A stretch of DNA of 64,000 bases. It comes from Flavobacteriales bacterium (GTDB taxonomy: Bacteria > Bacteroidota > Bacteroidia > Flavobacteriales > CAJXXR01). The notes under the pieces were generated by a model. It did no database searches. It was not told the DNA's origin and saw only the letters and a list, made by a program, of their open reading frames with translations. This document shows, piece after piece, positions 1-64,000 of this stretch. The number at the start of each line of letters is the position of its first letter. Position 1 is the first letter of the stretch. The stretch covers positions 1-64,000 of the forward strand of contig JAOAQX010000019.1 of assembly GCA_025210805.1 (NCBI GenBank), written 5' to 3'. The translations under genes and the position numbers were made by a program.

Positions 1-5
1 AAAAC

Positions 6-77
6 GGTCCGTTCGTCTAGGGGTTAGGACTCATGGTTTTCATCCATGCAACAGGGGTTCGAATCCCCTACGGACTG
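6..77 (+). tRNA. tRNA-Glu (anticodon UUC), copy 1
   Basis: A complete cloverleaf can be folded. The seven-base acceptor stem pairs with its 3' partner through a G-U first pair, the anticodon stem CATGG/CCATG carries the loop TTTTCAT with anticodon TTC, and the T arm has the standard GTTCGAATC core. The discriminator base is G and CCA is not encoded. It delivers glutamate to GAA/GAG codons. The 80 bases around it recur exactly 110 bases downstream, so this is a tandem duplicate. Confidence 0.95.
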
Positions 78-115
78 CTATATTTTACAAAAGAACAACA
101 AACTAAACTAAAAAC

Positions 116-187
116 GGTCCGTTCGTCTAGGGGTTAGGACTCATGGTTTTCATCCATGCAACAGGGGTTCGAATCCCCTACGGACTG
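116..187 (+). tRNA. tRNA-Glu (anticodon UUC), copy 2
   Basis: Identical in every base to the first tRNA-Glu, including short flanks on both sides (positions 1-80 equal 111-190). The two genes are separated by an AT-rich spacer and are probably co-transcribed. rpsT starts only about 20 bases downstream, so the three may share a primary transcript cut by tRNA processing enzymes; that is inference from spacing. Confidence 0.95.
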
Positions 188-206
188 CTAAAATTGATTA
201 AACAAA

Positions 207-458
207 ATGGCAAATCATCAATCAGCTAAAAAGAGAGTAAGATCAGATAGAACTAAATATCTTAGAAACAGATATTATCACAAGACTACAAGAAATGCGA
301 TCAGAGACTTGAGAGCAACTGAAGACAAAACTGTAGCTTCAGAAATGTTACCTAAGGTAGTTTCTATGATTGATAAATTAGCTAAGCGTAATATTATTCA
401 TGATAATAAAGCTTCTAATTTGAAGTCTAAATTGATGACTCGCGTAGCAGCACTATAA
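207..458 (+). CDS. rpsT: 30S ribosomal protein S20
   Basis: An 83-residue basic protein beginning [14 protein letters not shown], the standard S20 opening, with the helix-rich Lys/Arg pattern and an AAL-type end. S20 binds 16S rRNA early in small-subunit assembly. The length fits the family (about 83-90 residues). It lies directly behind two tRNA-Glu genes and is followed by a strong hairpin terminator, so it ends that transcription unit. No Shine-Dalgarno sequence is visible; the leader is A-rich, as is usual in Bacteroidota. Confidence 0.97.
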
Positions 459-488
459 GCTATAGCTAAAGTTTGAGAAAGTATATAA

Positions 489-518
489 GCTGAAATATCT
501 TTGATATTTCGGCTTTTT
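489..518 (+). terminator. Intrinsic terminator after rpsT
   Basis: An 11-bp stem (GCTGAAATATC against GATATTTCGGC, one G-U pair) with a TTT loop, followed by TTTTTCT. It lies over the first codons of the longest possible reading of the next gene, which argues for the later start at 537. Confidence 0.85.
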
Positions 519-536
519 CTGTTTATTATTGTTTTT

Positions 537-1271
537 ATGTTTCAGGTAGATCATTTAACTATTCAATATACAAATCGAGTCTTGATTCAAGATTTGAGTT
601 TTTCTTTAAAGTCTGGAGAAATACTTACGATCTTGGGGAAAAATGGGGTAGGGAAAACCTCTTTATTGAAAAGTATTTATTCAAAGAAATACCAGAAACA
701 CTTTTTGTATAAAAAAAGAAATTTAGATCGATACTCTATTCAAGATCTCTCCAAGACTGTTGCCTATTTAATTCCCAATAGTGTTCCTGTTTTTGATATG
801 ACAGTTAAAGACTATTTAGCATTAGGAAGATTGCCTTATCAAAAAGCAGAAGTCTTTAATAAAAACCTAGAAGAGTATATCAAATTATTAGCCCTGGGAT
901 CTTACCAAGAAAAATCGATTTTGACCTTGAGTAGTGGGGAGTTTCAAAAAGTGCAAATTTGCCGCTGTTTAAACCAAGAAACGCCTATTATCATCTTAGA
1001 TGAACCTACTTCTTTCTTGGATTTCCCATCTAAAATTGAGTTTTTTAAAAATCTGCAAAACATTTGTAAACAAAAGGGTAAAATAGTCATTATGACAAGC
1101 CATGATATTGATTTGGCTTGGAAATTTTCTCACCGAACTTTGTTGCTAGACGGAAAAGGAAAAAGCGAATTTGTAGATTCAAAAGAATTAGAAACAGGTC
1201 ATTTACTGAATCTATTTTTTGCAAATGACCATTTTGATTTTCAGTCAGGTGGAAAAATGAAAATGTTATAA
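537..1271 (+). CDS. ABC transporter ATP-binding protein, iron-siderophore/cobalamin (FecE/BtuD) type
   Basis: A 244-residue ABC ATPase. Walker A is GKNGVGKTS, the signature is LSSGEFQKVQ, Walker B is IIILDEPTSFLDF, and the switch histidine is in MTSHDID. This pattern and length match the ATPases of importers for ferric siderophores, haem or B12. The start at 537 is preferred over an in-frame ATG at 501 because the latter lies inside the rpsT terminator. No permease or binding protein is adjacent, so it must partner with proteins encoded elsewhere. It converges on the ferredoxin gene, overlapping it by six bases. Confidence 0.85.
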   Translation: MFQVDHLTIQYTNRVLIQDLSFSLKSGEILTILGKNGVGKTSLLKSIYSKKYQKHFLYKKRNLDRYSIQDLSKTVAYLIPNSVPVFDMTVKDYLALGRLPYQKAEVFNKNLEEYIKLLALGSYQEKSILTLSSGEFQKVQICRCLNQETPIIILDEPTSFLDFPSKIEFFKNLQNICKQKGKIVIMTSHDIDLAWKFSHRTLLLDGKGKSEFVDSKELETGHLLNLFFANDHFDFQSGGKMKML

Positions 1272-1496
1272 ATGCTTTACCGTAATGATATTTACGGGGC
1301 AAGCTTCAGCAGCCTTTTCACAAGGATCTAAGATAGAAATATCATGAGACTTTATGGTGTGAAAACCTTTTTTATCCTGAGATTTTAGCAAGACTGTTTT
1401 ACCATCCTTTTTGGACATCTGAAACTGTTTGGGTGCCATTTCTACACAATAATTACACCCAATACATTTTTTTCTTTGTAAAGAGACTACAATCAT
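1266..1496 (-). CDS. Small 4Fe-4S ferredoxin
   Basis: A 76-residue protein with a CIGCNYC cysteine triplet near residues 11-17 and a later CEKAAEACPV segment supplying the fourth ligand, the arrangement of single-cluster bacterial ferredoxins. It is a cytoplasmic electron carrier. Its start codon overlaps the stop codon of the upstream U32-family gene by four bases (ATGA), so the two are translationally coupled. Coupling suggests it delivers electrons to, or helps maintain, the U32 protein; that link is inference. Confidence 0.88.
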   Translation of the reverse strand: MIVVSLQRKKCIGCNYCVEMAPKQFQMSKKDGKTVLLKSQDKKGFHTIKSHDISILDPCEKAAEACPVNIITVKHL

Positions 1497-2737
1497 TCGT
1501 TGGGAACTATTTTGTATAGTTTGTCAGACATACGGATTCTAAAATCTAAAGGAATGGTTACCGAATCCCCTTTTTTTGCAGATTCTTGTTTTTGGTCGTT
1601 CACCAACATTTCTGTCAATTCAAATTCTTGAGCACCAGTTGTAGGACCCGTGATGAGTAATTTGTCTCCTATTTTCATATCAAAAGCATCGAGTTTAAAC
1701 TCACCAATTTTTGCTTTTGGGAAATAGTGAACTCCTTTTCCAATATAGACTTTTTTCTGTGTGGCATGTGAACCAGAAGAATCAGACCATTCTCCAAGTT
1801 TCTGACCCAGATAATAACCATTCCAAAAACCACGATTATACACTTTTCCAAGCTCGATCATCCAGTCTTGGGTTTTTTCAGGATCGTAGCTTCCGTTTTC
1901 GTAAGCTGTGATTGCTTCTCGGTAGGTTTTAATTACATTGGCAACATATTCTGGGGCTCTTCCTCTACCTTCTATTTTTAGAACCTTAACTCCAGATTCA
2001 ATAATCTGATCCAAAATATCTATGGTACATAAATCCTTTGGAGACATCATATATTCGTTATCTAATTCGATCTCAAAACCAGATTCTTGATCAATAACCG
2101 TATACTTTTTACGACAGTTTTGCTTGCAAGCACCTCTGTTTGCAGAAGAATTATGAGAATGTAAGCTTAGATAACACTTTCCAGATACTGCCATACATAA
2201 AGCTCCGTGCCCGAAAATTTCAACTTCTACCAAGTTCCCATTTGGACCTTTGATTTGTTCTTTTTCGATTGCTTCTGTGATTTTTTGAACTTGTCTGAGT
2301 GAGAGTTCTCTACTTAAAACCATCGTATCTGCAAAATGCGAATAAAATTTAATGGTTTGAATATTGGTGATATTCAATTGTGTAGAAATATGAACCTCCA
2401 TTTCTAGTTCTCTGGCAAGAGATATCACTGCTTGATCAGCGGCAATAACAGCAGTAATTCCAGCTTCTTTTGCTTTTTCTATTAAGATTCTGATCAAAGA
2501 TAAATCATGATCATAGATAATGGTATTGAGGGTGAGATAAGATCTTACTTGCTTTTCTTCACATCGTCTAACGATTTCAGGAAGATCATCCATGGTAAAA
2601 TTGATACTCGCACGAGCACGCATATTTAATTGATCTACACCGAAATATATTGAATCGGCACCGTTATCTAATGCAGCTTGCATGGACTCAAAATTCCCTG
2701 CAGGAGCCATAAGCTCAATGGAACCATTAACTGTCAT
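1493..2737 (-). CDS. Peptidase U32 family protein, TrhP/RlhA-like RNA hydroxylase candidate
   Basis: 414 residues with the U32 signature around residues 177-208 (GHGALCMAVSGKCYLS, then NRGACKQNCR). Characterised relatives in E. coli (TrhP/YegQ for tRNA U34, RlhA for 23S rRNA) hydroxylate RNA using prephenate and depend on iron-sulfur cluster supply; UbiU/UbiV are cluster-binding relatives. Cys181, Cys188, Cys204 and Cys237 here have spacing (X6, X15, X32) very like the four cluster ligands of UbiU. The 'peptidase' name is therefore probably misleading. Length fits TrhP better than the longer RlhA, but the RNA substrate cannot be told from sequence. It forms an operon with the ferredoxin downstream. 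Confidence 0.85.
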   Translation of the reverse strand: MTVNGSIELMAPAGNFESMQAALDNGADSIYFGVDQLNMRARASINFTMDDLPEIVRRCEEKQVRSYLTLNTIIYDHDLSLIRILIEKAKEAGITAVIAADQAVISLARELEMEVHISTQLNITNIQTIKFYSHFADTMVLSRELSLRQVQKITEAIEKEQIKGPNGNLVEVEIFGHGALCMAVSGKCYLSLHSHNSSANRGACKQNCRKKYTVIDQESGFEIELDNEYMMSPKDLCTIDILDQIIESGVKVLKIEGRGRAPEYVANVIKTYREAITAYENGSYDPEKTQDWMIELGKVYNRGFWNGYYLGQKLGEWSDSSGSHATQKKVYIGKGVHYFPKAKIGEFKLDAFDMKIGDKLLITGPTTGAQEFELTEMLVNDQKQESAKKGDSVTIPLDFRIRMSDKLYKIVPNE

Positions 2738-2775
2738 AATTATCTTTCTTTTGGTTGATTGTCTTTACGAACCTG

Positions 2776-2783
2776 CAAATTTA
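2776..2783 (-). promoter_or_regulatory. -7 promoter element upstream of the U32-ferredoxin operon
   Basis: Reads TAAATTTG on the minus strand, matching the Bacteroidota TAnnTTTG element, about 40 bases upstream of the U32 start. No convincing -33 TTG at the expected spacing. Confidence 0.45.
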
Positions 2784-2809
2784 ACCCAATTGATGGAGAT
2801 TGTAAAGAT

Positions 2810-2848
2810 AATAAATTAAAAAGCCCTTAAAATAGTTTTTAAGGGCTT
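2810..2848 (-). terminator. Terminator after the META lipoprotein gene
   Basis: A 12-bp perfect stem (AAGCCCTTAAAA with its complement), followed on the minus strand by TTTTTAATTTAT. It separates the lipoprotein gene from the U32 operon. Confidence 0.8.
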
Positions 2849-2922
2849 ATCTAGTTCCGGATAATCTTCAAAAAATGGTGAAATATGATTTACCACTTGT
2901 TGTAAAAATTGTGTGGTATTAT

Positions 2923-3390
2923 TTATTTTTTTGAGAATCGAGCAATTTCTTTTCTGTCTGAGTTTTTGAAGTATAATTCATTACCTTTTATCTCAAATTT
3001 GATTTTATTGTCAAAAATTTGAAAGAATTTATGTTCTTCTAATCCACTTGGTGGGCACATCATTCTGGTAACGCCTACACCTTTAAACTCAATTTCATTT
3101 GTATTTATCGCATAGGTTCCAAAGAAATTATTACAAATGCCTTTTCCTTCAATTTTTTTACTGTTTGCATCAAAAGACATTTGTGGAGTATCGGTAAGCG
3201 AAAGTTCTAGTTTTTTCTCATTAAAATGCGTCAACATCCATTGCTTGTTTTCCAATTGATTTTTAGAACTGCTCTCTGTGTTTTTTTCTGTTTTATTGAT
3301 GCTATTTGTTTGTGATACTTTTTCTTCATTTGTTTTACAAGAAAAAAGCGTTAGGCTTGCTATAACTAAAAGGATAAGGATTTTTTTCAT
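2923..3390 (-). CDS. META/HslJ-like domain lipoprotein
   Basis: 155 residues. Residues 1-18 form a lipoprotein signal with lipobox LTLFSC (Cys18), followed by a Ser/Thr/Asn-rich linker. Residues from about 49 onward match the META/HslJ pattern: W-L opening, a GKGICNNFFGTY segment, and GVTRMMCPPSGLEEHKFF. HslJ relatives are small envelope proteins linked to stress such as novobiocin or heat; the biochemical role is unknown. Monocistronic, with a strong terminator behind it. Confidence 0.8.
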   Translation of the reverse strand: MKKILILLVIASLTLFSCKTNEEKVSQTNSINKTEKNTESSSKNQLENKQWMLTHFNEKKLELSLTDTPQMSFDANSKKIEGKGICNNFFGTYAINTNEIEFKGVGVTRMMCPPSGLEEHKFFQIFDNKIKFEIKGNELYFKNSDRKEIARFSKK

Positions 3391-3425
3391 GTTTATATTT
3401 TTTTGATAAAGATAGTATTATATAC

Positions 3426-3464
3426 AAAAAAGCACTTCTTAATTCGATAAGAAGTGCTTTTTTT
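3426..3464 (-). terminator. Terminator after rplS
   Basis: A long stem (AAAAAAGCACTTCTTA and its complement, 16 bp) with a six-base loop, bordered by T runs on both strands. It lies 30 bases past the rplS stop and could also act on the opposite strand. Confidence 0.88.
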
Positions 3465-3491
3465 GAGTCTATTATAAGTAGTGATAATAAA

Positions 3492-3836
3492 TTATCTCTT
3501 TTGCTTAATTCTAGCTTTTTTACCTTGAAGTCCTCTAAGGTAGAAAATACGAGCTCTACGAACTTTACCTCTTTGGTTCACGGTGATTTTCTCAATGTTT
3601 GGAGAGAATACAGGGATAATTCTTTCAACAGAAATTCCATTTGAAATTTTACGAACAGTAAAAGTTTCAGTACTTCCAGTACCTCTTCTTTGAATAACAG
3701 TTCCTTTAAAAGACTGGATTCTTGTTTTAGAACCTTCAGTAATTTTGTAATCAACTGTTACAGTGTCTCCAGCTCCAAATTCTGGTAATTCTGCTTTGTT
3801 TGTGTAAGTGTCTTGAACGTAACGAATTAAATCCAT
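3492..3836 (-). CDS. rplS: 50S ribosomal protein L19
   Basis: 114 residues from the chosen start: MDLIRYVQD..., then GAGDTVTVDYKI, FKGTVIQRRGTG, and the basic end LRGLQGKKARIKQ, all typical of bL19, which sits at the subunit interface. An in-frame ATG ten codons upstream (3866) would add an atypical MNVGNRKQNA extension; family length and N-terminus favour 3836. A TACTTTTG promoter element lies about 80 bases upstream and a hairpin terminator closes the unit. Confidence 0.95.
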   Translation of the reverse strand: MDLIRYVQDTYTNKAELPEFGAGDTVTVDYKITEGSKTRIQSFKGTVIQRRGTGSTETFTVRKISNGISVERIIPVFSPNIEKITVNQRGKVRRARIFYLRGLQGKKARIKQKR

Positions 3837-3911
3837 AGCGTTTTGTTTTCGATTCCCAACATTCACGTTTTGGTGTCAGCGGTTGAGAGGTTAATAATTA
3901 AGTTCGGACTG

Positions 3912-3919
3912 CAAAAGTA
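3912..3919 (-). promoter_or_regulatory. -7 promoter element for rplS
   Basis: Reads TACTTTTG on the minus strand, an exact TAnnTTTG match, giving an untranslated leader of roughly 70 bases before the preferred start. Confidence 0.5.
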
Positions 3920-4078
3920 CATATTTATTGTTGATTAAAGTGTTTTTTTAAAAATGAATTTGTAAGAACAATTAGGTAAAATAAATTACAGAGCTCAAGT
4001 TAAAATTCTATTTGATGCACATAAGTATTTATTTTATGAACGTATTTTTTTCTATATTAGACAAAAATAGAAAGATAG

Positions 4079-4774
4079 ATGAAAGAACAGGAAGATTATA
4101 TTATAGAAGGTGGTTTTCGTCATAACCGTTTTACGCCAAGATCTTTTTCTAAGGAAGAAATGCTTACAAAAAGTCAGGAGTTTTATGAAGAAATGAAACA
4201 ACGAAAGAGTATTCGTTTTTTTTCAGATGAAGCTGTGGATATACAGATTATTGAAAATCTTATCAAGACGGCAGGTACTGCTCCTAGTGGTGCAAATAAA
4301 CAACCTTGGAAGTTTTGTGTAGTATCAAATCCTGAGCTCAAAAAGGAAATAAGAATAGCTGCTGAGAAAGAGGAGAAACTGAGTTATGAGAGTAGAATGA
4401 GTGATCGTTGGCTAAAGGATTTGGCTCCTTTGGGTACTGATTGGCAAAAGCCATTTTTGGAGATTGCTCCGTATTTAATTATTGTTTTCAAGGAAAATTA
4501 TGGATTGGATGAAGCGGGGAATAAAACGCAAAATTACTATGTAAATGAATCTGTAGGTTTGGCGGCAGGTTTTTTGATTTCGGCAATTCACCAAGCGGGT
4601 TTAGTAACGCTTACTCACACGCCAAGTCCCATGAAGTTTTTAGCAAAAATTCTTAAAAGACCCAAAAACGAATCACCTTTCTTACTTTTGCCTGTGGGTT
4701 TTGCTGCCGAAAAGACTTTTGTGCCTAGTATCAGCAAAAAACCGATAGAAGAAATAATGATATCTTATGAATAA
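4079..4774 (+). CDS. Nitroreductase-fold flavoprotein, iodotyrosine deiodinase (IYD)-like
   Basis: 231 residues of the nitroreductase superfamily, matching the iodotyrosine deiodinase branch along its whole length: EEMLTKSQEFYE, FMN-binding RKSIRFF (about 42-48), TAGTAPSGANKQPWKF (64-79), RW...DL...W...A, NESVGLAAGFL, and the LLLPVGF end. Remembered from human IYD, the residues that hold the halotyrosine zwitterion (Glu157, Tyr161, Lys182) fall on Glu99, Tyr103 and Lys124 here. IYD enzymes use FMN to reductively remove halogen from halotyrosines; a bacterial member is known from Haliscomenobacter. The physiological substrate in this organism is unknown. The birA start codon follows its stop codon directly, so the two genes are likely coupled. 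Confidence 0.82.
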   Translation: MKEQEDYIIEGGFRHNRFTPRSFSKEEMLTKSQEFYEEMKQRKSIRFFSDEAVDIQIIENLIKTAGTAPSGANKQPWKFCVVSNPELKKEIRIAAEKEEKLSYESRMSDRWLKDLAPLGTDWQKPFLEIAPYLIIVFKENYGLDEAGNKTQNYYVNESVGLAAGFLISAIHQAGLVTLTHTPSPMKFLAKILKRPKNESPFLLLPVGFAAEKTFVPSISKKPIEEIMISYE

Positions 4775-5518
4775 ATGAAGATACAAGAACTCAAAGAAGT
4801 AGTTTCTACCAACGATTATATAAAGACGCATAAAACGCAGTTTCAATCTGGAGATTGTGTTTATGCTATTAAACAAACAGGTGGTAAGGGGCAGAGAGGG
4901 AATACTTGGCAATCCGATGGAGGAAAAAATATAACGGCAAGCATTTATTTGTCTTGGAAATCTCAAAGGGTTAAAAATCCCTTTTCAGTGTCTCAGCTTG
5001 TTTCTATTGCATTGATGTCTGCTTGTAAACGATTCATGCCTCAGTCTCATTTGACTATTAAATGGCCAAACGATTTATATGTAGATGATAAAAAAATAGG
5101 TGGAATTCTGATTGAAAATAGCAATTTCGGAGAAGAGCTTTCTGATTCTATTATTGGATTTGGAATTAATATTAATCAAACAAATTTTGAGTTTCTTGAT
5201 CGGGAAGTCACAAGTTTTAAGTTGGAAACTGGGAAAGAATACACTATATTAAATGTGCTTACCGAGTGTGTTACAAATATTAATGAGGCGGTTCAAATGG
5301 GAATGGTGCATCATCATCAAAACCTAAATAATATCTATCATAGACATTTGTATTTAAAAGATATTCCTGCAACTTTTGAAGATAAAAGAGGAACTTTTTT
5401 TGGAAAAATTAAGGGCGTAAACAGTTGGGGGCAATTAGTTATAAAGTCTAAAAATGGATTAGAAAGAATTTATAATCTTAAAGAGGTGAAGTTGCTTCCA
5501 GAGTATGAAGAATCTTAA
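4775..5518 (+). CDS. birA: Biotin-[acetyl-CoA-carboxylase] ligase
   Basis: 247 residues, catalytic and C-terminal domains only, without the N-terminal DNA-binding domain of E. coli BirA, so it is a non-regulatory class I ligase. The biotinyl-AMP loop is GGKGQRGNTWQS (about 33-44), and KWPNDLY with KKIGGILIEN marks the active site. It activates biotin with ATP and attaches it to carboxylase biotin carrier proteins. It abuts the deiodinase-like gene with no spacer and its last 41 bases overlap the convergent coaE gene. Confidence 0.93.
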   Translation: MKIQELKEVVSTNDYIKTHKTQFQSGDCVYAIKQTGGKGQRGNTWQSDGGKNITASIYLSWKSQRVKNPFSVSQLVSIALMSACKRFMPQSHLTIKWPNDLYVDDKKIGGILIENSNFGEELSDSIIGFGININQTNFEFLDREVTSFKLETGKEYTILNVLTECVTNINEAVQMGMVHHHQNLNNIYHRHLYLKDIPATFEDKRGTFFGKIKGVNSWGQLVIKSKNGLERIYNLKEVKLLPEYEES

Positions 5519-6068
5519 GAACTTGAGGAATGATTAGTTCTTGGTTATTGTGGATGATAAAGTCAGATTTTTCTATCCGTTCTTGATCTTCTATTTGGTT
5601 GTTGATACGAGCAATGACTTCCTCATTACTTGTGAGGTCTCTTTTTATTACTCTTTTTATCCTAATGTCTTTTGGGACTAAAACAGAGCATATTTTATCT
5701 ACCGAAGTATCTCCAATTTCTATCATTATAGCGGCTTCTTTTATGCATATTTTATGATCTTGCTTCGTGAGCCATTCCTGAAAATCTCGTCTTACTCTTG
5801 GGTGTATAATCGCATTGAGTTCTTTGAGTTTCTTAGGGTTGTTAAAAACAATTTGAGCTAATTTTTTTCGATTTATTTGTGCATTTGTGAAAACATTAGA
5901 ACCAAAAACGTCTTGAATTTCTTGTAAAACAATTTTTGAATTCAAGATTAATTTTGCACGATCATCTGCATAATAAACAGGAAAACCCATTTCTTGAAAT
6001 ACACGGCAAATGGTTGATTTTCCAGATCCAATACCTCCTGTGATACCTAATACCATTTTAGTTTTCAT
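5478..6068 (-). CDS. coaE: Dephospho-CoA kinase
   Basis: 196 residues with P-loop GITGGIGSGKST near the N-terminus, followed by VYYADDRAK and a central IHPRVRRDF segment. CoaE phosphorylates the ribose 3'-hydroxyl of dephospho-CoA, the last step of CoA synthesis. The ATG at 6068 overlaps the ybbR stop by 11 bases; another ATG at 6056 (MVLGITGG) is equally plausible. The 3' end overlaps birA on the other strand by 41 bases. Confidence 0.93.
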   Translation of the reverse strand: MKTKMVLGITGGIGSGKSTICRVFQEMGFPVYYADDRAKLILNSKIVLQEIQDVFGSNVFTNAQINRKKLAQIVFNNPKKLKELNAIIHPRVRRDFQEWLTKQDHKICIKEAAIMIEIGDTSVDKICSVLVPKDIRIKRVIKRDLTSNEEVIARINNQIEDQERIEKSDFIIHNNQELIIPQVLKILHTLEATSPL

Positions 6069-7026
6069 CTTCTATAATTAAATATTCTACGTCTTTGGGT
6101 TCTATATGTAAAACGGTGGTTTCTAATGGAGCAGAGCTGATTTCCAAAGGAAGGGATTCTCCCCATTTTTTGGAAGAAGGTAATAGTAAATTTACTCGAA
6201 AATCACTAGAATTTACTTGCTTAAACATCTTTGAAGGAACAGAGATTTTTAAGGTAGTCTGGGTAGGAAACAATTGAAGTTTTTGTTCTGATGGATTATG
6301 AATTGTTACCAAGAGGTCTTTTTCTACATAGCGGTCTAAGAAAATATTTAGTTTTACCACAGGGTTTACTGTGTTAAGAACAAAACCTTTATTTTGAATA
6401 TCCAATGGAATTTCGAGCTTAATATTTTCTTGAAAATCGGTAAGGGAAACTTCTTTTGTGAATATCTTTTGATGTTTTAATACGGAGTCTGGATGTTCTA
6501 GAACAATAAGATATTTAGGGGTGATGGTTAAGCTATCTACTTTATAACCTTTTTTTGTGAACTCTTCCGAAAATTTTACTTCAATAGGAATTTTGTGAGC
6601 AACTTTTTCGGTTATATCAAACCGTATTTGCTCTTTAGAATACCCTACGATAGCAATATTGTTGAGGATTTTTGGAAAAAGCTTTAATACATTCTTTCTA
6701 ACAGACCAATTACAAACGCCATCATGACATTCGAGTTGATCAAATTCAAATTCTTGTTTTTTAAAGGTGAAAAACTTCAATAAAAGAATCCTAAAACCCG
6801 ATGCTTTTACTGTTAAAACAAGGTCTTTTGGAGCTTGATTTCCCTCTATCAAATGCGTATTAGGAATATTGCCTATTTCGAGTTTGAAGAGGAAGTTTTC
6901 TTGGTAGGTTTCAGAGAATTTAATGAGTCCCCAGAGAATAAATGCAATGACTAAGCTACTCACATAAGCTTTATTAAAAAGTTTTTTGAGTGAGTTGAAA
7001 TAGTGATTTAAACGGGATTCTTGCAT
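6058..7026 (-). CDS. YbbR-like domain protein
   Basis: 322 residues from the chosen start MQESRLNHYF. One membrane segment at about 20-38 (VSSLVIAFILWGLIKF) is followed by extracytoplasmic beta-rich repeats with VDSLTITPKYLIVLEHPDSV, the YbbR pattern. In other bacteria YbbR/CdaR proteins regulate the diadenylate cyclase CdaA; no cyclase gene is adjacent here. An in-frame ATG at 7062 is rejected because it lies inside the yajC terminator hairpin. It is followed by coaE with an 11-base overlap. Confidence 0.8.
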   Translation of the reverse strand: MQESRLNHYFNSLKKLFNKAYVSSLVIAFILWGLIKFSETYQENFLFKLEIGNIPNTHLIEGNQAPKDLVLTVKASGFRILLLKFFTFKKQEFEFDQLECHDGVCNWSVRKNVLKLFPKILNNIAIVGYSKEQIRFDITEKVAHKIPIEVKFSEEFTKKGYKVDSLTITPKYLIVLEHPDSVLKHQKIFTKEVSLTDFQENIKLEIPLDIQNKGFVLNTVNPVVKLNIFLDRYVEKDLLVTIHNPSEQKLQLFPTQTTLKISVPSKMFKQVNSSDFRVNLLLPSSKKWGESLPLEISSAPLETTVLHIEPKDVEYLIIEDEN

Positions 7027-7046
7027 GTTTTCTCTCTTGACTTTTT

Positions 7047-7089
7047 TCAAAAGAAAAACCATTTGACTTATGTGCTGTCAAATGGTTTT
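7047..7089 (-). terminator. Terminator between yajC and ybbR
   Basis: A 13-bp perfect stem (AAAACCATTTGAC with its complement) and nine-base loop, followed on the minus strand by TTTTTCTTTTG. It separates two co-directional genes, so ybbR-coaE depends on read-through or its own promoter. Confidence 0.82.
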
Positions 7090-7099
7090 GAATTAAATA

Positions 7100-7378
7100 T
7101 TATTTTTTTTCGTCTGGTCTTGCAGGCATTCCCATTAAGGCACTTTTTTCTACCTTAATTTTTTGTCCGCTTTCTACTTCCAAAATAACATTGGTGTCGT
7201 TTACAGAAACAATTTTACCATGAATTCCACCGATAGTAATTACTTTATCGCCAGATTTAATATTGTCTCTAAATTTCTTTTCTTCTTTTTGTTTTCTCGC
7301 TTGTGGGCGAATCATAAAGAAATAAAATACTGCAAAAATTGCAGCAAACATCAATAACTGAGTCGTTCCTCCTCCCAT
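7100..7378 (-). CDS. yajC: Preprotein translocase accessory subunit YajC
   Basis: 92 residues: a short N-terminal tail, one membrane helix (about 7-22, LLMFAAIFAVFYFFMIRPQ), the family hallmark MIRPQARKQKE, then a cytoplasmic domain with GDKVITIGGIHGKI. YajC associates with SecDF and the Sec translocon. Length and motif order are standard. Strong terminators lie on both sides, so it may be expressed as a single gene. Confidence 0.94.
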   Translation of the reverse strand: MGGGTTQLLMFAAIFAVFYFFMIRPQARKQKEEKKFRDNIKSGDKVITIGGIHGKIVSVNDTNVILEVESGQKIKVEKSALMGMPARPDEKK

Positions 7379-7392
7379 TGTTTGTGTGTTTT

Positions 7393-7431
7393 TAGAAAAA
7401 AATCCGATGAAATAAGTACTTCATCGGATTT
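7393..7431 (-). terminator. Terminator after the first DUF1573 gene
   Basis: A 12-bp perfect stem (AAATCCGATGAA with its complement) and eight-base loop, followed on the minus strand by a T run. Confidence 0.85.
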
Positions 7432-7456
7432 CTTTATTGATTTTGAATAAGGTAGC

Positions 7457-7960
7457 TTATTTCTTTGCTGCTGGTTTTGCCGCTGCAATATTTCCTTCTA
7501 CTCTCAATCTTGTGATATTAGGAGTAGTGTTGGCTGTAATAGTTACCGTTTTCATTTGCTTGTTAAGCTTTCCTCTTGAGTTAAATGTAACGTTCAATTC
7601 TCCAGATTCACCTGGTGCAATTGGCGTTCTTGTATAAGTAGGAACTGTACATCCGCAAGATCCTTTTGCGTTTGAGATAATTAATGGTTCAGTACCCGTA
7701 TTTTTGAACTTGAATACATGAGATACAGATTCACCTTGTGTGATGTCTCCAAAATTCCAAACTGTATTTTCAAATTCAAATTTAGCATTACCTGTTGCTT
7801 CTACAGCTTTTGGCTTTACTTGCGGTGTTTGCTTCTTTACTTCTGTTGCTGCTTTTGTAGCATCTTTCTTTGTTGCATCAGCGGCTTTTTCAGATCCACA
7901 TGAAACTGTGAACAATGCCAACCCGGCAATAATCGATGTCGATAAATACTTTTTTATCAT
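7457..7960 (-). CDS. DUF1573 lipoprotein (copy 1)
   Basis: 167 residues: lipoprotein signal with Cys21 (LFTVSCGSEK), an Ala/Lys/Thr-rich linker, then one DUF1573 domain with WNFGDITQGE, FKFKNTGTEPLII, the hallmark GSCGCTVP, and TITANTTP...LRVEG. DUF1573 is a common Bacteroidota envelope domain with an immunoglobulin-like fold resembling ASH/MSP domains; its function is unknown. It has the best-spaced promoter of this cluster and its own terminator. Two more copies occur in this window. Confidence 0.88.
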   Translation of the reverse strand: MIKKYLSTSIIAGLALFTVSCGSEKAADATKKDATKAATEVKKQTPQVKPKAVEATGNAKFEFENTVWNFGDITQGESVSHVFKFKNTGTEPLIISNAKGSCGCTVPTYTRTPIAPGESGELNVTFNSRGKLNKQMKTVTITANTTPNITRLRVEGNIAAAKPAAKK

Positions 7961-8003
7961 CTTATTTTTCGGTTTGTAATTTTTTGTTTTGATAATAGTC
8001 TCA

Positions 8004-8034
8004 CAAATATAAACACTATTCGTGTTTTTAACAA
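8004..8034 (-). promoter_or_regulatory. Promoter for the first DUF1573 gene
   Basis: On the minus strand TTG at 8034-8032 and TATATTTG at 8011-8004, separated by 20 bases, close to the Bacteroidota primary sigma consensus TTG-N19-TAnnTTTG. Confidence 0.65.
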
Positions 8035-8121
8035 TCTTATGCTTTGTTTTTCAGTTTAAAAAGGGTGAAAAACTTTATATCCATCATATTTTATGTGATT
8101 TTTTCAAGCTCAAAGCCTTGT

Positions 8122-8625
8122 TTATTTATTGTTTACAAAACCTTTTAGTCTTAAAATTGTTTTCCCAGGTTGGGTATTAGCTGTGATTGTTACTTGTTTG
8201 TTTTGATTATTTGATCTCCCGCTCGAATCAAAAAATACAGTAATCCTGCCTTCGGATCCTGGGGCGATAGGCTTATGATCATATTGAGCTGTGGTGCAGC
8301 CACAGCTTCCTCTGGCATCTCTTATGATTAAGGGTTTTTTACCTGTATTTTTAAAGGTAAATATTTTGCTGATTTTTTTTCCTTCGGTGATGGTTCCAAA
8401 ATCCCAAATGGTTTCTTTAAACTCAAACTTTGCTCCCGTACCAAAGAGCAAAGCTTTCATTTGATTTCTTTGTTTTTCAACTTGAATTTGTTCAGGAGTT
8501 TTTTGTATTTCTGTCTTAGGTTGGATTTTTTTCTTGATTCTTTTTCTAGGCTTTTTGTCCTCACAAGAGGAAAAGCTTATGATTATTAAGAAAGAAAGAA
8601 GGCATGTTATTTTCTGGTAAAACAT
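8122..8625 (-). CDS. DUF1573 lipoprotein (copy 2)
   Basis: 167 residues, paralogous to the gene just downstream. Lipobox ISFSSC is followed by a very basic stretch (KKPRKRIKKKIQPK) and one DUF1573 domain: WDFGTITEGKK, TFKNTGKKPLIIRDA, GSCGCTTA, then VTITANTQPGKTILRLKG. Same orientation and almost the same length as copy 1, so a local duplication is likely, but the linkers differ (basic here, Ala-rich there). Function unknown; presumed lipid-anchored in the envelope. Confidence 0.87.
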   Translation of the reverse strand: MFYQKITCLLSFLIIISFSSCEDKKPRKRIKKKIQPKTEIQKTPEQIQVEKQRNQMKALLFGTGAKFEFKETIWDFGTITEGKKISKIFTFKNTGKKPLIIRDARGSCGCTTAQYDHKPIAPGSEGRITVFFDSSGRSNNQNKQVTITANTQPGKTILRLKGFVNNK

Positions 8626-8656
8626 TTTTTTGTTTCTATGAATATGATAGGTAAAG

Positions 8657-8706
8657 TTAAAAAAAAAAGACCTCCAAAATAAATTGTTAGTTATTTTGGA
8701 GGTCTT
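8657..8706 (-). terminator. Terminator after lon
   Basis: A 16-bp perfect stem (AAGACCTCCAAAATAA with its complement) and eight-base loop, followed on the minus strand by ten T residues. Confidence 0.92.
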
Positions 8707-8732
8707 AATCTCAGGATATATTAAAAGTAGAT

Positions 8733-11168
8733 TTATCCTAAATCTTTTTTATCCTCAACATCTTGGTTGGTTATTGCTATTTCCAAAACCTCAGACATTT
8801 TATCAACAAAATGAAATTTTAAACCTTTTAGATAACGGTCTTCTATTTCTTCGATGTCTTTTCTGTTTTTCTTACAAAGAATTATCTCTTTGATTCCAGA
8901 TCGTTTGGCTGCCAATATTTTTTCTTTGATTCCTCCCACGGGTAATACTTTTCCTCTTAAGGTAATTTCCCCGGTCATGGCGAGATCTTTTTTCACTCTT
9001 TTTTGTCTCAGTAAAGAGATTAAGGATGTAAGCATGGTAATTCCTGCACTAGGACCATCTTTTGGAATTGCACCTTGTGGTACGTGAATATAGAAATCAT
9101 TTTTACTCAAGAGTTCTTCCTTTACTCCAAGTTTTTGGGCGTTGGATTTTATATAATTGAAAGCTATTTGTACACTTTCTTTCATAATGTCTCCTAAATT
9201 TCCTGTCATAGAAATTTTTCCATTTCCTTTAGAGAATGAAGATTCTATCATTAAAATATCTCCCCCAATTTGCGTCCAAGCAAGACCGGTAACTACTCCT
9301 GCAACTTCGTTGGATTCGCTTTCATCTTTTTCAAAGATTGGATGTCCAAGGTATTCAACGATAAGATTTTGGTCAAGTTTTTCAACCTTTTTATTATCTA
9401 TCGCAATTCTTTTTACCAATTGTCTTACCAGCTTGGCTGTTTTTTTCTCTAATCCACGCACTCCAGATTCTGCTGTGTAGGATTCAATAATAAACTGCCA
9501 TTGTTTTTTGGAGAGTTTTATATGATTCTTTTTAAGACCGTGTTCTTCCAGTTGTTTTGGTAGGATATGCCTTTTCGCAATTTCGATTTTTTCTTCAACA
9601 GTATATCCTGTGAGCTCTATGATCTCCATTCGGTCCCTTAGTGCTGGTTGAATAGTGGAAAGACTATTGGCTGTAGCAATAAACATGACCTTTGATAAAT
9701 CATAAGGAACATCAAGGTAATTGTCAGTAAATTCAAAATTTTGCTCAGGATCTAATACTTCAAGCATTGTAGAAGAAGGGTCTCCGTGAGAATCTCGTGA
9801 AATTTTGTCAATTTCATCTAAGATAAATACAGGATTACTGCTTTTTACTCTTTTAATACTTTGGATAATTCGCCCAGGCATGGCTCCAATATAGGTTTTT
9901 CTATGCCCTTTTACTTCTGCTTCGTCTCGCATTCCTCCTAAAGACATTCTGATATATTGTCTGTTTAGGGATTTAGCAATAGAACGTCCAAGAGAGGTTT
10001 TTCCTACACCTGGAGGTCCGTATAGACAGATAATAGGAGATTTCATATTCCCTTTTAGCTTGAGAACGGCCAAATGTTCTAAGATTCTTTCTTTTACTTT
10101 TTCGAGTCCAAAATGGTCTGAATCTAAAGTTCTGGAAGCTTTTTTAAGATTGTAATTATCTTTTGTGTATTCTCCAAATGGTAGATCCAGTAGTGTTTCA
10201 AGATAGTTTCTTTGCACATGGTATTCTGCCATTTGAGGGTTTGTTCTCGAAAGTCGATTGATTTCTTTATTAAAAACTTCTGCAATCTCCTTAGACCATT
10301 TTTTGCCTTTGGCTCTTGCTTTCATATTCTCTATTTCGGCTTGGTTTGGATTTCCTCCAAGTTCATCCTGAATAGTTTTTAGTTGTTGATTTAAGAAATA
10401 CTCTCGTTGTTGTTCGTCTATACCTTCTTTAACCTTGTCTTGAATTTCTCTTCTTACAATAACACTTTGGTATTCTTCAGAAAGGATAATCAAAGCTTCG
10501 TCTGCACGCTCGGTGAGGTCTTGCATTTCAAGTAATTCTTGCTTTCCTTCAACCGTGATATTAAGATTTGTACACACAAAATTGAGTAATTGCTCAGATT
10601 GTTTGATATTCTTTAGGGCAAAACTAGCTTCTTGTGGTAATTGTGCTTCCGAGATGATATTCATAGACATTTCTCGAATACCGTTTACGAGATTTTCAAA
10701 GTTTGCTTCATCAGAAATAGTTTCTGCATTACAATAAAAAGCTTCACCAGATAAATAGGGTTCTTCTTCTGCTACCAATACATCCACCTTATGATTTGCC
10801 TGAATTACGGCCATGGTGCTACCGTTAGGTAATTCAAAAACACGTATTACTTTAGCAAGAACACCACGTGTGTATATATCATCCTTCTTCGGTTCGCTAA
10901 CTTCGGCATCTTTTTGAGAAACTACGGCGATTATTTTATCGCCTCTTTCGGCATCTTCCAATAATACTTTTGACCTTGCTGTAGAAACAGAAATAGGAAG
11001 CGTAACTCCAGGAAAAAGCACAGTATTTTTTAAAGTAAGAATCGGTACTTTTTCAGGGATCGTGATTCTTTCTGTCATTTCGGGCATATCCGAAACTGAA
11101 ATCATGGCAGGCATATCTCCCATTTCGTCTTCCGTAAAAAAAGCAGGTATATCTCGTTTTTTCTTCAT
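8733..11168 (-). CDS. lon: ATP-dependent protease La
   Basis: 811 residues in standard Lon order: N-terminal substrate domain (VPILTLKNTVLFPGVTLPI), central coiled region, AAA+ module with Walker A GPPGVGKTS and Walker B VFILDEIDKI, then a protease domain with the catalytic-serine motif PKDGPSAGITM and the lysine partner near GEITLRGKVLPVGG. It degrades damaged and regulatory proteins in the cytoplasm. Length fits bacterial LonA. A strong terminator follows; no clear TAnnTTTG promoter was found upstream. Confidence 0.97.
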   Translation of the reverse strand: MKKKRDIPAFFTEDEMGDMPAMISVSDMPEMTERITIPEKVPILTLKNTVLFPGVTLPISVSTARSKVLLEDAERGDKIIAVVSQKDAEVSEPKKDDIYTRGVLAKVIRVFELPNGSTMAVIQANHKVDVLVAEEEPYLSGEAFYCNAETISDEANFENLVNGIREMSMNIISEAQLPQEASFALKNIKQSEQLLNFVCTNLNITVEGKQELLEMQDLTERADEALIILSEEYQSVIVRREIQDKVKEGIDEQQREYFLNQQLKTIQDELGGNPNQAEIENMKARAKGKKWSKEIAEVFNKEINRLSRTNPQMAEYHVQRNYLETLLDLPFGEYTKDNYNLKKASRTLDSDHFGLEKVKERILEHLAVLKLKGNMKSPIICLYGPPGVGKTSLGRSIAKSLNRQYIRMSLGGMRDEAEVKGHRKTYIGAMPGRIIQSIKRVKSSNPVFILDEIDKISRDSHGDPSSTMLEVLDPEQNFEFTDNYLDVPYDLSKVMFIATANSLSTIQPALRDRMEIIELTGYTVEEKIEIAKRHILPKQLEEHGLKKNHIKLSKKQWQFIIESYTAESGVRGLEKKTAKLVRQLVKRIAIDNKKVEKLDQNLIVEYLGHPIFEKDESESNEVAGVVTGLAWTQIGGDILMIESSFSKGNGKISMTGNLGDIMKESVQIAFNYIKSNAQKLGVKEELLSKNDFYIHVPQGAIPKDGPSAGITMLTSLISLLRQKRVKKDLAMTGEITLRGKVLPVGGIKEKILAAKRSGIKEIILCKKNRKDIEEIEDRYLKGLKFHFVDKMSEVLEIAITNQDVEDKKDLG

Positions 11169-11284
11169 CTAATTGAATTCAAGTTATTTTTTCTTTGAAA
11201 TTGGATGTTTTCAAAGAAATACTGCTACCAAGATTCAATCCTTATGCCATTGTCTATTTCTGCCCTTTTGACAGAGTTTTTTCA

Positions 11285-11683
11285 TTAAGCTTCTGTGTTA
11301 CGATGATTGTAAATATCCATAAACAAGAAAGTGGACATATTACGAGCTTTATTTTTTGCTAAAGTGGCAATTTCTCCCTCAAAAAGAGCATCTACTATCA
11401 GAAACCAATTGTTCATCCAGTGTCCAAAATCTTCTGTACTTATGCGGTTTTCAAAATGCTTATCTACTTTTCTGTGTGCTTCAAGTGGATTTCCTCTAAA
11501 AGTGTTTTTCTGTAATAAATGTGATTCCCAAAAATTGGTCAGTTTTTCTTCATGATGTACCCAAGCTTTTTCTCCCACAATCATTTTGTTGAAGTAAAAA
11601 CCAATTTTTTCATCTTGACGAATATGTTTATAAAAAGTGCTGACCAATAAGGCAATATCTTCTCTTGTTTGAATATCTTTCAT
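11285..11683 (-). CDS. Group III truncated haemoglobin
   Basis: 132 residues. The motif FRGNPLEAHRKV carries the presumed proximal histidine and FGHWMNNWF the Trp-rich G helix, both features of group III truncated globins. Family members bind haem and oxygen or NO, with proposed roles in redox chemistry or NO handling; the exact role is unsettled. It stands alone, upstream of lon on the same strand with a 116-base gap. Confidence 0.85.
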   Translation of the reverse strand: MKDIQTREDIALLVSTFYKHIRQDEKIGFYFNKMIVGEKAWVHHEEKLTNFWESHLLQKNTFRGNPLEAHRKVDKHFENRISTEDFGHWMNNWFLIVDALFEGEIATLAKNKARNMSTFLFMDIYNHRNTEA

Positions 11684-11894
11684 AGTTCTTTTTTTTATAC
11701 AAGGTAAAGGTAATAATTTAGTAAAAGATATGTATATCTTTTTTTATCATTGGTCTTTTTGGAAATTACATCATAAATGGTATAACTGTATTTCGATAAT
11801 GAGTTAATTGTCATTATGAATGCCTGATAATGTTGTGAACCAATAGAAGATGTCATAAAGGTGTCATGAAAAAGTCGCAGTATTCTATCGGAGC

Positions 11895-11916
11895 TATTTC
11901 ATAATTTTGTGAAATA
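11895..11916 (+). promoter_or_regulatory. -7 element within an inverted repeat, candidate operator of the HTH gene
   Basis: TAATTTTG (11902-11909) matches the Bacteroidota -7 element. It is bracketed exactly by TATTTCA (11895-11901) and TGAAATA (11910-11916), a perfect 7-base inverted repeat. A dimeric repressor bound here would block RNA polymerase. Since the next gene encodes an XRE-type DNA-binding protein, autoregulation is an attractive inference. Confidence 0.5.
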
Positions 11917-11931
11917 AATTTTGATAAAATT

Positions 11932-12498
11932 ATGATGAAAGAAATAGGAAACGATATTAAGGAAATTAGAGAAAAAAAAGGCATATCTCAAGATCGTTTA
12001 GCCAGCTTATCAGGATTGAATTTACGTACAATTCAAAGAATCGAAAAGAATGAAACGAAACCTCATGGTAAGACACTTCAGTTATTATGTGAGGCTCTTG
12101 ATGTGAACATAGAGGAGTTTATGAAGGAAGGTAAAATAGTGGATAAAAATTTTCTAATTATTTTTCATTTATCTGTCTTAGTTTTCATGATTATACCTTT
12201 GGGAAATATTATTTCACCCCTGATTTTATGGATTTATAAGAGAGACAAAATCATTGGACTATATGAAACAGGCGTAAACTTGTTAAACTTTCAGTTGCTT
12301 TGGTCTATTATTGCTTTTATACTTTTTGTTTCTTCTCTTCTATTGAAAATTTTACACTTGCCATATTCTAGTAGTTTTTTAACGGCTTTTATGATCCTTT
12401 ATTTCTTGAATATTCTATTGTCAATAATAAGTGCATTACGTATAAAAAACTCAAAAAACACACAGTTTTATCCTAAGGTTTTAGGTGTTTTTTCTTAG
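11932..12498 (+). CDS. XRE-family HTH regulator fused to a membrane domain
   Basis: 188 residues. Residues about 6-60 form a helix-turn-helix: IGNDIKEIREKKGISQ, then LASLSGLNLRTIQRIEKNETKP. Residues from about 75 onward contain three or four hydrophobic helices resembling DUF4870 (ILFVSSLLLKILHL among them). HTH-DUF4870 fusions are common in Bacteroidota; the signal they sense is unknown. The start (ATGATG, either codon) lies just behind a promoter nested in a palindrome. Confidence 0.8.
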   Translation: MMKEIGNDIKEIREKKGISQDRLASLSGLNLRTIQRIEKNETKPHGKTLQLLCEALDVNIEEFMKEGKIVDKNFLIIFHLSVLVFMIIPLGNIISPLILWIYKRDKIIGLYETGVNLLNFQLLWSIIAFILFVSSLLLKILHLPYSSSFLTAFMILYFLNILLSIISALRIKNSKNTQFYPKVLGVFS

Positions 12499-12599
12499 CG
12501 TTTTATCATTAACCTACCTTAACGGTCATTTAACGTTCATTCATAAAAATCTGCATGCAATTTGCTTTTTTATATTCATCAATTAAAAAAAATATTTAG

Positions 12600-14060
12600 A
12601 TGAAAGATACACTAAGAATCGTATTGGCAGCAGGAGTAGGAGCTGTTTTTGCAGTGGGAGCAAACAACTATTATCAATCTACTAATAGCACCAAAGAAAT
12701 TGTTCAAAAGGAAATAATTGACACGCCCATTAATCCTATTATAAAAAGGGTAAATTATCACCCAAATATTCAAAAAGGGAGCTTTGTAGAAGCGTCTAAG
12801 AAAACGATGGATGCGGTAGTTCATATAAAATCAAAGAAAAAAGGAACAAAGAGTTCTTTTGGCTATAGAAATATCCCAGATCCTTTTCGTGATTTTTTTG
12901 GAATTCCGCACCGCCAGGCACCTTCAAATTCAGATGAACTTATGCCCATTGGTTCGGGTTCTGGGGTGATTATCTCTAGTGATGGATACATTGTTACCAA
13001 TAACCATGTGATTCAAGATGCAGATGAGCTAGAGATTACTTTAAACAATAATGAGTCTTTTATTGCAGAAATTGTTGGAACAGATCCCAGTACAGATTTA
13101 GCTTTGCTGAAAATCAATCAAAAAAAACTAAAACACCTTTCTTTTGCAAATTCTGATGAGGTGCAAGTGGGAGAGTGGGTTTTGGCTGTTGGAAATCCAT
13201 TTAGATTGAATTCCACGGTTACTTCGGGAATTGTGAGTGCCAAGGCAAGAAACATCAATATCCTTAAAAATAAAAATGCCATAGAAAGCTTTATACAAAC
13301 TGATGCTGCCGTGAATCCAGGAAATAGTGGAGGCGCTTTGGTAAATACCTTTGGAGAACTTATCGGTATAAATACAGCCATTGCTTCAAATACGGGTTCT
13401 TATACGGGATATTCTTTTGCAATCCCTGCCAATATTGTATCCAAAGTGGTGAGAGATTTAAAGGATTTTGGGATTGTGCAGCGTGCCTATATTGGGGTGT
13501 CTATTCAAAATGTGAATGCTACACTGGCAAAAGAAAATAATTTGAATGATGCTACGGGAGTTTTTATCAACAATGTGGTTGAAAACGGTGCTGCAGATGA
13601 AGCAGGAATGAAAACTGGGGATGTGATTAAATCTGTTGATAATCAAAAGGTGAAAACTACAGCCCAACTTCTTGAGGTTATAGGTGCAAAAAGACCTGGA
13701 GATCAAATTTCTTTGGCAATTGAAAGAGCAGGGAAAAACCAGATAATCCAGATGACTTTAAGAAATAAAAATGGAGAAACTAAGGTAGTAAAAAAATCTG
13801 ATAGAAGTATCCAAGAGCTTTTAGGAGTAGAATTAGAGCAAGTAGAAAAAGGAGTGAAAATCAATAAAATTCTCGAAGGTTTAGTTGCTAAGAAAACAGA
13901 GATTCAGGAAGGTTTTGTGATTACCAAAATTGAAGGGAAAAAGATGGTGAAACCAGAAGATATTGATCGGGTTTTAAAAGGAAGAAAAGGCGGAATACTT
14001 ATAGAAGGTTATTATCCTGGATATGCTAGTAAATATTATTATGGTTTAGGTTTGAATTAG
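12600..14060 (+). CDS. degP: Trypsin-like periplasmic serine protease, DegP/HtrA family
   Basis: 486 residues: an N-terminal signal or anchor (about 5-22), protease domain with His136 (VTNNHVIQ), Asp166 (STDLALLKI) and Ser243 (NPGNSGGAL), then two PDZ domains (first around GVFINNVVENGAADEAGMKTGDVI). HtrA proteases handle misfolded envelope proteins. The second PDZ is short and ends in a Tyr/Gly-rich tail (YYPGYASKYYYG). Followed by a clear terminator. The symbol denotes the family; DegQ or DegS function cannot be separated by sequence alone. Confidence 0.92.
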   Translation: MKDTLRIVLAAGVGAVFAVGANNYYQSTNSTKEIVQKEIIDTPINPIIKRVNYHPNIQKGSFVEASKKTMDAVVHIKSKKKGTKSSFGYRNIPDPFRDFFGIPHRQAPSNSDELMPIGSGSGVIISSDGYIVTNNHVIQDADELEITLNNNESFIAEIVGTDPSTDLALLKINQKKLKHLSFANSDEVQVGEWVLAVGNPFRLNSTVTSGIVSAKARNINILKNKNAIESFIQTDAAVNPGNSGGALVNTFGELIGINTAIASNTGSYTGYSFAIPANIVSKVVRDLKDFGIVQRAYIGVSIQNVNATLAKENNLNDATGVFINNVVENGAADEAGMKTGDVIKSVDNQKVKTTAQLLEVIGAKRPGDQISLAIERAGKNQIIQMTLRNKNGETKVVKKSDRSIQELLGVELEQVEKGVKINKILEGLVAKKTEIQEGFVITKIEGKKMVKPEDIDRVLKGRKGGILIEGYYPGYASKYYYGLGLN

Positions 14061-14108
14061 TTTCCTAAAGGGCAAAAGCTCAAATTAAAATAAGTTTTAT
14101 TACTCTAG

Positions 14109-14141
14109 AAAAGTCTCGTTTTATTAGAACGGGACTTTTTT
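14109..14141 (+). terminator. Terminator after the HtrA gene
   Basis: AAAAGTCTCGTT pairs with AACGGGACTTTT (one U-G pair), loop TTATTAG, and a T run at the end, about 50 bases past the stop codon. Confidence 0.82.
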
Positions 14142-14168
14142 AATGGGTATTCTCTCTAAATTTTTATA

Positions 14169-14315
14169 TCAATCGCAAGATTTGAAATAATTATATTTTT
14201 CAATGTCAATAACGGTGCATCCTGTAATACTCTTCTCAATTTCTATGTGAAAATTTATATAATCATCTTCAGAAATATCATCTTCAGAAACTAATTTAAG
14301 TAGTATTACCTGCTC
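14169..14315 (-). pseudogene. Possible 3' remnant of a gene
   Basis: On the minus strand an open frame of 48 codons between two stops reads ...LVSEDDISEDDYINFHIE and then IEKSITGCTVIDIEKYNYF, ending in SCD and a stop. The composition looks like real protein, but no start codon fits and its beginning runs into the tail of the lipoprotein gene. It may be the last part of a gene whose front was deleted. I do not recognise the family. Confidence 0.3.
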
Positions 14316-14896
14316 TCATTTAAAGTTTCTAATTCTGCTTTCATGCGTTTTCCACAATTAGTTAATTCTTCAATCATTTTAGGGTCTGTTTTTGTTGAAA
14401 TTATTTTGTTACTAGCTATTTTTTGGAATACGTTTTTGTCTCCAAAAGTAATTTTATAGATCGTATCAGAATAGGTCATTTTATTTGGATCAAATTCAAA
14501 TTTTTCATGAGGATATTTTTTGTCGTATTTTCTCCATTGTGCAAAATACTGTCTGTACTTTATTTTAAGTATTTTGTTTCCACTCCAATATACTTTTTTA
14601 CTTGAGAATCCTAATTCTGCATTATATTTTGAGTCAATTAGTTTTAATTCATTATTGTAATAATATCCAGTAACACCGCCGCCACAGGTCGACATACTTG
14701 GATATGATTTTTTAAGTAGGATTCCGTTTTCAAAAAGTGAGTCAATTTCATTTACAATAAAATTGGCTGATTTTTGTTTTAGATTATTCTTTTCAACCAA
14801 ATCAGGTTTTAGTTCAACAAATTCTTTCTTTTCATTTCTACATGAAGAAAAAATACTTAAAGCAATTGATATGCCTGCAAAAAAAAGCGTTCTCAT
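14306..14896 (-). CDS. Hypothetical lipoprotein
   Basis: 196 residues from the preferred start MRTLFFAGISIALS, giving a lipoprotein signal with Cys19 (IFSSC). A longer reading from 15010 would place this signal internally, so it is rejected. The rest is mixed polar sequence with a CGGGVTGYYYNNE segment near residue 70; no known family recognised. Its ATG overlaps the stop of the upstream membrane protein gene by four bases, so the two are co-translated and may act together. Confidence 0.65.
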   Translation of the reverse strand: MRTLFFAGISIALSIFSSCRNEKKEFVELKPDLVEKNNLKQKSANFIVNEIDSLFENGILLKKSYPSMSTCGGGVTGYYYNNELKLIDSKYNAELGFSSKKVYWSGNKILKIKYRQYFAQWRKYDKKYPHEKFEFDPNKMTYSDTIYKITFGDKNVFQKIASNKIISTKTDPKMIEELTNCGKRMKAELETLNESR

Positions 14897-15144
14897 TTTT
14901 TGAAAAATTTGTAAACAATGTCTCCGATGTAGAGAATAAACCATGAAAATAGAGCTATAGGTATAGATCCAATTAGAAATACGAGTAGCGATCTGGAGGC
15001 GTACCACCATTTTATTTTTTCAATATTTTCATTTGGACTATTAAGCTCTTCAAAGCCAAATAAAATTAGTAAAAACTGTAAAATCCCTAAAAGACAAAAT
15101 CCAATAGAGAACCTGATGACAAATGATTTTATGTTTAGATTCAT
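14893..15144 (-). CDS. Small two-helix membrane protein
   Basis: 83 residues with two strong hydrophobic segments (about 8-30 and 51-78) separated by an acidic/polar loop (FEELNSPNENIEKIKWW), ending in the basic KFFKK. No family recognised. It overlaps the next lipoprotein gene by ATGA and lies only seven bases after the YdeI-like gene. Confidence 0.65.
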   Translation of the reverse strand: MNLNIKSFVIRFSIGFCLLGILQFLLILFGFEELNSPNENIEKIKWWYASRSLLVFLIGSIPIALFSWFILYIGDIVYKFFKK

Positions 15145-15151
15145 TTCTATA

Positions 15152-15727
15152 CTATCTAAATTGCTTTGGTTTTTGGTTTTGACTTGCGTTTTCTACAATT
15201 TCTACAATTCTTTTTTGTCTTGTCTCTTTTCGTTTAGCCGAAAATACCCAATACAATAAACCCTTTTTAGCAGACTTACTTAAACTGTCAAAATAAGTAA
15301 TTGAACCTTCGTGATTTGCAAATTCTTCTTTTAAGTCTTCCGGTAATATAAGGGCTTCAACTTTATCCAAAATTGTCCATGAGCCATTCTCTTTCGCTAT
15401 TTCAATGCTTTTATAGCCTTCTTCTGTCATAAGTCCTTGGTCAATTAAAGATTTGACTTTGTCTTTATTTACTTTAGACCAATTACTTTTTGCTTTTCGT
15501 TTACAGAAATATTGTTTGTACTTGTAGTCATCTATTCTCTTTTTTGTACTATCAATCCAACCAAAACAAAGCGCTTCATCAACTGAATCACTCCAGCTTA
15601 GATTATAATTTGGTGATTTTTTCTTATGAAAAATAAGCCAAATTGCCTCTTTTTCTAGATGATTTAATGCTAACCACGTTCTCCAATCTTCTTTACAACT
15701 TGGGCAGTAGTCCTCAGCATCTTTCAT
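15152..15727 (-). CDS. YdeI/OmpD-associated family protein
   Basis: 191 residues. The pattern W-LIFHKKKS...LSWSDSVDEALCFGWIDS, then YKQYFCKRKAKSNWSKVN, and late KEEFANHEGSITYFDSLSKS is that of the YdeI/OmpD-associated family. Members have been linked to bacteriocin protection or cationic peptide resistance in some bacteria, but the mechanism is not established. Cytoplasmic, no signal. It precedes the small membrane protein and lipoprotein genes on the same strand. Confidence 0.75.
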   Translation of the reverse strand: MKDAEDYCPSCKEDWRTWLALNHLEKEAIWLIFHKKKSPNYNLSWSDSVDEALCFGWIDSTKKRIDDYKYKQYFCKRKAKSNWSKVNKDKVKSLIDQGLMTEEGYKSIEIAKENGSWTILDKVEALILPEDLKEEFANHEGSITYFDSLSKSAKKGLLYWVFSAKRKETRQKRIVEIVENASQNQKPKQFR

Positions 15728-15796
15728 ATTCCACGGTTGATTAATTGATTGATAACAGAATTGATTTAAATCGTTTGAAATGCAGTACAGAAATCA

Positions 15797-16837
15797 TTAT
15801 TCAATCTCAATATGATAGAGATATTTCCAATTTTTCCCTGTGATGTAGAGTTCATTTTTTTCCTTATGGAAAGCAATCCCATTTAAGGCTTGTTCTCTTT
15901 CTGATATATTCTCTTTTGCAAGATCTGTAAAATCTATAAATTGTTCTACTTCACCTGTTTTTGGATTGATCACTACAATATAATTTTGAAGATAAATATT
16001 GGCATAAATTCTCCCATTAATCCACTCTAATTCGTTTATCATATTCGGAAATGCTTGGTGAGTTGCCACAGGAATTTCTTCAATTTCTCTAAAGTTTTTT
16101 GGGTCTATTTTGTAGATAGTGCTACTTCCATCACTTTTGTATAAAAACTTACCATCATTACACAGTCCCCATCCTTCTTTACTTTTTCCATAAGGAAATG
16201 TATTCAAGAGTTTAAAAGAAGTGTCATACACAAAACCATGCCCAGCTTTCCAGGTAAGTTGGTAGATTTTATCATTCAAAATGGTAATCCCTTCTCCAAA
16301 TTTTGATTTAGCAAGATCAATACTTTGTGTTGCTTTCCCTGTTTTTAGGTCGATTTCCATGAGTTTACTTTCGCCATACTGTCCTGTTCCTTCTATCAAT
16401 TTGTCACCATAGAATTCTAGTCCTTGTGTGAAAGAAGTGGCATTGTGAGGATAGCGGTTTACTACTTTGTAGTTGCGTTTTTTGGGCGCTGTTTTTGAGT
16501 AAATAAAGAAATTTTGTTTTTTGCTAAATTTTCTTCCGTTTGCAAATATTTTAATATCAAAAACCCTATTTCCTACTTTATTGTTGTTGTTTTGAAGGGT
16601 ATAGAATTCGCCATTTTTGGTGATTTCTACTCTTTTTCCTATATAGAAAACTTGCAGAGAATCAAAAGGTTCACCGATATTTATGAGTTTTATTTCAGGG
16701 GATTCGCCTTGCTTTAGATATTGTTTTTTTACAACAGTTTTCCAACCAAATTTTTTCTTTTTTGCTCCTTGATCATCACAAGAAATTGTAAGTGTAAGTA
16801 TGGCTAATAGAGCTGTGAAAAAAGTATTTTTCTTCAT
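15797..16837 (-). CDS. Glutaminyl-peptide cyclotransferase, plant/bacterial beta-propeller type (lipoprotein)
   Basis: 346 residues from MKKNTFFTALL. Lipobox LTLTISC puts the lipidated cysteine at residue 20. An N-terminal beta domain is followed by the propeller enzyme: YPHNATSFTQGLEFYGDKLIEGTGQYGES, LAKSKFGEGITIL, QLTWKAG and NELEWINGRIYANIY. This family converts N-terminal Gln to pyroglutamate, protecting exported proteins from aminopeptidases. The start at 16837 rather than 16858 avoids overlap with the kinase gene and centres the signal. Last in a tight run after RNase Z and the kinase. Confidence 0.88.
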   Translation of the reverse strand: MKKNTFFTALLAILTLTISCDDQGAKKKKFGWKTVVKKQYLKQGESPEIKLINIGEPFDSLQVFYIGKRVEITKNGEFYTLQNNNNKVGNRVFDIKIFANGRKFSKKQNFFIYSKTAPKKRNYKVVNRYPHNATSFTQGLEFYGDKLIEGTGQYGESKLMEIDLKTGKATQSIDLAKSKFGEGITILNDKIYQLTWKAGHGFVYDTSFKLLNTFPYGKSKEGWGLCNDGKFLYKSDGSSTIYKIDPKNFREIEEIPVATHQAFPNMINELEWINGRIYANIYLQNYIVVINPKTGEVEQFIDFTDLAKENISEREQALNGIAFHKEKNELYITGKNWKYLYHIEIE

Positions 16838-16838
16838 T

Positions 16839-17687
16839 TTAATGTTCTTTTTTATCATGGTAAGCTGCTAGTCCATCCATAGGACTTTTGATTATCTTGT
16901 TTATTTTAAGGTCATATTTTTGGGCTACATTTTTTAGTTCATTTTGAAAATGAAAAGCCACAGAACCCATTATACGCACTTCTTCATTTTCCTTTATATT
17001 AGGAAGGATATGAAGTTTTACAAAGGTAGTAAAACAAGTATGCAATAAGCGATTTGTATAATCTTGATTTGGAAGTTTTTTTAATATTTCACAAAAAGAA
17101 GCCAGAAATATTTGAGGATTTTTTTCTTGGTACACTTTTTTAAGAATAATTGCTCTGTTGAGAGAAAGTTCGTGGCTTAAAAAATCGATATTTTCTTGTG
17201 GCATATTTTCATATACAAAATCATTTATTAATTGTTTTCCTATAAAAGCACCACTTCCTTCGTCGCCCAATATATATCCTAGTGAGTATTCTTTTCCTTT
17301 AAAAGAATGATTTGAATAATAGCGAAGATTCATTCCTGTACCCAGAATTCCTATCCATCCATTTTTGTTTGAAGGATAGAGTGCATACGCAGCAGCAATT
17401 AAATCGTTTTCTACCAAAATATCTGTGTGACCAAAAGTTTTTTTCAGACTTGTAATCATTATTTCTTTAGTCTGATCATTGATTCCTGATCCATAAAAAT
17501 AAATCGCTTGAAGCGTATCAATTTCTAATTCGTTTTTTACTTGATCTAAAATTGGAAGGATTTGGTCTTGCGTGTGATAATTGGGATTAAATCCTTCAGT
17601 AAAAAAATCTATAGATTCTTCTGAAATAGAACGCCAATGTCCTTTTGTGGAACCAATATCTGCAATTAGAATTTTTCTACTCATCAT
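16839..17687 (-). CDS. BadF/BadG/BcrA/BcrD-family ATPase, N-acetylglucosamine kinase-like
   Basis: 282 residues of the ASKHA fold: phosphate-1 loop ILIADIGSTKGHWR (about 5-18), VENDLIAAAYAL with the catalytic-type Asp, phosphate-2 loop GILGTGMNLRYY, and GYILGDEGSGAFIGK. This pattern is common to Bacteroidota N-acetylglucosamine kinase-like proteins, which phosphorylate recycled or imported amino sugars. Substrate is inferred only. It overlaps the RNase Z stop by one base and is followed by the cyclase gene. Confidence 0.78.
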   Translation of the reverse strand: MMSRKILIADIGSTKGHWRSISEESIDFFTEGFNPNYHTQDQILPILDQVKNELEIDTLQAIYFYGSGINDQTKEIMITSLKKTFGHTDILVENDLIAAAYALYPSNKNGWIGILGTGMNLRYYSNHSFKGKEYSLGYILGDEGSGAFIGKQLINDFVYENMPQENIDFLSHELSLNRAIILKKVYQEKNPQIFLASFCEILKKLPNQDYTNRLLHTCFTTFVKLHILPNIKENEEVRIMGSVAFHFQNELKNVAQKYDLKINKIIKSPMDGLAAYHDKKEH

Positions 17688-18601
17688 TAAAAAATAAATT
17701 TTGAACCTTCTGTTGCTAGTTCAGTATTTTCAAAAACCGTTTGAGCTTCTGCTTTATGCGGTTCTAGGTCATAATATCTTGAAGAAAAATGTCCAATTAG
17801 AAGTTTTTGAGCACTCGACATTTTTGCTATTTCACCAGCTTGTTTTGCAGTAGAATGCTTGGTTTCGAAAGCCCTCTTTTCTAGATCATGTAAAAACGTA
17901 GCTTCATGATAAAGCATAACTACATCCTGAATTAGAGGTACAATCTCAGGTTTATATACTGTGTCTGAGCAGTAGGCGTAAGATGAAGGTTTGTCGGGAT
18001 CTAATGTAAGTTCTTTGTTGGTGATGATTTCCCCGTTTTCCATTTCAAAATCGGCTCCTTTTTTTATGGCTCTTCTGGCATAAATGGGAATCTCAAAATC
18101 TCTCAAAGCTTTGGGATTAAGTTTTCTTTCGCCTATTTTTTCTCGAAAAATAAAGCCTGTTGTTTCTATTCTATGTTCTAAAGGAAAGCTTTGGATACTA
18201 ATAGATTCATCTTCAAACAGTGTTTGTGGTGTTTTTGGGTCGGTAGGGAAAAAATGCAGAGGAAAAGACCATTGAACTCTCGATACTTTTTTTTGTAAAT
18301 CCAATAAAGCTTCTAAGTCTTTGGGTGCATATAGTTCTACCGCTTTGGTTCTATTGTTGAGACTCATGGTACTGAGGAGTCCAAATAAACCTAAATAATG
18401 ATCTCCATGAAGATGGGAAATGAAAATTTTGTCAATTTTTTGAAAACTGAGCTTATATCGCCTCATTTGGGATTGAGAGCCTTCGCCACAATCTATTAAG
18501 AATGTTTTGTTTCGGAATTTTAAAATCTGTCCTGATGGGTTTCTATTAGAAGTGGGTGTGGCAGAGCTGCTTCCTAATATATTGAGTTCAAAAGATTTCA
18601 T
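17687..18601 (-). CDS. rnz: Ribonuclease Z
   Basis: 304 residues, metallo-beta-lactamase fold of the ElaC type. The metal motif HLHGDH is at residues 63-68, later ligands appear in LYHEATF and the end motif LLIGHFSSRYYD. RNase Z trims 3' trailers from tRNA precursors, which fits the tRNA genes in this window that lack an encoded CCA. It is the first gene of a tight three-gene run with the kinase and cyclase. Confidence 0.93.
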   Translation of the reverse strand: MKSFELNILGSSSATPTSNRNPSGQILKFRNKTFLIDCGEGSQSQMRRYKLSFQKIDKIFISHLHGDHYLGLFGLLSTMSLNNRTKAVELYAPKDLEALLDLQKKVSRVQWSFPLHFFPTDPKTPQTLFEDESISIQSFPLEHRIETTGFIFREKIGERKLNPKALRDFEIPIYARRAIKKGADFEMENGEIITNKELTLDPDKPSSYAYCSDTVYKPEIVPLIQDVVMLYHEATFLHDLEKRAFETKHSTAKQAGEIAKMSSAQKLLIGHFSSRYYDLEPHKAEAQTVFENTELATEGSKFIF

Positions 18602-18702
18602 AGGATAGGGTTGGTTTTAATCTAAGAAAAAGAGGAAAATCAATCAGAATTAATGCAATCAAATAGATAATACAATTTTTATTCTTAATCTTCTGATGAT
18701 AG

Positions 18703-18734
18703 AATGAGTAGTTTGATGTCTATTACTACTCATT
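18703..18734. repeat. Hairpin-forming inverted repeat in the rnz/DUF1573 intergenic region
   Basis: AATGAGTAGT and ACTACTCATT form a perfect 10-bp stem with a 12-base loop. No T run follows, so it is not an ordinary terminator. It sits next to a copy of the dispersed intergenic element. Confidence 0.55.
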
Positions 18735-18765
18735 TATAACTGTATTTATGGTTGATATTTAGCAA

Positions 18766-18817
18766 AGTATCGGAATGATACAGAGAGTAAATTAACACCA
18801 TAAAGGGCAATAACTTG
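18766..18817 (-). repeat. Dispersed intergenic element, copy A (partial)
   Basis: On the minus strand it contains GGTGTTAATTTACTC followed by TGTATCATTCCGATAC. The 13-base core GGTGTTAATTTAC recurs exactly in copy D, and the following TnTAT-AT-CCGATAC stretch recurs in copy B. It lies just past the terminator of the third DUF1573 gene. Confidence 0.55.
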
Positions 18818-18820
18818 TTG

Positions 18821-18855
18821 GGTAAAAAAAAACATCCGCAAAAGCGAATGTTTTT
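18821..18855 (-). terminator. Terminator after the third DUF1573 gene
   Basis: AACATCCGC and GCGAATGTT pair around an AAAA loop with one mismatch, flanked by A/T runs that give a T tract on the minus strand. Confidence 0.75.
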
Positions 18856-18873
18856 ATTTTTACATAAAAAAGT

Positions 18874-19392
18874 TTAGCCTTTTTTACTGCTTACTCTTAC
18901 AGGTGCAGGTCTTGTAGCAGGGGCTTTTGCTCCATTACTAGAAGGTGCCATCATGCTTTTAGTTTTATTCTTGTTTAGAAGATTTACAGAATTTTGGCTT
19001 GGCTTTGCACCCACTTTACCTTTTATTTTTAAGAAAGATCTAGATTGCCCAGCGGTATTTCCTTTTGCTCCTACTGTACTGTTACTAGTAATCGTCACGG
19101 ATTTTTGAAAGTTTCCAGGACGTTTTGTGTCATACTTTACCATTACAGAATCAGACATTCCTGGCATCAATGGGTCTTTGTTTACCACAGGAACCGTACA
19201 TCCACAAGAACCTTTGGCTTTTGTGATAATTAATGGTTTTTTTCCAGTGTTTTTATAAACAAAGTATGTGGTACCGTTACCAGCATAATCTATTGTACCG
19301 AAATCATGCACAGTTTTTTCAAAACTAATAACTTGTGCCATGCTCATTCCTGCAAAAGCAAGAAAAAATAATGAGAGTAATGTTTTTTTCAT
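18874..19392 (-). CDS. Secreted DUF1573 protein (copy 3)
   Basis: 172 residues from ATG at 19392. The N-terminus MKKTLLSLFFLAFAGMSMAQ is an ordinary signal peptide cleaved after AQ, not a lipobox, unlike the two copies near 8 kb. One DUF1573 domain follows (VHDFGTIDYAGNG, YKNTGKKPLIITKAKGSCGCTVP), then a low-complexity tail rich in Lys, Ala, Pro and Ser. The GTG at 19413 is rejected because it lies in the promoter -7 element. Function unknown; predicted periplasmic or secreted. Confidence 0.87.
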   Translation of the reverse strand: MKKTLLSLFFLAFAGMSMAQVISFEKTVHDFGTIDYAGNGTTYFVYKNTGKKPLIITKAKGSCGCTVPVVNKDPLMPGMSDSVMVKYDTKRPGNFQKSVTITSNSTVGAKGNTAGQSRSFLKIKGKVGAKPSQNSVNLLNKNKTKSMMAPSSNGAKAPATRPAPVRVSSKKG

Positions 19393-19412
19393 CTTAGATA
19401 GATTTATCTTCA

Positions 19413-19420
19413 CAAATATA
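19413..19420 (-). promoter_or_regulatory. -7 promoter element for the third DUF1573 gene
   Basis: Reads TATATTTG on the minus strand, about 20 bases upstream of the ATG, predicting a very short leader. It fixes the start codon choice. Confidence 0.6.
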
Positions 19421-19493
19421 ATTGCTTTATTTTAAATACTAAGGATTCTTTTGTTGAGAATTTTAATCAAAAATCAATCAAAAAAATCACTCT

Positions 19494-20186
19494 TTAGTTT
19501 CTATTTCCACCCATAAATCGTGCCACATAGTAGAGAAGTGTTACCACCGCTGCTATAGCTGAAACAAGGTAAGTTCTTGCGGCCCATTTTAGAGCATCTT
19601 TTGCTTTTTCCATTTCAGAATGACCTGCTAATCCGCTCATTTGTAGCCAAGCCAAAGCTCTGTTACTCGCATCGTATTCTACAGGAAGTGTAACCAATGC
19701 AAACAAAGCAATCATTGCCTGAGCGATAATAATAATTCCTAAAACGATTTGTAAATTGAATCCTAATGCAAATGCCCCAATAAAACCAACAATCATCACA
19801 ATATTCATGATCTTTGAAGAGATGCTTACAAAAGGAACCAGTTTTGAACGCATTTGTAACCATTGATAACCTGTAGCATGCTGAATAGCATGGCCGCATT
19901 CGTGAGCAGAAACAGCAGCAGCGGCTATATTTCTTCCGTGATAAACTTCTTCACTGAGATTCACAGTTCTGTTAGCAGGATTGTAGTGATCTGTAAGAGT
20001 TCCTGGGGTACACGTTATTTGAACGTCAGAAATGCCTTTGTCCATAAGCATTTTTTCTGCAATTTCTTTACCCGAATAACCGGAACTCAAGGGTTCTTGA
20101 CTGTATTTTGCAAATTTTCTCCTGAGTTGTCCGCTCACTACAGAACCAAGTAAGGCGAAAAAACCTAAAATAATGTATAATAACAT
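19494..20186 (-). CDS. Zinc metallopeptidase, YugP family (Zn_peptidase_2)
   Basis: 230 residues. An N-terminal membrane helix (about 1-18) is followed by the zinc motif HECGHAIQ (His95, Glu96, His99), a MRSKLVPFVSISSK segment, and two or three membrane helices (about 125-165 and 205-222). The closing LPVEYDASNRALAWL with DALKWAARTYLVSAIAA is typical of YugP-type proteins. A membrane protease of unknown substrate. No operon partner. Confidence 0.85.
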   Translation of the reverse strand: MLLYIILGFFALLGSVVSGQLRRKFAKYSQEPLSSGYSGKEIAEKMLMDKGISDVQITCTPGTLTDHYNPANRTVNLSEEVYHGRNIAAAAVSAHECGHAIQHATGYQWLQMRSKLVPFVSISSKIMNIVMIVGFIGAFALGFNLQIVLGIIIIAQAMIALFALVTLPVEYDASNRALAWLQMSGLAGHSEMEKAKDALKWAARTYLVSAIAAVVTLLYYVARFMGGNRN

Positions 20187-20468
20187 ATTGTTTAAATTTT
20201 GTTTTTAAAGTTAATAGCGATGTTTGAGAATACTCAAATATCAAACCATTCAAATTTCTAAAAAAAATATGTCAGAATGAAAGAACCCAACTAGAATTCC
20301 TCGTTAAAATCTGTCAAATGTGCAGTTTTGAATGTATAATAGGAAAATTTATGATGAGTTTGTAATGAGTTCATGAAAGTATATTTATTAAAATGTATTT
20401 TTTATTGGTATTATTTAATATTAGTTTAATAAAATTGAATTAATTATTAATATAATTTAAAATATTAT
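20187..20468. other. Long AT-rich intergenic region
   Basis: About 300 bases between divergent genes, with very high A+T toward the DUF2089 operon. Apart from the promoter-like element at its right end I see no gene, RNA fold or repeat. Confidence 0.5.
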
Positions 20469-20483
20469 TATATTTGTCAAATA
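20469..20483 (+). promoter_or_regulatory. -7 element with overlapping palindrome, DUF2089 operon
   Basis: TATATTTG (20469-20476) matches the -7 consensus and overlaps the palindrome TATTTG-T-CAAATA (20471-20483), 13 bases before the DUF2089 start codon. The overlap would suit a repressor site; this is inference. Confidence 0.5.
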
Positions 20484-20495
20484 ATTATTAGTAAA

Positions 20496-20768
20496 ATGCA
20501 AAAGAAATTACCAATTATTTGTCCAAGTTGTCAAGATGGATTGGCGGTTAGTGAATTGAGTTGTCACCATTGTGAGACCAAGATTTCAGGAGCCTTTCCA
20601 CTTCCTGCTATTTTAAAACTTAATGGAGAGGAGCAAGATTTTGTTCTTGATTTTGTAATGTCTGGCGGTTCTTTAAAAAAAATGGCAGCCAAAATGAACA
20701 AAAGTTACCCTACTGTTAGAAATGTTCTAGATGACATTATTGAAAAACTTGAAAATCAACAAAAATGA
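20496..20768 (+). CDS. DUF2089 zinc-ribbon/HTH protein
   Basis: 90 residues. A zinc ribbon with cysteines 9, 12, 23 and 26 (CPSC and CHHC) is followed by a helix-turn-helix-like half (FVLDFVMSGGSLKKMAAKMNKSYPTVRNVLDDII), the DUF2089 pattern. The C-terminal half resembles sigma-factor region 4, so a transcriptional role is likely but unproven. It overlaps the next gene by ATGA and heads a three-gene operon. Confidence 0.85.
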   Translation: MQKKLPIICPSCQDGLAVSELSCHHCETKISGAFPLPAILKLNGEEQDFVLDFVMSGGSLKKMAAKMNKSYPTVRNVLDDIIEKLENQQK

Positions 20769-21340
20769 TCAAAAAATTACTAAATCCTATTGGAGTATAT
20801 CCATCTAATTCATTATTTGTACTGGGGCTTTTGTCTCTTGTGGTATCTACATATTTGGCAACTGTTTTTTCGGTAAGAATGGATGGTGTTTTGGATCTTC
20901 ATGTTGTTTCAGAAGTCAGTATGGAAGAAGGATTTTCAGACGCGATAATTAATGTACTCAGTTTATTCATCTTTTTGTTTGCTTTTGGTAAATGGTATAA
21001 TCCTGCCACCAGAGCGATAGATATTTTAAACACGGTATTAATCGCTCGAATTCCTTATTATTTTTTGATGCTTTTTAATCTCAATAATCTTCTCTATAAT
21101 TTAACGGAGCCTTTGGCTAAAAACCCAAAAGGTGCTTTGGAACATCTGGATTCAAATGCCTATATTTTTCTCGGCTTGTTTTCGCTTTTTGCGATTTTGC
21201 TTTTGGTTGTTTATCTCATTATTCTTTTTCGTTCCTATAAAGTTTCTGTTAATGGGAAAGGAAACCGATTTATCTTATTTTTTGCTTTGTCTATTATTTT
21301 GGCAGAAATATTGTCTAAAACTATTATAAACCTACTATAA
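20765..21340 (+). CDS. Five-helix membrane protein, possibly YIP1-like
   Basis: 191 residues with about five hydrophobic helices (near 18-40, 55-75, 85-110, 128-155, 168-190) and no signal peptide. A short conserved-looking opening, LLNPIGVYPSNSLF, precedes the helices. The overall layout recalls YIP1-family proteins often found beside DUF2089 genes, but the match is weak. Its start overlaps the DUF2089 stop and the hydrolase follows after three bases, so all three are one operon. Confidence 0.6.
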   Translation: MIKKLLNPIGVYPSNSLFVLGLLSLVVSTYLATVFSVRMDGVLDLHVVSEVSMEEGFSDAIINVLSLFIFLFAFGKWYNPATRAIDILNTVLIARIPYYFLMLFNLNNLLYNLTEPLAKNPKGALEHLDSNAYIFLGLFSLFAILLLVVYLIILFRSYKVSVNGKGNRFILFFALSIILAEILSKTIINLL

Positions 21341-21343
21341 ATC

Positions 21344-22747
21344 ATGAAAAAAATATTCACACTAGCGTGTTCTTTACTCGCTTTTTTATCATTAAATGCT
21401 CAAGAATTACGAGGTCTTTGGAAAGGAGATTTAGTTTATGGAGATCAGGAAATCCCTTTGCTATTCACTTTTCCAGAAGGTGATGAAAAAGGCTATGTAG
21501 AAAGTCCTACGCAAACAACAGAAAAGTATGAAATTACAAAATTCACCTTGGATGATGGAGCCATTTCAATTGAAGTGAAATCTTTGGGTTCTAAATTTGA
21601 AGGATTTGTGGAGCAAGGAATTATTGAAGGAGAAATTTTTCAAGGCGGAATGACTTTTCCAATGGAGCTAGTTTCCACAACAATGGATGAAGTTTACCCA
21701 AGACCACAGACTCCTAAAGCACCTTTTGAATACCAAGTAGAGGAATTAAAAATACCCGGTGCCGAAAAGGAAATCACACTCGCAGGTACGCTTACTTTAC
21801 CTAAAGCTGAGACGTATAAAAATCTTGCAATTCTTATCACAGGAAGCGGTCCGCAAAACAGAGATGAAGAGTTGATGTATCACAAGCCATTTATGGTTAT
21901 TGCCGATTATCTGACGAAAAATGGAACAGCTGTTTTTCGTTATGATGAGCGTGGAGTAGGGGAGTCTTCAGGAGATTTTTCAACGGCTACTTCTTTTGAT
22001 TTTGGAGCTGATGTTTTGGCTATTGTTGATCATTTTTCAAAAGATAAAAGATTTCAAAATGCCTCTATTGGTCTTATAGGTCATAGCGAAGGTGGAATGA
22101 TTGCACCTTATGTTTCAAATAAAAATAAGAATATAAAATATATCGTGTTAATGGCAGGAACTGGAGCAGAAGGTTATGAAGTGATTTTGGATCAACAATC
22201 TAGAATTTTAAAGGCTCAAGGAAAACATTCAGATCAGGATATAAAAACAATGGAGCAAGTAGGGCGTAGGATTTTTGAATACTTTAAGAAAAATAAAGAT
22301 TCTAAGAATATTGAAAAAAATCTAAAGGAATACATCAGAGAAATGTATGAAGCACATAAAACAGTAATGGTTCCCATGGGAGCAACAGCTGAAATGATGG
22401 CAGAATCTACTACAAAACAATATTTAAGTAATTGGTTTAGAGAAATGCTTTTCTATAATCCAGGGCCCGTACTGGAGATGCTTCAAGTTCCTACTTTGGT
22501 TCTTCAAGGAAGTAAAGATTTGCAGGTGAGTGAAGAACTAAATATTCCGATCATAAAAAATGCTCTGAAAAAATCTAGTGTTCCTCATAAAATACAAGTC
22601 TTTGAAAGTTTAAACCATCTATTTCAACATTGTGAAACGGGATCTGTAGAAGAATATATACAGATCGAACAGACGATTTCACCTGAGGTTCTAGAGGTGA
22701 TGTCAGAATGGATTTCCAATACAAAGTTTGAAAGATTAACAAAGTAG
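21344..22747 (+). CDS. Secreted alpha/beta hydrolase (serine aminopeptidase-like)
   Basis: 467 residues. A signal peptide (1-19, ending LSLNAQ) and an N-terminal beta domain (about 20-120) are followed by an alpha/beta hydrolase. The nucleophile elbow is GHSEGG (Ser248), the probable acid is Asp392 (GSKDLQV) and the histidine His425 (SLNHLFQH), with the oxyanion region GSGPQNRDEE. Such enzymes are esterases or peptidases; the substrate is unknown. Last gene of the DUF2089 operon, suggesting the regulator controls an export or envelope function. Confidence 0.85.
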   Translation: MKKIFTLACSLLAFLSLNAQELRGLWKGDLVYGDQEIPLLFTFPEGDEKGYVESPTQTTEKYEITKFTLDDGAISIEVKSLGSKFEGFVEQGIIEGEIFQGGMTFPMELVSTTMDEVYPRPQTPKAPFEYQVEELKIPGAEKEITLAGTLTLPKAETYKNLAILITGSGPQNRDEELMYHKPFMVIADYLTKNGTAVFRYDERGVGESSGDFSTATSFDFGADVLAIVDHFSKDKRFQNASIGLIGHSEGGMIAPYVSNKNKNIKYIVLMAGTGAEGYEVILDQQSRILKAQGKHSDQDIKTMEQVGRRIFEYFKKNKDSKNIEKNLKEYIREMYEAHKTVMVPMGATAEMMAESTTKQYLSNWFREMLFYNPGPVLEMLQVPTLVLQGSKDLQVSEELNIPIIKNALKKSSVPHKIQVFESLNHLFQHCETGSVEEYIQIEQTISPEVLEVMSEWISNTKFERLTK

Positions 22748-22784
22748 AGATTTTTAAGCCAATAAAGTCTTATTGGAGAACGTT

Positions 22785-24539
22785 CTAAGTTTCCTGCTGA
22801 GATTGGTAAACCTCTTTATAGTGCCCATCAAGTTTTAAAAGTTCTTGGTGGGTTCCTTTTTCTATAATTTTACCTTGGTCAAGAACAATTATTTGATCTG
22901 CATGTTGTACAGAAGATATTCTATGGGAAATAATAATAGAAGTTTTATCTTTAATCCATTTTTGAAGATTCGCAATAATTTGATGCTCTGTTTCCATGTC
23001 TACAGCAGATAATGAATCATCCAAAATTAATAAATCGGGTTGTTTCATCATTGCCCTTGCAAGCGATATTCTTTGTTTTTGTCCTCCCGAAAGACTGATA
23101 CCTCTTTCTCCTATTTTGGTATCATATTGTTCTTTAAAATTCTCAATATTTTCGTGTACCACAGCCATTTTTGCAGCTTCGATAATGTCATTTTCCTGAG
23201 CATTTTCTACACCAAATGCAATATTGTTTTTTACCGAATCTGAAAAAAGGAAAACATCTTGAGGAACATAAGCTATATGATTTCTTAGCCCATAAAGATG
23301 ATGATCTTTAACTTCCTTATTGTTGAGGTTAATTTCACCGTTTTGAATATCAAAAACTCTACATATCAATTGAGCTATGGTGGTTTTTCCAGATCCAGTT
23401 TTACCGATAATTCCTAGTGTTTCACCTTTTTTAATTTTAAAGGAAACCCCTTGAAGTGCTTTCACTCCAGAATGAGGGTAGGTAAAATGTACATTTTTAA
23501 ACTCTACATCACCTAAAATGCTTGTTTTTTCCTTGGCGGTATTTATGATGCTCGGTTTGGTTTTTAAGAATTCATTGATTCTTTTTTGAGATGCTGCCGC
23601 AGTATAGGTAATAGAACTCACCCACCCAATAGAAGCCACAGGCCAAGTAAGCATATTTACATAAACTAAAAAAGTAGGAATACTACCCAGAGTAATATTG
23701 CCCAAAATAGCTTCTTGTCCACCAAAGTAAATAACTGTCAGGTTAGAAATTCCGATTAAAAGAATCATTAAAGGAAAGAAAAGAGACTGTGTTTTAATAA
23801 GACTTACTTTATCATCCTTATAGTTTTCATATCTTTTTTTACTGGCGGAAAACAAAGTATCTTCTAGTCCATAAGATTTAATAAAACGAATTCCAGCAAA
23901 TGATTCTTGGCTTATATTGGAGATTTTTGCTAATGATTCCTGAACGAGCAAGCTTTTTTTATTGATTTTATTACTCACATAATAAATGGTAAAAGCTAAA
24001 ATGGGCATAGGAATTACTGTATAAAGAGTAAGTAACGGACTTACCGAATACATTCTCCACACCACCAAGGCAATCATAATGACCAAGTTGATGGAATACA
24101 TAACTGCTGGTCCTAGAAACATTCTTACCTTAGAAACATCCTCTGAGATTCTATTGATAATATCCCCCGTTTTATTTTTGATATAGAAATTGCTTTCTAA
24201 TTTTTGGTAATGGGTATAAATTTCATTTTTGATATCAAATTCAATTTTTCTAGAAGTCACATTTACTGTTTGACGCATCAAAAAAGTAAAAAACCCTTTT
24301 AAAATTGCCGCTCCCAGAATTACTCCGCTATAGGTAATTAATAAAGATTTAAAACCTTTCATATCGAGGTTATCTTGATTTGACAAGTTTAAGTAGTTTG
24401 TGATTTCATCAAAGCTTTTACCGATAAATTCTGGAATAATAACAGAAAATATATTGGAAATCAATATAAATACCACACCTAACAGTAGGGGGAGTTTATA
24501 TTTAATGAAATATTTTTTTAGATAGAGTAGCTCCTTCAT
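22785..24539 (-). CDS. ABC exporter, fused permease-ATPase (MsbA/multidrug type)
   Basis: 584 residues, a half-transporter. Six membrane helices in residues 15-320 are followed by the nucleotide-binding domain: Walker A GKTGSGKTT, Q-loop YVPQDVFLFSD, signature ISLSGGQKQRISLARA, Walker B LLILDDSLSAVD, and the switch IIISHRISS. It should dimerise to export drugs, lipids or peptides; substrate not predictable. It is single and convergent with the DUF2089 operon. Confidence 0.92.
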   Translation of the reverse strand: MKELLYLKKYFIKYKLPLLLGVVFILISNIFSVIIPEFIGKSFDEITNYLNLSNQDNLDMKGFKSLLITYSGVILGAAILKGFFTFLMRQTVNVTSRKIEFDIKNEIYTHYQKLESNFYIKNKTGDIINRISEDVSKVRMFLGPAVMYSINLVIMIALVVWRMYSVSPLLTLYTVIPMPILAFTIYYVSNKINKKSLLVQESLAKISNISQESFAGIRFIKSYGLEDTLFSASKKRYENYKDDKVSLIKTQSLFFPLMILLIGISNLTVIYFGGQEAILGNITLGSIPTFLVYVNMLTWPVASIGWVSSITYTAAASQKRINEFLKTKPSIINTAKEKTSILGDVEFKNVHFTYPHSGVKALQGVSFKIKKGETLGIIGKTGSGKTTIAQLICRVFDIQNGEINLNNKEVKDHHLYGLRNHIAYVPQDVFLFSDSVKNNIAFGVENAQENDIIEAAKMAVVHENIENFKEQYDTKIGERGISLSGGQKQRISLARAMMKQPDLLILDDSLSAVDMETEHQIIANLQKWIKDKTSIIISHRISSVQHADQIIVLDQGKIIEKGTHQELLKLDGHYKEVYQSQQET

Positions 24540-24568
24540 ATTTTGGTAGAAAATTGCTAAAAATAATG

Positions 24569-24576
24569 TACTTTTG
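24569..24576 (+). promoter_or_regulatory. -7 promoter element for leucine dehydrogenase
   Basis: TACTTTTG matches TAnnTTTG and would give a leader of about 70 bases. Confidence 0.45.
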
Positions 24577-24655
24577 CGAAGCTAAAATAATAGCTTGATA
24601 AAAGATTATTTTTTTGGCTTTTCAAAGTAACGAAATTATATAGTAAAACTGTAGG

Positions 24656-25720
24656 ATGAGTACAAAAGATACAAAAAGCATCATGAGCCTAATGGAAACT
24701 ATGGATCATGAACAAGTGGTTTTCTCTTATGATAAGGAAACTGGTTTGAAATCAATAATAGCGGTTCATAATACCAATTTAGGACCTGCCTTGGGTGGAA
24801 CCCGAATGTGGGATTACGCTTCAGATGAGGAAGCAATTATAGATGTTTTAAGATTATCTAGAGGAATGTCTTACAAAGCTGCTATTTCTGGGTTGAAACT
24901 TGGAGGAGGAAAAGCAGTAATCATTGGTGATGCAAAAACGCAAAAAACTGATGATTTGATGAAAAAATTTGGTGAATATGTAGATCGTTTAGGAGGTTCT
25001 TATATCACAGCAGAAGATGTAGGAATGACTACACATGATATGAAAATGGTTCACGAAAGCACTAAGCACGTTACAGGAATTCCTATTGAAATGGGTGGAG
25101 CAGGAGATCCTTCTCCTTTCACTGCTTATGGGGTGTATATGGGTATGAAAGCTTCGGCACAGTATAAGTGGGGATCAGATAGCTTGAAAGGAAAAAAAGT
25201 AGCTGTTCAAGGAATAGGTCATGTAGGTGAAAACCTAGTGAAGCATCTAACAGAAGAAGGTGCCGAAGTAATGATCAATGATATCTTTATGGACAGAATG
25301 CAAGAAATTTCTGAGAAATATGGAGCAACTATTGTTGAAGGAGATGCCATCTATGAAGTAGAAATGGATATTTATGCTCCATGTGCATTGGGTGCTACGG
25401 TTAATGATACAACCATTCCTAAATTGAAATGTGAGATTATTGCAGGTGCTGCGAATAATCAACTAGCTGATGAAGTGATTCATGGAGAAAAACTTAAAGA
25501 ACTGGGAATTGTTTATGCTCCAGATTTTTTAATTAATGCAGGAGGATTGATCAATGTATATTCTGAGCTACATGATATGACGAAAGAAGATGTAATGGAG
25601 AAAACAAAGGAAATTTTCAATACAACTTTAGAAATCTTTGAAAAAGCAGAAAAAGAGAATATCACAACACATAAAGCTGCTCAAGTAATAGCTGTAGATA
25701 GAATCCAAAACGGATTATAA
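24656..25720 (+). CDS. Leucine/valine (Glu/Leu/Phe/Val family) dehydrogenase
   Basis: 354 residues. The catalytic segment GLKLGGGKAVIIGD has Lys86, and LGPALGGTRMW (about 42-52) contacts the substrate; the NAD-binding fold follows with VAVQGIGHVGENLV. The length fits leucine dehydrogenase rather than the larger glutamate dehydrogenases. The enzyme oxidatively deaminates branched-chain amino acids to keto acids, feeding degradation or branched fatty acid synthesis. It ends in a perfect hairpin terminator just before nusB. Confidence 0.9.
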   Translation: MSTKDTKSIMSLMETMDHEQVVFSYDKETGLKSIIAVHNTNLGPALGGTRMWDYASDEEAIIDVLRLSRGMSYKAAISGLKLGGGKAVIIGDAKTQKTDDLMKKFGEYVDRLGGSYITAEDVGMTTHDMKMVHESTKHVTGIPIEMGGAGDPSPFTAYGVYMGMKASAQYKWGSDSLKGKKVAVQGIGHVGENLVKHLTEEGAEVMINDIFMDRMQEISEKYGATIVEGDAIYEVEMDIYAPCALGATVNDTTIPKLKCEIIAGAANNQLADEVIHGEKLKELGIVYAPDFLINAGGLINVYSELHDMTKEDVMEKTKEIFNTTLEIFEKAEKENITTHKAAQVIAVDRIQNGL

Positions 25721-25742
25721 TATATTTTTTAAGTAAATTACA

Positions 25743-25788
25743 GACAAGTTTTTATTTTACAACCATAAAAACTTGTCTATTTTTTTTA
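25743..25788 (+). terminator. Terminator between leucine dehydrogenase and nusB
   Basis: A 12-bp perfect stem (GACAAGTTTTTA with its complement), 11-base loop, then TATTTTTTTTAT. The longest nusB reading would start inside this hairpin (25773), so the later ATG is chosen. Confidence 0.9.
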
Positions 25789-25802
25789 TCAAAACTAAGA
25801 AG

Positions 25803-26750
25803 ATGCTAAACCGAAGACAAGTAAGACGCAAAGTGATGCACCAGCTGTACGCCTTCCACCAACAAGGTTCTGCAGAGTCCAACCATCAAGATCAAATCGT
25901 AAGTTTTGATAAAAAACTGGTAAAAAGTTTCGACGATTTTTATTCTCTATTTCTCGTTCAAATCAATGTTTTGATGCGAATAAAGAATGAGGCAGAAGAA
26001 AAATTGGAAATCGAGAAGAATAAATACTCACCAGATCGAAATGACCTCTATCGTTGGAACAAGATTATCAACAACCAAATTTTACAAAAACTTTCAGGTA
26101 ATATTATTTTGCTTGATAAAATAGGTAAATTATCTTTTTCTGTAGATCAAGAAAATGTTCAATTGATAGAATCTTTGGCTAAAAAATTCTTTGATCAAAA
26201 ACTTGATTTTAAAGGAGAAGAAAATCTATTTGAAAAGGATAAAATGGAAGTTTTAGAATTTTTCAATAATCATATTGCCGAGAATGAAGAAATGCACCAA
26301 GCTTATTTGGTGAGTAATTTAAACTGGGTAGATGATATGCCATTGGCAAATACGATGTCTTATAAATTTCTAAAATCCTTTAAAGAAAAGGATGATGAAT
26401 ATAAACAATTGCCAAAATCGGTATCAGATAAAGATACAATCCATTTTGGGAGACAACTATTTATTAAAAGTGTTAACCGTTGGAGTTCTTTAAATGGCTT
26501 GATAGAGAAGCATTTAAAAAACTGGGAATTAGATCGATTGGCTTTTATGGATCTCATGATTATGAAAATGGCAATTACAGAGTATTATGAGTTTGAGGAT
26601 ATTCCTTTAAGGGTGTCTATGAACGAATATATTGAGCTTGCTAAAGATTATTCGGGACCCAAAAGTGCAGTTTTCATCAATGGGGTACTAGATAAAACTC
26701 AAAAATACTTGGTAGAATCTAAAGAACTGCCTTTGGGTAAAATTCAGTAG
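25803..26750 (+). CDS. nusB: Transcription antitermination factor NusB, long Bacteroidota form
   Basis: 315 residues from MLNRRQVRRKVMHQLYAF, the usual NusB opening. The C-terminal NusB fold includes KNWELDRLAFMDLMIMKMAI and the conserved VSMNEYIELAKDYSGPKSAVFINGVLD split over about 265-300. Classical NusB is about 140 residues; here a long charged insert (about 20-200) separates the start from the core, as seen in other Bacteroidota. NusB with NusE supports rRNA antitermination. It begins 15 bases after a terminator, so its own promoter or read-through is needed. Confidence 0.88.
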   Translation: MLNRRQVRRKVMHQLYAFHQQGSAESNHQDQIVSFDKKLVKSFDDFYSLFLVQINVLMRIKNEAEEKLEIEKNKYSPDRNDLYRWNKIINNQILQKLSGNIILLDKIGKLSFSVDQENVQLIESLAKKFFDQKLDFKGEENLFEKDKMEVLEFFNNHIAENEEMHQAYLVSNLNWVDDMPLANTMSYKFLKSFKEKDDEYKQLPKSVSDKDTIHFGRQLFIKSVNRWSSLNGLIEKHLKNWELDRLAFMDLMIMKMAITEYYEFEDIPLRVSMNEYIELAKDYSGPKSAVFINGVLDKTQKYLVESKELPLGKIQ

Positions 26751-26770
26751 TACTACAAGGTAAATGAGAT

Positions 26771-26810
26771 AAAAAAAAGGTGAAATTCAATTGAATTTCA
26801 CCTTTTTTGT
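26771..26810. terminator. Bidirectional terminator between nusB and DUF2853
   Basis: A continuous 36-base palindrome, AAAAAAGGTGAAATTCAA followed by its exact complement, with T runs on both strands. It serves the two convergent genes. Confidence 0.9.
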
Positions 26811-26829
26811 GTTCTAATAAAAGTATCTA

Positions 26830-27168
26830 CTAGTTGTAGATATCAGCTTTATCAAATTTTTCAACTAAAAGGTAGTAGAACATTGCTCTGTACTTGTTTC
26901 TATTTGACTTCCCAAGAGTTTCTACAACATCAGAAATTGCTCCATCAAGCTCAGTGCTATCAGCAAGTCCTAATTTCCCCATAAGGAATTTTTCTTTTAC
27001 TCTATCAAGCTCAGATTGATCCGAAGAAGATACTTTAGAAGCATCATCATTATAAATTGATGGTCCAAGACCTTTTGCTACTTTTGTAAGAAGATCTGCA
27101 TCGAATTTCACTCCTAGTTTATCAAATTCTCCTTGGTATAATGCTACTGCTTCGTCAAATTTGCTCAT
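26830..27168 (-). CDS. DUF2853 family protein
   Basis: 112 residues, acidic and soluble: MSKFDEAVALYQGEFDKLG, then DLLTKVAKGLGPSIYNDDASKVS, and a C-terminal helix with NKYRAMFYYLLVEKF. The whole-length pattern matches DUF2853, a small all-helical family widespread in marine bacteria with no known function. Single gene facing nusB. Confidence 0.82.
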   Translation of the reverse strand: MSKFDEAVALYQGEFDKLGVKFDADLLTKVAKGLGPSIYNDDASKVSSSDQSELDRVKEKFLMGKLGLADSTELDGAISDVVETLGKSNRNKYRAMFYYLLVEKFDKADIYN

Positions 27169-27302
27169 AATTAAATTTTTTTTTCTAGTTAATTTGTTTT
27201 ACGTTTATAAAGATAGGATTTTTTTTTCTTCTATTAGGAATCTGATATTAAGTTTTAGATAAATCAATCTTTTTTGAAGATAAACGGAATCACTCTTTAG
27301 TT

Positions 27303-27337
27303 ATAAAAAAAGTCATCTATGAAAAAATAGATGACTT
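27303..27337 (-). terminator. Terminator after guaA
   Basis: An 11-bp perfect stem (AAGTCATCTAT with its complement) and loop GAAAAA, with a T run following on the minus strand. Confidence 0.88.
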
Positions 27338-27397
27338 CCTTGTGTGTTGTTGGGTTTAGTTAAGAAACTTTAAAGCCCATAAAACTTTATTGCGGGA

Positions 27398-28930
27398 TTA
27401 TTCCCATTCAATTGTTGCAGGTGGTTTAGAGCTTATGTCATACACTACTCTATTTACTCCTTTTACTCTATTGATGATTTTGTTAGAAATCTCGGCAAGG
27501 AAAGTATAAGGCAAATGAACCCAATCTGCCGTCATTCCATCTGTAGATTCCACGGCTCTTAAAGCAACAGCTTGTTCATAAGTTCTTTCGTCTCCCATGA
27601 CTCCTACAGATTGTACAGGGAGTAAAATAGCACCTGCTTGCCAAACTTGGTCATACAGTCCGTGTTCTTTAAGTCCTTCAATGAAAATATGATCAACTTC
27701 TTGAAGAATAGACACTTTTTCTGGAGTAATATCTCCAAGAATTCTAATGGCTAAACCTGGTCCTGGGAATGGATGACGACCAAGAAGTGTATGAGATAAA
27801 CCAAGTGCTTTTCCTACACGTCTTACTTCATCTTTAAATAGTAGTCTCATCGGTTCTACTATTTGTAATTTCATATAATCTGGTAACCCACCTACATTGT
27901 GGTGAGACTTTATTGTAGCTGAAGGTCCACCAGTTGCTGATACAGATTCAATTACATCAGGGTAAATGGTTCCTTGTGCAAGCCATTTTACTTCTTCAAT
28001 TTTTGCAGATTCTTCATCAAAAACATCAATGAAAACTTTTCCGATGGCTTTTCTTTTCTTTTCTGGATCTGAAAGGTCTTGAAGTGCATCATAAAATTTT
28101 TGTGAAGCATCTACGCCTATTACATTCAAACCAAGGTGTTCATAATTATCAAGAACAGATTCAAATTCGTTTTTACGAAGTAATCCGTTATTTACAAACA
28201 CACAGTAGAGGTTTTTCCCAATGGCTTTGTTAAGTAATACTGCTGTTACGGTACTATCTACACCACCAGATAAACCAAGAACGACTTTATCATTACCTAG
28301 TTTGGTCATCAAGTCTTTCACCGTTTCTTCAATAAAAGAATCTGGAGTCCAGTCTTGGCTATATCCACAGATATCTACCAAAAAGTTTTTAAGTAAAGTA
28401 AGTCCGTCTGTAGAATGGTAAACTTCTGGGTGAAATTGAATTCCATATGTTTTTTCCCCTTCAATTTGGTAGGCAGCAACGTGTACATCGTTTGTGCTTC
28501 CTACTACTTTGAAGTTCTCAGGTAGATCTGTAATTGTATCTCCATGAGACATCCATACTTGGGAATTTGTTGGGATAGTATTCATAAGAACACAAGAGTT
28601 ATCTACAGTATTTAGATGTGCTCTTCCATATTCTCTGTGTTTAGATGGACTAACAGTTCCTCCAGAACTATGTGCAAGAAACTGTGCTCCATAACAAACT
28701 CCTAGTAAAGGAACTTTATTACGAATTTTACTTAAATCTGGAATTGGGTGGTTTTCATCATTTACAGATGATGGACTTCCTGAAAGAATGACCCCTTTTG
28801 TGTCAGAATCTATGTCTGCAACTTTGTTGTAAGGGTGAATTTCACAATAGATATTGAGTTCTCTAACTCTACGGGCAATCAATTGTGTGTATTGAGAGCC
28901 AAAATCCAGAATAATTAGTTTTTCTTGCAT
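27398..28930 (-). CDS. guaA: GMP synthase (glutamine-hydrolysing)
   Basis: 510 residues from [21 protein letters not shown]. The amidotransferase half has nucleophile LGVCYGAQF and FHPEV; the synthetase half has PP-loop [10 protein letters not shown] and the dimerisation C-terminus ([17 protein letters not shown]). It aminates XMP to GMP. A longer start at 28954 (MFHNEPNS) is less likely. A -7 element about 130 bases upstream may be its promoter. Confidence 0.96.
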
Positions 28931-29061
28931 ACTGTTTGGTTCGTTGTGAAACAAAATATTATTTTTTCAAAATTGGTTACTTAGAGTAATTAAAATGCTT
29001 TTTAAAACAAATAGCGATTTTTACTCTTTGTAATACTTTTTTTTGAAATGGAATCGAAGTG

Positions 29062-29069
29062 CAAAAATA
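29062..29069 (-). promoter_or_regulatory. Possible -7 element for guaA
   Basis: Reads TATTTTTG on the minus strand, an exact TAnnTTTG match, implying a leader of about 125 bases. Confidence 0.35.
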
Positions 29070-29102
29070 CTTTATTTAGGTAAATTTTTCTAAGCTAAGG
29101 AT

Positions 29103-29134
29103 ATAAAAAAAGTCGGAAATTGCTTTCCGACTTT
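29103..29134 (-). terminator. Terminator after the T9SS type B protein
   Basis: An 11-bp perfect stem (AAAGTCGGAAA with its complement), loop TTGC, T run on the minus strand. Confidence 0.9.
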
Positions 29135-29154
29135 AGTTTGTGTAGTGTGTAGTG

Positions 29155-31398
29155 TTATTTAATTAACTGAATATATCCTTGTTTTTCTTTCTTTACTCCG
29201 TAAACATCTGTGAAATATACTTTGTAAATATAAGTTCCTGATTCAATTTCACCGTCTTTGTTTAATCCAGACCAACCTTCATCAAGATTTTGTGTTGAGA
29301 AAACTTCTTTTCCCCATCTATCAAAGATATGAAATTTATAGTCATCATTGGAAACTTTATTTGGTACTGGTTTAAAGAATTCGTTTTGTCCATCTCCATT
29401 TGGTGTAAAAGCATTTGGAAAAATAAGATCTGGAGCTACTACTCTTACCGTGTATTGTTTGTTTGCAACACATCCATTGTCATCAGAGACAATTAGATCT
29501 ACAATATAATTTCCAGATTGAGTAAATGTATGAGTCGGATTTTCTTCAGAGCTGGTTACTCCATCTCCAAACTCCCACCAGTAAGAGTCTATTTTTACCC
29601 AAGGATTTATTTCTGTTTTATTGGTGAATTTAACGGTTGCTTCATCTACGCTATATTCTTTGTCAATAAAGTCATAATCTACTTTAGGACTCCATAGGTC
29701 TCTAATAGGGAAGCTGTGTGTGATAATACATCCTCGTGCATCTACAACTTCTAGGTGATGTTCACCCGTATTTAGTTTTTGGAAATTTGGTGCGATGATT
29801 TTTGCACTATCCAAGAAATATTCATACGGTGGGTTTCCTCCAGCAATGGTGAAGTCCATAAATGATGTTAATTCACTACACTGATTGTGGTTATAATCTG
29901 TTTTGGTGAATCGTAATTCATCAGGTTCTGTAACCGTATATTTTGCGATTGTTTCACAAGTGGTTCCTGAATTTATAGTAATTGTATATTCTCCTTTTTT
30001 AAGGTTTTTAAAACTGTACTTTGTAAAGTCGGTTTGCGTACTTTCAATTAATTGTCCAGCGTTGTCTTCTATTTTTAAAGTCCAATCTTTATTGGTTCCA
30101 CCATGATATACAATTTCAATGATTCCTGTACTTTCACCTTTACAGGCAACTGGCGTAACCGTTGCATGGTATTGAGATTCATAAAATTTTCGTGGAACAA
30201 TTACAGGAACTGTGTCAAAACAATTTTGTTGTTGAGGTGATTCATAAGAAATATGATAAAGTCCCATAGCTAAATTTGTAAATGTCATAGGGAAAATAGA
30301 ATCCTTGAAACTTTGTCCTAAAGGATTGTTGTTTTTATCTAAAAGTGTTACTTCCCATTCTGTTCCTACTATATTACATTGTGGATCTAATTGGAAAATA
30401 ATTTCTCCATCATTTAATCCTGGACAACTTTCACCTACTGGTTGAATTATTGGTGGAGGACAATCTAATACTACAGGAATATTTACTTCAACAGTATCAT
30501 TACATTGAATTGATTGTGCTGTAAGAACTGTTGGTAGTGAGTTGATATTTGGAGCGGTATAACCCAAAACATAATCGTAACCTAATTGATTTCCTTGTGC
30601 GTCATGCCATGTAGGTACAACAAGGTTAGTAAATTGCGGTGCTAGTTGATAAGTATAAGTGTTTCCTGAAGGGCTATAAATCCATGTTTCTACATTTGCA
30701 GTCCAGTTATTCCCTTGGTTTCTAGGTTGTCCTGTAACTGGGTCGTTTATGATAAGGGCTGAATTAGCGTCTTTATAAAGACCTTGAACTGCTGTTCCTC
30801 CATTCCAATTATTACAAAAATCATAGCTATAAATAGAATTGATAATTTTATTCGAACCTTCTAGGAAAATTACCGAGCTTGAATAACAAAATCCAGGACA
30901 ATTATTAGCATTATACATGATGAAATCATTCCAGATTACAATGAAAGCTCTATTTGGAGCAACTCCAGCTGTTCCATAAATCATTGTGGAATTTGCGGCA
31001 GGGTATGAATCTGTATAAGGACACATTACAGAATTATAAGCATCAGAATTAACCCCATTAGGAATAGGAGATCCTATTGCCCATTGTGAACCAGTGTTAG
31101 CATGAACTGTATTGAATGTAACATATCCATTTGTACTAATTACGGCTTGATTGTAATTTGTGCCATAAAACTTGAAATTGAATCCCATATTAATAGCACC
31201 AGAATGCACGTCATCTGTTACATTGAATACCGTATCAAGATTGTTTATGCTAAAATCTACATGGTCTAGATAAGGAGGTAAAGAGGAAATTTGGAAATAT
31301 TGCCCCGAGTAACAAACCTTTACAGAATCCATATTAAAGCTAAACTGCGAAAACCCAAAAAATGGGATCAAAATAAGTAAACGAAATAGATTTTTCAT
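29155..31398 (-). CDS. Large secreted PKD-domain protein with gliding-type (CHU_C, T9SS type B) C-terminus
   Basis: 747 residues with a signal peptide (about 1-18). The first 250 residues form a beta-rich domain common in Bacteroidota adhesins (SGAINMGFNFKFYG, VISTNGYVTFN). SprB-like repeats around 340-580 (CKGESTGIIEI among them) are followed by a PKD domain (YWWEFGDGVTSSEENPTHTF) and the C-terminal type B domain (FPNAFTPNGDGQNEFF, FDRWGKEVFS, YIYKVYFTD). The last directs secretion and surface attachment by the type IX system. Likely an adhesin or matrix protein; ligand unknown. Confidence 0.9.
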   Translation of the reverse strand: MKNLFRLLILIPFFGFSQFSFNMDSVKVCYSGQYFQISSLPPYLDHVDFSINNLDTVFNVTDDVHSGAINMGFNFKFYGTNYNQAVISTNGYVTFNTVHANTGSQWAIGSPIPNGVNSDAYNSVMCPYTDSYPAANSTMIYGTAGVAPNRAFIVIWNDFIMYNANNCPGFCYSSSVIFLEGSNKIINSIYSYDFCNNWNGGTAVQGLYKDANSALIINDPVTGQPRNQGNNWTANVETWIYSPSGNTYTYQLAPQFTNLVVPTWHDAQGNQLGYDYVLGYTAPNINSLPTVLTAQSIQCNDTVEVNIPVVLDCPPPIIQPVGESCPGLNDGEIIFQLDPQCNIVGTEWEVTLLDKNNNPLGQSFKDSIFPMTFTNLAMGLYHISYESPQQQNCFDTVPVIVPRKFYESQYHATVTPVACKGESTGIIEIVYHGGTNKDWTLKIEDNAGQLIESTQTDFTKYSFKNLKKGEYTITINSGTTCETIAKYTVTEPDELRFTKTDYNHNQCSELTSFMDFTIAGGNPPYEYFLDSAKIIAPNFQKLNTGEHHLEVVDARGCIITHSFPIRDLWSPKVDYDFIDKEYSVDEATVKFTNKTEINPWVKIDSYWWEFGDGVTSSEENPTHTFTQSGNYIVDLIVSDDNGCVANKQYTVRVVAPDLIFPNAFTPNGDGQNEFFKPVPNKVSNDDYKFHIFDRWGKEVFSTQNLDEGWSGLNKDGEIESGTYIYKVYFTDVYGVKKEKQGYIQLIK

Positions 31399-31432
31399 AT
31401 ATTTCTAAAAAATTGGTTGTGTTTGTATCTAA

Positions 31433-31440
31433 CAAAGATA
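31433..31440 (-). promoter_or_regulatory. -7 element for the T9SS type B gene
   Basis: Reads TATCTTTG on the minus strand, 35 bases upstream of the start. It sits two bases from a similar element on the other strand. Confidence 0.5.
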
Positions 31441-31442
31441 AT

Positions 31443-31450
31443 TAAATTTG
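31443..31450 (+). promoter_or_regulatory. -7 element for the MBL hydrolase operon
   Basis: TAAATTTG with a TTG 17 bases upstream (31423-31425), about 58 bases before the MBL gene. Confidence 0.55.
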
Positions 31451-31507
31451 TTCAATTTTTTAAATCATTCGTTAAATGAATGATAAATCACAAAACAAGA
31501 TAAGAAT

Positions 31508-32347
31508 ATGAAGTTAATACCCATAATGACAGGGCTATTTAAGCTGGATGGAGGTGCGATGTTTGGTGTAGTTCCTAAAAACCTTTGGTCTCGTACGAAT
31601 CCTGCAGATGAACATAATATGTGTTCTTGGGCTATGAGATGTTTACTTATAGACACAGGAGAAAGAGTTATTTTAATTGACAATGGAATAGGGGAGAAAC
31701 AATCGGAAAAATTCTTTTCATATTATTATTTACATGGAGATTATTCTTTAGAAAAGTCTCTAAAAGAAAATGGGTATCATCCTGATGATATTACGGATAT
31801 GTTCTTGACACATTTACACTTTGATCATTGTGGTGGTGGAATTATTGAGAACGACAAGGGAGATTTTGTTCCTTATTTTAAAAACGCAACTTACTGGTCC
31901 AATAAAGATCATTGGAAATGGGCAACCGAACCAAATGACAGAGAAAAGGCTTCTTTTTTAAAAGAAAACATTTTACCCATGGAACAGTCTGGGCAGTTGA
32001 AGTTTGTGGAAAAGGAAGGGGAGCTATTTCCAGGTTTTTCTATTCGTTTTTATGACGGACATACTGATAAGCAAATGATCCCATTTATTAGTTATAAAAA
32101 TGAAACCATCGTATTTACGGCAGATTTATTACCCAGTACAGGGCATATTCCTTTACCGTATGTGATGGGTTATGATACTAGACCATTATTAACTTTGGCA
32201 GAAAAGAAGAAATTCCTCAATGAAGCAGCTGATCATAATTATGTTTTATATTTGGAGCATGATTATTATAGTGAATGTTGTAGAGTTCACCATACAGAAA
32301 AAGGTGTTAGATTAAAAGAAACCTTTGATTTATCATCGATACTTTAA
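31508..32347 (+). CDS. MBL-fold metallo-hydrolase (lactonase-like)
   Basis: 279 residues. The zinc motif HLHFDH is at residues 102-107 (with CGG following), later ligands are in GHTDKQM, FTADLLP and LEHDYYSECC. The layout resembles N-acyl homoserine lactonase/YflN-type MBL proteins, but these are diverse and substrate cannot be assigned. Cytoplasmic. It leads a plus-strand run into the AI-2E-type permease and RNase H. Confidence 0.8.
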   Translation: MKLIPIMTGLFKLDGGAMFGVVPKNLWSRTNPADEHNMCSWAMRCLLIDTGERVILIDNGIGEKQSEKFFSYYYLHGDYSLEKSLKENGYHPDDITDMFLTHLHFDHCGGGIIENDKGDFVPYFKNATYWSNKDHWKWATEPNDREKASFLKENILPMEQSGQLKFVEKEGELFPGFSIRFYDGHTDKQMIPFISYKNETIVFTADLLPSTGHIPLPYVMGYDTRPLLTLAEKKKFLNEAADHNYVLYLEHDYYSECCRVHHTEKGVRLKETFDLSSIL

Positions 32348-32364
32348 AATTAAAATTTCATTAG

Positions 32365-33459
32365 ATGGAAACGAATAAATACACCTTTGATCGGGTTGTA
32401 AGAATAATTATCACTCTATTAGTGATTACTGGTTTATATCTTCTGCTCGATCGACTTTCAGGAGTACTCATTCCCTTTTTTATTGCCATTTTCTTGGCTT
32501 ATTATATGAATCCTTTGGTGTTGTTTTTTCAGAGAAAAACAAAAAAGAGAGGACTTTCTATTTTACTTAGCTTTCTTTCTACAACCATCGTTTCCACTTT
32601 AGTTTTAATGTTGTTGATTCCTCTTATTTCTGGGGAAATAGCGAGTTTAGAACCGATGATGAATAAATTTCTAGCCAAAGATTCTATAAAAGGATTGGAG
32701 GGAGTTCCTAATATTATCGAGGATTTTATCGTGGAATATAAAGATGAGCCGCAAATAAAGAAATTTTTATCTTCAATTGATTTTCAATCAATTTTGATGG
32801 AAGTCACGAATAGTGTTACTGATGTTTTAGGATTTTCATTACGATTTGTAATGGGGTTATTTACCATTTTTATTGTTTTGCTTTACTGGGTGTTTATCTT
32901 GGTAGATTACCCAAGTTTTGCAAATGATTGGGGGAAACTAATTCCACCAAAATATAGAATAACGCTTATCAGATTTGTAAAGGATTTTCAAGAGGCAATG
33001 GATGGTTACTTTAAAGGACAAGCTTTGGTAGCTCTTTCAGTGGGGATTTTATTTGCTATTGGTTTTTCAATTATTGGTTTGCCCATGGCAATACTTTTCG
33101 GCTTATTCGTTGGTGCGCTCAATATGATTCCATATATGCAACTGGCTTCTATTCCGCCAGCCCTGTTTTTGGCTTTGCTGCAAAGTGTAGATGGAGATCA
33201 ATCCTTTGTGTATTGTGCCATATTGGTTCTTGTAGTCTATGCAATTGTACAAATTATTCAAGATGCTGTAATTGTACCTAAAATAATGGGAAATATTACC
33301 AGTATGAATCCAGCAATTATTTTATTGTCACTTTCTGTTTGGGGTTCCCTTTTAGGAGTCATCGGAATGATTATCGCTATTCCTATTACAAGTCTAATTA
33401 TTTCTTATTATAAATCTTTTATTCACGGTTTAAACGAAAATAATGGCAAAGAAAAGTAA
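32365..33459 (+). CDS. AI-2E/PerM family transporter
   Basis: 364 residues with about eight membrane helices (GVLIPFFIAIFLAYYMNPLV near 24-43; later LPMAILFGLFVGALNMIPYM). The LNMIPYMQ-type motif and the soluble segment between helices 3 and 4 are family features. Members export autoinducer-2 or exchange ions (Na+(Li+)/H+); which applies here is unknown. Its end overlaps the RNase H start by 17 bases. Confidence 0.85.
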   Translation: METNKYTFDRVVRIIITLLVITGLYLLLDRLSGVLIPFFIAIFLAYYMNPLVLFFQRKTKKRGLSILLSFLSTTIVSTLVLMLLIPLISGEIASLEPMMNKFLAKDSIKGLEGVPNIIEDFIVEYKDEPQIKKFLSSIDFQSILMEVTNSVTDVLGFSLRFVMGLFTIFIVLLYWVFILVDYPSFANDWGKLIPPKYRITLIRFVKDFQEAMDGYFKGQALVALSVGILFAIGFSIIGLPMAILFGLFVGALNMIPYMQLASIPPALFLALLQSVDGDQSFVYCAILVLVVYAIVQIIQDAVIVPKIMGNITSMNPAIILLSLSVWGSLLGVIGMIIAIPITSLIISYYKSFIHGLNENNGKEK

Positions 33460-34096
33460 AAAGTTTTATGTGGTATGGGAAGGTCATACCCCAGGAATTT
33501 ATGAAAACTGGAATACTTGCAAAAAACAAATAGAAGGTTTTGCAGAAGCCAGATATAAATCATTTAAATCTCAAGCGGAAGCTCAGACGGCTTTTGAGGG
33601 TAGATGGCAAGACTATTGGGGAAAGGATACAAAACCAAGTTATCAACAAGAAAATAAAGACTGGATAGATTTAGTGGGTTTGCCTGATGGAAAAGCACTT
33701 ACTGTGGATGCTGCTTGTAGTGGAAATCCTGGTAAAATGGAATATCGAGCTGTGAATATGGAAAGACAGAAAGAAATCTTTCGTGTAGGTCCATTGGACG
33801 AAGGAACCAACAATGTTGGAGAGTTTTTAGCAATCGTTCATGCTTTGGCACATATCGAGAAAACAAAAGAACATTATGGAATTATTTATTCAGATTCTAA
33901 AATAGCAATGAGGTGGGTGCTGGATAAAGTTTGCAGGACAAAACTTTCTAAAACCTCTAAAAATCAAAAGCTTTGGGATCTTATTTACCGAGCAGAAAAA
34001 TATCTGAGAACCCACGATTGGCCAGCAGGTGTAAAGATTAAAAAATGGGAAACAAAGTATTGGGGGGAAATCCCTGCAGATTTTGGAAGAAAATAA
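33443..34096 (+). CDS. Ribonuclease H with N-terminal viroplasmin-type domain
   Basis: 217 residues. Residues about 6-50 (KFYVVWEGHTPGIYENWNTCKKQIEGF) form the caulimovirus viroplasmin-like domain that binds RNA-DNA hybrids. The RNase HI core follows with acidic residues in VDAACSGNPG, NVGEFLAIVHAL, YSDSKIAM and the terminal PADFGRK. It removes RNA from hybrids during replication and R-loop clearance. The start overlaps the permease gene, so they are coupled. Confidence 0.88.
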   Translation: MAKKSKKFYVVWEGHTPGIYENWNTCKKQIEGFAEARYKSFKSQAEAQTAFEGRWQDYWGKDTKPSYQQENKDWIDLVGLPDGKALTVDAACSGNPGKMEYRAVNMERQKEIFRVGPLDEGTNNVGEFLAIVHALAHIEKTKEHYGIIYSDSKIAMRWVLDKVCRTKLSKTSKNQKLWDLIYRAEKYLRTHDWPAGVKIKKWETKYWGEIPADFGRK

Positions 34097-34142
34097 ATTG
34101 AAAAAAAAGTCTACAAACCAATGTACTTTGATTATTAAATCA

Positions 34143-34150
34143 TATATTTG
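34143..34150 (+). promoter_or_regulatory. -7 promoter element for rpmG
   Basis: TATATTTG, 23 bases before the rpmG start; a good match giving a short leader. Confidence 0.6.
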
Positions 34151-34173
34151 CCACTCGAAAAAATTAAATAGAG

Positions 34174-34356
34174 ATGGCAAAGAAAGGAAACAGAGTACAG
34201 GTAATACTAGAATGTACTGAACATAAGGATTCTGGACTTCCAGGAACTTCAAGATACATCACTACTAAGAATAAGAAAAACACTCCTGATCGTATTGAGC
34301 TTAAAAAATACAACCCGATCATGAGAAAGTACACTATTCATAAAGAGTTAAAATAA
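34174..34356 (+). CDS. rpmG: 50S ribosomal protein L33
   Basis: 60 residues: [18 protein letters not shown], then [23 protein letters not shown] and the end KYTIHKELK, all L33. Of the zinc-ribbon cysteines only one remains (ECTEH), so this is a cysteine-poor version. It is followed after nine bases by the DUF4295 gene. The usual partner rpmB is not in this window. Confidence 0.95.
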
Positions 34357-34365
34357 TCGTAAGTC

Positions 34366-34518
34366 ATGGCAAAGAAAACAGTAGCAACGCTTCAGAAAAA
34401 AGGAGCTAAAGATTATACGAAAGCGGTAAAAATGGTTCGTTCTGAAAAAACCGGAGCTTACGTATTCAAAGAAGAAGTATTATTGAAGGACCGAGTAAAG
34501 GACTTCCTTAATAAATAA
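34366..34518 (+). CDS. DUF4295 small basic protein
   Basis: A 50-residue protein, MAKKTVATLQKKGAKDYTKA onward, ending in DFLNK. Very basic and of a size like ribosomal proteins. DUF4295 genes in Bacteroidota sit regularly between rpmG and ftsY, exactly as here, so a ribosome-associated role is likely but unproven. The gene is followed by a terminator. Confidence 0.88.
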   Translation: MAKKTVATLQKKGAKDYTKAVKMVRSEKTGAYVFKEEVLLKDRVKDFLNK

Positions 34519-34550
34519 AATTGATTCACTCGCGCAATCGATAATAAATA

Positions 34551-34583
34551 ATGGCTTCCGTATTTTCGGGAGCTATTTTTTTT
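34551..34583 (+). terminator. Terminator after rpmG-DUF4295
   Basis: ATGGCTTCCG pairs with CGGGAGCTAT (two G-U pairs), loop TATTTT, then a run of eight T. Confidence 0.85.
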
Positions 34584-34700
34584 GTTGAAATTGTAGGTTT
34601 CTCTAGTTCAATCATTTTCTTTGTGTTAAATTGTGTTGAATTTTGAGAAATATGTAAATCAAAATTGATAAATTTATTGAGAATTATAAACGTCTAAAAT

Positions 34701-35654
34701 ATGGGATTATTCGGATTTTTTTCTAAAGAAAAAAAAGAAAATTTAGACAAAGGACTAGAAAAAACAAAAACGAGTTTTTTCTCTAAACTTGCCAAAGCTG
34801 TGGCAGGGAAGTCCAAAGTTGATGATGAAACGCTAGACGAACTAGAAGAAGTACTCATCACATCTGATGTTGGGGTGAATACTACCCTAAAAATTATCGA
34901 AAGAATAGAAGAACGAGTTTCCAACGATAAATACTTTGGATCTGACGAGTTGAGCCAAATTTTGAAAGAAGAAATTGCCGCTCTACTTGAGGAAACAGAC
35001 ACGCTTAATACCGTAGGTTTTGATCTCCCAGAAGGGAAAAAACCTTATGTCATTATGGTTATTGGTGTGAACGGTGTGGGGAAAACTACCACAATCGGAA
35101 AACTGGCTTACCAACACAAAAAGATGGGTAGAAAAGTATTGCTGGGTGCAGGAGATACCTTCCGTGCAGCAGCAATTGATCAGCTTCAAGTATGGGCAGA
35201 TCGTGTAGGCGTAGATATTGTAAAGCAAAAAATGGGATCCGATCCTGCATCTGTAGCCTTTGATACCCTCCAAAAAGGACTGGCTCAAGATGCCGATGTT
35301 ATCATTATAGATACCGCAGGAAGACTTCACAATAAGGTAAACCTAATGGGAGAACTTTCTAAAATAAAAAGAGTGATGCAAAAGCTCAAGCTGGATACAC
35401 CACACGAGGTTCTTTTAGTTTTGGATGCTTCTACAGGTCAAAATGCCGTAGAACAAGCTAGACAATTCACTAAAGCAACCGATATTACCTCACTTGCTCT
35501 TACAAAACTTGATGGAACTGCTAAAGGTGGTGTCGTTATCGGAGTTTCTGATGAGTTTAAAGTGCCTGTAAAATACATTGGAGTAGGTGAAGGCTTGGAA
35601 GACTTGCAAGAATTTAACCGTGTAGAATTTGTCGATTCCCTTTTTAAAAATTAG
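34701..35654 (+). CDS. ftsY: Signal recognition particle receptor FtsY
   Basis: 317 residues: a short basic/acidic N-terminus, an N domain (LDELEEVLITSDVGVNTTLKII), then the SRP GTPase with P-loop GVNGVGKTTTIGKLA, GDTFRAAAIDQL, DTAGRLHNK, and TKLDGTAKGG. It receives ribosome-SRP complexes at the membrane. The long acidic A domain of E. coli FtsY is absent, common in this phylum. The M1 peptidase gene follows after 11 bases. Confidence 0.96.
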   Translation: MGLFGFFSKEKKENLDKGLEKTKTSFFSKLAKAVAGKSKVDDETLDELEEVLITSDVGVNTTLKIIERIEERVSNDKYFGSDELSQILKEEIAALLEETDTLNTVGFDLPEGKKPYVIMVIGVNGVGKTTTIGKLAYQHKKMGRKVLLGAGDTFRAAAIDQLQVWADRVGVDIVKQKMGSDPASVAFDTLQKGLAQDADVIIIDTAGRLHNKVNLMGELSKIKRVMQKLKLDTPHEVLLVLDASTGQNAVEQARQFTKATDITSLALTKLDGTAKGGVVIGVSDEFKVPVKYIGVGEGLEDLQEFNRVEFVDSLFKN

Positions 35655-35665
35655 TACTTTTCTCA

Positions 35666-37639
35666 ATGAAAAAAATAGCTCTTTTTCTCTTTTTTGTTCC
35701 TTTTTTAGGAATTGCACAATCTCAATATTGGCAACAAAAAGTTCACTATACAATGGATTTTGACCTTGATGCCGAATCCAACCAATATACAGGAAAACAA
35801 AAAGTACAGTATATCAATCAGTCACCCGATGTACTCAATGAAGTATATTTTCATCTCTATTTTAATGCTTTTCAGCCAAATAGTATGATGGATATTCGAT
35901 CAAGAACAGTACTGGATCCTGATAAGCGAGTAGGGAATAGAATAGCTGGTTTAAAAGCCGATGAAATAGGATTTATCCAAATTCCTACTCTGTCTCAAAA
36001 CGGAAAAATTCTTTCTACAGAAACGATAGGAACACTTTTAAAAGTAAAAACAAATCCTATAAACCCAGGTGATACCGTATATTTTGAAATGGATGTTTTA
36101 GCACAAGTGCCAAAACAAATTCGAAGATCAGGAAGAGATAACAAAGAAGGAATTCGCTATACCATGACGCAGTGGTATCCTAAAATGGCTGTATACGATG
36201 TAGATGGTTGGCATATTGATCAATATATTGGAAGAGAATTTTATGGAGAATGGGGTTCATTTGATGTATGTATCACTATAGATAAAGATTATATTCTGGG
36301 CGGAACTGGAGAAGTTCAAAATGCTGGTAGTTTTGTGAATACCGATATTCATTCTTATGACTTGAATCCAAAATCACATTATAACCAGAAAAGATATAGC
36401 AAGGATATGTCTAAAAACACTTGGCATTTTTATGCAGAAAATGTTCATGATTTTGCATGGGCTGCCGATCCAGATTTTAAACACGATATTGTAGAAATTC
36501 CAAATACAAAGCAAAAGCTTCATTTCCTTTATGAAGATGCTGATGAAGGGTGGAAAACCCTCCAAAAAGATATGCCAAAGGTTCTACAACAGGCAAAAGT
36601 ATGGTTTGGAGATTATCCTTATCCTCAATATTCCTTTATTCAAGGAGGTGACGGCGGAATGGAATATCCTATGTGTACTATGGTAAAAGGATCTAGCCGT
36701 GGAACAGCAATACATGAACTAATGCACTCTTGGTACCAAGGAATGCTCGCTACTAATGAGTTGTGGTATGAATGGATGGATGAAGGTTTTACTACTTGGT
36801 CTTCAACAGAACTAGAGCATTATTTTGGATGGCAAAATAGCAATACAACCTATGCAGATCACAGTGGTTCTGTAAGATCCTACAAAAGAATCAATGAATA
36901 TAATCTAGAAGAACCTCTAGGAACTCATGCAGATATGTACCATACCAATATGGGATATGGTGTTGCAGCCTACTCAAAGGGAGCGTTGTTTTTAGAAAAT
37001 CTCTCATATATCATCGGGAAAGAGCAAACAAGAAAGACTCTGAGAGCTTATTATAAGAAATGGGCTTTTAAACACCCAAAACCTTTAGATTTTATAAGAA
37101 TTGCCGAAGAGATTTCGGGTGTAAATTTGGATCATTTCTTTAAAAATTGGACACAAACTACCAAGAAAATAGACTACGGAATTTATCAGGTATCTTGGGA
37201 AGAAAATACAACTCGTGTTACATTGATACGAAAAGGACAAATGCCCATGCCTTTAGAGCTTGAAGTAAGCCTAAAAGACGGACGTAAATTTCTTTATTAT
37301 ATTCCGCTATTGCAGATGTATGGAAGAAAACAAGATTTCCCTCTTTTTGAAGAGGTTATACAGCTCCAAGCAGTGCCATGGGTGTCTCCAGTGGTTAACC
37401 TAGAATTAGACTTTAAGGCAGAAGAAATTGAGCGTCTCAAATTATTCCCAAATTCATTTGTACCAGATATATTTCTGTTAGACAACGAGTTTGATTTTAA
37501 AGATTTGAGAGTAAACAAAAACGCTCATTATACTTTGGAAATAAAGCAAGAAAAGAAGAAAGTAAAATACCGAGATAGTAAAGGGAAAAAACGAAAAAAG
37601 TGGGAAACTACCGATTATATTCACTATAGAAGGGATTAA
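35666..37639 (+). CDS. Secreted M1-family metallopeptidase
   Basis: 657 residues. Signal peptide 1-17 (VPFLGIAQ). The gluzincin motif HELMHSW is His350/Glu351/His354, with the third ligand Glu373 in MDEGFTTW, and the substrate loop GGDGGMEYP precedes it. M1 enzymes are aminopeptidases acting on peptide N-termini; this one should work outside the cytoplasm. No T9SS tail is evident; the C-terminus is strongly basic (KVKYRDSKGKKRKKWE). Transcribed with ftsY. Confidence 0.9.
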   Translation: MKKIALFLFFVPFLGIAQSQYWQQKVHYTMDFDLDAESNQYTGKQKVQYINQSPDVLNEVYFHLYFNAFQPNSMMDIRSRTVLDPDKRVGNRIAGLKADEIGFIQIPTLSQNGKILSTETIGTLLKVKTNPINPGDTVYFEMDVLAQVPKQIRRSGRDNKEGIRYTMTQWYPKMAVYDVDGWHIDQYIGREFYGEWGSFDVCITIDKDYILGGTGEVQNAGSFVNTDIHSYDLNPKSHYNQKRYSKDMSKNTWHFYAENVHDFAWAADPDFKHDIVEIPNTKQKLHFLYEDADEGWKTLQKDMPKVLQQAKVWFGDYPYPQYSFIQGGDGGMEYPMCTMVKGSSRGTAIHELMHSWYQGMLATNELWYEWMDEGFTTWSSTELEHYFGWQNSNTTYADHSGSVRSYKRINEYNLEEPLGTHADMYHTNMGYGVAAYSKGALFLENLSYIIGKEQTRKTLRAYYKKWAFKHPKPLDFIRIAEEISGVNLDHFFKNWTQTTKKIDYGIYQVSWEENTTRVTLIRKGQMPMPLELEVSLKDGRKFLYYIPLLQMYGRKQDFPLFEEVIQLQAVPWVSPVVNLELDFKAEEIERLKLFPNSFVPDIFLLDNEFDFKDLRVNKNAHYTLEIKQEKKKVKYRDSKGKKRKKWETTDYIHYRRD

Positions 37640-37703
37640 TAAAACGAATAAAGTTAAGGCTTAAATAGCTGCCAAAAGTTTTTAAAATCTCTTGAGCTTT
37701 TTC

Positions 37704-37711
37704 TATATTTG
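37704..37711 (+). promoter_or_regulatory. -7 promoter element for dnaN
   Basis: TATATTTG, 26 bases before the preferred dnaN start. It supports the start at 37737 over the longer reading from 37692. Confidence 0.6.
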
Positions 37712-37736
37712 CTATGACAAAAACAAAATAAAAAAT

Positions 37737-38852
37737 ATGCAATTTTTAGTTTCAAGTACCAGTTTGCTAAAGCAGATTAGCATTGCAAGTACGGTAATCA
37801 GTAATTCTAGCTCGATGCCTATTCTTGAGAATTTTCTGTTTACAATAAAAGAAGATGAGCTGATTATTTCGGCAACTGATTTGGAAACTTCAATTGAAAT
37901 ATCTCTCGAAGTACAAGCAAAGTCGGAAGGAATTATCGCAGTGCCTGCGAAAATGCTTCTAGATACGCTCAAGAATTTCCCAGAGCAACCACTCACATTT
38001 TTTGTTAACAAAGAAAGAAATTTAGTGGAAATTAGCTCTATGCAAGGGCAGTATGAGCTAGCATTCCTAGATGGAAGAGACTTTCCAGAAATACCAAAAG
38101 TAGAATCAGAGGATACGATTAAAATCCCAGCTCAACCTCTTCTTTCGGCTTACAATCATACACTTTTTGCAACAGGAAATGATGATCTACGTCCTATAAT
38201 GACAGGAGTGTATTCTGAATTTTCACCCAATGGAACTACTTTTGTTGCCACCAATGCCCACAAACTCGTTAGATACAAAAGAGAAGATATAAATTCCACA
38301 GAAGAAGCCGCTTTTACTTTGCCTAAAAAGCCAATAAATGTTCTAAAAAGTATTTTGAGTAGCAAAGAAGAGGAGTTAACGCTTACTTATAACGCGAATA
38401 ATGCCTTTTTTGAATTAGAAAATATCCGATTAACTTGTCGTTTTATTGAAGGGAAATTCCCAAATTATAATGCGGTAATACCACAGGATAATCCAAATAA
38501 ACTCTATATAGATCGTGCTACTCTAGTGAATTCTGTTAAGCGTGTAGCTGTGTTCTCAAACAAAACTACGAATCAAGTAGAGTTTGCACTCACCAATAAT
38601 ATGTTGGAACTAAAAGCAGAAGATTTAGACTTCTCTAATAAAGCAGATGAAAAAATCCAATGTCAATTTGATGGAGATTTTAATATTGCCTTTGATTCAA
38701 AATTCTTGTTGGAACTTCTTCAAAACATTACTAGTGATGAAATTGTAATTGAAATGAGTCAGCCAAGTAGAGCAGGAATTATACGACCTGCAGGAGAACA
38801 AGAAGACACTAATGAAGATGTCTTGATGCTTATTATGCCGATTATGGTGTAA
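37737..38852 (+). CDS. dnaN: DNA polymerase III sliding clamp (beta subunit)
   Basis: 371 residues from MQFLVSSTSLLKQISIAS. Three similar clamp domains are readable, with NSSSMPILENFLF, ISATDLETSIE, RPIMTGVYSEF and the end motif VLMLIMPIMV. The dimeric ring tethers polymerases to DNA. It is not next to dnaA here. The M1 in-frame at 37692 would place the N-terminus upstream of the promoter element and is rejected. Confidence 0.97.
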   Translation: MQFLVSSTSLLKQISIASTVISNSSSMPILENFLFTIKEDELIISATDLETSIEISLEVQAKSEGIIAVPAKMLLDTLKNFPEQPLTFFVNKERNLVEISSMQGQYELAFLDGRDFPEIPKVESEDTIKIPAQPLLSAYNHTLFATGNDDLRPIMTGVYSEFSPNGTTFVATNAHKLVRYKREDINSTEEAAFTLPKKPINVLKSILSSKEEELTLTYNANNAFFELENIRLTCRFIEGKFPNYNAVIPQDNPNKLYIDRATLVNSVKRVAVFSNKTTNQVEFALTNNMLELKAEDLDFSNKADEKIQCQFDGDFNIAFDSKFLLELLQNITSDEIVIEMSQPSRAGIIRPAGEQEDTNEDVLMLIMPIMV

Positions 38853-38883
38853 ACTTTTGTTTTGTCAAATATTACAAAATAGT

Positions 38884-38921
38884 AAAAGCAATTTTCGGAA
38901 ATTCGAGAATTGCTTTTTTTT
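38884..38921 (+). terminator. Terminator after dnaN
   Basis: AAAAGCAATTTTCG pairs with CGAGAATTGCTTTT (one U-G), six-base loop, then a T run. It could also stop the opposing membrane-protein transcript. Confidence 0.85.
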
Positions 38922-38933
38922 GTTCAATAAAAA

Positions 38934-41255
38934 TTAGTCAATATGATCCTTTGTAGATATTATGTGATTGTTGTAGAAAAGACTAGATGCATTCATTTGG
39001 TAAACATCAACTCCCTTTTCTTTAACCAAGAGATCATCGATATGTAAACTTGCTTTTGAGTTTTCTTTTCCTTTTGATACAATATAAATTCTATTTTGAG
39101 GATTTCTAACTTCAAAATCTACTTCCATTAAAGACCAGTTTTTGTGGAATACTTCGGCCTCCACTGGAAAAAAAGTGCTAGAATACCATTGATTATTTTT
39201 TTCATCATATTCCTCTATAATTAATCGGAACCATTTATTTAAGGCATCAGGTTCTCCATGATACATCCAAAGGCTTAAATTGTATTTTTGATGCTTTTTA
39301 AATGTATTTGGAAGGAATTCAGCAAATGTATTTTTTCCTTTTTTACAAGATGCAAAAGCACCATTTCCTCTAAAGGTTGTATCTGATTTTAAGTTTTCAA
39401 AACTGTTATAAAACAAAAATGAATTTGAATCGGATAATAAAAATTGACCTTGATTTTTTAGTGATGACAAATTTTTATTAAAAGTATTAACAACAGTTGA
39501 TTTGTCATCTTTAAATAAAATATCAGGGCTAATTTCCAGTAGGTCAAAATCCTGGTTGCTTTGGAGTAATTGCGCTTTTTCTATAAGGATATTTTCATAT
39601 TTTGTGTATAAACCTTTAGACTTGAGAATTAGGAAAGGCTTGGAATCTTTTAACTCTTTTTGAATAGGTTTCGGATAATAATTGGGAGAAATAATCTGAA
39701 TAATTCTTTTGCTCTCTTCTATTGAAGTTCTCGCTAAATTTGAATTAACCAATGGAATACCTGTGTGATAAGATACAACCATAGATTGTAACATTGGTTT
39801 TGCTTGTCGGGGTCTTGAAAAATTTTCTGAGCCACTGTGATAAAAAGGCAAAGCAATAATCCCTTGATATTTTTCTGGTGAAATTCTTTGTAAAGATTGA
39901 TGGAAGGTATCGCTAAGATGTTTTTTTGCAAAAATATTTTTCGATTTAGAAATGCTTTTAGAGGTTATCTTGTGGTAGTTGTATCCTTCAAAACAGCTAA
40001 TAAATCCGATGATAATTACAAAAATTAATTTAAGACTTTTTTTACCTGATTTTTTTTGCCATGTCATAAAATACACTGCCGAAAAAATTGTAAAGACAAA
40101 ATAAAATGGCCAAACGAACCTTCCTGTGGCTCGAAATTGTTTAATTGCTGGGAAAATATCTAAGAGATCAGGGAATTGTTTAAACGGAATTCCCATCGCA
40201 AAAAGAAGTACAAATACAGACGCAAGTAAAGAAATATTAAAAAATTTGCTGCTAAAGATAGTGGCTAATTTAATTCTTAATTTCTTTTTAAAAATACTCA
40301 GAATACCCATTATTAAGAAGCTTAAAAAGAGTAATGTATTCATCATTCCTAAATAACCTCTTGCCTCCCATTGAAGTCTAATTTTTCCACCTGTAAGTTG
40401 ATCTAAGTAAGGTCTAAAAGGAGCATGAGACGGGAGCAAAATATCATCTAATTCTGCATTATACAAAAAGAAACCCGATGGATTATCGGTTCGCCCGATA
40501 TGTGTGTCAGAAAATCCAAGATGCAAATAAAATAAGATAATAGGTAGAATGACCGACGATAGAAGCCATAAATCTTTATTGCCTTTTTGAAAGAGTTTTT
40601 TTTCAATAATTATTTTAGCACATAAATATGCTAAAATAAAAGAGAGTAAAATCATTCCTAAATATGCATGAATAAACATCCAAAACAGATTACTGATTAA
40701 TAAGAGTAAATAAATACTCTTCCTAGGGTTTTTATAGGATTTTAGAATAAGTAACCATGTGAGCGGAAAAGCAAAACTATAAGAAAGGGCAAAATGCCCA
40801 GTTATTCTAAGTATTTGAGGAGCTAATAAGGTGATTGCCAAAGAAAAAATAATACTAAGCCAAGGGTCTTGTTTTAATTCCCTTAAAATTTTATAGACGA
40901 CTAATAGTGTAAAAAAAATAGAAAGGATTAAAATAACGTTTAGAATTCCTACAGAATAAGTCTGAAAAAATGGGAAATATTCTGCCAAGTTTTTGAAGGA
41001 TCTTGCAAGAAAAGGATGACAATCTGTAAAAAGGTAATTCTCACCATAAGGATAATTCATTCCCTCAAAATTGGTACTACTTTGACCATGTTTGATGTGA
41101 TAAGCATAGGTGAAATAGTTTTTTATTCCATCTCCTTCATGACTGAAAATGTATTCATTTGGGTTCCATAATATTTTTCCATAAAGAATATGGATAAATA
41201 GAAGCCCTAATCCGATAAGGATTACATTTGGAAGTTTATTTTTAAAAAATCTCAT
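38934..41255 (-). CDS. Large GT-C-like polytopic membrane protein with C-terminal lectin-like domain
   Basis: 773 residues. About twelve hydrophobic helices occupy residues 10-430, with a first loop rich in acidic and aromatic residues (HEGDGIKNYFTYAYHIKHG, then NYPYGENYLFTDCHPF) resembling GT-C glycosyltransferases that use polyprenyl-phosphate sugars. Residues about 600-760 look like a beta-sandwich carbohydrate-binding domain (WFRLIIEEYDEKNNQWYSS, ASLHIDDLLVKE). Precise activity is unknown; a role in surface glycan assembly is an inference. Single gene. Confidence 0.6.
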   Translation of the reverse strand: MRFFKNKLPNVILIGLGLLFIHILYGKILWNPNEYIFSHEGDGIKNYFTYAYHIKHGQSSTNFEGMNYPYGENYLFTDCHPFLARSFKNLAEYFPFFQTYSVGILNVILILSIFFTLLVVYKILRELKQDPWLSIIFSLAITLLAPQILRITGHFALSYSFAFPLTWLLILKSYKNPRKSIYLLLLISNLFWMFIHAYLGMILLSFILAYLCAKIIIEKKLFQKGNKDLWLLSSVILPIILFYLHLGFSDTHIGRTDNPSGFFLYNAELDDILLPSHAPFRPYLDQLTGGKIRLQWEARGYLGMMNTLLFLSFLIMGILSIFKKKLRIKLATIFSSKFFNISLLASVFVLLFAMGIPFKQFPDLLDIFPAIKQFRATGRFVWPFYFVFTIFSAVYFMTWQKKSGKKSLKLIFVIIIGFISCFEGYNYHKITSKSISKSKNIFAKKHLSDTFHQSLQRISPEKYQGIIALPFYHSGSENFSRPRQAKPMLQSMVVSYHTGIPLVNSNLARTSIEESKRIIQIISPNYYPKPIQKELKDSKPFLILKSKGLYTKYENILIEKAQLLQSNQDFDLLEISPDILFKDDKSTVVNTFNKNLSSLKNQGQFLLSDSNSFLFYNSFENLKSDTTFRGNGAFASCKKGKNTFAEFLPNTFKKHQKYNLSLWMYHGEPDALNKWFRLIIEEYDEKNNQWYSSTFFPVEAEVFHKNWSLMEVDFEVRNPQNRIYIVSKGKENSKASLHIDDLLVKEKGVDVYQMNASSLFYNNHIISTKDHID

Positions 41256-41409
41256 TGATTACTTCAAAATAATAGATAGTGATGGTAAATATAGAATATT
41301 ATACCGATTTTTTGTCAAATTTATTACTGATGCTGAATTCTCGGTTTAATTTTATCCCTTTCTATTTGAAATCAAGATTAGGCTTAATTATTTTTTTTCT
41401 ATCTAAAAG

Positions 41410-41453
41410 CTCATAAAAAGAACACCCAACAGAAACGCTTTTTGTTGGGTGTT
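41410..41453 (-). terminator. Terminator after carB
   Basis: An 11-bp perfect stem (AACACCCAACA with its complement) and 11-base loop, followed on the minus strand by CTTTTTATGAG. Confidence 0.85.
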
Positions 41454-41481
41454 TGTATTGAATAAAGATATTTTCTTTTTC

Positions 41482-44334
41482 TTATCTACTCAAGAACATT
41501 CTTCTTTCCGAGTGAATTTTCTTAAAGAAAGGATCTTTTAAACTATCTATAAAATAGATTTTTTCTCCAGTCGATTTCATTTCAGGACCTAATTCCTTGT
41601 TTACATTCGGGAATTTCTCGAAAGAGAAAACAGGTACTTTTATCGCGTATCCTTCTTGTGTAGGATTAAAGTCAAAATCAGTTACTTTTTTCTCACCTAG
41701 CATAACTTTAGTAGCGTAGTTTACATAAGGTTCTTGGTAAGCTTTTGCGATAAATGGTACGGTACGAGAAGCTCTTGGATTTGCCTCAATGATATAAACC
41801 TGATCATCTTTGATAGCAAATTGGATATTGATTAATCCTACCGTTTTTAGTGCCAAGGCAATCTTCTTGGTATGGCTTTCAATTTGTTCCATTACTAATG
41901 GTCCTAAATTAAAAGGAGGAAGTACGGCGTTAGAATCTCCTGAGTGAATTCCACAAGGCTCCACATGTTCCATTATTCCGATAATGTGTACATTTTCACC
42001 ATCACAAATAGCATCGGCTTCTGCCTCAATAGCTCCTTCAAGATAATGATCTAGCAATACTCGGTTTCCTGGGATAGATTTAAGTAAATCGATCACATGT
42101 CTTTCAAGTTCTTCTTCGTTGATCACTATTTTCATTCCTTGTCCACCCAAAACGTAAGAAGGTCTTACTAGGATAGGGAAGTCAAGTTTTTTTGACAATT
42201 CAATAGCTTCTTCAGCTGTTTCTATTACCCCATATTGTGGGAAAGGAATTTTGTTTTCATCTAATAAATTAGAAAATCTACCACGGTCTTCTGCTAAGTC
42301 TAAAGCATCAAATGAAGTTCCGATAATTTTGATTCCATATTTATCGAGCTTTTCGGCTAGTTTTAGGGCTGTTTGACCTCCGAGTTGTACAATAACTCCT
42401 TCTGGTTTTTCATGCTGAATGATATCGTAGATATGTTCCCAGAAAACAGGTTCGAAATAAAGTTTATCAGCCGTATCAAAGTCTGTTGAAACAGTCTCTG
42501 GATTACAGTTGATCATGATCGTTTCATACCCACACTCCTTGGCGGCCAATACTCCATGTACACAACAGTAATCAAATTCAATACCTTGTCCAATTCGGTT
42601 TGGTCCTGAACCTAAAACAATAATTTTTTTCTTGTCGGATACTTTACTTTCATTGTGAGCAACAAGTTCATTAGTTTTTAATGATGATTTTGGCTCAAAA
42701 GTAGAATAGTAATATGGTGTAGATGCTTCAAACTCGGCTGCACAAGTGTCAACAAGTTTAAATACACGCTGAATATCATATTCTTGACGCTTATTATAAA
42801 CTTTAGACTCAAGACATCCAACTAAATTGGCGATTTGTCTATCGGCTAGTCCTATCATTTTTGCTTCAAGAAGCATTTCTGGACTTAGGGTTTCTATGCT
42901 GTGTTTTTCAAGTTCGTACTCAAAAGCGATTGTTTTCTCAATTTCTCTCAAGAACCATTTATCGATTTTGGTATATTCTTGAATTCTTTTTAACGGAATT
43001 CCTAATCTAAAAGCATCGTAAATACGGAATACTCGATCCCAGCTTGCTACTTTTAGTGCATCAATAACGTCATCTTGGTTTGTCCAATATTTTCCATCGG
43101 CTCCAAGACCATTTCTTTTTACTTCTAGTGACTGACAGGCTTTTTGGAGTGCTTCTTGGAAACTACGTCCTATTCCCATTACTTCACCTACAGATTTCAT
43201 TTGAAGTCCTAGTGTTCTATCAGATCCTTTAAATTTATCGAAATTCCATCTTGGAATTTTTACAATTACATAATCCAAAGTAGGCTCAAAGAATGCAGAA
43301 GTAGTTTTTGTTATTTGATTATCCAACTCATCAAGGGTATAACCAAGGGCAAGTTTTGCTGCAATTTTAGCAATAGGATATCCTGTTGCTTTAGAAGCTA
43401 ATGCTGATGATCTTGATACACGAGGGTTGATTTCAATAGCTACAATGTCTTCATTATTATCAGGGCTTACTGCAAACTGAACATTACATCCTCCAGCAAA
43501 ATCTCCGATTGAGCGCATCATTTTAATAGCCATATCTCTTAGTTTCTGAAAAGTAGTATCAGAAAGAGTCATGGCGGGTGCTACAGTAATAGAATCTCCT
43601 GTATGGATTCCCATAGCATCCATGTTTTCAATAGAACAGATAATGATTACATTATCATTTTTATCTCTAAGAAGTTCTAATTCATATTCTTTCCATCCAA
43701 ATAGCGCTTTATCTATTAAAACTTCGTGGATAGGAGAGGCGTGAAGTCCATTCTTAAGAGATTGCTCAAACTCTTCTTTTTCGTAAACAAATGAGGCTCC
43801 TGAACCTCCTAGTGTAAATGAAGGTCTTATTACCAACGGAAATCCAAGTTCTTGTGCAATCTTTTTACCACCCAAAAATGAACGAGCAATTTTTGCGGGT
43901 GCAACAGGAATTTCTATTTGATTCATCAATTGGCGGAATTGTTCTCTATCTTCCGTAATATTGATGGCATCGATATCAACTCCAATGATTTTTACATTGT
44001 GGTTTTCCCAAAGTCCGTCCTTATCTGCGTCTATACACAGGTTTAAGGCAGTTTGCCCTCCCATGGTTGGAAGAACGGCATCGATTTGTGGATTTTCTGT
44101 CAAAATTTCCTCAAGTGATTCAATAGTCAATGGTTTTAGATACACATTGTCTGCTGTCACGGGGTCTGTCATTATAGTTGCAGGATTGGAGTTTATTAGT
44201 GTCACTTCAATACCTTCTTCTCTTAATGAACGAGAAGCTTGTGATCCTGAATAGTCAAATTCACAGGCTTGTCCGATTACGATAGGTCCACTTCCAATAA
44301 TAAGAACTGATTTGATGGAATTGTCTTTTGGCAT
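41482..44334 (-). CDS. carB: Carbamoyl-phosphate synthase large subunit lacking the allosteric domain
   Basis: 950 residues. The two homologous synthetase halves are complete: first half opening VLIIGSGPIVIGQACEFDYSG, second half IIVLGSGPNRIGQGIEFDY near 575, each with an ATP-grasp core. The protein stops after ELGPEMKSTGEKIYFID and a short tail, about 120 residues earlier than E. coli CarB (1073), so the C-terminal MGS-like domain that binds UMP, IMP and ornithine is missing. It makes carbamoyl phosphate for pyrimidines and arginine with CarA (not in this window). The shortened form occurs in other flavobacteria. Confidence 0.93.
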   Translation of the reverse strand: MPKDNSIKSVLIIGSGPIVIGQACEFDYSGSQASRSLREEGIEVTLINSNPATIMTDPVTADNVYLKPLTIESLEEILTENPQIDAVLPTMGGQTALNLCIDADKDGLWENHNVKIIGVDIDAINITEDREQFRQLMNQIEIPVAPAKIARSFLGGKKIAQELGFPLVIRPSFTLGGSGASFVYEKEEFEQSLKNGLHASPIHEVLIDKALFGWKEYELELLRDKNDNVIIICSIENMDAMGIHTGDSITVAPAMTLSDTTFQKLRDMAIKMMRSIGDFAGGCNVQFAVSPDNNEDIVAIEINPRVSRSSALASKATGYPIAKIAAKLALGYTLDELDNQITKTTSAFFEPTLDYVIVKIPRWNFDKFKGSDRTLGLQMKSVGEVMGIGRSFQEALQKACQSLEVKRNGLGADGKYWTNQDDVIDALKVASWDRVFRIYDAFRLGIPLKRIQEYTKIDKWFLREIEKTIAFEYELEKHSIETLSPEMLLEAKMIGLADRQIANLVGCLESKVYNKRQEYDIQRVFKLVDTCAAEFEASTPYYYSTFEPKSSLKTNELVAHNESKVSDKKKIIVLGSGPNRIGQGIEFDYCCVHGVLAAKECGYETIMINCNPETVSTDFDTADKLYFEPVFWEHIYDIIQHEKPEGVIVQLGGQTALKLAEKLDKYGIKIIGTSFDALDLAEDRGRFSNLLDENKIPFPQYGVIETAEEAIELSKKLDFPILVRPSYVLGGQGMKIVINEEELERHVIDLLKSIPGNRVLLDHYLEGAIEAEADAICDGENVHIIGIMEHVEPCGIHSGDSNAVLPPFNLGPLVMEQIESHTKKIALALKTVGLINIQFAIKDDQVYIIEANPRASRTVPFIAKAYQEPYVNYATKVMLGEKKVTDFDFNPTQEGYAIKVPVFSFEKFPNVNKELGPEMKSTGEKIYFIDSLKDPFFKKIHSERRMFLSR

Positions 44335-44394
44335 TTTTAGATGAGTTGTTTGTAAAGTCTAAAGATAATAAATTCTTAATACACTTAGGTATAG

Positions 44395-44434
44395 TTAAAA
44401 AAAAGGTCTTAATCGAAAAAACGATAAGACCTTT
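44395..44434 (-). terminator. Terminator after rpmH
   Basis: AAAGGTCTTAATCG pairs with CGATAAGACCTTT (one bulged base), loop of six A, then a T run on the minus strand. Confidence 0.85.
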
Positions 44435-44452
44435 AAATACTTTAAAGTATGT

Positions 44453-44611
44453 TTATTTTTTATGTCTTGGCTCAGACGAAACAGTTAGTTTCTTTCTACC
44501 TTTTGCTCTTCTTTTAGCCAATACTTTACGTCCATTGGCAGATGACATTCTGTCCATGAAACCGTGCTTATTTCTTCTTTTACGTCTAGATGGTTGATAA
44601 GTTCTTTTCAT
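44453..44611 (-). CDS. rpmH: 50S ribosomal protein L34
   Basis: A 52-residue, very basic protein beginning [18 protein letters not shown], the universal L34 opening, continuing with [20 protein letters not shown] and ending in a flavobacterial-type tail SEPRHKK. It is read on the minus strand between carB and a T9SS gene. An antisense open frame over the same bases is a shadow. It has its own TATATTTG promoter element and terminator. Confidence 0.96.
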
Positions 44612-44671
44612 CGTTTCTTATTTTTGACAAAGCGTTTTTGACGCCTCTTTTCTAATCCTTATTTCGAGGGG

Positions 44672-44679
44672 CAAATATA
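44672..44679 (-). promoter_or_regulatory. -7 promoter element for rpmH
   Basis: Reads TATATTTG on the minus strand, about 60 bases upstream of the rpmH start. Confidence 0.6.
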
Positions 44680-44703
44680 AGTATATTTTTTTATTTGAAC
44701 GAA

Positions 44704-46101
44704 TTATTTCATCCATTTTTTTGAGATTGATTGAGAATTATCTTCATAAGTTTTTATCTCAAAATAGAAACTATTCTTTGTGGGGTAGGAAATATCTTGT
44801 CCTAATAAGTTTTTGTAATTCGTATATAATACTGTTTTTGCTTTGTTTAGTTCAATTTCTTCGTGAGATAAATATCCGTCGGATGCTTGGAAATTAACTC
44901 TGTAAGCTTCATCAAATATTCCGAATCTACGGATAACTGTTCCCGTTTCTGTTTCTGTTATTTTTACGTACCCATTTCCATTAGTACAGCAAATGCCGTC
45001 TTTGTTTTTATCAAGTATTAAAAAGTTATAGCAATGATTAATGTCGAGTGTGAATTGATTTAAGTGATTTCCTTGTCCTATTCCAGTTATTTTATTTTTA
45101 CTGGTGTCTATTCCGTGGATTGCTAAAAACTTTTCATCCGTTTGATCAAATAATGCCCAAGCTGTTTCTTCGGGGTATTTATCTGTTTGAATTTCGATCG
45201 TAATTTTTTTGTTTACGATATAATCAATTTTATTAAGGCTGCGGTTGTTGTTTAATATATTTTCATAAGGAGCTGTTGTACTCAATTCTAACAAATGTGG
45301 GAGGGAATCAAATTGACTAATTGGTAAGGTAATGGTAAACTCTATGAGATCATTAGGATTTATTGGTGTTGTACTACTATGATTGTACAATGAAACCCCT
45401 TTTGCATCATTAATGTCTATGGTGAAGTCATTAATGGAATTTGTACCCGTATTTTGGATATACCCTACGAATGTGTATTCATCACCGCATCTATAATAGA
45501 CAAATTGTAGGATGTCTAAATCGTGTAAAACAGGAAGGTTTTGAGAAGATAAAAAAGCTTTATTGAGCTCCGTTAATGTAAAAGTAAAGGACTGGATTCC
45601 ACTTATGATTGTGTAAGATTTATCTGGAGAGATTACAATATATGAAGGTGTGGACGTTACATTATTACTAAGGAAAGCATCAAGACCATCTAGGTTAACA
45701 AAAGAGTGTTTGATTCCCCAGTTTACAGGGATTTCTTCACCATTATTAAGTCCCATATTTGATAAACTCTGTAAAGTGTTTGATTCGACACTGATTATTT
45801 TTGCCTTATCAAGTGCTCCATAAGTTTCGTGAAGGTGATTTAAAACAAATATTTTATCTACACAGGAGGAGTTCCACACAGAAAAAAAACTTAATATGAT
45901 GGTTTTGTTTTTATTGAGTTCTTGATACAGATCAATGCTTTGTCCATTTTGGTCAGTCCATTGATAGTTTGGGAAATTTCCATAAGATGCTGAATGTCTA
46001 AAGGCTAATTCTTGCCCTTGAAATTTTTTTAACTCGCCTACAAATTCTTGACTCCAAGATAATTGTGCAACTAAAAGAAATAAAACTAAAAACCTATTCA
46101 T
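44704..46101 (-). CDS. Secreted thioredoxin-like protein with T9SS type A tail
   Basis: 465 residues. Signal peptide 1-17 (LVAQLSWSQ). Residues about 40-190 look like a thioredoxin/TlpA fold (NKTIILSFFSVWNSSCVDKIF), but with a single cysteine, NSSC, rather than CxxC, so classic disulfide exchange is unlikely. Beta domains follow, including ITIEIQTDKYPEETAWALFD and CYNFLILDKNKDGICC, which resembles part of the PNGase F-like protein at 59.5-61.7 kb. The end (NLLGQDISYP, FYFEIKTYEDN, KKWMK) fits the type A sorting domain. Substrate unknown. Confidence 0.72.
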   Translation of the reverse strand: MNRFLVLFLLVAQLSWSQEFVGELKKFQGQELAFRHSASYGNFPNYQWTDQNGQSIDLYQELNKNKTIILSFFSVWNSSCVDKIFVLNHLHETYGALDKAKIISVESNTLQSLSNMGLNNGEEIPVNWGIKHSFVNLDGLDAFLSNNVTSTPSYIVISPDKSYTIISGIQSFTFTLTELNKAFLSSQNLPVLHDLDILQFVYYRCGDEYTFVGYIQNTGTNSINDFTIDINDAKGVSLYNHSSTTPINPNDLIEFTITLPISQFDSLPHLLELSTTAPYENILNNNRSLNKIDYIVNKKITIEIQTDKYPEETAWALFDQTDEKFLAIHGIDTSKNKITGIGQGNHLNQFTLDINHCYNFLILDKNKDGICCTNGNGYVKITETETGTVIRRFGIFDEAYRVNFQASDGYLSHEEIELNKAKTVLYTNYKNLLGQDISYPTKNSFYFEIKTYEDNSQSISKKWMK

Positions 46102-46303
46102 ACCTATTTATCAAAGGAAGATAAGCACAAATTTTGTGCCACTTCTTTTATTTATCAAAACTCAATAAAGCAATAGTTTTCTGACAGTTTATTCAATAGT
46201 CAAAAATCGAAATGTGCTTTTATTCTAAATGAATACTTTTGTTTTGACTTCACGCAAATATCTGAAAAAATACGAGAATGTTTAAAGGTGTCTTTAAATT
46301 TTC

Positions 46304-46342
46304 GAACAAAAAAAAACTGACCAATTTTTTTGGCCAGTTTTT
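46304..46342 (-). terminator. Terminator after ndk
   Basis: AAAAACTG...CCA pairs with TGG...CAGTTTTT with one mismatch, with a T tract on the minus strand. Confidence 0.78.
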
Positions 46343-46367
46343 GATGTTATAAAATCATTTTCTATTT

Positions 46368-46784
46368 CTAGAAACGATCTTTTGAAGCAAAATGGAATGA
46401 AGCTTCGATTTCTGCATTTTCATCAGAATCAGAACCATGAACGGCATTTGCATCAATAGATTCTGCATATTTTGCACGGATAGTTCCTTCTGCCGCTTCT
46501 TTTGGATTTGTAGCCCCAATAAGGGTACGGAAATCAGCTACTGCATTTTCTTTTTCCAAAACTGCTGCTACGATAGGTCCTGAAGTCATAAACTCCACTA
46601 AATCGTTAAAGAAAGGTCTTTCGCTGTGTACTGCGTAAAAACGCTCTGCATCTTGACGAGACATTTGGTACATTCTCATTGCAGTAATTTTGAATCCTGC
46701 AACAGTAATATCGTTTAAGATAGCTCCGATATGCCCTTTAGAAACAGCATCCGGTTTAATCATTGTTAAAGTCTTGTTTGACAT
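46368..46784 (-). CDS. ndk: Nucleoside diphosphate kinase
   Basis: 138 residues: [19 protein letters not shown] at the N-terminus and the phosphohistidine motif NAVHGSDS (His116). It balances nucleoside triphosphate pools by phosphate transfer through that histidine. Standard length, own promoter element and terminator. Confidence 0.96.
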
Positions 46785-46821
46785 AGTCTTTGTATGTTTG
46801 TTTTTTACAAATTTTCGAGGG

Positions 46822-46829
46822 CAAAACTA
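46822..46829 (-). promoter_or_regulatory. -7 promoter element for ndk
   Basis: Reads TAGTTTTG on the minus strand, about 40 bases upstream of the start; matches TAnnTTTG. Confidence 0.45.
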
Positions 46830-46862
46830 CAAAAAAAAATATTTTGGTAGTTTAAGCTAATA

Positions 46863-47816
46863 TTATTTTCTTGAGATTACTTTTTCTGCAGCTTTTACAA
46901 TGGCGTCGGCATTTAATCCGTATTTATCCATTAGTTGAGCTGGAGTTCCCGATTCTCCAAAGGAATCATTTACCGCTACGTATTCCATAGGAACAGGTTT
47001 TTCTTCCATCAATACTTGAGCAATAGAATCTCCTAATCCACCATTTCTTTGGTGTTCTTCAGCAGAAACAACACATCCTGTTTTCGCTACCGAGTCTAGA
47101 ATGGCCTTCCTATCTAAAGGTTTTATAGTGTGAATATTAATGATTTCTGCAGAAATTCCTTTTTCTTTTAAGGTTTCCCAAGCCTGTAGTGCTTCCCAAA
47201 CAAGATGTCCAGTTGCAAAAATGGTCACATCGGTTCCATGCTCTAATTCTAAAGCTTTTCCTATCTCAAAGTTTTGATTTTCTGGTGTAAAATTGGCTAC
47301 TTTTGGTCTTCCAAAACGCAAATATACTGGTCCGTGATAATCGGCAATAGCTTTTGTTGCAGCTTTTGTTTGATTATAATCACAAGGGTTGATTACCACC
47401 ATTCCTGGAAGCATTTTCATGAGCCCAATGTCTTCAAGAATTTGGTGAGTTGCTCCATCTTCCCCAAGGGTTAAACCTGCGTGAGATGCACAGATTTTTA
47501 CATTCTTATCAGAATAGGCTACCGATTGTCTAATTTGATCATAGACTCTACCTGTAGCAAAGCTGGCAAATGTACCTGTAAATGGTATTTTTCCTCCAAT
47601 AGTCATTCCTGCTGCCATACCTATCATATTAGCTTCGGCAATTCCTGTTTGGAAAAAACGCTCTGGGTGGTTATTTGCAAAGGCATTCATTTTAAGAGAA
47701 CCTGTAAGATCTGCACATAAAGCAACTACTTGGTCATTCTCTTTTCCTAATTCTTCTAATCCTGCTCCAAAACCAGAACGTGTATCTTTTTTATCTTCGG
47801 CGATATATTTTTTCAT
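46863..47816 (-). CDS. Transketolase, C-terminal subunit
   Basis: 317 residues covering the pyrimidine-binding and C-terminal domains: ALCADLTGSLKMNAFANNHPERFFQTGIAEANMIGMAAGM, with the catalytic-type Glu in GIAEAN, and the late VSAEEHQRNGGLGDSIAQ. With the N-terminal subunit encoded 23 bases upstream it forms a split, two-polypeptide transketolase of the pentose phosphate pathway. A DXPS-like assignment is less likely given the partner. Confidence 0.9.
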   Translation of the reverse strand: MKKYIAEDKKDTRSGFGAGLEELGKENDQVVALCADLTGSLKMNAFANNHPERFFQTGIAEANMIGMAAGMTIGGKIPFTGTFASFATGRVYDQIRQSVAYSDKNVKICASHAGLTLGEDGATHQILEDIGLMKMLPGMVVINPCDYNQTKAATKAIADYHGPVYLRFGRPKVANFTPENQNFEIGKALELEHGTDVTIFATGHLVWEALQAWETLKEKGISAEIINIHTIKPLDRKAILDSVAKTGCVVSAEEHQRNGGLGDSIAQVLMEEKPVPMEYVAVNDSFGESGTPAQLMDKYGLNADAIVKAAEKVISRK

Positions 47817-47839
47817 CTTCGTTTCTTTTTTTGGGTGAC

Positions 47840-48685
47840 TTAATAATCTCCAAGAGTTTCTTCACACTGAGAAAGGGCGTTTGCAAGTTGCTCATCATTA
47901 GGAGCGATACCGTGCCATTTGTGGGTTCCTTCCATAAAATCTATTCCAGCACCCATTTCTGTATGTAGTAGAATAACAATAGGTTTTCCGTTTCCAGTTT
48001 TTTGTTTTGCTTCTTGAATTCCATTAACAACCGAATTCATATCATTTCCTTTGGAAACAATAATTACTTCCCAATCAAAGGCTTTAAACTTGGCTTCCAA
48101 AGAACCTAAGCTTAATACATCGTCGGTACTTCCATCTATTTGTTGACCATTTACATCAATCGCACAAATAAGATTATCTACTTTATTTGCAGCAGTATAA
48201 AGAACAGCTTCCCATATTTGTCCTTCTTGAATTTCACCATCACCATGAAGAGAAAACACCAGTTGGTTGTCTCCATTAAGTTTTTTGGTTAATGCAGCAC
48301 CTGCGGCCACAGACATCCCTTGTCCTAATGAGCCAGATGCTACACGAACACCAGGAAGTCCTTCGTGTGTAGTTGGATGTCCTTGAAGTCTTGAATCAAT
48401 ACTTCTAAAGGTGCTCATTTCTTCTGTTGGGAAATAACCAGATCTTGACAATACACTATAGAAAACAGGAGAAATATGTCCGTTAGAAAGGAAAAATAAA
48501 TCTTCTCCTATTCCGTTCATGTTAAATTGTGGATTGTGCTTCATTTCTGAAAAGTACAAAGCGACTAAATAGTCTGTACAACCTAGAGACCCTCCAGGGT
48601 GTCCCGATTGATTTTGATGCACCATTCGTACGATATCTCTTCGTACCTGACTTGCAATTTTTTCTAGCTCTGAAATAGTTGCCAT
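47840..48685 (-). CDS. Transketolase, N-terminal subunit
   Basis: 281 residues from MATISELEKIASQVRRDIVRM. Thiamine diphosphate/metal motifs are HQNQSGHPGGSLGCTDYLVAL and SLHGDGEIQEGQIWEA. A longer reading from 48772 is rejected because a TATATTTG promoter element (48707-48714) lies inside it. Together with the next gene it replaces the usual single-chain enzyme of about 660 residues. Confidence 0.92.
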   Translation of the reverse strand: MATISELEKIASQVRRDIVRMVHQNQSGHPGGSLGCTDYLVALYFSEMKHNPQFNMNGIGEDLFFLSNGHISPVFYSVLSRSGYFPTEEMSTFRSIDSRLQGHPTTHEGLPGVRVASGSLGQGMSVAAGAALTKKLNGDNQLVFSLHGDGEIQEGQIWEAVLYTAANKVDNLICAIDVNGQQIDGSTDDVLSLGSLEAKFKAFDWEVIIVSKGNDMNSVVNGIQEAKQKTGNGKPIVILLHTEMGAGIDFMEGTHKWHGIAPNDEQLANALSQCEETLGDY

Positions 48686-48706
48686 GGATTGAGGTATTAG
48701 TTTTTG

Positions 48707-48714
48707 CAAATATA
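48707..48714 (-). promoter_or_regulatory. -7 promoter element for the split transketolase operon
   Basis: Reads TATATTTG on the minus strand, 21 bases upstream of the preferred start. Confidence 0.6.
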
Positions 48715-48797
48715 CTTTTTTCGAATGCGATATAATATGCTTATTGTCAAAATAGTTTTTATTGCCAGCCAAAGTTGCTCAAAGCTATGTTTTAAAT

Positions 48798-50021
48798 TTA
48801 TGCTTTTTTGAGTGTAATTACGGATATTTCTGGCCAGATACCTATTCTTCCAGGAAAGGCATGATAACCAAAACCTCTGTTAACATTAAGATACTGATGA
48901 TGATTCTTATACATTCCTGCCCAATATTTATATACATACTTAACAGGACTCCATTTGATCCACCCAGGTATTTCTATTCCCATCTGGAAACCATGTGTAT
49001 GACCACTTAGGGTAAGATGATAATTTAAAGGATGGTCTTTCACTTGATGTTCCCAGTGAGAAGGATCATGACTGAGTAGAATTTTAAAATCCTTGGTAGA
49101 AAGCCCAGCACTGGCTTTTTCCAAATCACCTTTTTGGTGAAATCCTTTTCCCCAATTTTCTACACCCACTAAATGCAGAATGCTGTCATTGATGGAAAGC
49201 GGAGTATTTTCGTCCATGAGAAGTTGAAATCCAATTTTGGAATGTATTTCTTGAATCTCTTTGAAATTTTTTGCTTTTTCTTCTTGAGAATCCCATGGAA
49301 TATAGTCGCCATAATCATGGTTTCCTAAAACCGAATATTTTCCATGATTCGCATTTAATTTAGAAAAAGAATCGATCCAAGGATTCATTTCTGAGGCTTT
49401 ATTATTTACTATATCCCCAGTAAACAATATAAGATCTGATTTCTGTTGATTAATTAGGTCAATTCCATAATTGATTTTTTCCTTATTATTAAAACTTCCT
49501 GAATGGATGTCAGATATATGAGTAATTTGAAAACCATCAAAATCTTTGGGTAAATTTTCAAAAGAGAGTTCATAACGAATTACTTTATAATTAAACTTTC
49601 CTTTGACCACACCATAAATTAATCCTGCAAAAGGAATACTAGCTAAACCAAGTCCTAATTGGGAAATAAATTTCCTACGTGAAGGATAGGAAAGGTTCGA
49701 TTCTGATGAGAATTTGTTTACTAAGAATTTGAGAAAACGAAAAAGATCTTCAATTAATAAGGGGAGGATAATAAATAATTTGGGCAGAAGTAAAATAACA
49801 AAAAAGCCCATTACAAATTGAGAAAACCAAGTTTGTCCGTCTTGTCTATTATGACTCAAAAAGCCCATTAAAATCCCAATATAGGAGAGTGTATGAAAAT
49901 AAATCCAAACTTTTCGTATCCATCTTTCAGACACCATCGTTTTGATAGATTGAAAGGCGTACCATTCAACAACTAATAACAAACTTGTTGTTGCAATTAT
50001 AATAAGTAGTGTTCTAAGCAT
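48798..50021 (-). CDS. Membrane-anchored metallophosphoesterase (YkoQ-like)
   Basis: 407 residues. Three or four N-terminal membrane helices (about 1-20, 38-58, 65-95, 122-140) precede the phosphoesterase domain with all five blocks: ISDIHSG, FTGDIVNN, VLGNHDYGD, LLSHDPSHW and LSGHTHGFQ. Such proteins hydrolyse phosphodiesters or lipid-linked pyrophosphates at the membrane; substrate unknown. A possible TAnnTTTG element (50026-50033) lies almost on the start codon. Confidence 0.88.
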   Translation of the reverse strand: MLRTLLIIIATTSLLLVVEWYAFQSIKTMVSERWIRKVWIYFHTLSYIGILMGFLSHNRQDGQTWFSQFVMGFFVILLLPKLFIILPLLIEDLFRFLKFLVNKFSSESNLSYPSRRKFISQLGLGLASIPFAGLIYGVVKGKFNYKVIRYELSFENLPKDFDGFQITHISDIHSGSFNNKEKINYGIDLINQQKSDLILFTGDIVNNKASEMNPWIDSFSKLNANHGKYSVLGNHDYGDYIPWDSQEEKAKNFKEIQEIHSKIGFQLLMDENTPLSINDSILHLVGVENWGKGFHQKGDLEKASAGLSTKDFKILLSHDPSHWEHQVKDHPLNYHLTLSGHTHGFQMGIEIPGWIKWSPVKYVYKYWAGMYKNHHQYLNVNRGFGYHAFPGRIGIWPEISVITLKKA

Positions 50022-50123
50022 TTGTCAAAATTACCAAAGCTTTTCTTGTGAGATCTATTTTTGAATTTGATTTTCGGTTAATATTGGTAAAGGTGATTGT
50101 TTTTAGATGTATAATTTGGTTTA

Positions 50124-50159
50124 AAAACAAAAGAGACTGTCTTTCGGACAGTCTCTTTT
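50124..50159 (-). terminator. Terminator after the TSP3-repeat protein
   Basis: A 13-bp perfect stem (AAAAGAGACTGTC with its complement), loop TTTCG, then TTGTTTTTAAA on the minus strand. Confidence 0.9.
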
Positions 50160-50185
50160 AGGTAGGTTAAGTAATTACACTATTG

Positions 50186-52450
50186 TTATTCTCTATAATC
50201 TAGAACACCATTACCGTTAGCGTCTGGATTAATGTATGTATAAGTTCTTATATTGGTATCTCCTGCCGTAATAGAAGTAGGTGTAAATACCCCCGCTGGG
50301 TATCCAAAACCGTCAATGATATCAATTGCATCATCTAATCCATCGCCATCTTTATCCTGTCCTGTAAGTGTTATGCTGTATTCATCAGTATCAGATGTAC
50401 CATCTCCATCAGAATCAGTTGTTAAGAAGTCAGCAAGCCCTATATTATCTGTATCAGGTGCATTGTCAAGACTTAGACCATTGGGTTCAAATGAATCGTC
50501 AAGTCCATTAGGAAATGAAGAGCCTGGACCAAATTCGTCTTTTCCTGAAGGGATAATCGCATTACCAGGCTGTATTTCAAGGATGTTTGGGACTCCGTCA
50601 TTGTCACTATCCAAATCAAGGTTATCTGCAATCATATCTCCATCAGTATCTCCATTAGTAACCTGAATACCAATATCGTCTATGGCTAAATCATTACCCG
50701 CTATGGCTACAGCGGAGTTATCTAAAACTTCAAGATCTAAGGCATCATATGGACCTGTGTTTACAACAACAGAATATTTTAACCAATCTGTACTGTTTAT
50801 TACTCCAATAACCTGTTCTGATATTGTTTGTTCTGGTACAACATTTTTATTAATTAGCTTAATTCTCACATTAGGTTTTGCATATGATGCGTTATCGATG
50901 ATGTTGGCAATATAAAGCGTTATCTGGAGATTGGTATTTTTGGGAAGTCCTGTAAGCGATCTACCATAAAAAGCATCGGTGGTACCTCCAGTTGCATTTA
51001 CAACTAACATGTAACCATTATTATCAAGAGGAGTGTGATCGACATTCGGTACACCCGCTGGAGAGGCTTCCCAAATAGCATTACTAGCACAACTCATACT
51101 TACTTCAACACCATACTCTCCATCAGCTAGACCTACAGCAGTATTTGCAAAAGAATTATCACCATAGTTAGGAGCTGTTAACTGTTTTCTTTTACAAGTA
51201 CCACTTGGTCCTAGAGTACCCGTTCTATTTGCTGTTGCATCACTACCGAAATCATCTGTCAACTGAAAAGATTTATCTTCGTTGGCATCAAGAATTCCAT
51301 TTGCGTTGTTATCGACTTCTTTTGCATCATCAAGGCCATCTAGATCTCTATCTTCTGGACATGCGTTTAGGGTTGCTCTCCATTCATGCCCATTGTATAG
51401 GAAAATAGAACCTCCATCAATACAGCAGTTAATACAATAAATTAATTGGCCTCCTGTAGGTGAAGGGATATCAAACATTTGAGTTTTCGTTAGTCTTGGT
51501 AATAGAAACGCTTTGTCTGTTGTGTTTAGGTCTAATAAAGAAGACACATGGGGAGAAGATGTTCCAATACCTACTTGATTCATGCTTCCGTTAATAAAAA
51601 GCGTTCCAGTATCGATGTCTATATTATCGGTAACAGTTATATCAACATCAGCAGGAGTTGTTCCATCACCAGTATAGATACTTTCGGATTTGGCTGCTTC
51701 ACCACTTTCTGATATAAGATACCAACTTGGTCTATTGGTTCCAAGATTTATTAAAGCGAATATGGCACTAGAGCTACCAGGTAATACATAGTCTGCTTCC
51801 GATCCAGAAAGGTTTCCTTTTGCTATGGTTCCACGTATTGTAATTTCTGCTGAAGCATCATTCCTAATAATTATAATTTTACCAATATTAGAGACAGTTG
51901 CTATTGAATGAACCGGTGGCTTAAATCTAATAATGGGTGCGTAATTTCCATTAAATGAAGCTAAAAGACTGGTCTCTCTCATGTCGACACATGCTGCACC
52001 TAATGGAACACCGCCGTTTCCAGCGCTTAAATCAGCATCTCCAATGAAAAGGGAATCAATACCTGAAGGTACATTTTTTTGATTGGTTCCAAGGTTAAAC
52101 ATTGGACTTGTTGGTGATGAACTTTCTGGTACAGCATTAGATTGTTGTATCCATTTTAAACCATTCCAAACATAGTATCCTTTTACGATTCTGTTTTCAT
52201 CTACTCCAGTATTTGCCGTATTATATACCATAAGTCCTTCATCTGTTGCTGTCAGAGGAACCCCAGCGTTATTTACTGTTGTGTTGTCGTTGAGACCAGT
52301 TAAAGCTACTTTTGGTGGCATAAACCCTCTGTTTGTAGCACTTAGTTGAAGAATGGACGAGCCTTGAGGCGCTGTTGTTCCGATACCAACCTGAGCATTT
52401 AGAGGTAAAGAAACTAAAGCTATTAAGGCAAGTTTTAATAATTGTATCAT
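50186..52450 (-). CDS. Secreted VGIGT-repeat protein with calcium-binding (TSP type 3-like) repeats
   Basis: 754 residues from MIQLLKLALIALVSLPLNAQ (signal peptide). Two VGIGTTAP-type units (about 20-45 and 290-320) resemble repeats in Bacteroidota surface proteins with tail-fibre-like folds. A central beta domain is followed by Asp-rich repeats such as DRDLDGLDDAKE, DSDNDGVPNILE and DKDGDGLDDAID, likely to bind calcium. The protein ends NPDANGNGVLDYRE with no visible T9SS tail, which is odd for this class. A well-spaced promoter lies 42 bases upstream and a terminator follows. Paralogue of the broken gene at 52.9-54.6 kb. Confidence 0.75.
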   Translation of the reverse strand: MIQLLKLALIALVSLPLNAQVGIGTTAPQGSSILQLSATNRGFMPPKVALTGLNDNTTVNNAGVPLTATDEGLMVYNTANTGVDENRIVKGYYVWNGLKWIQQSNAVPESSSPTSPMFNLGTNQKNVPSGIDSLFIGDADLSAGNGGVPLGAACVDMRETSLLASFNGNYAPIIRFKPPVHSIATVSNIGKIIIIRNDASAEITIRGTIAKGNLSGSEADYVLPGSSSAIFALINLGTNRPSWYLISESGEAAKSESIYTGDGTTPADVDITVTDNIDIDTGTLFINGSMNQVGIGTSSPHVSSLLDLNTTDKAFLLPRLTKTQMFDIPSPTGGQLIYCINCCIDGGSIFLYNGHEWRATLNACPEDRDLDGLDDAKEVDNNANGILDANEDKSFQLTDDFGSDATANRTGTLGPSGTCKRKQLTAPNYGDNSFANTAVGLADGEYGVEVSMSCASNAIWEASPAGVPNVDHTPLDNNGYMLVVNATGGTTDAFYGRSLTGLPKNTNLQITLYIANIIDNASYAKPNVRIKLINKNVVPEQTISEQVIGVINSTDWLKYSVVVNTGPYDALDLEVLDNSAVAIAGNDLAIDDIGIQVTNGDTDGDMIADNLDLDSDNDGVPNILEIQPGNAIIPSGKDEFGPGSSFPNGLDDSFEPNGLSLDNAPDTDNIGLADFLTTDSDGDGTSDTDEYSITLTGQDKDGDGLDDAIDIIDGFGYPAGVFTPTSITAGDTNIRTYTYINPDANGNGVLDYRE

Positions 52451-52491
52451 ATTTAAAGTTTTTTGTAATGATAAAGATTTAATAATCACCA

Positions 52492-52521
52492 CAAATATAA
52501 AAATAAACTGTATTATAACAA
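52492..52521 (-). promoter_or_regulatory. Promoter of the TSP3-repeat gene
   Basis: On the minus strand TTG (52521-52519), 19-base spacer, TATATTTG (52499-52492): a full match to the Bacteroidota promoter consensus. The GTG that would extend the gene lies inside it and is rejected. Confidence 0.75.
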
Positions 52522-52775
52522 TTTATTTTTTAAAAAAATACACTTTTATCTATACTTTTAGTTTGTTTACCTTATTATTTCGTTGTTTCATCTATAGAAA
52601 AAGACTTGAGGTAATGTGTTTTTAGAGAGAACCTCAACAAAGTAAATGATAAATCATATGAGGGATTTTTATGGTTGTTGCTTACTTTTTTATACTTTAT
52701 TGATTCAATTACCAAAAATTGACACGATATAGAATATTCATTCTTGAATAGATATTACATAATATTATCACGAAT
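52522..52775. other. AT-rich intergenic region
   Basis: Between the promoter of the TSP3 gene and the terminator of the next gene. No coding frame, RNA fold or repeat that I can support. Confidence 0.5.
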
Positions 52776-52815
52776 CAAAAAAAAGGTAACTATAAATTGA
52801 TCATAGCTACCCTTT
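52774..52815 (-). terminator. Probable terminator after the broken VGIGT gene
   Basis: AAAGGTAACTAT pairs imperfectly with ATAGCTACCCTTT, nine-base loop, then eight T on the minus strand. Confidence 0.6.
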
Positions 52816-52881
52816 GAATAAATTTTCACCTAAAAAAAATCGATATCCTAAATTTAGGAGTTTAAAATATAGGTTCTACGA

Positions 52882-54600
52882 CTAAATTACATTTACATTG
52901 ATCGTTCTTGAAGTAGCTCCTAATACAACATTAAATGTAGCAGTACCTGAACCACTCGCTGTACCATAGATTGTAAATGTCAAATTAGTTCTAAAGGCAC
53001 TATTATAAAGCCCAAACTCATCTAGACGCATGGTTAAGCCAGTAACACCAGTAGAGTTAAATGTTTTTGCTTGAGGAATATGCCCTGTACTGCTTGCAGG
53101 AGTGTGAGGCCATTCAAAAGAAGAATTAACAGCACCATTTACATCTCTTGTCACACTTATATTGGAAGGGGAGGCACTCATTCCAGCAGCATTTCCTTCT
53201 GGGTGAATTGTTAATGTTACAGTTATTGTATTTGAGTTTGCTACTTGTACATTAAATGTCGCATTACCTGCATTTTGAGGAATTCCAGCAGCAAACCCTC
53301 TTATACTCCCAGAACCTGCACTTGTACCAGAAGGGAAATGTAAACCTATTCCTGCGCAAGGAGCACCACAAGTGGTGGTAGGAGTTGCATTAATTTGTGG
53401 CCAAGATGAGTTAGGAGTTGCATTATTAAATGGAACACGAATGATATACCCAAGCGTACTACCATTTACGACTAAATTATCAGAACCACCTACAACGTGT
53501 CCATGATGATAAGGTCATGGTCTGTAAAGGTAGAATTGAATTCGTTAATTCCTTCCAACCACCAGTTCCAAGGTTAACCACTTTCATAACTCCATGGGGT
53601 CTAATAGAAAAAAGGCTTGGTGCTCCAGTAGAGCCTTCATATGAAGCTTGAACACAACGACAGGAATCGAAAAATTTGTTCTATTCATAACAGTAATCAC
53701 CTTACCCTTGTACTCTTGTGTGTTTAAACTATTTTCAAATAAAAGCAACCTCGGATTGTTTAAGCCAGAGATATCTATAACTGATAAATCTCTAAAATCG
53801 ACTCGGTCACAAATGATATTTGAGTTTAAAGTGAAGTAGGCATTATTATAAGTAATGGCATTCGCTGCATTAGAGTTTCCTATTGCCAAACCTTTCGTAT
53901 TACCCGAAGTAACGAAAAAGTCTCGCCCAACAAAGTCTGTTGATTTAGTTGGAGATTTTCCTTCTTGAGGATGTTGAATTTGTCTCCAAATAGCACCATC
54001 ATAATAAACAAATCCTTGCGGAAGCTGAGTCGCTTCTGTTGTGACGTTGTTCGTATTATAAACCATTAAACCTATTTGAGGATTCGAAATGGTTGTTATA
54101 TCATTATTTCCGTTTAAAGAAACCCTAGGAATTAAAATACCTTTATTTGATGATGAAATATCCAAAGCAGCAGCAGCATTTGGGGAAGAGGTTCCAATAC
54201 CTACATTACTATTCTGACCATGAACAACTAAACTGTTGTCTGTTCCATCAAAAATAAGATTATTATTTCCTTGGCTTACAGTTCTATTTCCTGTAAGAGT
54301 ACCATCTGTATTGAATAAGTTTTCAGAAGAACCTCCCAACGGTTGCCACACACTCCCGTCCCAAAAATAGAAACCAATATCTGTAAAAGTAGCGTCTGTA
54401 TTGGTTACAAAAACGAGTTCTCCAACATCTTTATCAGCAATTGCATTTGCTTGTGCCACGGTCATTCTTGGTGTTAGTATTCCTTGAGTAGTCGAGTTGA
54501 TGTCAAGAATTCCTTTTGGTGAAGTAGTCCCAATACCTACTTGTGCTATTAAGCTATAAGTGAATAAATAAATTAGGAAAAAGGTAAAAAGTCTGTTCAT
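52882..54600 (-). pseudogene. Frameshifted secreted VGIGT-repeat protein
   Basis: The front reads openly from 54600 with signal peptide (LIYLFTYSLIAQ) and VGIGTTSP and VGIGTSSP repeats; the back reads in the same frame down to a stop at 52882. Between about 53.50 and 53.66 kb the frame is lost and regained. The paralogous stretch VMNRTNFSIPVVV should continue VQASYEGSTGAPSLF, which lies in the next frame, followed by NLGTGGWKEL. A second shift near 53545 gives EFNSTFTDHDL, and a third near 53510 returns to the original frame at HHGHVVGGSDN. Three one-base losses explain it. Without them the protein would be about 573 residues, secreted and lacking a clear T9SS tail. Either a pseudogene or local sequence error. 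Confidence 0.75.
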
Positions 54601-54832
54601 ATTTTTTCAGTTTATTTAGTTTTAAAATTCCTAAAAATCCGGTCAAATATATAGATAAAAGATATACCTTGTTATGCATTAAAGAGTTTGATTTTTTTTA
54701 CTAATTTTTCCTAAGTTTAAATGAATGTTTTTTTATAAATACAAATCTCTATTTCAGGTATTTGTAATGTTTTACTCAGGTAAAAAAAAACGATATTTTT
54801 TTATAGTTATAACATCAAAATAAAGCTAAAAA
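54601..54832. other. Intergenic region between feoB and the broken VGIGT gene
   Basis: Holds the probable promoter element of the broken gene near its left edge (54644-54651) and the candidate feoB 3' hairpin at its right; the middle is AT-rich with nothing else recognised. Confidence 0.5.
54644..54651 (-). promoter_or_regulatory. -7 promoter element for the broken VGIGT gene
   Basis: Reads TATATTTG on the minus strand, about 45 bases upstream of the start. Confidence 0.55.
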
Positions 54833-54887
54833 GATTGCGTTATTACGTGTCGTTTTTTAATTCTTCAGAGGGGTATTTTAACGCAAT
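54829..54887 (-). terminator. Possible large-loop terminator after feoB
   Basis: ATTGCGTT and AACGCAAT form an 8-bp stem with a 38-base loop, and the minus strand continues CTTTTTAGC. The loop is unusually long, so the call is weak. Confidence 0.35.
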
Positions 54888-54906
54888 TTTAAAGTTTTAC
54901 AAAAAA

Positions 54907-57000
54907 CTATTTATTCAATATCACAAAGGTTGCCCAAGCTAAAAAATACGCCATTCCAGTCATGACAGCTACTTGTAGAAGGGGCCACTTCCAGCTTTGT
55001 GTTTCTCTTTTTACAACTGCTAAAGTTCCTATACACTGCATGGCCAAAACATAAAAAACAAGTAGTGCCCAGGTGGTAGCAGGGGTGAAAATAGGTTTTC
55101 CAATGCTGTTTTTGCTATTGAGTAGTTTTGTTTTTAAAGTGTTTTCTTCGGCATCTTCACCGATACTGTTAATGGTTGCCATGGTAGAAACAAATACCTC
55201 TCGAGCGGCAAAAGAAGTAACCAGTGCAATCCCTATTTTCCAATCAAAACCGAGGGGTTTTATAGCAGGTTCTATCGTCTTTCCGACAATTCCAGCATAG
55301 GACACTTCAAGTTTTTTTGAAGCGATTAGATTATCCGTATCTTGTTCATTTAGGTTCTTCTCCATTGCTTCTTGTTGTGCTTCTTGCTGTGCTATATCCA
55401 TTTTTTCTTGAGGTCCATAGCTAGATAAAAACCAGATCACAACACTCAGAATCATAATAATTTTACCAGCATCTATCACAAAAGACATGACTTTTTCTTT
55501 GGCACTCAATAAAACATTCGTCCAGTTTGGATTTTTGTAGGAAGGCAGTTCAAGAACCAGATAACTTTTAGAACTTTCTTTTAAAATCCATTTTAAAATG
55601 ATCGAAACAAGAAGGGCAGCAACAATTCCAAGAAGATATAATCCAAAAAATGCCAGACCTTGCAGATTAATAAATCCAAAATAATATACAGGTTCTACAA
55701 TCATTCCGATGAGTAGAACGTACACAGGGATTCTGGCTGAGCAACTCATAAAAGGGGTTACAAAAATGGTAATCAGTCTTTCTTTAGGGTTTTTGATGGT
55801 ACGAGCCGACATGATGGCAGGAATTGCACATGCAGAACCCGAAATAAGTGCAATAATACTTCTACCATTAAGTCCAAATTTTTGCATCCAACTATCAAAT
55901 AAATATACTGCTCGAGACATATATCCTATTTCTTCTAAAATGGAAAGTAGGACGAAAAGAATAAAAATTTGCGGGATAAAAATAACTACAGAGCCAATAC
56001 CAGCAATAATACCATCGGCAACTAATGTTGATAACCAAGGTGTAGAAATGGCTTCACTGGCCCAATTTCCAAAACTTCCCATAAGTCCATCAATCCAGTC
56101 CATTGGGTAAGCTGCCCACGCAAAAATTGATTGAAAAACAAAGCCCATAATCAAAAAGAAAATAAGAGGTCCAAACCATTTGTGAGTAAGGATTCGGTCT
56201 ATATTTTCACTTTTAGAGCTTTGGTTTGTATTGTTTTTAGTAGGGATGAGATTTTGAAATCCTTGAATTCTGGCTTTTGTTTCTTCCACTTGTTCTAAGA
56301 TGTCCGAAAAAGCTGTTTTTTGTTTTATTTGATCTAATTCTTCAGGAATGGCATTTGGTATCCAATCGTGGTGAAGAAGGAGTTTAATTTGATAGGTTGA
56401 TAAGTTTTGGAAATTTTTAGAAATCGAAAGAATTTCCTTTTCGAGTTCTTTGTTTAATTCATAATGAGAATAGCCGGTAGAGAATTTTTCATTCTTTAAT
56501 GCTTCTCTTAGTTCTGTGAGCCCATTTGAATTTCTTGTTGAACAAAGTATTACAGTAGTACCAAAGTGGTCTTCAACCTTTTTCTTGATGTTTTTTGCAA
56601 AAGTATCCTCAGCTAAGTCAATCATATTGAGGCAAAGAAGCGTGGGGATTTTTAAATCAATAATTTGAGAAAAAAGCAACAACTGTCTTTCTAGATTATT
56701 GATATCTGCCACATAAATTATCGCATCAGGATAAATCTCAGCATTGGGTTGACAAAGTGTTTTGGCTACTTCTCTTTCATCAAAGGAAGTGGGATGAATA
56801 GAATAACTACCAGGTAAATCAATCAGTCTAATTTTTTTATTTCCTAGAGAAAAATGTCCTGATATTTTTTCAACGGTTACTCCAGGGAAATTTCCGACTT
56901 GTTGGTTCAGTCCTGTAAGTGCATTGAAAATAGAAGTTTTACCACTATTTGGGTTTCCTACTAAAGCAATAGTAGGGTTTGAGCTTAGATAACTATTCAT
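54907..57000 (-). CDS. feoB: Ferrous iron transporter FeoB
   Basis: 697 residues. The N-terminal G domain has G1 GNPNSGKTS (15-23), the switch region with NFPGVTVEK, G3 DLPGSYS, and G4 NMID; a helical spacer leads to a membrane domain with paired gate-like segments (SACAIPAIMSARTI and SFAAREVFVSTMATI). FeoB imports Fe2+ driven by nucleotide hydrolysis. The start overlaps the feoA stop by one base. Confidence 0.95.
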   Translation of the reverse strand: MNSYLSSNPTIALVGNPNSGKTSIFNALTGLNQQVGNFPGVTVEKISGHFSLGNKKIRLIDLPGSYSIHPTSFDEREVAKTLCQPNAEIYPDAIIYVADINNLERQLLLFSQIIDLKIPTLLCLNMIDLAEDTFAKNIKKKVEDHFGTTVILCSTRNSNGLTELREALKNEKFSTGYSHYELNKELEKEILSISKNFQNLSTYQIKLLLHHDWIPNAIPEELDQIKQKTAFSDILEQVEETKARIQGFQNLIPTKNNTNQSSKSENIDRILTHKWFGPLIFFLIMGFVFQSIFAWAAYPMDWIDGLMGSFGNWASEAISTPWLSTLVADGIIAGIGSVVIFIPQIFILFVLLSILEEIGYMSRAVYLFDSWMQKFGLNGRSIIALISGSACAIPAIMSARTIKNPKERLITIFVTPFMSCSARIPVYVLLIGMIVEPVYYFGFINLQGLAFFGLYLLGIVAALLVSIILKWILKESSKSYLVLELPSYKNPNWTNVLLSAKEKVMSFVIDAGKIIMILSVVIWFLSSYGPQEKMDIAQQEAQQEAMEKNLNEQDTDNLIASKKLEVSYAGIVGKTIEPAIKPLGFDWKIGIALVTSFAAREVFVSTMATINSIGEDAEENTLKTKLLNSKNSIGKPIFTPATTWALLVFYVLAMQCIGTLAVVKRETQSWKWPLLQVAVMTGMAYFLAWATFVILNK

Positions 57001-57209
57001 TATTTTATCAAAATTTCATCAAGTTCGCTAATTCGCAATGCAAAGCATTCAGATTGTACCTTTATATAGGCATTGCTATGGTTTCTTCTTAGAATTTGGA
57101 TTTCTTTCCCAATTGTTATTCCCATGGAAAGTAATTTTGAGGCTAATTCTAAGTCATCAAAGGAATGAATAATCCCGATTTGATTGGTATCTAATTCAGA
57201 TGCTTTCAT
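57000..57209 (-). CDS. feoA: Ferrous iron transport protein FeoA
   Basis: 69 residues, SH3-like: IGIIHSFDDLELASKLLSMGITIGKEIQILRRN, closing ALRISELDEILIK. FeoA is a small cytoplasmic partner needed by FeoB. Translationally coupled to feoB. A TAAATTTG element about 17 bases upstream predicts a very short leader. No Fur box was identified by eye. Confidence 0.93.
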   Translation of the reverse strand: MKASELDTNQIGIIHSFDDLELASKLLSMGITIGKEIQILRRNHSNAYIKVQSECFALRISELDEILIK

Positions 57210-57225
57210 CGATGAAAAATTTGAG

Positions 57226-57233
57226 CAAATTTA
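57226..57233 (-). promoter_or_regulatory. -7 promoter element for feoAB
   Basis: Reads TAAATTTG on the minus strand, 17 bases upstream of the feoA start. Confidence 0.5.
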
Positions 57234-57365
57234 CTCACTTTTTCTATCTTTAACCAGTCTAAATTAAATTTATGTTAATAGTCACTATTCGAGGTCTTGA
57301 TATTAGGCTGAAGAAATCTCCCTACAGTATCTTTCATCACTCTATTTATCAGTATAAACTGAAAG
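57234..57365. other. Intergenic region upstream of feoA
   Basis: Sequence between the feoA promoter element and the terminator of the ATP-grasp gene. It should hold the upstream promoter half and any iron-responsive operator, but no clear operator palindrome was seen. Confidence 0.4.
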
Positions 57366-57409
57366 CAATAAAAAAAAGGCTTGAGAAGTAAAAACCTCTC
57401 AAGCCTTTT
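57366..57409 (-). terminator. Terminator after the ATP-grasp gene
   Basis: A 13-bp perfect stem (AAAAGGCTTGAGA with its complement), 10-base loop, T run on the minus strand. It lies about 120 bases past the stop codon, with element B in between. Confidence 0.9.
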
Positions 57410-57415
57410 ATATAT

Positions 57416-57534
57416 GATACCGATACTTACTCCATAATACTAATTACTTGTTCAATATTTACTTCATTTATAATCAAGTTTTCATAAGGTATCGGCATTA
57501 TACGGTGAGTAATTCCTTAAAAGGTATTATTTCC
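57416..57534 (-). repeat. Dispersed intergenic element, copy B
   Basis: An imperfect palindromic element. The right arm read on the minus strand is AAATAATACC, then AATTACTCACCGTATAATG and CCGATACC; the left arm on the plus strand opens ATACCGATACTTACTCC and continues ATAATAC. The right edge overlaps the end of the ATP-grasp gene and supplies its TAA stop. See copies A, C and D. Confidence 0.55.
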
Positions 57535-58600
57535 TATAAGCTGACCATCTAGTATTTACTGAAGCTTCTGCATCCATTAAATTAATAATTTCATCAGCAA
57601 TGTTCTCACTGAGCTCTAAGTGGGTGGTAAAACCAACACAAGATGCATTTATTTCTCCTAAGACATAAATGTCTTTTTTAGTTTTCGCACTTGTGTCTAA
57701 AATGAAATCTGCTGTCCAGATAAGCGGTAATGCATAATTTCCTAAACGTTCTTGAATAAGTGGAAGACTTTTGGTAATAACCTTTACAAGGTCGGGCCAT
57801 TTTTCTGGTTTATCATAGCGGTATTTGGCTCCAGAAAATAAGGTTGCCGAAAAGGAATTCGGTTTACTAGAAGGTTTTTTATGAACAATATTCACCACTT
57901 TATCTCTTAGCATGAGTACACGTATTTCCCCTTCTTTTATCCTAGGAAGGAAAGGCATGTCGAGAATAAGTCCATTGTCTCCTTCTAAATACTGGATACA
58001 GAATTCAAGGAAATCTTGAAGTGTTTTCTCTTCCGTATGGTTGTCTTTAGCTTCAGTTAGTATTAATACAGTATCCAGAGGAATTTCTTTAACTTTTGGA
58101 TCCAATTTATCTTTTACTTCAACTTTCCAGATACCTTCTCCTGTTGAACCTCGGTTCTGTTTTATAACTCGATGACCTTTAGATAATGTTTTTGGGAAAT
58201 TTTCTTTTAACTCTTCAAAACTATAATATGCATAAACATCATCGGGAACTAAGTTGTTTAATCCTTTTAATTTTTCTAATGAATTTTTTGCACCATAAAC
58301 AGTCATAACATCTGGATGTGGTAAGCCTACAATTCCCTGAAGCACCAACTCCGTTAACATCTGGAAATATCCTTTCTCATCTGTAAGATTTCCTGGGTTA
58401 ACTCGGCTGATATACGCATCTGCCTTATTAATGGTGTGTCTATAGATTTCTCCACGATTTTTATCATCATAGAATATAATTTCGGCTGTCCATCCTCTTT
58501 TTGTTAACGAATCGATAATTGGTTTTGAATCGTTTCTAAAGCCGTATCTTCCTTTATCTGAACCTCCTTGAGCTTCGAAGATAACCACATGTTTTTTCAT
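57527..58600 (-). CDS. ATP-grasp-like protein, Cj0069/DUF6815-like
   Basis: 357 residues. The opening VVIFEAQGGSDKGRYGFRND resembles Cj0069-family proteins. Later parts have the ATP-grasp look: HRVIKQNRGSTGEGIWKVEV (about 143-162), FLPRIKEGEIRVLMLRDKVV, and a metal-site-like region ending VLGEINASCVGF. Such enzymes join a carboxylate to an amine or thiol using ATP; the substrates are unknown. The stop codon lies at the edge of repeat B. A CBS-domain gene is upstream. Confidence 0.65.
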   Translation of the reverse strand: MKKHVVIFEAQGGSDKGRYGFRNDSKPIIDSLTKRGWTAEIIFYDDKNRGEIYRHTINKADAYISRVNPGNLTDEKGYFQMLTELVLQGIVGLPHPDVMTVYGAKNSLEKLKGLNNLVPDDVYAYYSFEELKENFPKTLSKGHRVIKQNRGSTGEGIWKVEVKDKLDPKVKEIPLDTVLILTEAKDNHTEEKTLQDFLEFCIQYLEGDNGLILDMPFLPRIKEGEIRVLMLRDKVVNIVHKKPSSKPNSFSATLFSGAKYRYDKPEKWPDLVKVITKSLPLIQERLGNYALPLIWTADFILDTSAKTKKDIYVLGEINASCVGFTTHLELSENIADEIINLMDAEASVNTRWSAYRK

Positions 58601-58722
58601 TGTTTGTTTGGTTTGTTTTAATAGGGTTTATAAATTCTACACGTATCTTTTAGCCAATGACTTATTTTTCAACAAGAACTGGTTGGTATTTTGGAGCGTA
58701 TTACAGTTTCTTGTATAAAACT

Positions 58723-58765
58723 CACGTATGTCGGTTCGAAATTAATCATCAAATCGACATACGTG
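58723..58765 (-). terminator. Hairpin downstream of the CBS gene
   Basis: CACGTATGTCG and CGACATACGTG form a perfect 11-bp stem with a 21-base loop, 14 bases past the CBS stop. The T tract that follows on the minus strand is weak (AGTTTTATAC), so it may be a terminator or an RNA-stabilising structure. Confidence 0.5.
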
Positions 58766-58778
58766 TGTAAACTGTTTA

Positions 58779-59198
58779 TTAATATTGCTCAATTAAATAG
58801 TTAATCAAATCCGTAGAGGTTACAATTCCCACAAGGTTTTCATTCTCTACAACTGGCAAAGCATGAAACTCTCTACTTGCCAACAGTTCTGCAGCATCTT
58901 TTACGGTTTTGTTTACATCTATTGTTTCTGGTTTTTTTACCATTACTTGCTCAAGTGTCAAGATATCGTAAACTGATGTATCTACAGTAAAATTATTTGG
59001 ATCATAGTTATCCACAAAACTAATTCTTGCTAAATCGGTCATTGAGATAATTCCTTCAATTTTGTCTCCAGAAACTACAGGAATATGACGCATATTGTGT
59101 TGTCTGAATAATTTTTCGGCTTTGTCTAGTCCATCGTTGATCTGAAGTGTTACAACATCCTTTGTCATAATCTTGCTAACTGGTTCTCTTCTTTTCAT
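58779..59198 (-). CDS. Two-CBS-domain protein
   Basis: 139 residues made of two CBS motifs: VSKIMTKDVVTLQINDGLDKA with HIPVVSGDKIEGIISMTDL, then LEQVMVKKPETIDVNKTVKDA with ALPVVENENLVGIVTSTDL. CBS pairs bind adenosine nucleotides and act as energy sensors or regulators. There is no attached enzyme or channel domain, so its partner is unknown. It lies upstream of the ATP-grasp gene in the same orientation. Confidence 0.9.
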   Translation of the reverse strand: MKRREPVSKIMTKDVVTLQINDGLDKAEKLFRQHNMRHIPVVSGDKIEGIISMTDLARISFVDNYDPNNFTVDTSVYDILTLEQVMVKKPETIDVNKTVKDAAELLASREFHALPVVENENLVGIVTSTDLINYLIEQY

Positions 59199-59355
59199 AA
59201 CTTTTTTTGTTTTTATTTTGGGTTATTACTTACTTGTTTTTACATTACTAAAGTAGTAGGTTTTCTAAATGTAGTACAAAACTTTTGTCATTTATAAAAC
59301 AGATTTTACTCCTACTTTTTTTCATTTTTTTATTGTATATTCCCATAGCTCTAAA
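59199..59355. other. Intergenic region upstream of the CBS gene
   Basis: AT-rich, no coding frame or RNA fold recognised. No exact TAnnTTTG element was found close to the CBS start. Confidence 0.4.
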
Positions 59356-59396
59356 CCAAAAAAAGCTTCTCTAATAAATTTTAGAGAAGCTTTTTT
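59353..59396 (-). terminator. Terminator after the PNGase F-like gene
   Basis: A 16-bp perfect stem (AAAAAAGCTTCTCTAA with its complement), six-base loop, T run on the minus strand. It lies about 120 bases past the stop codon, with element C in between. Confidence 0.92.
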
Positions 59397-59415
59397 GATA
59401 GGTATTGATTTAGGC

Positions 59416-59522
59416 TTATACCAATTATTTGCTGAAATCACTCACATTCATTACTGGTTTTTTTTAGTAATGCATTGGGATAATACCAATGAGTAAATGA
59501 AACACAAAAAATGGTATTATTT
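59416..59522 (-). repeat. Dispersed intergenic element, copy C
   Basis: Imperfect palindrome of about 105 bases. The right arm on the minus strand reads AAATAATACCA, then TTTGTGTTTCATTTACTCATT and GGTATTATCCC; the left arm on the plus strand opens TATACCAATTATTTGCTG and includes CACTCA. The centre has CATTACT/AGTAATG around a T tract. Its right edge supplies the stop codon of the PNGase F-like gene. Confidence 0.55.
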
Positions 59523-61748
59523 CTGAATTGTAAATTTCTGTGTGAGTAAATCTTTGGCTGTTTCAATACTTAGTGTATAGTGCCCGTTTGGTAATTTACT
59601 TAAATCGATATTGTGTTCAGAAGAAAGTTCAGTAATGGTATTTGAATAAACTTCTTGTCCAAGATTATTGAAAGCTCGAATCGTTGTTTTTCCTTCAATA
59701 TCTAAGTTAGAAAGAAGGAGGTTTCCTTGTGATGGATTTGGGCTAATATCAAAATCATTGTGAAGTGCAATTTCTTCTGTACCAATACTAGGGTCGGTAA
59801 CAAAATAGTAAACTATTTTATTTCCAAAATTGGAATTGAATGTCTTAGAACCCGCACCAGCTTTTTTGAATTTCAACCAACCTGTTCCATATTGAGAATC
59901 TATTTGTTGAAAACCTGTTCTAAGTCCATTTCCTTGGCTATCTTCAAATTCAAATCGGTAACACCCTTGGAGTAATACAAAGGTATCTTTGTAAGTCGTA
60001 TTTGCACTCAAAGCACCATTTTGATGCAAGACAACATTATTATTGGCATCATAAATTTTATAGCTAGACTCGTTAGGAAAGTTATTGGTTCTGAAATTGA
60101 TAATAATTTTTTCTGAAACCTTATCAACTGCTTCAAAATCTGTTGTGAGCTTGTTGTCATAAGTATTTTGATCTGTTCCACCGTTTACTTCGGTAATTTC
60201 TGCATAAAAAGTATTGTTGATACTTTGGCTATAATTAGAGAAATCTAAAGAAGGTAAAGTGATGTCCATGAATTTCATAGAAGAGATATTTCCATTAAAC
60301 ACAAACTCTTTATCTACTTGCCCCGTGATTCCATACTTTATTTTTAAACTCGTAATGGTTTCTTTTCCTCTGTTTTGAACCTTAATTTTAGGTGCTCCAC
60401 AAATCGGGTTAAATCTTTTATGGTCATACTTTTTTGATGGTGCCAAAATATCAGAAACTGCAGCATCTTTCATAGAGTTATATTCTCCATAATTCACTAC
60501 ATATCCAGAAATATTATATGAACCTCCATTTCCTGTATATTCTTGGAAATTGATATCAAAAGTATTAGTATCATTGGATTGAACATTCAAATCAATGTCA
60601 AATTCAGGAACAGCTTCTCCAGGACACCAGTTTGCACGGTCATACCACCATGTCCCTCCTTGTGGGTAGTGAGCATTGGATCCGCAATCATTTTTCCAGA
60701 TAATATGTTGGGCAACTTGATTTCCGTTTGAGAGAACTTTAAACCATTTGTCACAAAACTCTGCACAGTTTTCTGGGTTATTATTCCCACCAAAACCATG
60801 ACCTGTTGGAATAAAGTTTAGCACAGAATATTTTACATCAGAACCCGCATAGAATTTCTTTTGGTTCATATAGTTTTCAATAGTATGAACTCCATTTTCC
60901 CATTTACCGTAATCATGTCCGCCAGACCAAAAATGATGGATATCCTTGACATCTCTTGGTGGTGTACCTTGAGTGAAATGAAACTTTAAAGTTCCTGTAA
61001 AACCGTCAGACCATCCTTGATAGAATAATTTAATGACTTTGTCTCCTTTTAATAGGGGAGCAAGATCTGTAACTTCAAATTCATAGCGACGACCCCAAGA
61101 TGCTGTTAAACCACCCGCATAAGGTGTGATAATTCTACCTAATTCATACTCTAATTTTACTTCAAAAACTTTATAATAATAATTTAGTTTTTTAATGATT
61201 TGCGTAGCGTTTGAAACAGATACTAAGGTAGAATCAGTAATTTGCCCGTTGGTGTCTACGGTATAGTTATATATATTAGTAGGATATACAAATTGTGTTC
61301 CTGTAGATGTTGTTGGATTAAGTGAATCCGAATAAAGGACTAAATCCATCTGAGCAATAGTATCTATAGACAAAGTATCTAAAACTCCACCATCATTTTC
61401 CACTGTATAGGTATAAACTTGGTCTGGGGTATAGTTAAAAGTGTCAGGAGAATTACCATCTACTTTAAAGTTTGGATGAGATTTTAAAGTGGAATCCATT
61501 TTGCCAGTCGGTTCTTCAAGTAGAATTTTTGTGGTATAATCCCATTGGCTACAACCTCCATCAGGACAACTGAGCACTAGCTCCATCATAATTTTTGAAT
61601 AGGTTGTGTTGTTTGTTGGAAAAGAAGTGGTATCGATATATTTTTTGTACCATTTCATGTGAGTACTGTCATGAGACATCACTACGGTTGTTTGAGCAAA
61701 GGAACTTAAAATCCCGAGCAAGAAAAAAATAGGTAAAAGTTTTTTCAT
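59517..61748 (-). CDS. Secreted peptide-N-glycosidase F-like enzyme with T9SS type A tail
   Basis: 743 residues. Signal peptide 1-19. Residues about 50-390 follow PNGase F: CPDGGCSQWD (61-70, with Asp70 at the position of catalytic Asp60 in the Elizabethkingia enzyme), RIITPYAGG (205-213), GTPPRD (261-266), CAEFC (328-332, Glu330 at the place of Glu206) and RANWCPGEAVP (371-381). A third acidic residue of PNGase F, Glu118, aligns by eye with Gln244. PNGase F cleaves N-glycans from asparagine. Extra beta domains follow, then the type A sorting tail (FDISPNPSQGNLLLS, NGHYTLSIET, QKFTIQK). Probably secreted to deglycosylate external glycoproteins. Confidence 0.82.
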   Translation of the reverse strand: MKKLLPIFFLLGILSSFAQTTVVMSHDSTHMKWYKKYIDTTSFPTNNTTYSKIMMELVLSCPDGGCSQWDYTTKILLEEPTGKMDSTLKSHPNFKVDGNSPDTFNYTPDQVYTYTVENDGGVLDTLSIDTIAQMDLVLYSDSLNPTTSTGTQFVYPTNIYNYTVDTNGQITDSTLVSVSNATQIIKKLNYYYKVFEVKLEYELGRIITPYAGGLTASWGRRYEFEVTDLAPLLKGDKVIKLFYQGWSDGFTGTLKFHFTQGTPPRDVKDIHHFWSGGHDYGKWENGVHTIENYMNQKKFYAGSDVKYSVLNFIPTGHGFGGNNNPENCAEFCDKWFKVLSNGNQVAQHIIWKNDCGSNAHYPQGGTWWYDRANWCPGEAVPEFDIDLNVQSNDTNTFDINFQEYTGNGGSYNISGYVVNYGEYNSMKDAAVSDILAPSKKYDHKRFNPICGAPKIKVQNRGKETITSLKIKYGITGQVDKEFVFNGNISSMKFMDITLPSLDFSNYSQSINNTFYAEITEVNGGTDQNTYDNKLTTDFEAVDKVSEKIIINFRTNNFPNESSYKIYDANNNVVLHQNGALSANTTYKDTFVLLQGCYRFEFEDSQGNGLRTGFQQIDSQYGTGWLKFKKAGAGSKTFNSNFGNKIVYYFVTDPSIGTEEIALHNDFDISPNPSQGNLLLSNLDIEGKTTIRAFNNLGQEVYSNTITELSSEHNIDLSKLPNGHYTLSIETAKDLLTQKFTIQK

Positions 61749-61753
61749 TGTTA

Positions 61754-61769
61754 GTTTGTTTAAACAAAC
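61754..61769. promoter_or_regulatory. Perfect 16-base palindrome just upstream of the PNGase F-like gene
   Basis: GTTTGTTTAAACAAAC is an exact palindrome five bases before the start codon, possibly an operator or a leader hairpin. The next eight bases (61769-61776) read TACTTTCG on the minus strand, one mismatch from the -7 consensus. Confidence 0.4.
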
Positions 61770-61905
61770 GAAAGTATAATAATCAGATAAATGTATTTAG
61801 ATAGTATATCTGTCAAAATTCAATCGTTTTAGATAAAGTTTGTGTTAAGATGTCGTGAAGTTATAAAAAAAATAAAAAAGCTCTTATAGTTTGTTCGAAC
61901 TTATA

Positions 61906-61913
61906 TACATTTG
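61906..61913 (+). promoter_or_regulatory. -7 promoter element for lpd
   Basis: TACATTTG, an exact TAnnTTTG match about 42 bases before the start. Confidence 0.5.
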
Positions 61914-61954
61914 TTATTCAAACTTAAAAAACTTAACACATTATCTCTTTTGAT

Positions 61955-63361
61955 ATGAAAAAATATGACGTTGTAGTGATTGGTTCAGGACCTGGAGGGT
62001 ATGTTTCAGCAATCCGTTGTGCACAATTGGGAATGAAAACAGCTATCATAGAAAAATATGATACTCTTGGAGGAACTTGTTTAAATGTAGGGTGTATACC
62101 TTCTAAAGCGCTCTTAGATTCTTCAGAACATTTTCACCAAGCTACGCATCAGTTTGCAGAGCATGGTATAGAAATCAGCACACCAAAAGTGAATCTTGAA
62201 CAGATGATTAAGCGTAAGCAATCAGTTATTGATCAAACATGTTCTGGAATTGACTTTTTGATGGGAAAAAATAAGATTGATGTTTTTCATGGAGTAGGTT
62301 CTTTTAAAGATGCTACACATATTACTATATCAAAAGATGGAAAGGACGAGGAAATTGAGGCAGCTAAAACCATTATTGCCACAGGATCTAAGCCAGCATC
62401 TCTTCCGTTTATCAATCTAGATAAAGAAAGAGTGATTACTTCTACTGAGGCATTAAAACTAAAAGAAGTTCCAAAACACTTAGTTGTAATAGGTGGTGGA
62501 GTTATTGGTTTAGAACTCGGTTCTGTTTATGCACGCCTTGGTTCAAAGGTTTCTGTTGTTGAATATGCAGATTCTATTATCCCAACAATGGATACAGATT
62601 TAGGAAAAGAATTAAAGAAGGTACTTACGAAACAATTAGGATTTAAATTCTACCTAAAACATGGTGTTAAAGCTGTAGAAAATACAGGTGATGAAGTGGT
62701 TTTAAAAGTAGATAACCTCAAAAAAGGAGAGGAAGTTGAAATAAAAGGGGATTATTGTTTAGTTTCTGTAGGTAGAAAGCCATTTACAGAAGGACTTGGG
62801 CTAGAAAATGCTGGCGTACAGGTGGACGATAGAGGAAGAATAGAAACAAATCATCATTTACAAACCAATGTTTCCAATATTTATGCTATTGGAGATGTGG
62901 TAAAGGGAGCTATGTTAGCACATAAAGCAGAAGAAGAAGGTGTTTTTGTTGCTGAATTAATTGCTGGTCAAAAACCTCATGTAGATTATAATTTGATCCC
63001 AGGAGTAGTTTACACTTGGCCTGAAGTTGCCGCTGTGGGTAAAACAGAGCAAGAGCTGAAAGCAGAAGGTGTAAAGTATAAAAAAGGAGCATTTCCATTC
63101 AAAGCTAGTGGTAGAGCAAGAGCTTCTATGGATGTAGATGGTTTTGTAAAAGTATTGGCAGACGCCAAAACTGATGAAATTATTGGTGTACACATGATCG
63201 GTCCTCGAGTAGCAGATATGATTGCAGAAGCCGTAGTTGCAATGGAATTTAGAGCATCAGCAGAAGATATTGCAAGAATTTGCCACGCTCATCCAACTTT
63301 TACTGAATCATTTAAGGAAGCAGCATTAGATGCTACCGAAAAAAGAGCAATACATATTTAG
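61955..63361 (+). CDS. lpd: Dihydrolipoyl dehydrogenase
   Basis: 468 residues. FAD fold VVVIGSGPGGYVSAIRCAQLG, redox-active disulfide GGTCLNVGCIPSK, NAD fold VVIGGGVIGLELGSVY, IYAIGDV, and the C-terminal interface with the His-Glu pair region CHAHPTFTESFKEA. It is the E3 flavoenzyme that reoxidises lipoamide in pyruvate, 2-oxoglutarate or branched-chain complexes and the glycine cleavage system. No E1 or E2 gene is adjacent, so one E3 probably serves several complexes. Ends in a strong terminator. Confidence 0.96.
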   Translation: MKKYDVVVIGSGPGGYVSAIRCAQLGMKTAIIEKYDTLGGTCLNVGCIPSKALLDSSEHFHQATHQFAEHGIEISTPKVNLEQMIKRKQSVIDQTCSGIDFLMGKNKIDVFHGVGSFKDATHITISKDGKDEEIEAAKTIIATGSKPASLPFINLDKERVITSTEALKLKEVPKHLVVIGGGVIGLELGSVYARLGSKVSVVEYADSIIPTMDTDLGKELKKVLTKQLGFKFYLKHGVKAVENTGDEVVLKVDNLKKGEEVEIKGDYCLVSVGRKPFTEGLGLENAGVQVDDRGRIETNHHLQTNVSNIYAIGDVVKGAMLAHKAEEEGVFVAELIAGQKPHVDYNLIPGVVYTWPEVAAVGKTEQELKAEGVKYKKGAFPFKASGRARASMDVDGFVKVLADAKTDEIIGVHMIGPRVADMIAEAVVAMEFRASAEDIARICHAHPTFTESFKEAALDATEKRAIHI

Positions 63362-63382
63362 TTTTTACTAAATACTAGATAT

Positions 63383-63424
63383 AAAAAAAAGCTGATTTGG
63401 GTTTTCCTGAATCAGCTTTTTTTT
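63383..63424 (+). terminator. Terminator after lpd
   Basis: AAAAAAAGCTGATT pairs with AATCAGCTTTTTTT around a 12-base loop, ending in a long T run. Confidence 0.9.
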
Positions 63425-63470
63425 GTTTATGGGTATTCTGAGGTTGAGAAAATAAAAACCGTTGTAAAAT

Positions 63471-63636
63471 GATGTCTTATCCCGTTTACGGTGTTAATTT
63501 ACCCATAAGTTCTAGCTTCTTTTTCGGATGCGTTTACTTGTATAACATCCCCCTTCCCCTCCCGAAAAATCGGGACAAGCTATTCAAAGAGGACTTAAAC
63601 AGTGAGTAAATTAACAACGTAAGTGGTATTATCTCG
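63471..63636. repeat. Dispersed intergenic element, copy D (inverted pair)
   Basis: Two arms of about 36 bases in opposite orientation flank about 95 bases. The left arm on the plus strand has GTTTACGGTGTTAATTTAC; the right arm on the minus strand has GATAATACCACTTACG, then TTGTTAATTTACTCACTG. The arms agree at roughly three of four positions. The interior holds a C-rich tract and a CCCGA/TCGGG hairpin. The layout resembles a decayed miniature inverted-repeat element; no protein is encoded. Confidence 0.6.
63546..63575. other. C/G-tract and small GC hairpin inside element D
   Basis: Runs CCCCC, CCCC and CCC within 17 bases are followed by TCCCGA-AAAA-TCGGGA, a six-bp stem. This is strikingly GC-rich against the surrounding AT-rich DNA. 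Confidence 0.5.
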
Positions 63637-63713
63637 AATTTTTTCTACATTTTTATTTTTTGAATAATGCTTTTTTGTATATTGATTTAAAATTGAACAA
63701 ACACTAGGAGCAC
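63637..63713. other. Upstream region of the Crp/Fnr gene
   Basis: Short AT-rich leader. TAAAATTG (63688-63695) differs from TAnnTTTG at one position and is the best -7 candidate. Confidence 0.3.
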
Positions 63714-64000
63714 ATGGAAAAACTATTACTTTATATATCAGAACGAGCTTTTTTAACAAAAGAATTAAAGAATAGAATTTCTGAGGTATTTGAACGGGTA
63801 GAATGCAAAAAGGGAGACATTATTTTGCAGGCGGGAAATCGTGCTCATTATCTCTATTTTGTGGATCAAGGTGTATTACATAATTATCATGATTTTGAGT
63901 TACGTCAAGTTAGCTCATGGTTTTATATAGAAAATCATTTCAATACTGCATGGTCTAGCTTTTATGCACAAAAGCCAAGTTTTGAAAATATAGAATGTTT
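63714..64000 (+). CDS. Crp/Fnr-family cyclic-nucleotide-binding regulator (5' part only)
   Basis: The first 95 codons, cut by the window end: MEKLLLYISERAFLTKELKN, then VECKKGDIILQAGNRAHYLYFVDQG and the bulky SSWFYIENHFN. This is the beta-roll of a cNMP-binding domain in the style of Bacteroidota Crp/Fnr regulators. The DNA-binding half is outside the window, so DNA-binding ability cannot be judged. The start is the first ATG after the long intergenic element. Confidence 0.8.
   Translation, partial: MEKLLLYISERAFLTKELKNRISEVFERVECKKGDIILQAGNRAHYLYFVDQGVLHNYHDFELRQVSSWFYIENHFNTAWSSFYAQKPSFENIEC

Follow-up and report, generated by a model that had tools for sequence, protein, structure and literature searches.

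Loss and Return of the Reading Frame within a VGIGT-Head Gene of a Draft Flavobacteriales Genome

Introduction

The closest described systems to the locus reported here are the interrupted coding sequences (ICDS) resequenced in Mycobacterium smegmatis. They are gene pieces lying in different frames, brought about either by authentic mutation or by sequencing error; resequencing assigned 28 of 73 to sequencing errors and found others authentic (PMC1852416). The gene described below is likewise divided into pieces in different frames. It differs in returning to its starting frame after only about 150 bases, and it was judged from the assembled sequence alone.

The gene lies on the reverse strand of a stretch of 64,000 nucleotides (positions 1 to 64,000 of contig JAOAQX010000019.1, hereafter the window) in a draft Flavobacteriales genome of 3,124,445 bases in 34 contigs. 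It shares a hydrophobic N-terminal stretch and a VGIGT-type head with paralogues in its own genome and with relatives in G004, G006, G030, G039, and other genomes. A tail domain is common to this gene, to an open reading frame (ORF) of 809 aa in G004, and to one of 540 aa on contig C32 of its own genome. Most of the other VGIGT-head matches fall within open frames at least 200 aa long, whereas this copy is broken. We infer that the proteins of the family are probably exported.

Architecture of the Gene and of the Frame Break

The gene starts at an ATG at 54600 (−) and its head (53657..54600, −) runs in a single frame, frame 0, down to about 53657. According to the ORF list and the codon score, this part holds two VGIGT-type units along with a hydrophobic N-terminal stretch and a portion of one more domain. 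Frame 0 is left near 53655 and resumed by about 53505, leaving about 150 bases out of frame (53505..53655, −; three-frame display, frame scores, posterior decoding, and stop list). Within this gap, the stop list places frame 0 stops at 53586, 53547, and 53517; the TGA at 53584..53586 (−) terminates the reading from the gene's own start in both the ORF list and the three-frame display. The product of the sequence as given has 338 aa, the last 22 or so of which are out of frame. The tail (52882..53514, −), located by codon scores, comprises about 210 codons, open in frame 0 from 53514 to a stop codon at 52882.

The training set for the codon statistics was the window plus 20 further stretches of this genome. 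Over the head (54600-53657), frame 0 scores +50.9 (314 codons, no stops), as against −21.7 and −54.3 for the other frames. Over 53513-53182 it scores +24.7, with no stops and no usual start (others −5.2 and −39.8, 9 stops each), and over 53181-52885 it scores +17.5, again with no stops. Across the head and both tail segments, the frames other than 0 have negative scores and 9 to 28 stops each. Inside the gap, the codon score of frame 2 is normal (+5.6 over 37 codons), and this frame has no stops from 53680 to 53483, that is, over the entire interval between the two frame 0 parts; frame 1 is open only over 53573-53493. A coding gene is broken at this place, beyond chance. That the gene exits its frame near 53655 and later regains it had been proposed in a sequence-only reading of the window, and the ORF list, the three-frame display, the frame scores, and posterior decoding agree on it.

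In the sequence as given the tail would go untranslated, and the regained frame gives no rescue of translation. The first ATG, GTG, or TTG in the tail frame lies at 53181, 110 codons in; because none precedes it, these first 110 codons could code only if they continue the upstream gene. The lack of an earlier start, the strong coding signal, and the joining of head and tail in relatives rule out the tail as an independent gene. A compensatory mutation that restores the protein is ruled out as well: three stops persist in frame 0, and selection for compensation therefore does not explain the return of the frame. The best reading is an ordinary interrupted coding sequence, in which one gene is split by a frame change or stop, its pieces are joined in relatives, and the second piece has no nearby start of its own. 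The meaning of the locus is mainly cautionary, since gene calling would yield a truncated protein of 338 aa and a spurious one of 99 aa where relatives have one gene.

Relatives of the Head, Tail, and Middle Domain

The VGIGT-type head has relatives in 9 of the 40 genomes searched; for the tail, 395 genomes of the order yielded 11 with a relative. Both counts include the gene's own genome. Six loci were compared, and in three of them head and tail lie in one open frame: the 809-aa ORF of another species (L028, in G004), a 410-aa ORF of another species (L029), and the 540-aa ORF on C32 of the same genome (L040), whose head match is at C32:109179. Head and tail therefore belong together. The remaining three loci (L003, L012, and L006) were retrieved through their head matches, and only the head was aligned with them. 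The tail domain matches several successive places in the 809-aa ORF (G004:C1:1077497-1078957).

Among 395 genomes of the order, three matched the middle domain: its own and, weakly, two others (L023 and L024). On alignment the latter two were rejected as relatives; they resemble a low-molecular-weight phosphatase and a methionine-synthase-type enzyme. Except, weakly, for the neighboring paralogue, no relative of the middle domain was found. The other genome of the family examined (G001, 83% complete) has no match to head, middle, or tail. A scan of genome contigs with the gene, from which its own or a very near genome was possibly left out, gave 11 pattern matches and no confirmed one; with the neighboring FeoB-like protein, 80 of 81 loci were kept, the best full-length match having 52% identity and short partial ones up to 62%. 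A pattern scan of viral contigs gave no matches. In Pfam, nothing was found for the tail or the paralogue at E up to 0.1, and the head gave one sub-threshold match, RPA43_OB (E 0.0049, below its cut-off). A comparison with orthologues, run as a check, found none that could show variation.

Two Frame Changes or Three

The sequence-only reading had described three one-base losses, at the exit, near 53545, and at the return. The exit and the return stand, the middle change is not established, and two changes suffice and are favored. As frame 2 is stop-free over the gap, one departure and one return are enough, and a third leg in frame 1 is optional. In a search with the first switch fixed at the two-change optimum, the gain of the best three-change path found over the best one with two changes is 2.7 nats with a general codon model, 1.4 with a codon model of VGIGT genes, and 2.0 with a dicodon model. 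At per-base switch rates of 0.0001 and 0.001, posterior decoding locates a first switch near 53655 and a second near 53490-53519, and it expects 0.00 to 0.19 switches from frame 2 to frame 1; only the extreme rate of 0.01 per base raises this expectation to 0.63 to 0.83. An earlier frame decoder saw no switch anywhere at a frameshift cost of 14, and at a cost of 6 it gave 30 switches in the window, most of which were taken as boundaries of neighboring genes without individual check.

For calibration, triples and loss/gain pairs spaced much as in the real stretch were planted in 20 of the genome's VGIGT-type genes, which are also the training set of the model (up to 1000 draws; short genes were skipped and trials without a frame 0 stop dropped). 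The log ratio of three versus two changes is −1.63 for the real stretch. Of the planted triples (n = 984), 1.2% lie at or below this value and 5.6% within 1 unit of it; for the planted pairs (n = 972), the corresponding shares are 77.4% and 57.2%. The codon calibration thus favors two opposite-sense changes over three losses, by roughly 10:1. Three changes are not required by the frames and, on the gain in nats, the decoding, and the calibration, their necessity was dropped as unproven. The tally of three events is less secure than it seems at first.

This bears on the argument that three independent events would be odd for ordinary decay. Since the frames are explained no less well by two changes, that argument carries little weight. 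With uniform placement, the chance of clustering within 150 of the 1716 coding bases is 0.17 for two events and 0.02 for three.

The neighboring VGIGT paralogue (50186..52492, −; 768 aa open frame in the ORF list) matches head residues 128-306 with 32% identity (E 7.7e-14) and had been said to confirm the middle frame. Of the three frames, frame 2 of 53656-53546 aligns best with paralogue residues 121-330, and 38 of 1000 shuffles reach its score; for the frame 1 leg, 770 of 1000 do. The joined path after the first break (three frames with X between them) is reached by 21 of 1000 shuffles. The undisputed piece of the head just before the break itself stands at 44 of 1000, which makes the paralogue a blunt ruler of little power. 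Frame 2 is accordingly mildly supported, and the third leg finds no support of its own.

Error or Young Pseudogene

Most likely, nothing novel lies behind the frame break, which would come from either a sequence error or the recent disruption of a dispensable gene. The leading reading, held tentatively and at just under an even chance, is a local error in the consensus or assembly of the draft genome, through which the gene would lose its frame near 53655 and regain it near 53505. It is favored because the lesions lie together in about 150 of the 1716 coding bases, the genome is in draft state, and no wider decay is seen: the score of frame 2 is normal in the gap, and head and tail are free of stops. 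Furthermore, covariance model searches found no 16S or 23S gene in the 34 contigs, although among 14 control genomes the same searches succeeded in 9 and 10. The earlier suggestion of a low-quality stretch, or one wrongly joined, stays among the favored readings. Against an error, the breaks are not clearly at homopolymers (a T6 at 53613 and a T5 at 53674 flank the likeliest departure), the sampled genome is otherwise clean by a detector of low sensitivity, and an apparent relic of another VGIGT gene occurs on C1.

The sample covers 453,535 bases, made up of the window and 20 stretches mostly chosen around VGIGT matches rather than at random. A stop-to-stop test, which picked up 111 single and 105 paired breaks out of 300 planted of each kind (about 36%), gave 37 rows at a low threshold and 10 at a higher one, the latter being looked into. 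Two of the 10 are this gene, and among the other eight no convincing in-gene break was found. From their translations, L046 and L063 on the minus strand look like ordinary adjacent genes. L061, L052, L056, and L063 on the plus strand at 18405 are antisense to longer and better-scoring ORFs, while L063 on the plus strand at 842 and window 14315-14186, whose second pieces are short and weak, stay as candidates. The assembly is therefore not generally poor, although the absence of other breaks is moderate evidence only, given the low sensitivity of the detector.

A genuine young pseudogene, in which the frame changes are carried by the organism, follows closely as a serious contender that is itself somewhat short of an even chance. 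The disruption would concern a dispensable paralogue and be tolerated because the genome has dozens of VGIGT-head genes: 40 VGIGT-head rows were found at about 39 places, this gene included. The clean surroundings also speak for it, as does the C1 relic, which consists of a head only, with an in-frame stop and no recognizable body by eye. Conversely, it would be a coincidence for a second and opposite break to fall within 150 bases of the first while the rest of the 1.7 kb stayed free of lesions (0.17 by proximity alone), and head and tail show neither a stop nor a loss of codon signal. Outside the lesion, codon signal and stops give no sign of relaxed constraint, which a young pseudogene need not show. 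If genuine, the break would be a small example of loss inside an expanded VGIGT-head family.

The genome shows a strong expansion of VGIGT-head genes, which are scattered on many contigs; G001, as noted above, gave no match. The apparent relic at C1:2883-3086 (L147; match row C1:2904-3062) was judged by eye to hold a head some 67 residues long, beginning at C1:2883. Its in-frame stop is at C1:3084, with no recognizable body, again by eye, before the open frame of the next gene at 3393. The relic makes the loss of a VGIGT gene plausible and suggests that real gene loss occurs in the family.

Hypervariability and Recoding

The sequence-only reading had also considered a hypervariable site in a surface protein. 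A hypervariable or phase-variable site, at which the stretch repeatedly changes frame or is replaced by cassettes, is improbable. Only the membership in a multi-copy family and the clustering of the changes are in its favor. Phase variation would call for a repeat tract or donor cassettes at the site, and neither was found: there is no short tandem repeat within the gene, the sole tandem array in 52500-55000 being at 54695-54718, upstream of the start; a stretch of 601 bp has one match in the genome, which is its own; and such direct repeats as turned up are either short or diverged. Moreover, owing to the stops in frame 0, the present form offers no alternative full-length protein. With no tandem repeat, no second copy of the 601-bp stretch, and no orthologue found, the proposal is unsupported. 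Even less credence is due to a genuine local hot spot for indels of opposite sense, whereby the cells of a population would have different frame states and full-length or truncated protein. Programmed frameshifting or slippage, in which ribosome or polymerase would follow the frames, finds a T6 run (53613-53608) between the departure and the first stop but is just as far-fetched: recoding would have to occur twice, in opposite senses, inside 150 bases; codon evidence puts the departure ahead of the T6 run; and the three relatives that carry head and tail have both in one frame.

Elsewhere in the window, a possible short and weak second coding piece of 48 codons without a usual start (14171-14320) directly follows an open frame of 237 codons, and the contig opens with two tandem tRNA-Glu genes (1-188).

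What the first reader, a model, noticed from the sequence alone, without database searches (positions are those of the whole stretch)
59517..61748. T9SS-exported PNGase F-like enzyme with one altered acidic site
Two acidic residues equivalent to Asp60 and Glu206 of PNGase F are present (Asp70, Glu330), but the position matching Glu118 seems to be Gln (Gln244, in a YQGW context). Glu118 has been implicated in activity. The protein is also more than twice the usual length, with inserts at about 75-195 and extra domains before the sorting tail. It could have different glycan preference, for example for core-modified or algal N-glycans.
Basis: partly seen in the sequence, partly recalled or inferred. 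Interest (0 to 1): 0.55.

Follow-up and report, generated by a model that had tools for sequence, protein, structure and literature searches.

The report
Exported protein-deglycosylating enzyme, unusual site
This gene most likely makes a secreted bacterial enzyme that cuts N-linked sugar chains off proteins; its 'altered' residue sits at a position that varies freely throughout its branch of the family, so the protein is an ordinary member of a large, little-studied branch rather than an odd mutant.

Summary
Window 59517-61748 (-) encodes 743 aa: signal peptide, PNGase F-type catalytic core (about 20-423), two beta modules and a T9SS tail. Asp70, Glu330 and Arg371 match Asp60, Glu206 and Arg248 of PNGase F; Gln244 falls on Glu118 in phmmer, MAFFT and HHalign alignments. 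An AlphaFold model of the core (pLDDT 89.9) matches PNGase F at Z 30.0 (280 residues, 2.4 A).

The 'altered site' is not special to this protein. In its T9SS-tailed branch the motif is mostly Y-x-G-W/Y, and x is acidic in only 18 of 106 rows (Ser and Gly commonest), while the Asp60 and Glu206 equivalents stay essentially invariant. Type II PNGases replace Glu118 by Gly and use another Glu; the window branch lacks that Glu too, having mostly Trp or Tyr there. The length and the 115-residue insert are also usual for the branch.

Best reading: an active, surface-exported PNGase with an open side near C3 of the first GlcNAc, so probably tolerant of core alpha1,3-fucose. The genome shows none of five glycosidase families sought, so it may serve protein digestion rather than glycan feeding. 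No assay or residue-level superposition could be run.

The parts
59517..61748 (-). whole gene, 743 aa, PNGase F-like T9SS-exported protein
61692..61748 (-). signal peptide, residues 1-19 (by eye, ends FAQ)
   Evidence: sequence; not tested by a program
60480..61691 (-). catalytic core of two jelly-roll subdomains, about residues 20-423
   Evidence: core model pLDDT 89.9, Z 30.0 to 1pnf, 280 aligned, 2.4 A; PF09113 at 297-416
61188..61493 (-). insert in the N-terminal subdomain, about residues 86-187, of similar length in 31 other rows
   Evidence: 32 rows including the window with 100-125 residues between columns 80 and 200
61539..61541 (-). Asp70, equivalent of PNGase F Asp60
61017..61019 (-). 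Gln244, at the PNGase F Glu118 position
60927..60929 (-). Trp274, at the place of the compensating Glu (Glu419) of type II PNGases
   Evidence: Glu in 17 of 17 type II rows; Trp or Tyr in 76 of 106 rows of the window's branch
60798..60800 (-). His317 (Trp191 in PNGase F; His in all other aligned rows with a letter)
   Evidence: 133 of 133
60759..60761 (-). Glu330, equivalent of PNGase F Glu206
   Evidence: 133 of 133
60636..60638 (-). Arg371, equivalent of PNGase F Arg248 (DRANWCPG motif)
   Evidence: 108 of 108 in the branch
59754..60479 (-). two accessory beta modules, residues about 424-665
   Evidence: model strands; similar stretch in a 583-aa thioredoxin/Omp28-like secreted protein of the same genome (that name is by eye)
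59526..59747 (-). T9SS C-terminal sorting domain, residues 668-741
   Evidence: PF18962 3.8e-11, TIGR04183 5.8e-9; Z 8.9 to the T9SS substrate chain of 8glk

Best explanation
It is an active peptide:N-glycanase of the PNGase F superfamily, exported by the type IX secretion system. Shown by computation: the fold, the conserved Asp70/His317/Glu330/Arg371 set, the sorting tail, and the lack of conservation at residue 244. Inferred: Asp70 and Glu330 hydrolyse the GlcNAc-Asn amide as Asp60/Glu206 do in PNGase F; because neither Glu118 nor the type II Glu419 is present, the side of the pocket next to C3 of the first GlcNAc is more open, so core alpha1,3-fucosylated (plant, invertebrate, possibly algal) N-glycans can be accepted as well as plain ones. 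The genome shows none of GH18, GH20, GH29, GH38 or GH92, so the released glycan is probably not the food; stripping glycans from proteins to expose them to proteases is the likelier use.
For: Fold match Z 30.0 to PNGase F; best row that is not a PNGase 9.8. PF09113 over its cut-off. Invariance of the catalytic set over 135 rows: D70 127 of 128 letters (the one V is in L134, whose ORF is split), H317 133 of 133, E330 133 of 133. Zebrafish Ngly2 loses all activity when the Asp60 or Glu206 equivalent is changed (PMC12753239, passages). Position 244 ranks 123rd of 258 in conservation while D70, H317, E330, R371 and W374 rank 6-23, and treekit counts 21 state changes with D and E merged. Type II enzymes with Gly at the Glu118 site are active (PMC9522356). 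Six superfamily enzymes tested by others, two with T9SS tails, are described as open below the chitobiose, and their listed shared features (aromatic-Asp-aromatic/positive; His plus Glu) fit W69-D70-Y71 and H317/E330 (PMC12381499, results section). SprA present. GH searches negative in a genome given as 99.91% complete.
Against: In PNGase F itself Glu118Gln leaves at most about 0.10% of activity (PMC9102325, passage), and three acids are called essential there (PMC9259526, passage); this protein carries exactly that Gln. No member shown by sequence to be in this branch has been assayed: I could not obtain the sequences of the T9SS-tailed enzymes of PMC12381499. Substrate preference is inferred from residues only. 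One of those six enzymes (PNGaseRz) selects for core alpha1,3-fucose and another (PNGaseCg) showed little activity, so openness does not predict specificity well. Five absent GH families do not exclude others.
Confidence: 0.62

Rival explanations
1. It has the PNGase fold and export signals but little or no catalysis, and works as a surface glycan- or glycopeptide-binding protein.
For: Natural Gln at a site where Gln cuts PNGase F activity to at most about 0.10%; several accessory beta modules; no N-glycan glycosidases of five families in the genome.
Against: Asp60, Glu206 and Arg248 equivalents and His317 are kept almost without exception in the branch, which a mere binder would not need; type II enzymes without Glu118 are active.
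Confidence: 0.12
2. It is an amidase of the same chemistry whose real substrate is not an ordinary eukaryotic N-glycoprotein but another glycosylamide, for example on bacterial or algal surface proteins with unusual cores.
For: The active-site rim differs from both type I and type II; many of the named homologs are uncultured aquatic Bacteroidota as far as their titles tell; the gene stands alone, with no glycan-use genes beside it.
Against: The chitobiose-contacting set (W69, D70, Y71, H317, E330) follows the superfamily pattern in PMC12381499, whose members mostly act on ordinary N-glycans.
Confidence: 0.16
3. It is a plain type I enzyme in which Gln244 simply lowers activity, with unchanged specificity.
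For: Closest solved structure by sequence and fold is PNGase F itself.
Against: The tree puts it in a branch of 107 rows apart from PNGase F and the type I and II rows (SH-aLRT 96, quick tree, PNGase F on a long branch); the site is non-acidic in 88 of 106 branch rows.
Confidence: 0.1

Closest known systems
PNGase F (Elizabethkingia meningoseptica, type I; 1pnf, 1png, 1pgs, 3pms)
   Same: Two-jelly-roll core, Asp60, Glu206, Arg248, Trp120 and Trp251 equivalents; best fold and sequence match.
   Different: Gln for Glu118, Tyr for Arg61, His for Trp191; 115-residue insert, two extra modules and a T9SS tail; 743 versus 314 residues.
Type II PNGases (PNGF-II 4r4x/4r4z, B. massiliensis PNGase 7zgn)
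   Same: Same fold (Z about 26), His at the Trp191 place, no Glu118.
   Different: Type II has Gly at the site, a compensating Glu (17 of 17 rows) and an N-terminal PNGase_F-II_N domain (one row scanned); the window has Gln, Trp and no such domain.
T9SS-tailed PNGases PNGaseDo and PNGaseL and the other four enzymes of PMC12381499
   Same: Described as multi-module (two of six T9SS-tailed) and mostly orphan genes, with a side open to core alpha1,3-fucose; shared residue pattern fits.
Zebrafish acid PNGase Ngly2 (9lwg)
   Same: Same fold (Z 27.1) and catalytic Asp/Glu (PMC12753239).
   Different: Lysosomal, with protease-associated and Tx-like domains and an acidic optimum; the window protein has T9SS export signals instead.

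Membership tests
PNGase F superfamily | Two eight-stranded jelly-roll subdomains like PNGase F | tested here: met
   Core model Z 30.0, 280 residues, 2.4 A to 1pnf; PF09113 4e-19
PNGase F superfamily | Catalytic Asp60 and Glu206 equivalents | tested here: met
   D70 and E330
PNGase F superfamily | Pfam N-terminal domain model PF09112 | tested here: inconclusive
   No PF09112 hit at E up to 1 for the window protein; 5 of 27 members of alignment A1 hit it; the insert interrupts this domain
PNGase F superfamily | Release of N-glycans by hydrolysis of the GlcNAc-Asn bond | not testable with these tools
   needs an assay
Type I PNGase | Acidic residue at the Glu118 place | tested here: not met
   Gln244
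Type II PNGase | Gly at the Glu118 place | tested here: not met
   Gln244; Gly in 17 of 17 type II rows
Type II PNGase | Compensating Glu (Glu419 in PNGF-II) | tested here: not met
   Trp274 at that place; Glu in 17 of 17 type II rows
Type II PNGase | N-terminal bowl-like domain (PF22252) | tested here: not met
   No hit at E up to 1; the core starts right after the signal peptide
T9SS cargo | C-terminal sorting domain | tested here: met
   PF18962 and TIGR04183 over cut-off
T9SS cargo | T9SS machinery in the genome | tested here: met
   SprA, TIGR04189, 2178.7 bits; other components not tested
T9SS cargo | N-terminal signal peptide | not tested
   Read by eye only

The most novel reading that the evidence does not exclude
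The T9SS-tailed branch has a third active-site solution in the PNGase fold: catalysis without the third acid, neither at Glu118 (type I) nor at Glu419 (type II), with an aromatic residue usually in the latter place; the window enzyme is a natural, active 'Glu118Gln' PNGase with an open core side.
Probability: 0.38. Interest if true: 0.45.

Novelty: new member of a known kind. Interest (0 to 1): 0.27.

Why it matters
PNGases are the standard tools for releasing N-glycans, and PNGase F fails on core alpha1,3-fucose. A large Bacteroidota branch that keeps the catalytic pair but mostly drops the third acid is a source of candidate enzymes and a natural test of what Glu118 does. It also suggests that some Bacteroidota without the usual N-glycan glycosidases still deglycosylate proteins outside the cell.

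Tried and rejected
First genome-contig scan with the single protein found nothing; the profile scan then kept the best 80 of 557 relatives, so counts come from a sample biased to the window's branch. Conserved gene neighbourhood: of the 81 loci examined (80 named plus L145), only L070 and L145, which are the same contig of the same-family genome G001, keep the dihydrolipoamide dehydrogenase neighbour, so no functional partner was found; many of those loci have short flanks. Compensating acid: I looked for acids kept in the branch but absent from PNGase F; Asp85 (90 of 91) is the best candidate, but nothing places it in the pocket. An acid anywhere in the eight residues before Tyr280 was found in 22 branch rows, which must include the window because of its Asp279; 68 rows have neither that nor an acid at 244. 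Residue-level structural superposition could not be done because no coordinates are given. Paper searches on PNGF-II and E118Q gave no primary mutagenesis paper; the E118Q figure is from a review passage, which numbers residues inconsistently. PNGase Bb (9vla, Z 16.6) was not followed further. Carbohydrate-use reading: weakened by five negative glycosidase searches.

Rows dropped before counts: 6 of 140 homolog ORFs as duplicates; 134 plus the window make the 135 rows. The tree used 132 rows including PNGase F, those with 130 or more filled columns. The branch of 111 rows was set as all rows except PNGase F and 24 named type I, type II and other rows, guided; it includes short fragments, and 5 of its rows have a gap at position 244.

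Full report
What is there. Window 59517-61748 on the minus strand is an open frame of 743 aa starting with ATG. Pfam finds N-glycanase_C at 297-416 (4e-19) and the T9SS sorting domain at 668-741; NCBIfam finds TIGR04183. The best solved relatives by sequence are PNGase F structures (E 2e-19), then B. fragilis PNGase, B. massiliensis PNGase and zebrafish Ngly2 (names of the last two). It is the only PF09113 protein found in its genome of 3.12 Mb, given as 99.91% complete.

Active site. PNGase F pairs, by MAFFT: W69-W59, D70-D60, Y71-R61, Q244-E118, W246-W120, H317-W191, E330-E206, R371-R248, W374-W251. phmmer pairs Q244 with Glu118 of 1pgs, with Asp of 3ks7 and with Gly of 7zgn; HHalign pairs it with the Asp of a type I sequence.

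Fold. The full-length AlphaFold model (27 sequences, mean pLDDT 78.2) matches 1pnf at Z 27.5 over 282 residues. The core alone, residues 18-432, with 68 sequences, reaches pLDDT 89.9 and pTM 0.84 and Z 30.0 over 280 residues at 2.4 A, 28% identity. All ten top entries are PNGase F-type proteins, followed by PNGase Bb at 16.6 and other proteins at 9.8 and less.

How unusual is Gln244? I collected homologs from 60 genomes (the window's own and 59 relatives; 45 of 60 with a match, which includes tail-only matches), from 395 genomes of the phylum by PF09113 (61 with a match) and from named genome contigs (best 80 of 557 relatives). Of 140 ORFs with the catalytic profile, 6 were dropped as duplicates, leaving 134 plus the window. 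In these 135 rows position 244 is Gly 51, Ser 46, Asp 20, Gln 5, Glu 4, Ala, Lys, Tyr and Thr 1 each, gap 5; D70 is Asp in 127 of 128 letters, H317 His in 133 of 133, E330 Glu in 133 of 133, R371 Arg in 129 of 132, W374 Trp in 132 of 132. Within the window's branch (111 rows) position 244 is acidic in 18 of 106, and ranks 123rd of 258 columns in conservation, while D70, H317, E330, R371 and W374 rank within the first 23. On a quick tree of 132 rows built without that column, treekit gives 21 changes with D and E merged. The window and its nearest relative L003 (41% identity, Ser at the site) sit at the base of the branch, unresolved. Hence Gln244 is a normal variant of a free position.

What Glu118 means. 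In PNGase F, Glu118Gln keeps at most about 0.10% and Glu206Gln less than 0.01% of activity (PMC9102325, one passage read). In type II enzymes the residue is Gly, opening a pocket for core alpha1,3-fucose, and another Glu (Glu418 or Glu419, both printed in that paper) is thought to take over (PMC9522356, passages). Type II rows here have that Glu in 17 of 17; the window has Trp274 there, and the branch has Trp or Tyr in 76 of 106 and no Asp or Glu. So the branch mostly lacks both solutions. This is the one feature of some interest. It agrees with PMC12381499 (results section read): six enzymes from diverse parts of the superfamily, two with T9SS tails, broadly keep an aromatic-Asp-aromatic/positive motif and a His plus Glu and are modelled as open near C3 of the first GlcNAc, which the authors link to activity on core alpha1,3-fucosylated substrates. 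I could not test whether any of them lies in the window's branch.

Length and inserts. The insert at about 80-195 occurs with similar length in 32 rows including the window; many others have about 3-35 residues there, and 27 rows, mostly proteins of about 1150 aa, have 480-531 residues in the same place, with a Laminin_G_3 domain in the one scanned. 25 of 27 members of alignment A1 carry the T9SS tail. The modules before the tail resemble those of another secreted protein of the same genome.

Context. Neighbours are a CBS-domain protein, a protein with DUF6815 (ATP-grasp-like by eye) and, divergently, dihydrolipoamide dehydrogenase (the enzyme name is recalled from the pyridine nucleotide-disulphide oxidoreductase match). 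That neighbour is kept in the same-family genome G001. No GH92, GH18, GH20, GH29 or GH38 match was found in the genome, each with positive controls elsewhere. SprA is present. This favours deglycosylation as help for protein digestion; that step is inference.

Verdict. Observation confirmed, interpretation partly supported: an ordinary member of a large and little-tested branch of a known superfamily, with a mildly interesting active-site pattern. Literature searches made; none of their listings showed a paper on this branch as such.

Noticed in passing
L078:8402-11893 and 26 other rows (e.g. L090, L095, L120): PNGase-like proteins, mostly about 1150 aa, carry a 480-531-residue insertion in the same loop, with a concanavalin A-like (Laminin_G_3) domain in the one scanned: a lectin-like module nested inside a catalytic subdomain.
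   Followed up: partly
G001:C4 and G001:C8 (L145, L146): The nearest relative genome has three PNGase-like genes by the window protein search, two of them of the long type near each other, whereas the window genome has one.
   Followed up: no
L143:1891-3642 (-): A 583-aa secreted thioredoxin/Omp28-like protein (by eye) shares the C-terminal modules and tail of the window protein, about 32% identity.
   Followed up: partly
window 50186-52492 (-) and 38934-41255 (-): Two long ORFs (768 and 773 aa) without any Pfam match at E 1e-5.
   Followed up: no
L031, L053, L054: Shorter (441-482 aa) PNGase-like proteins with Asp at the Glu118 place but Phe or Trp instead of Arg248, and a long loop after the YDxW motif; L053 has a T9SS tail.
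   Followed up: no
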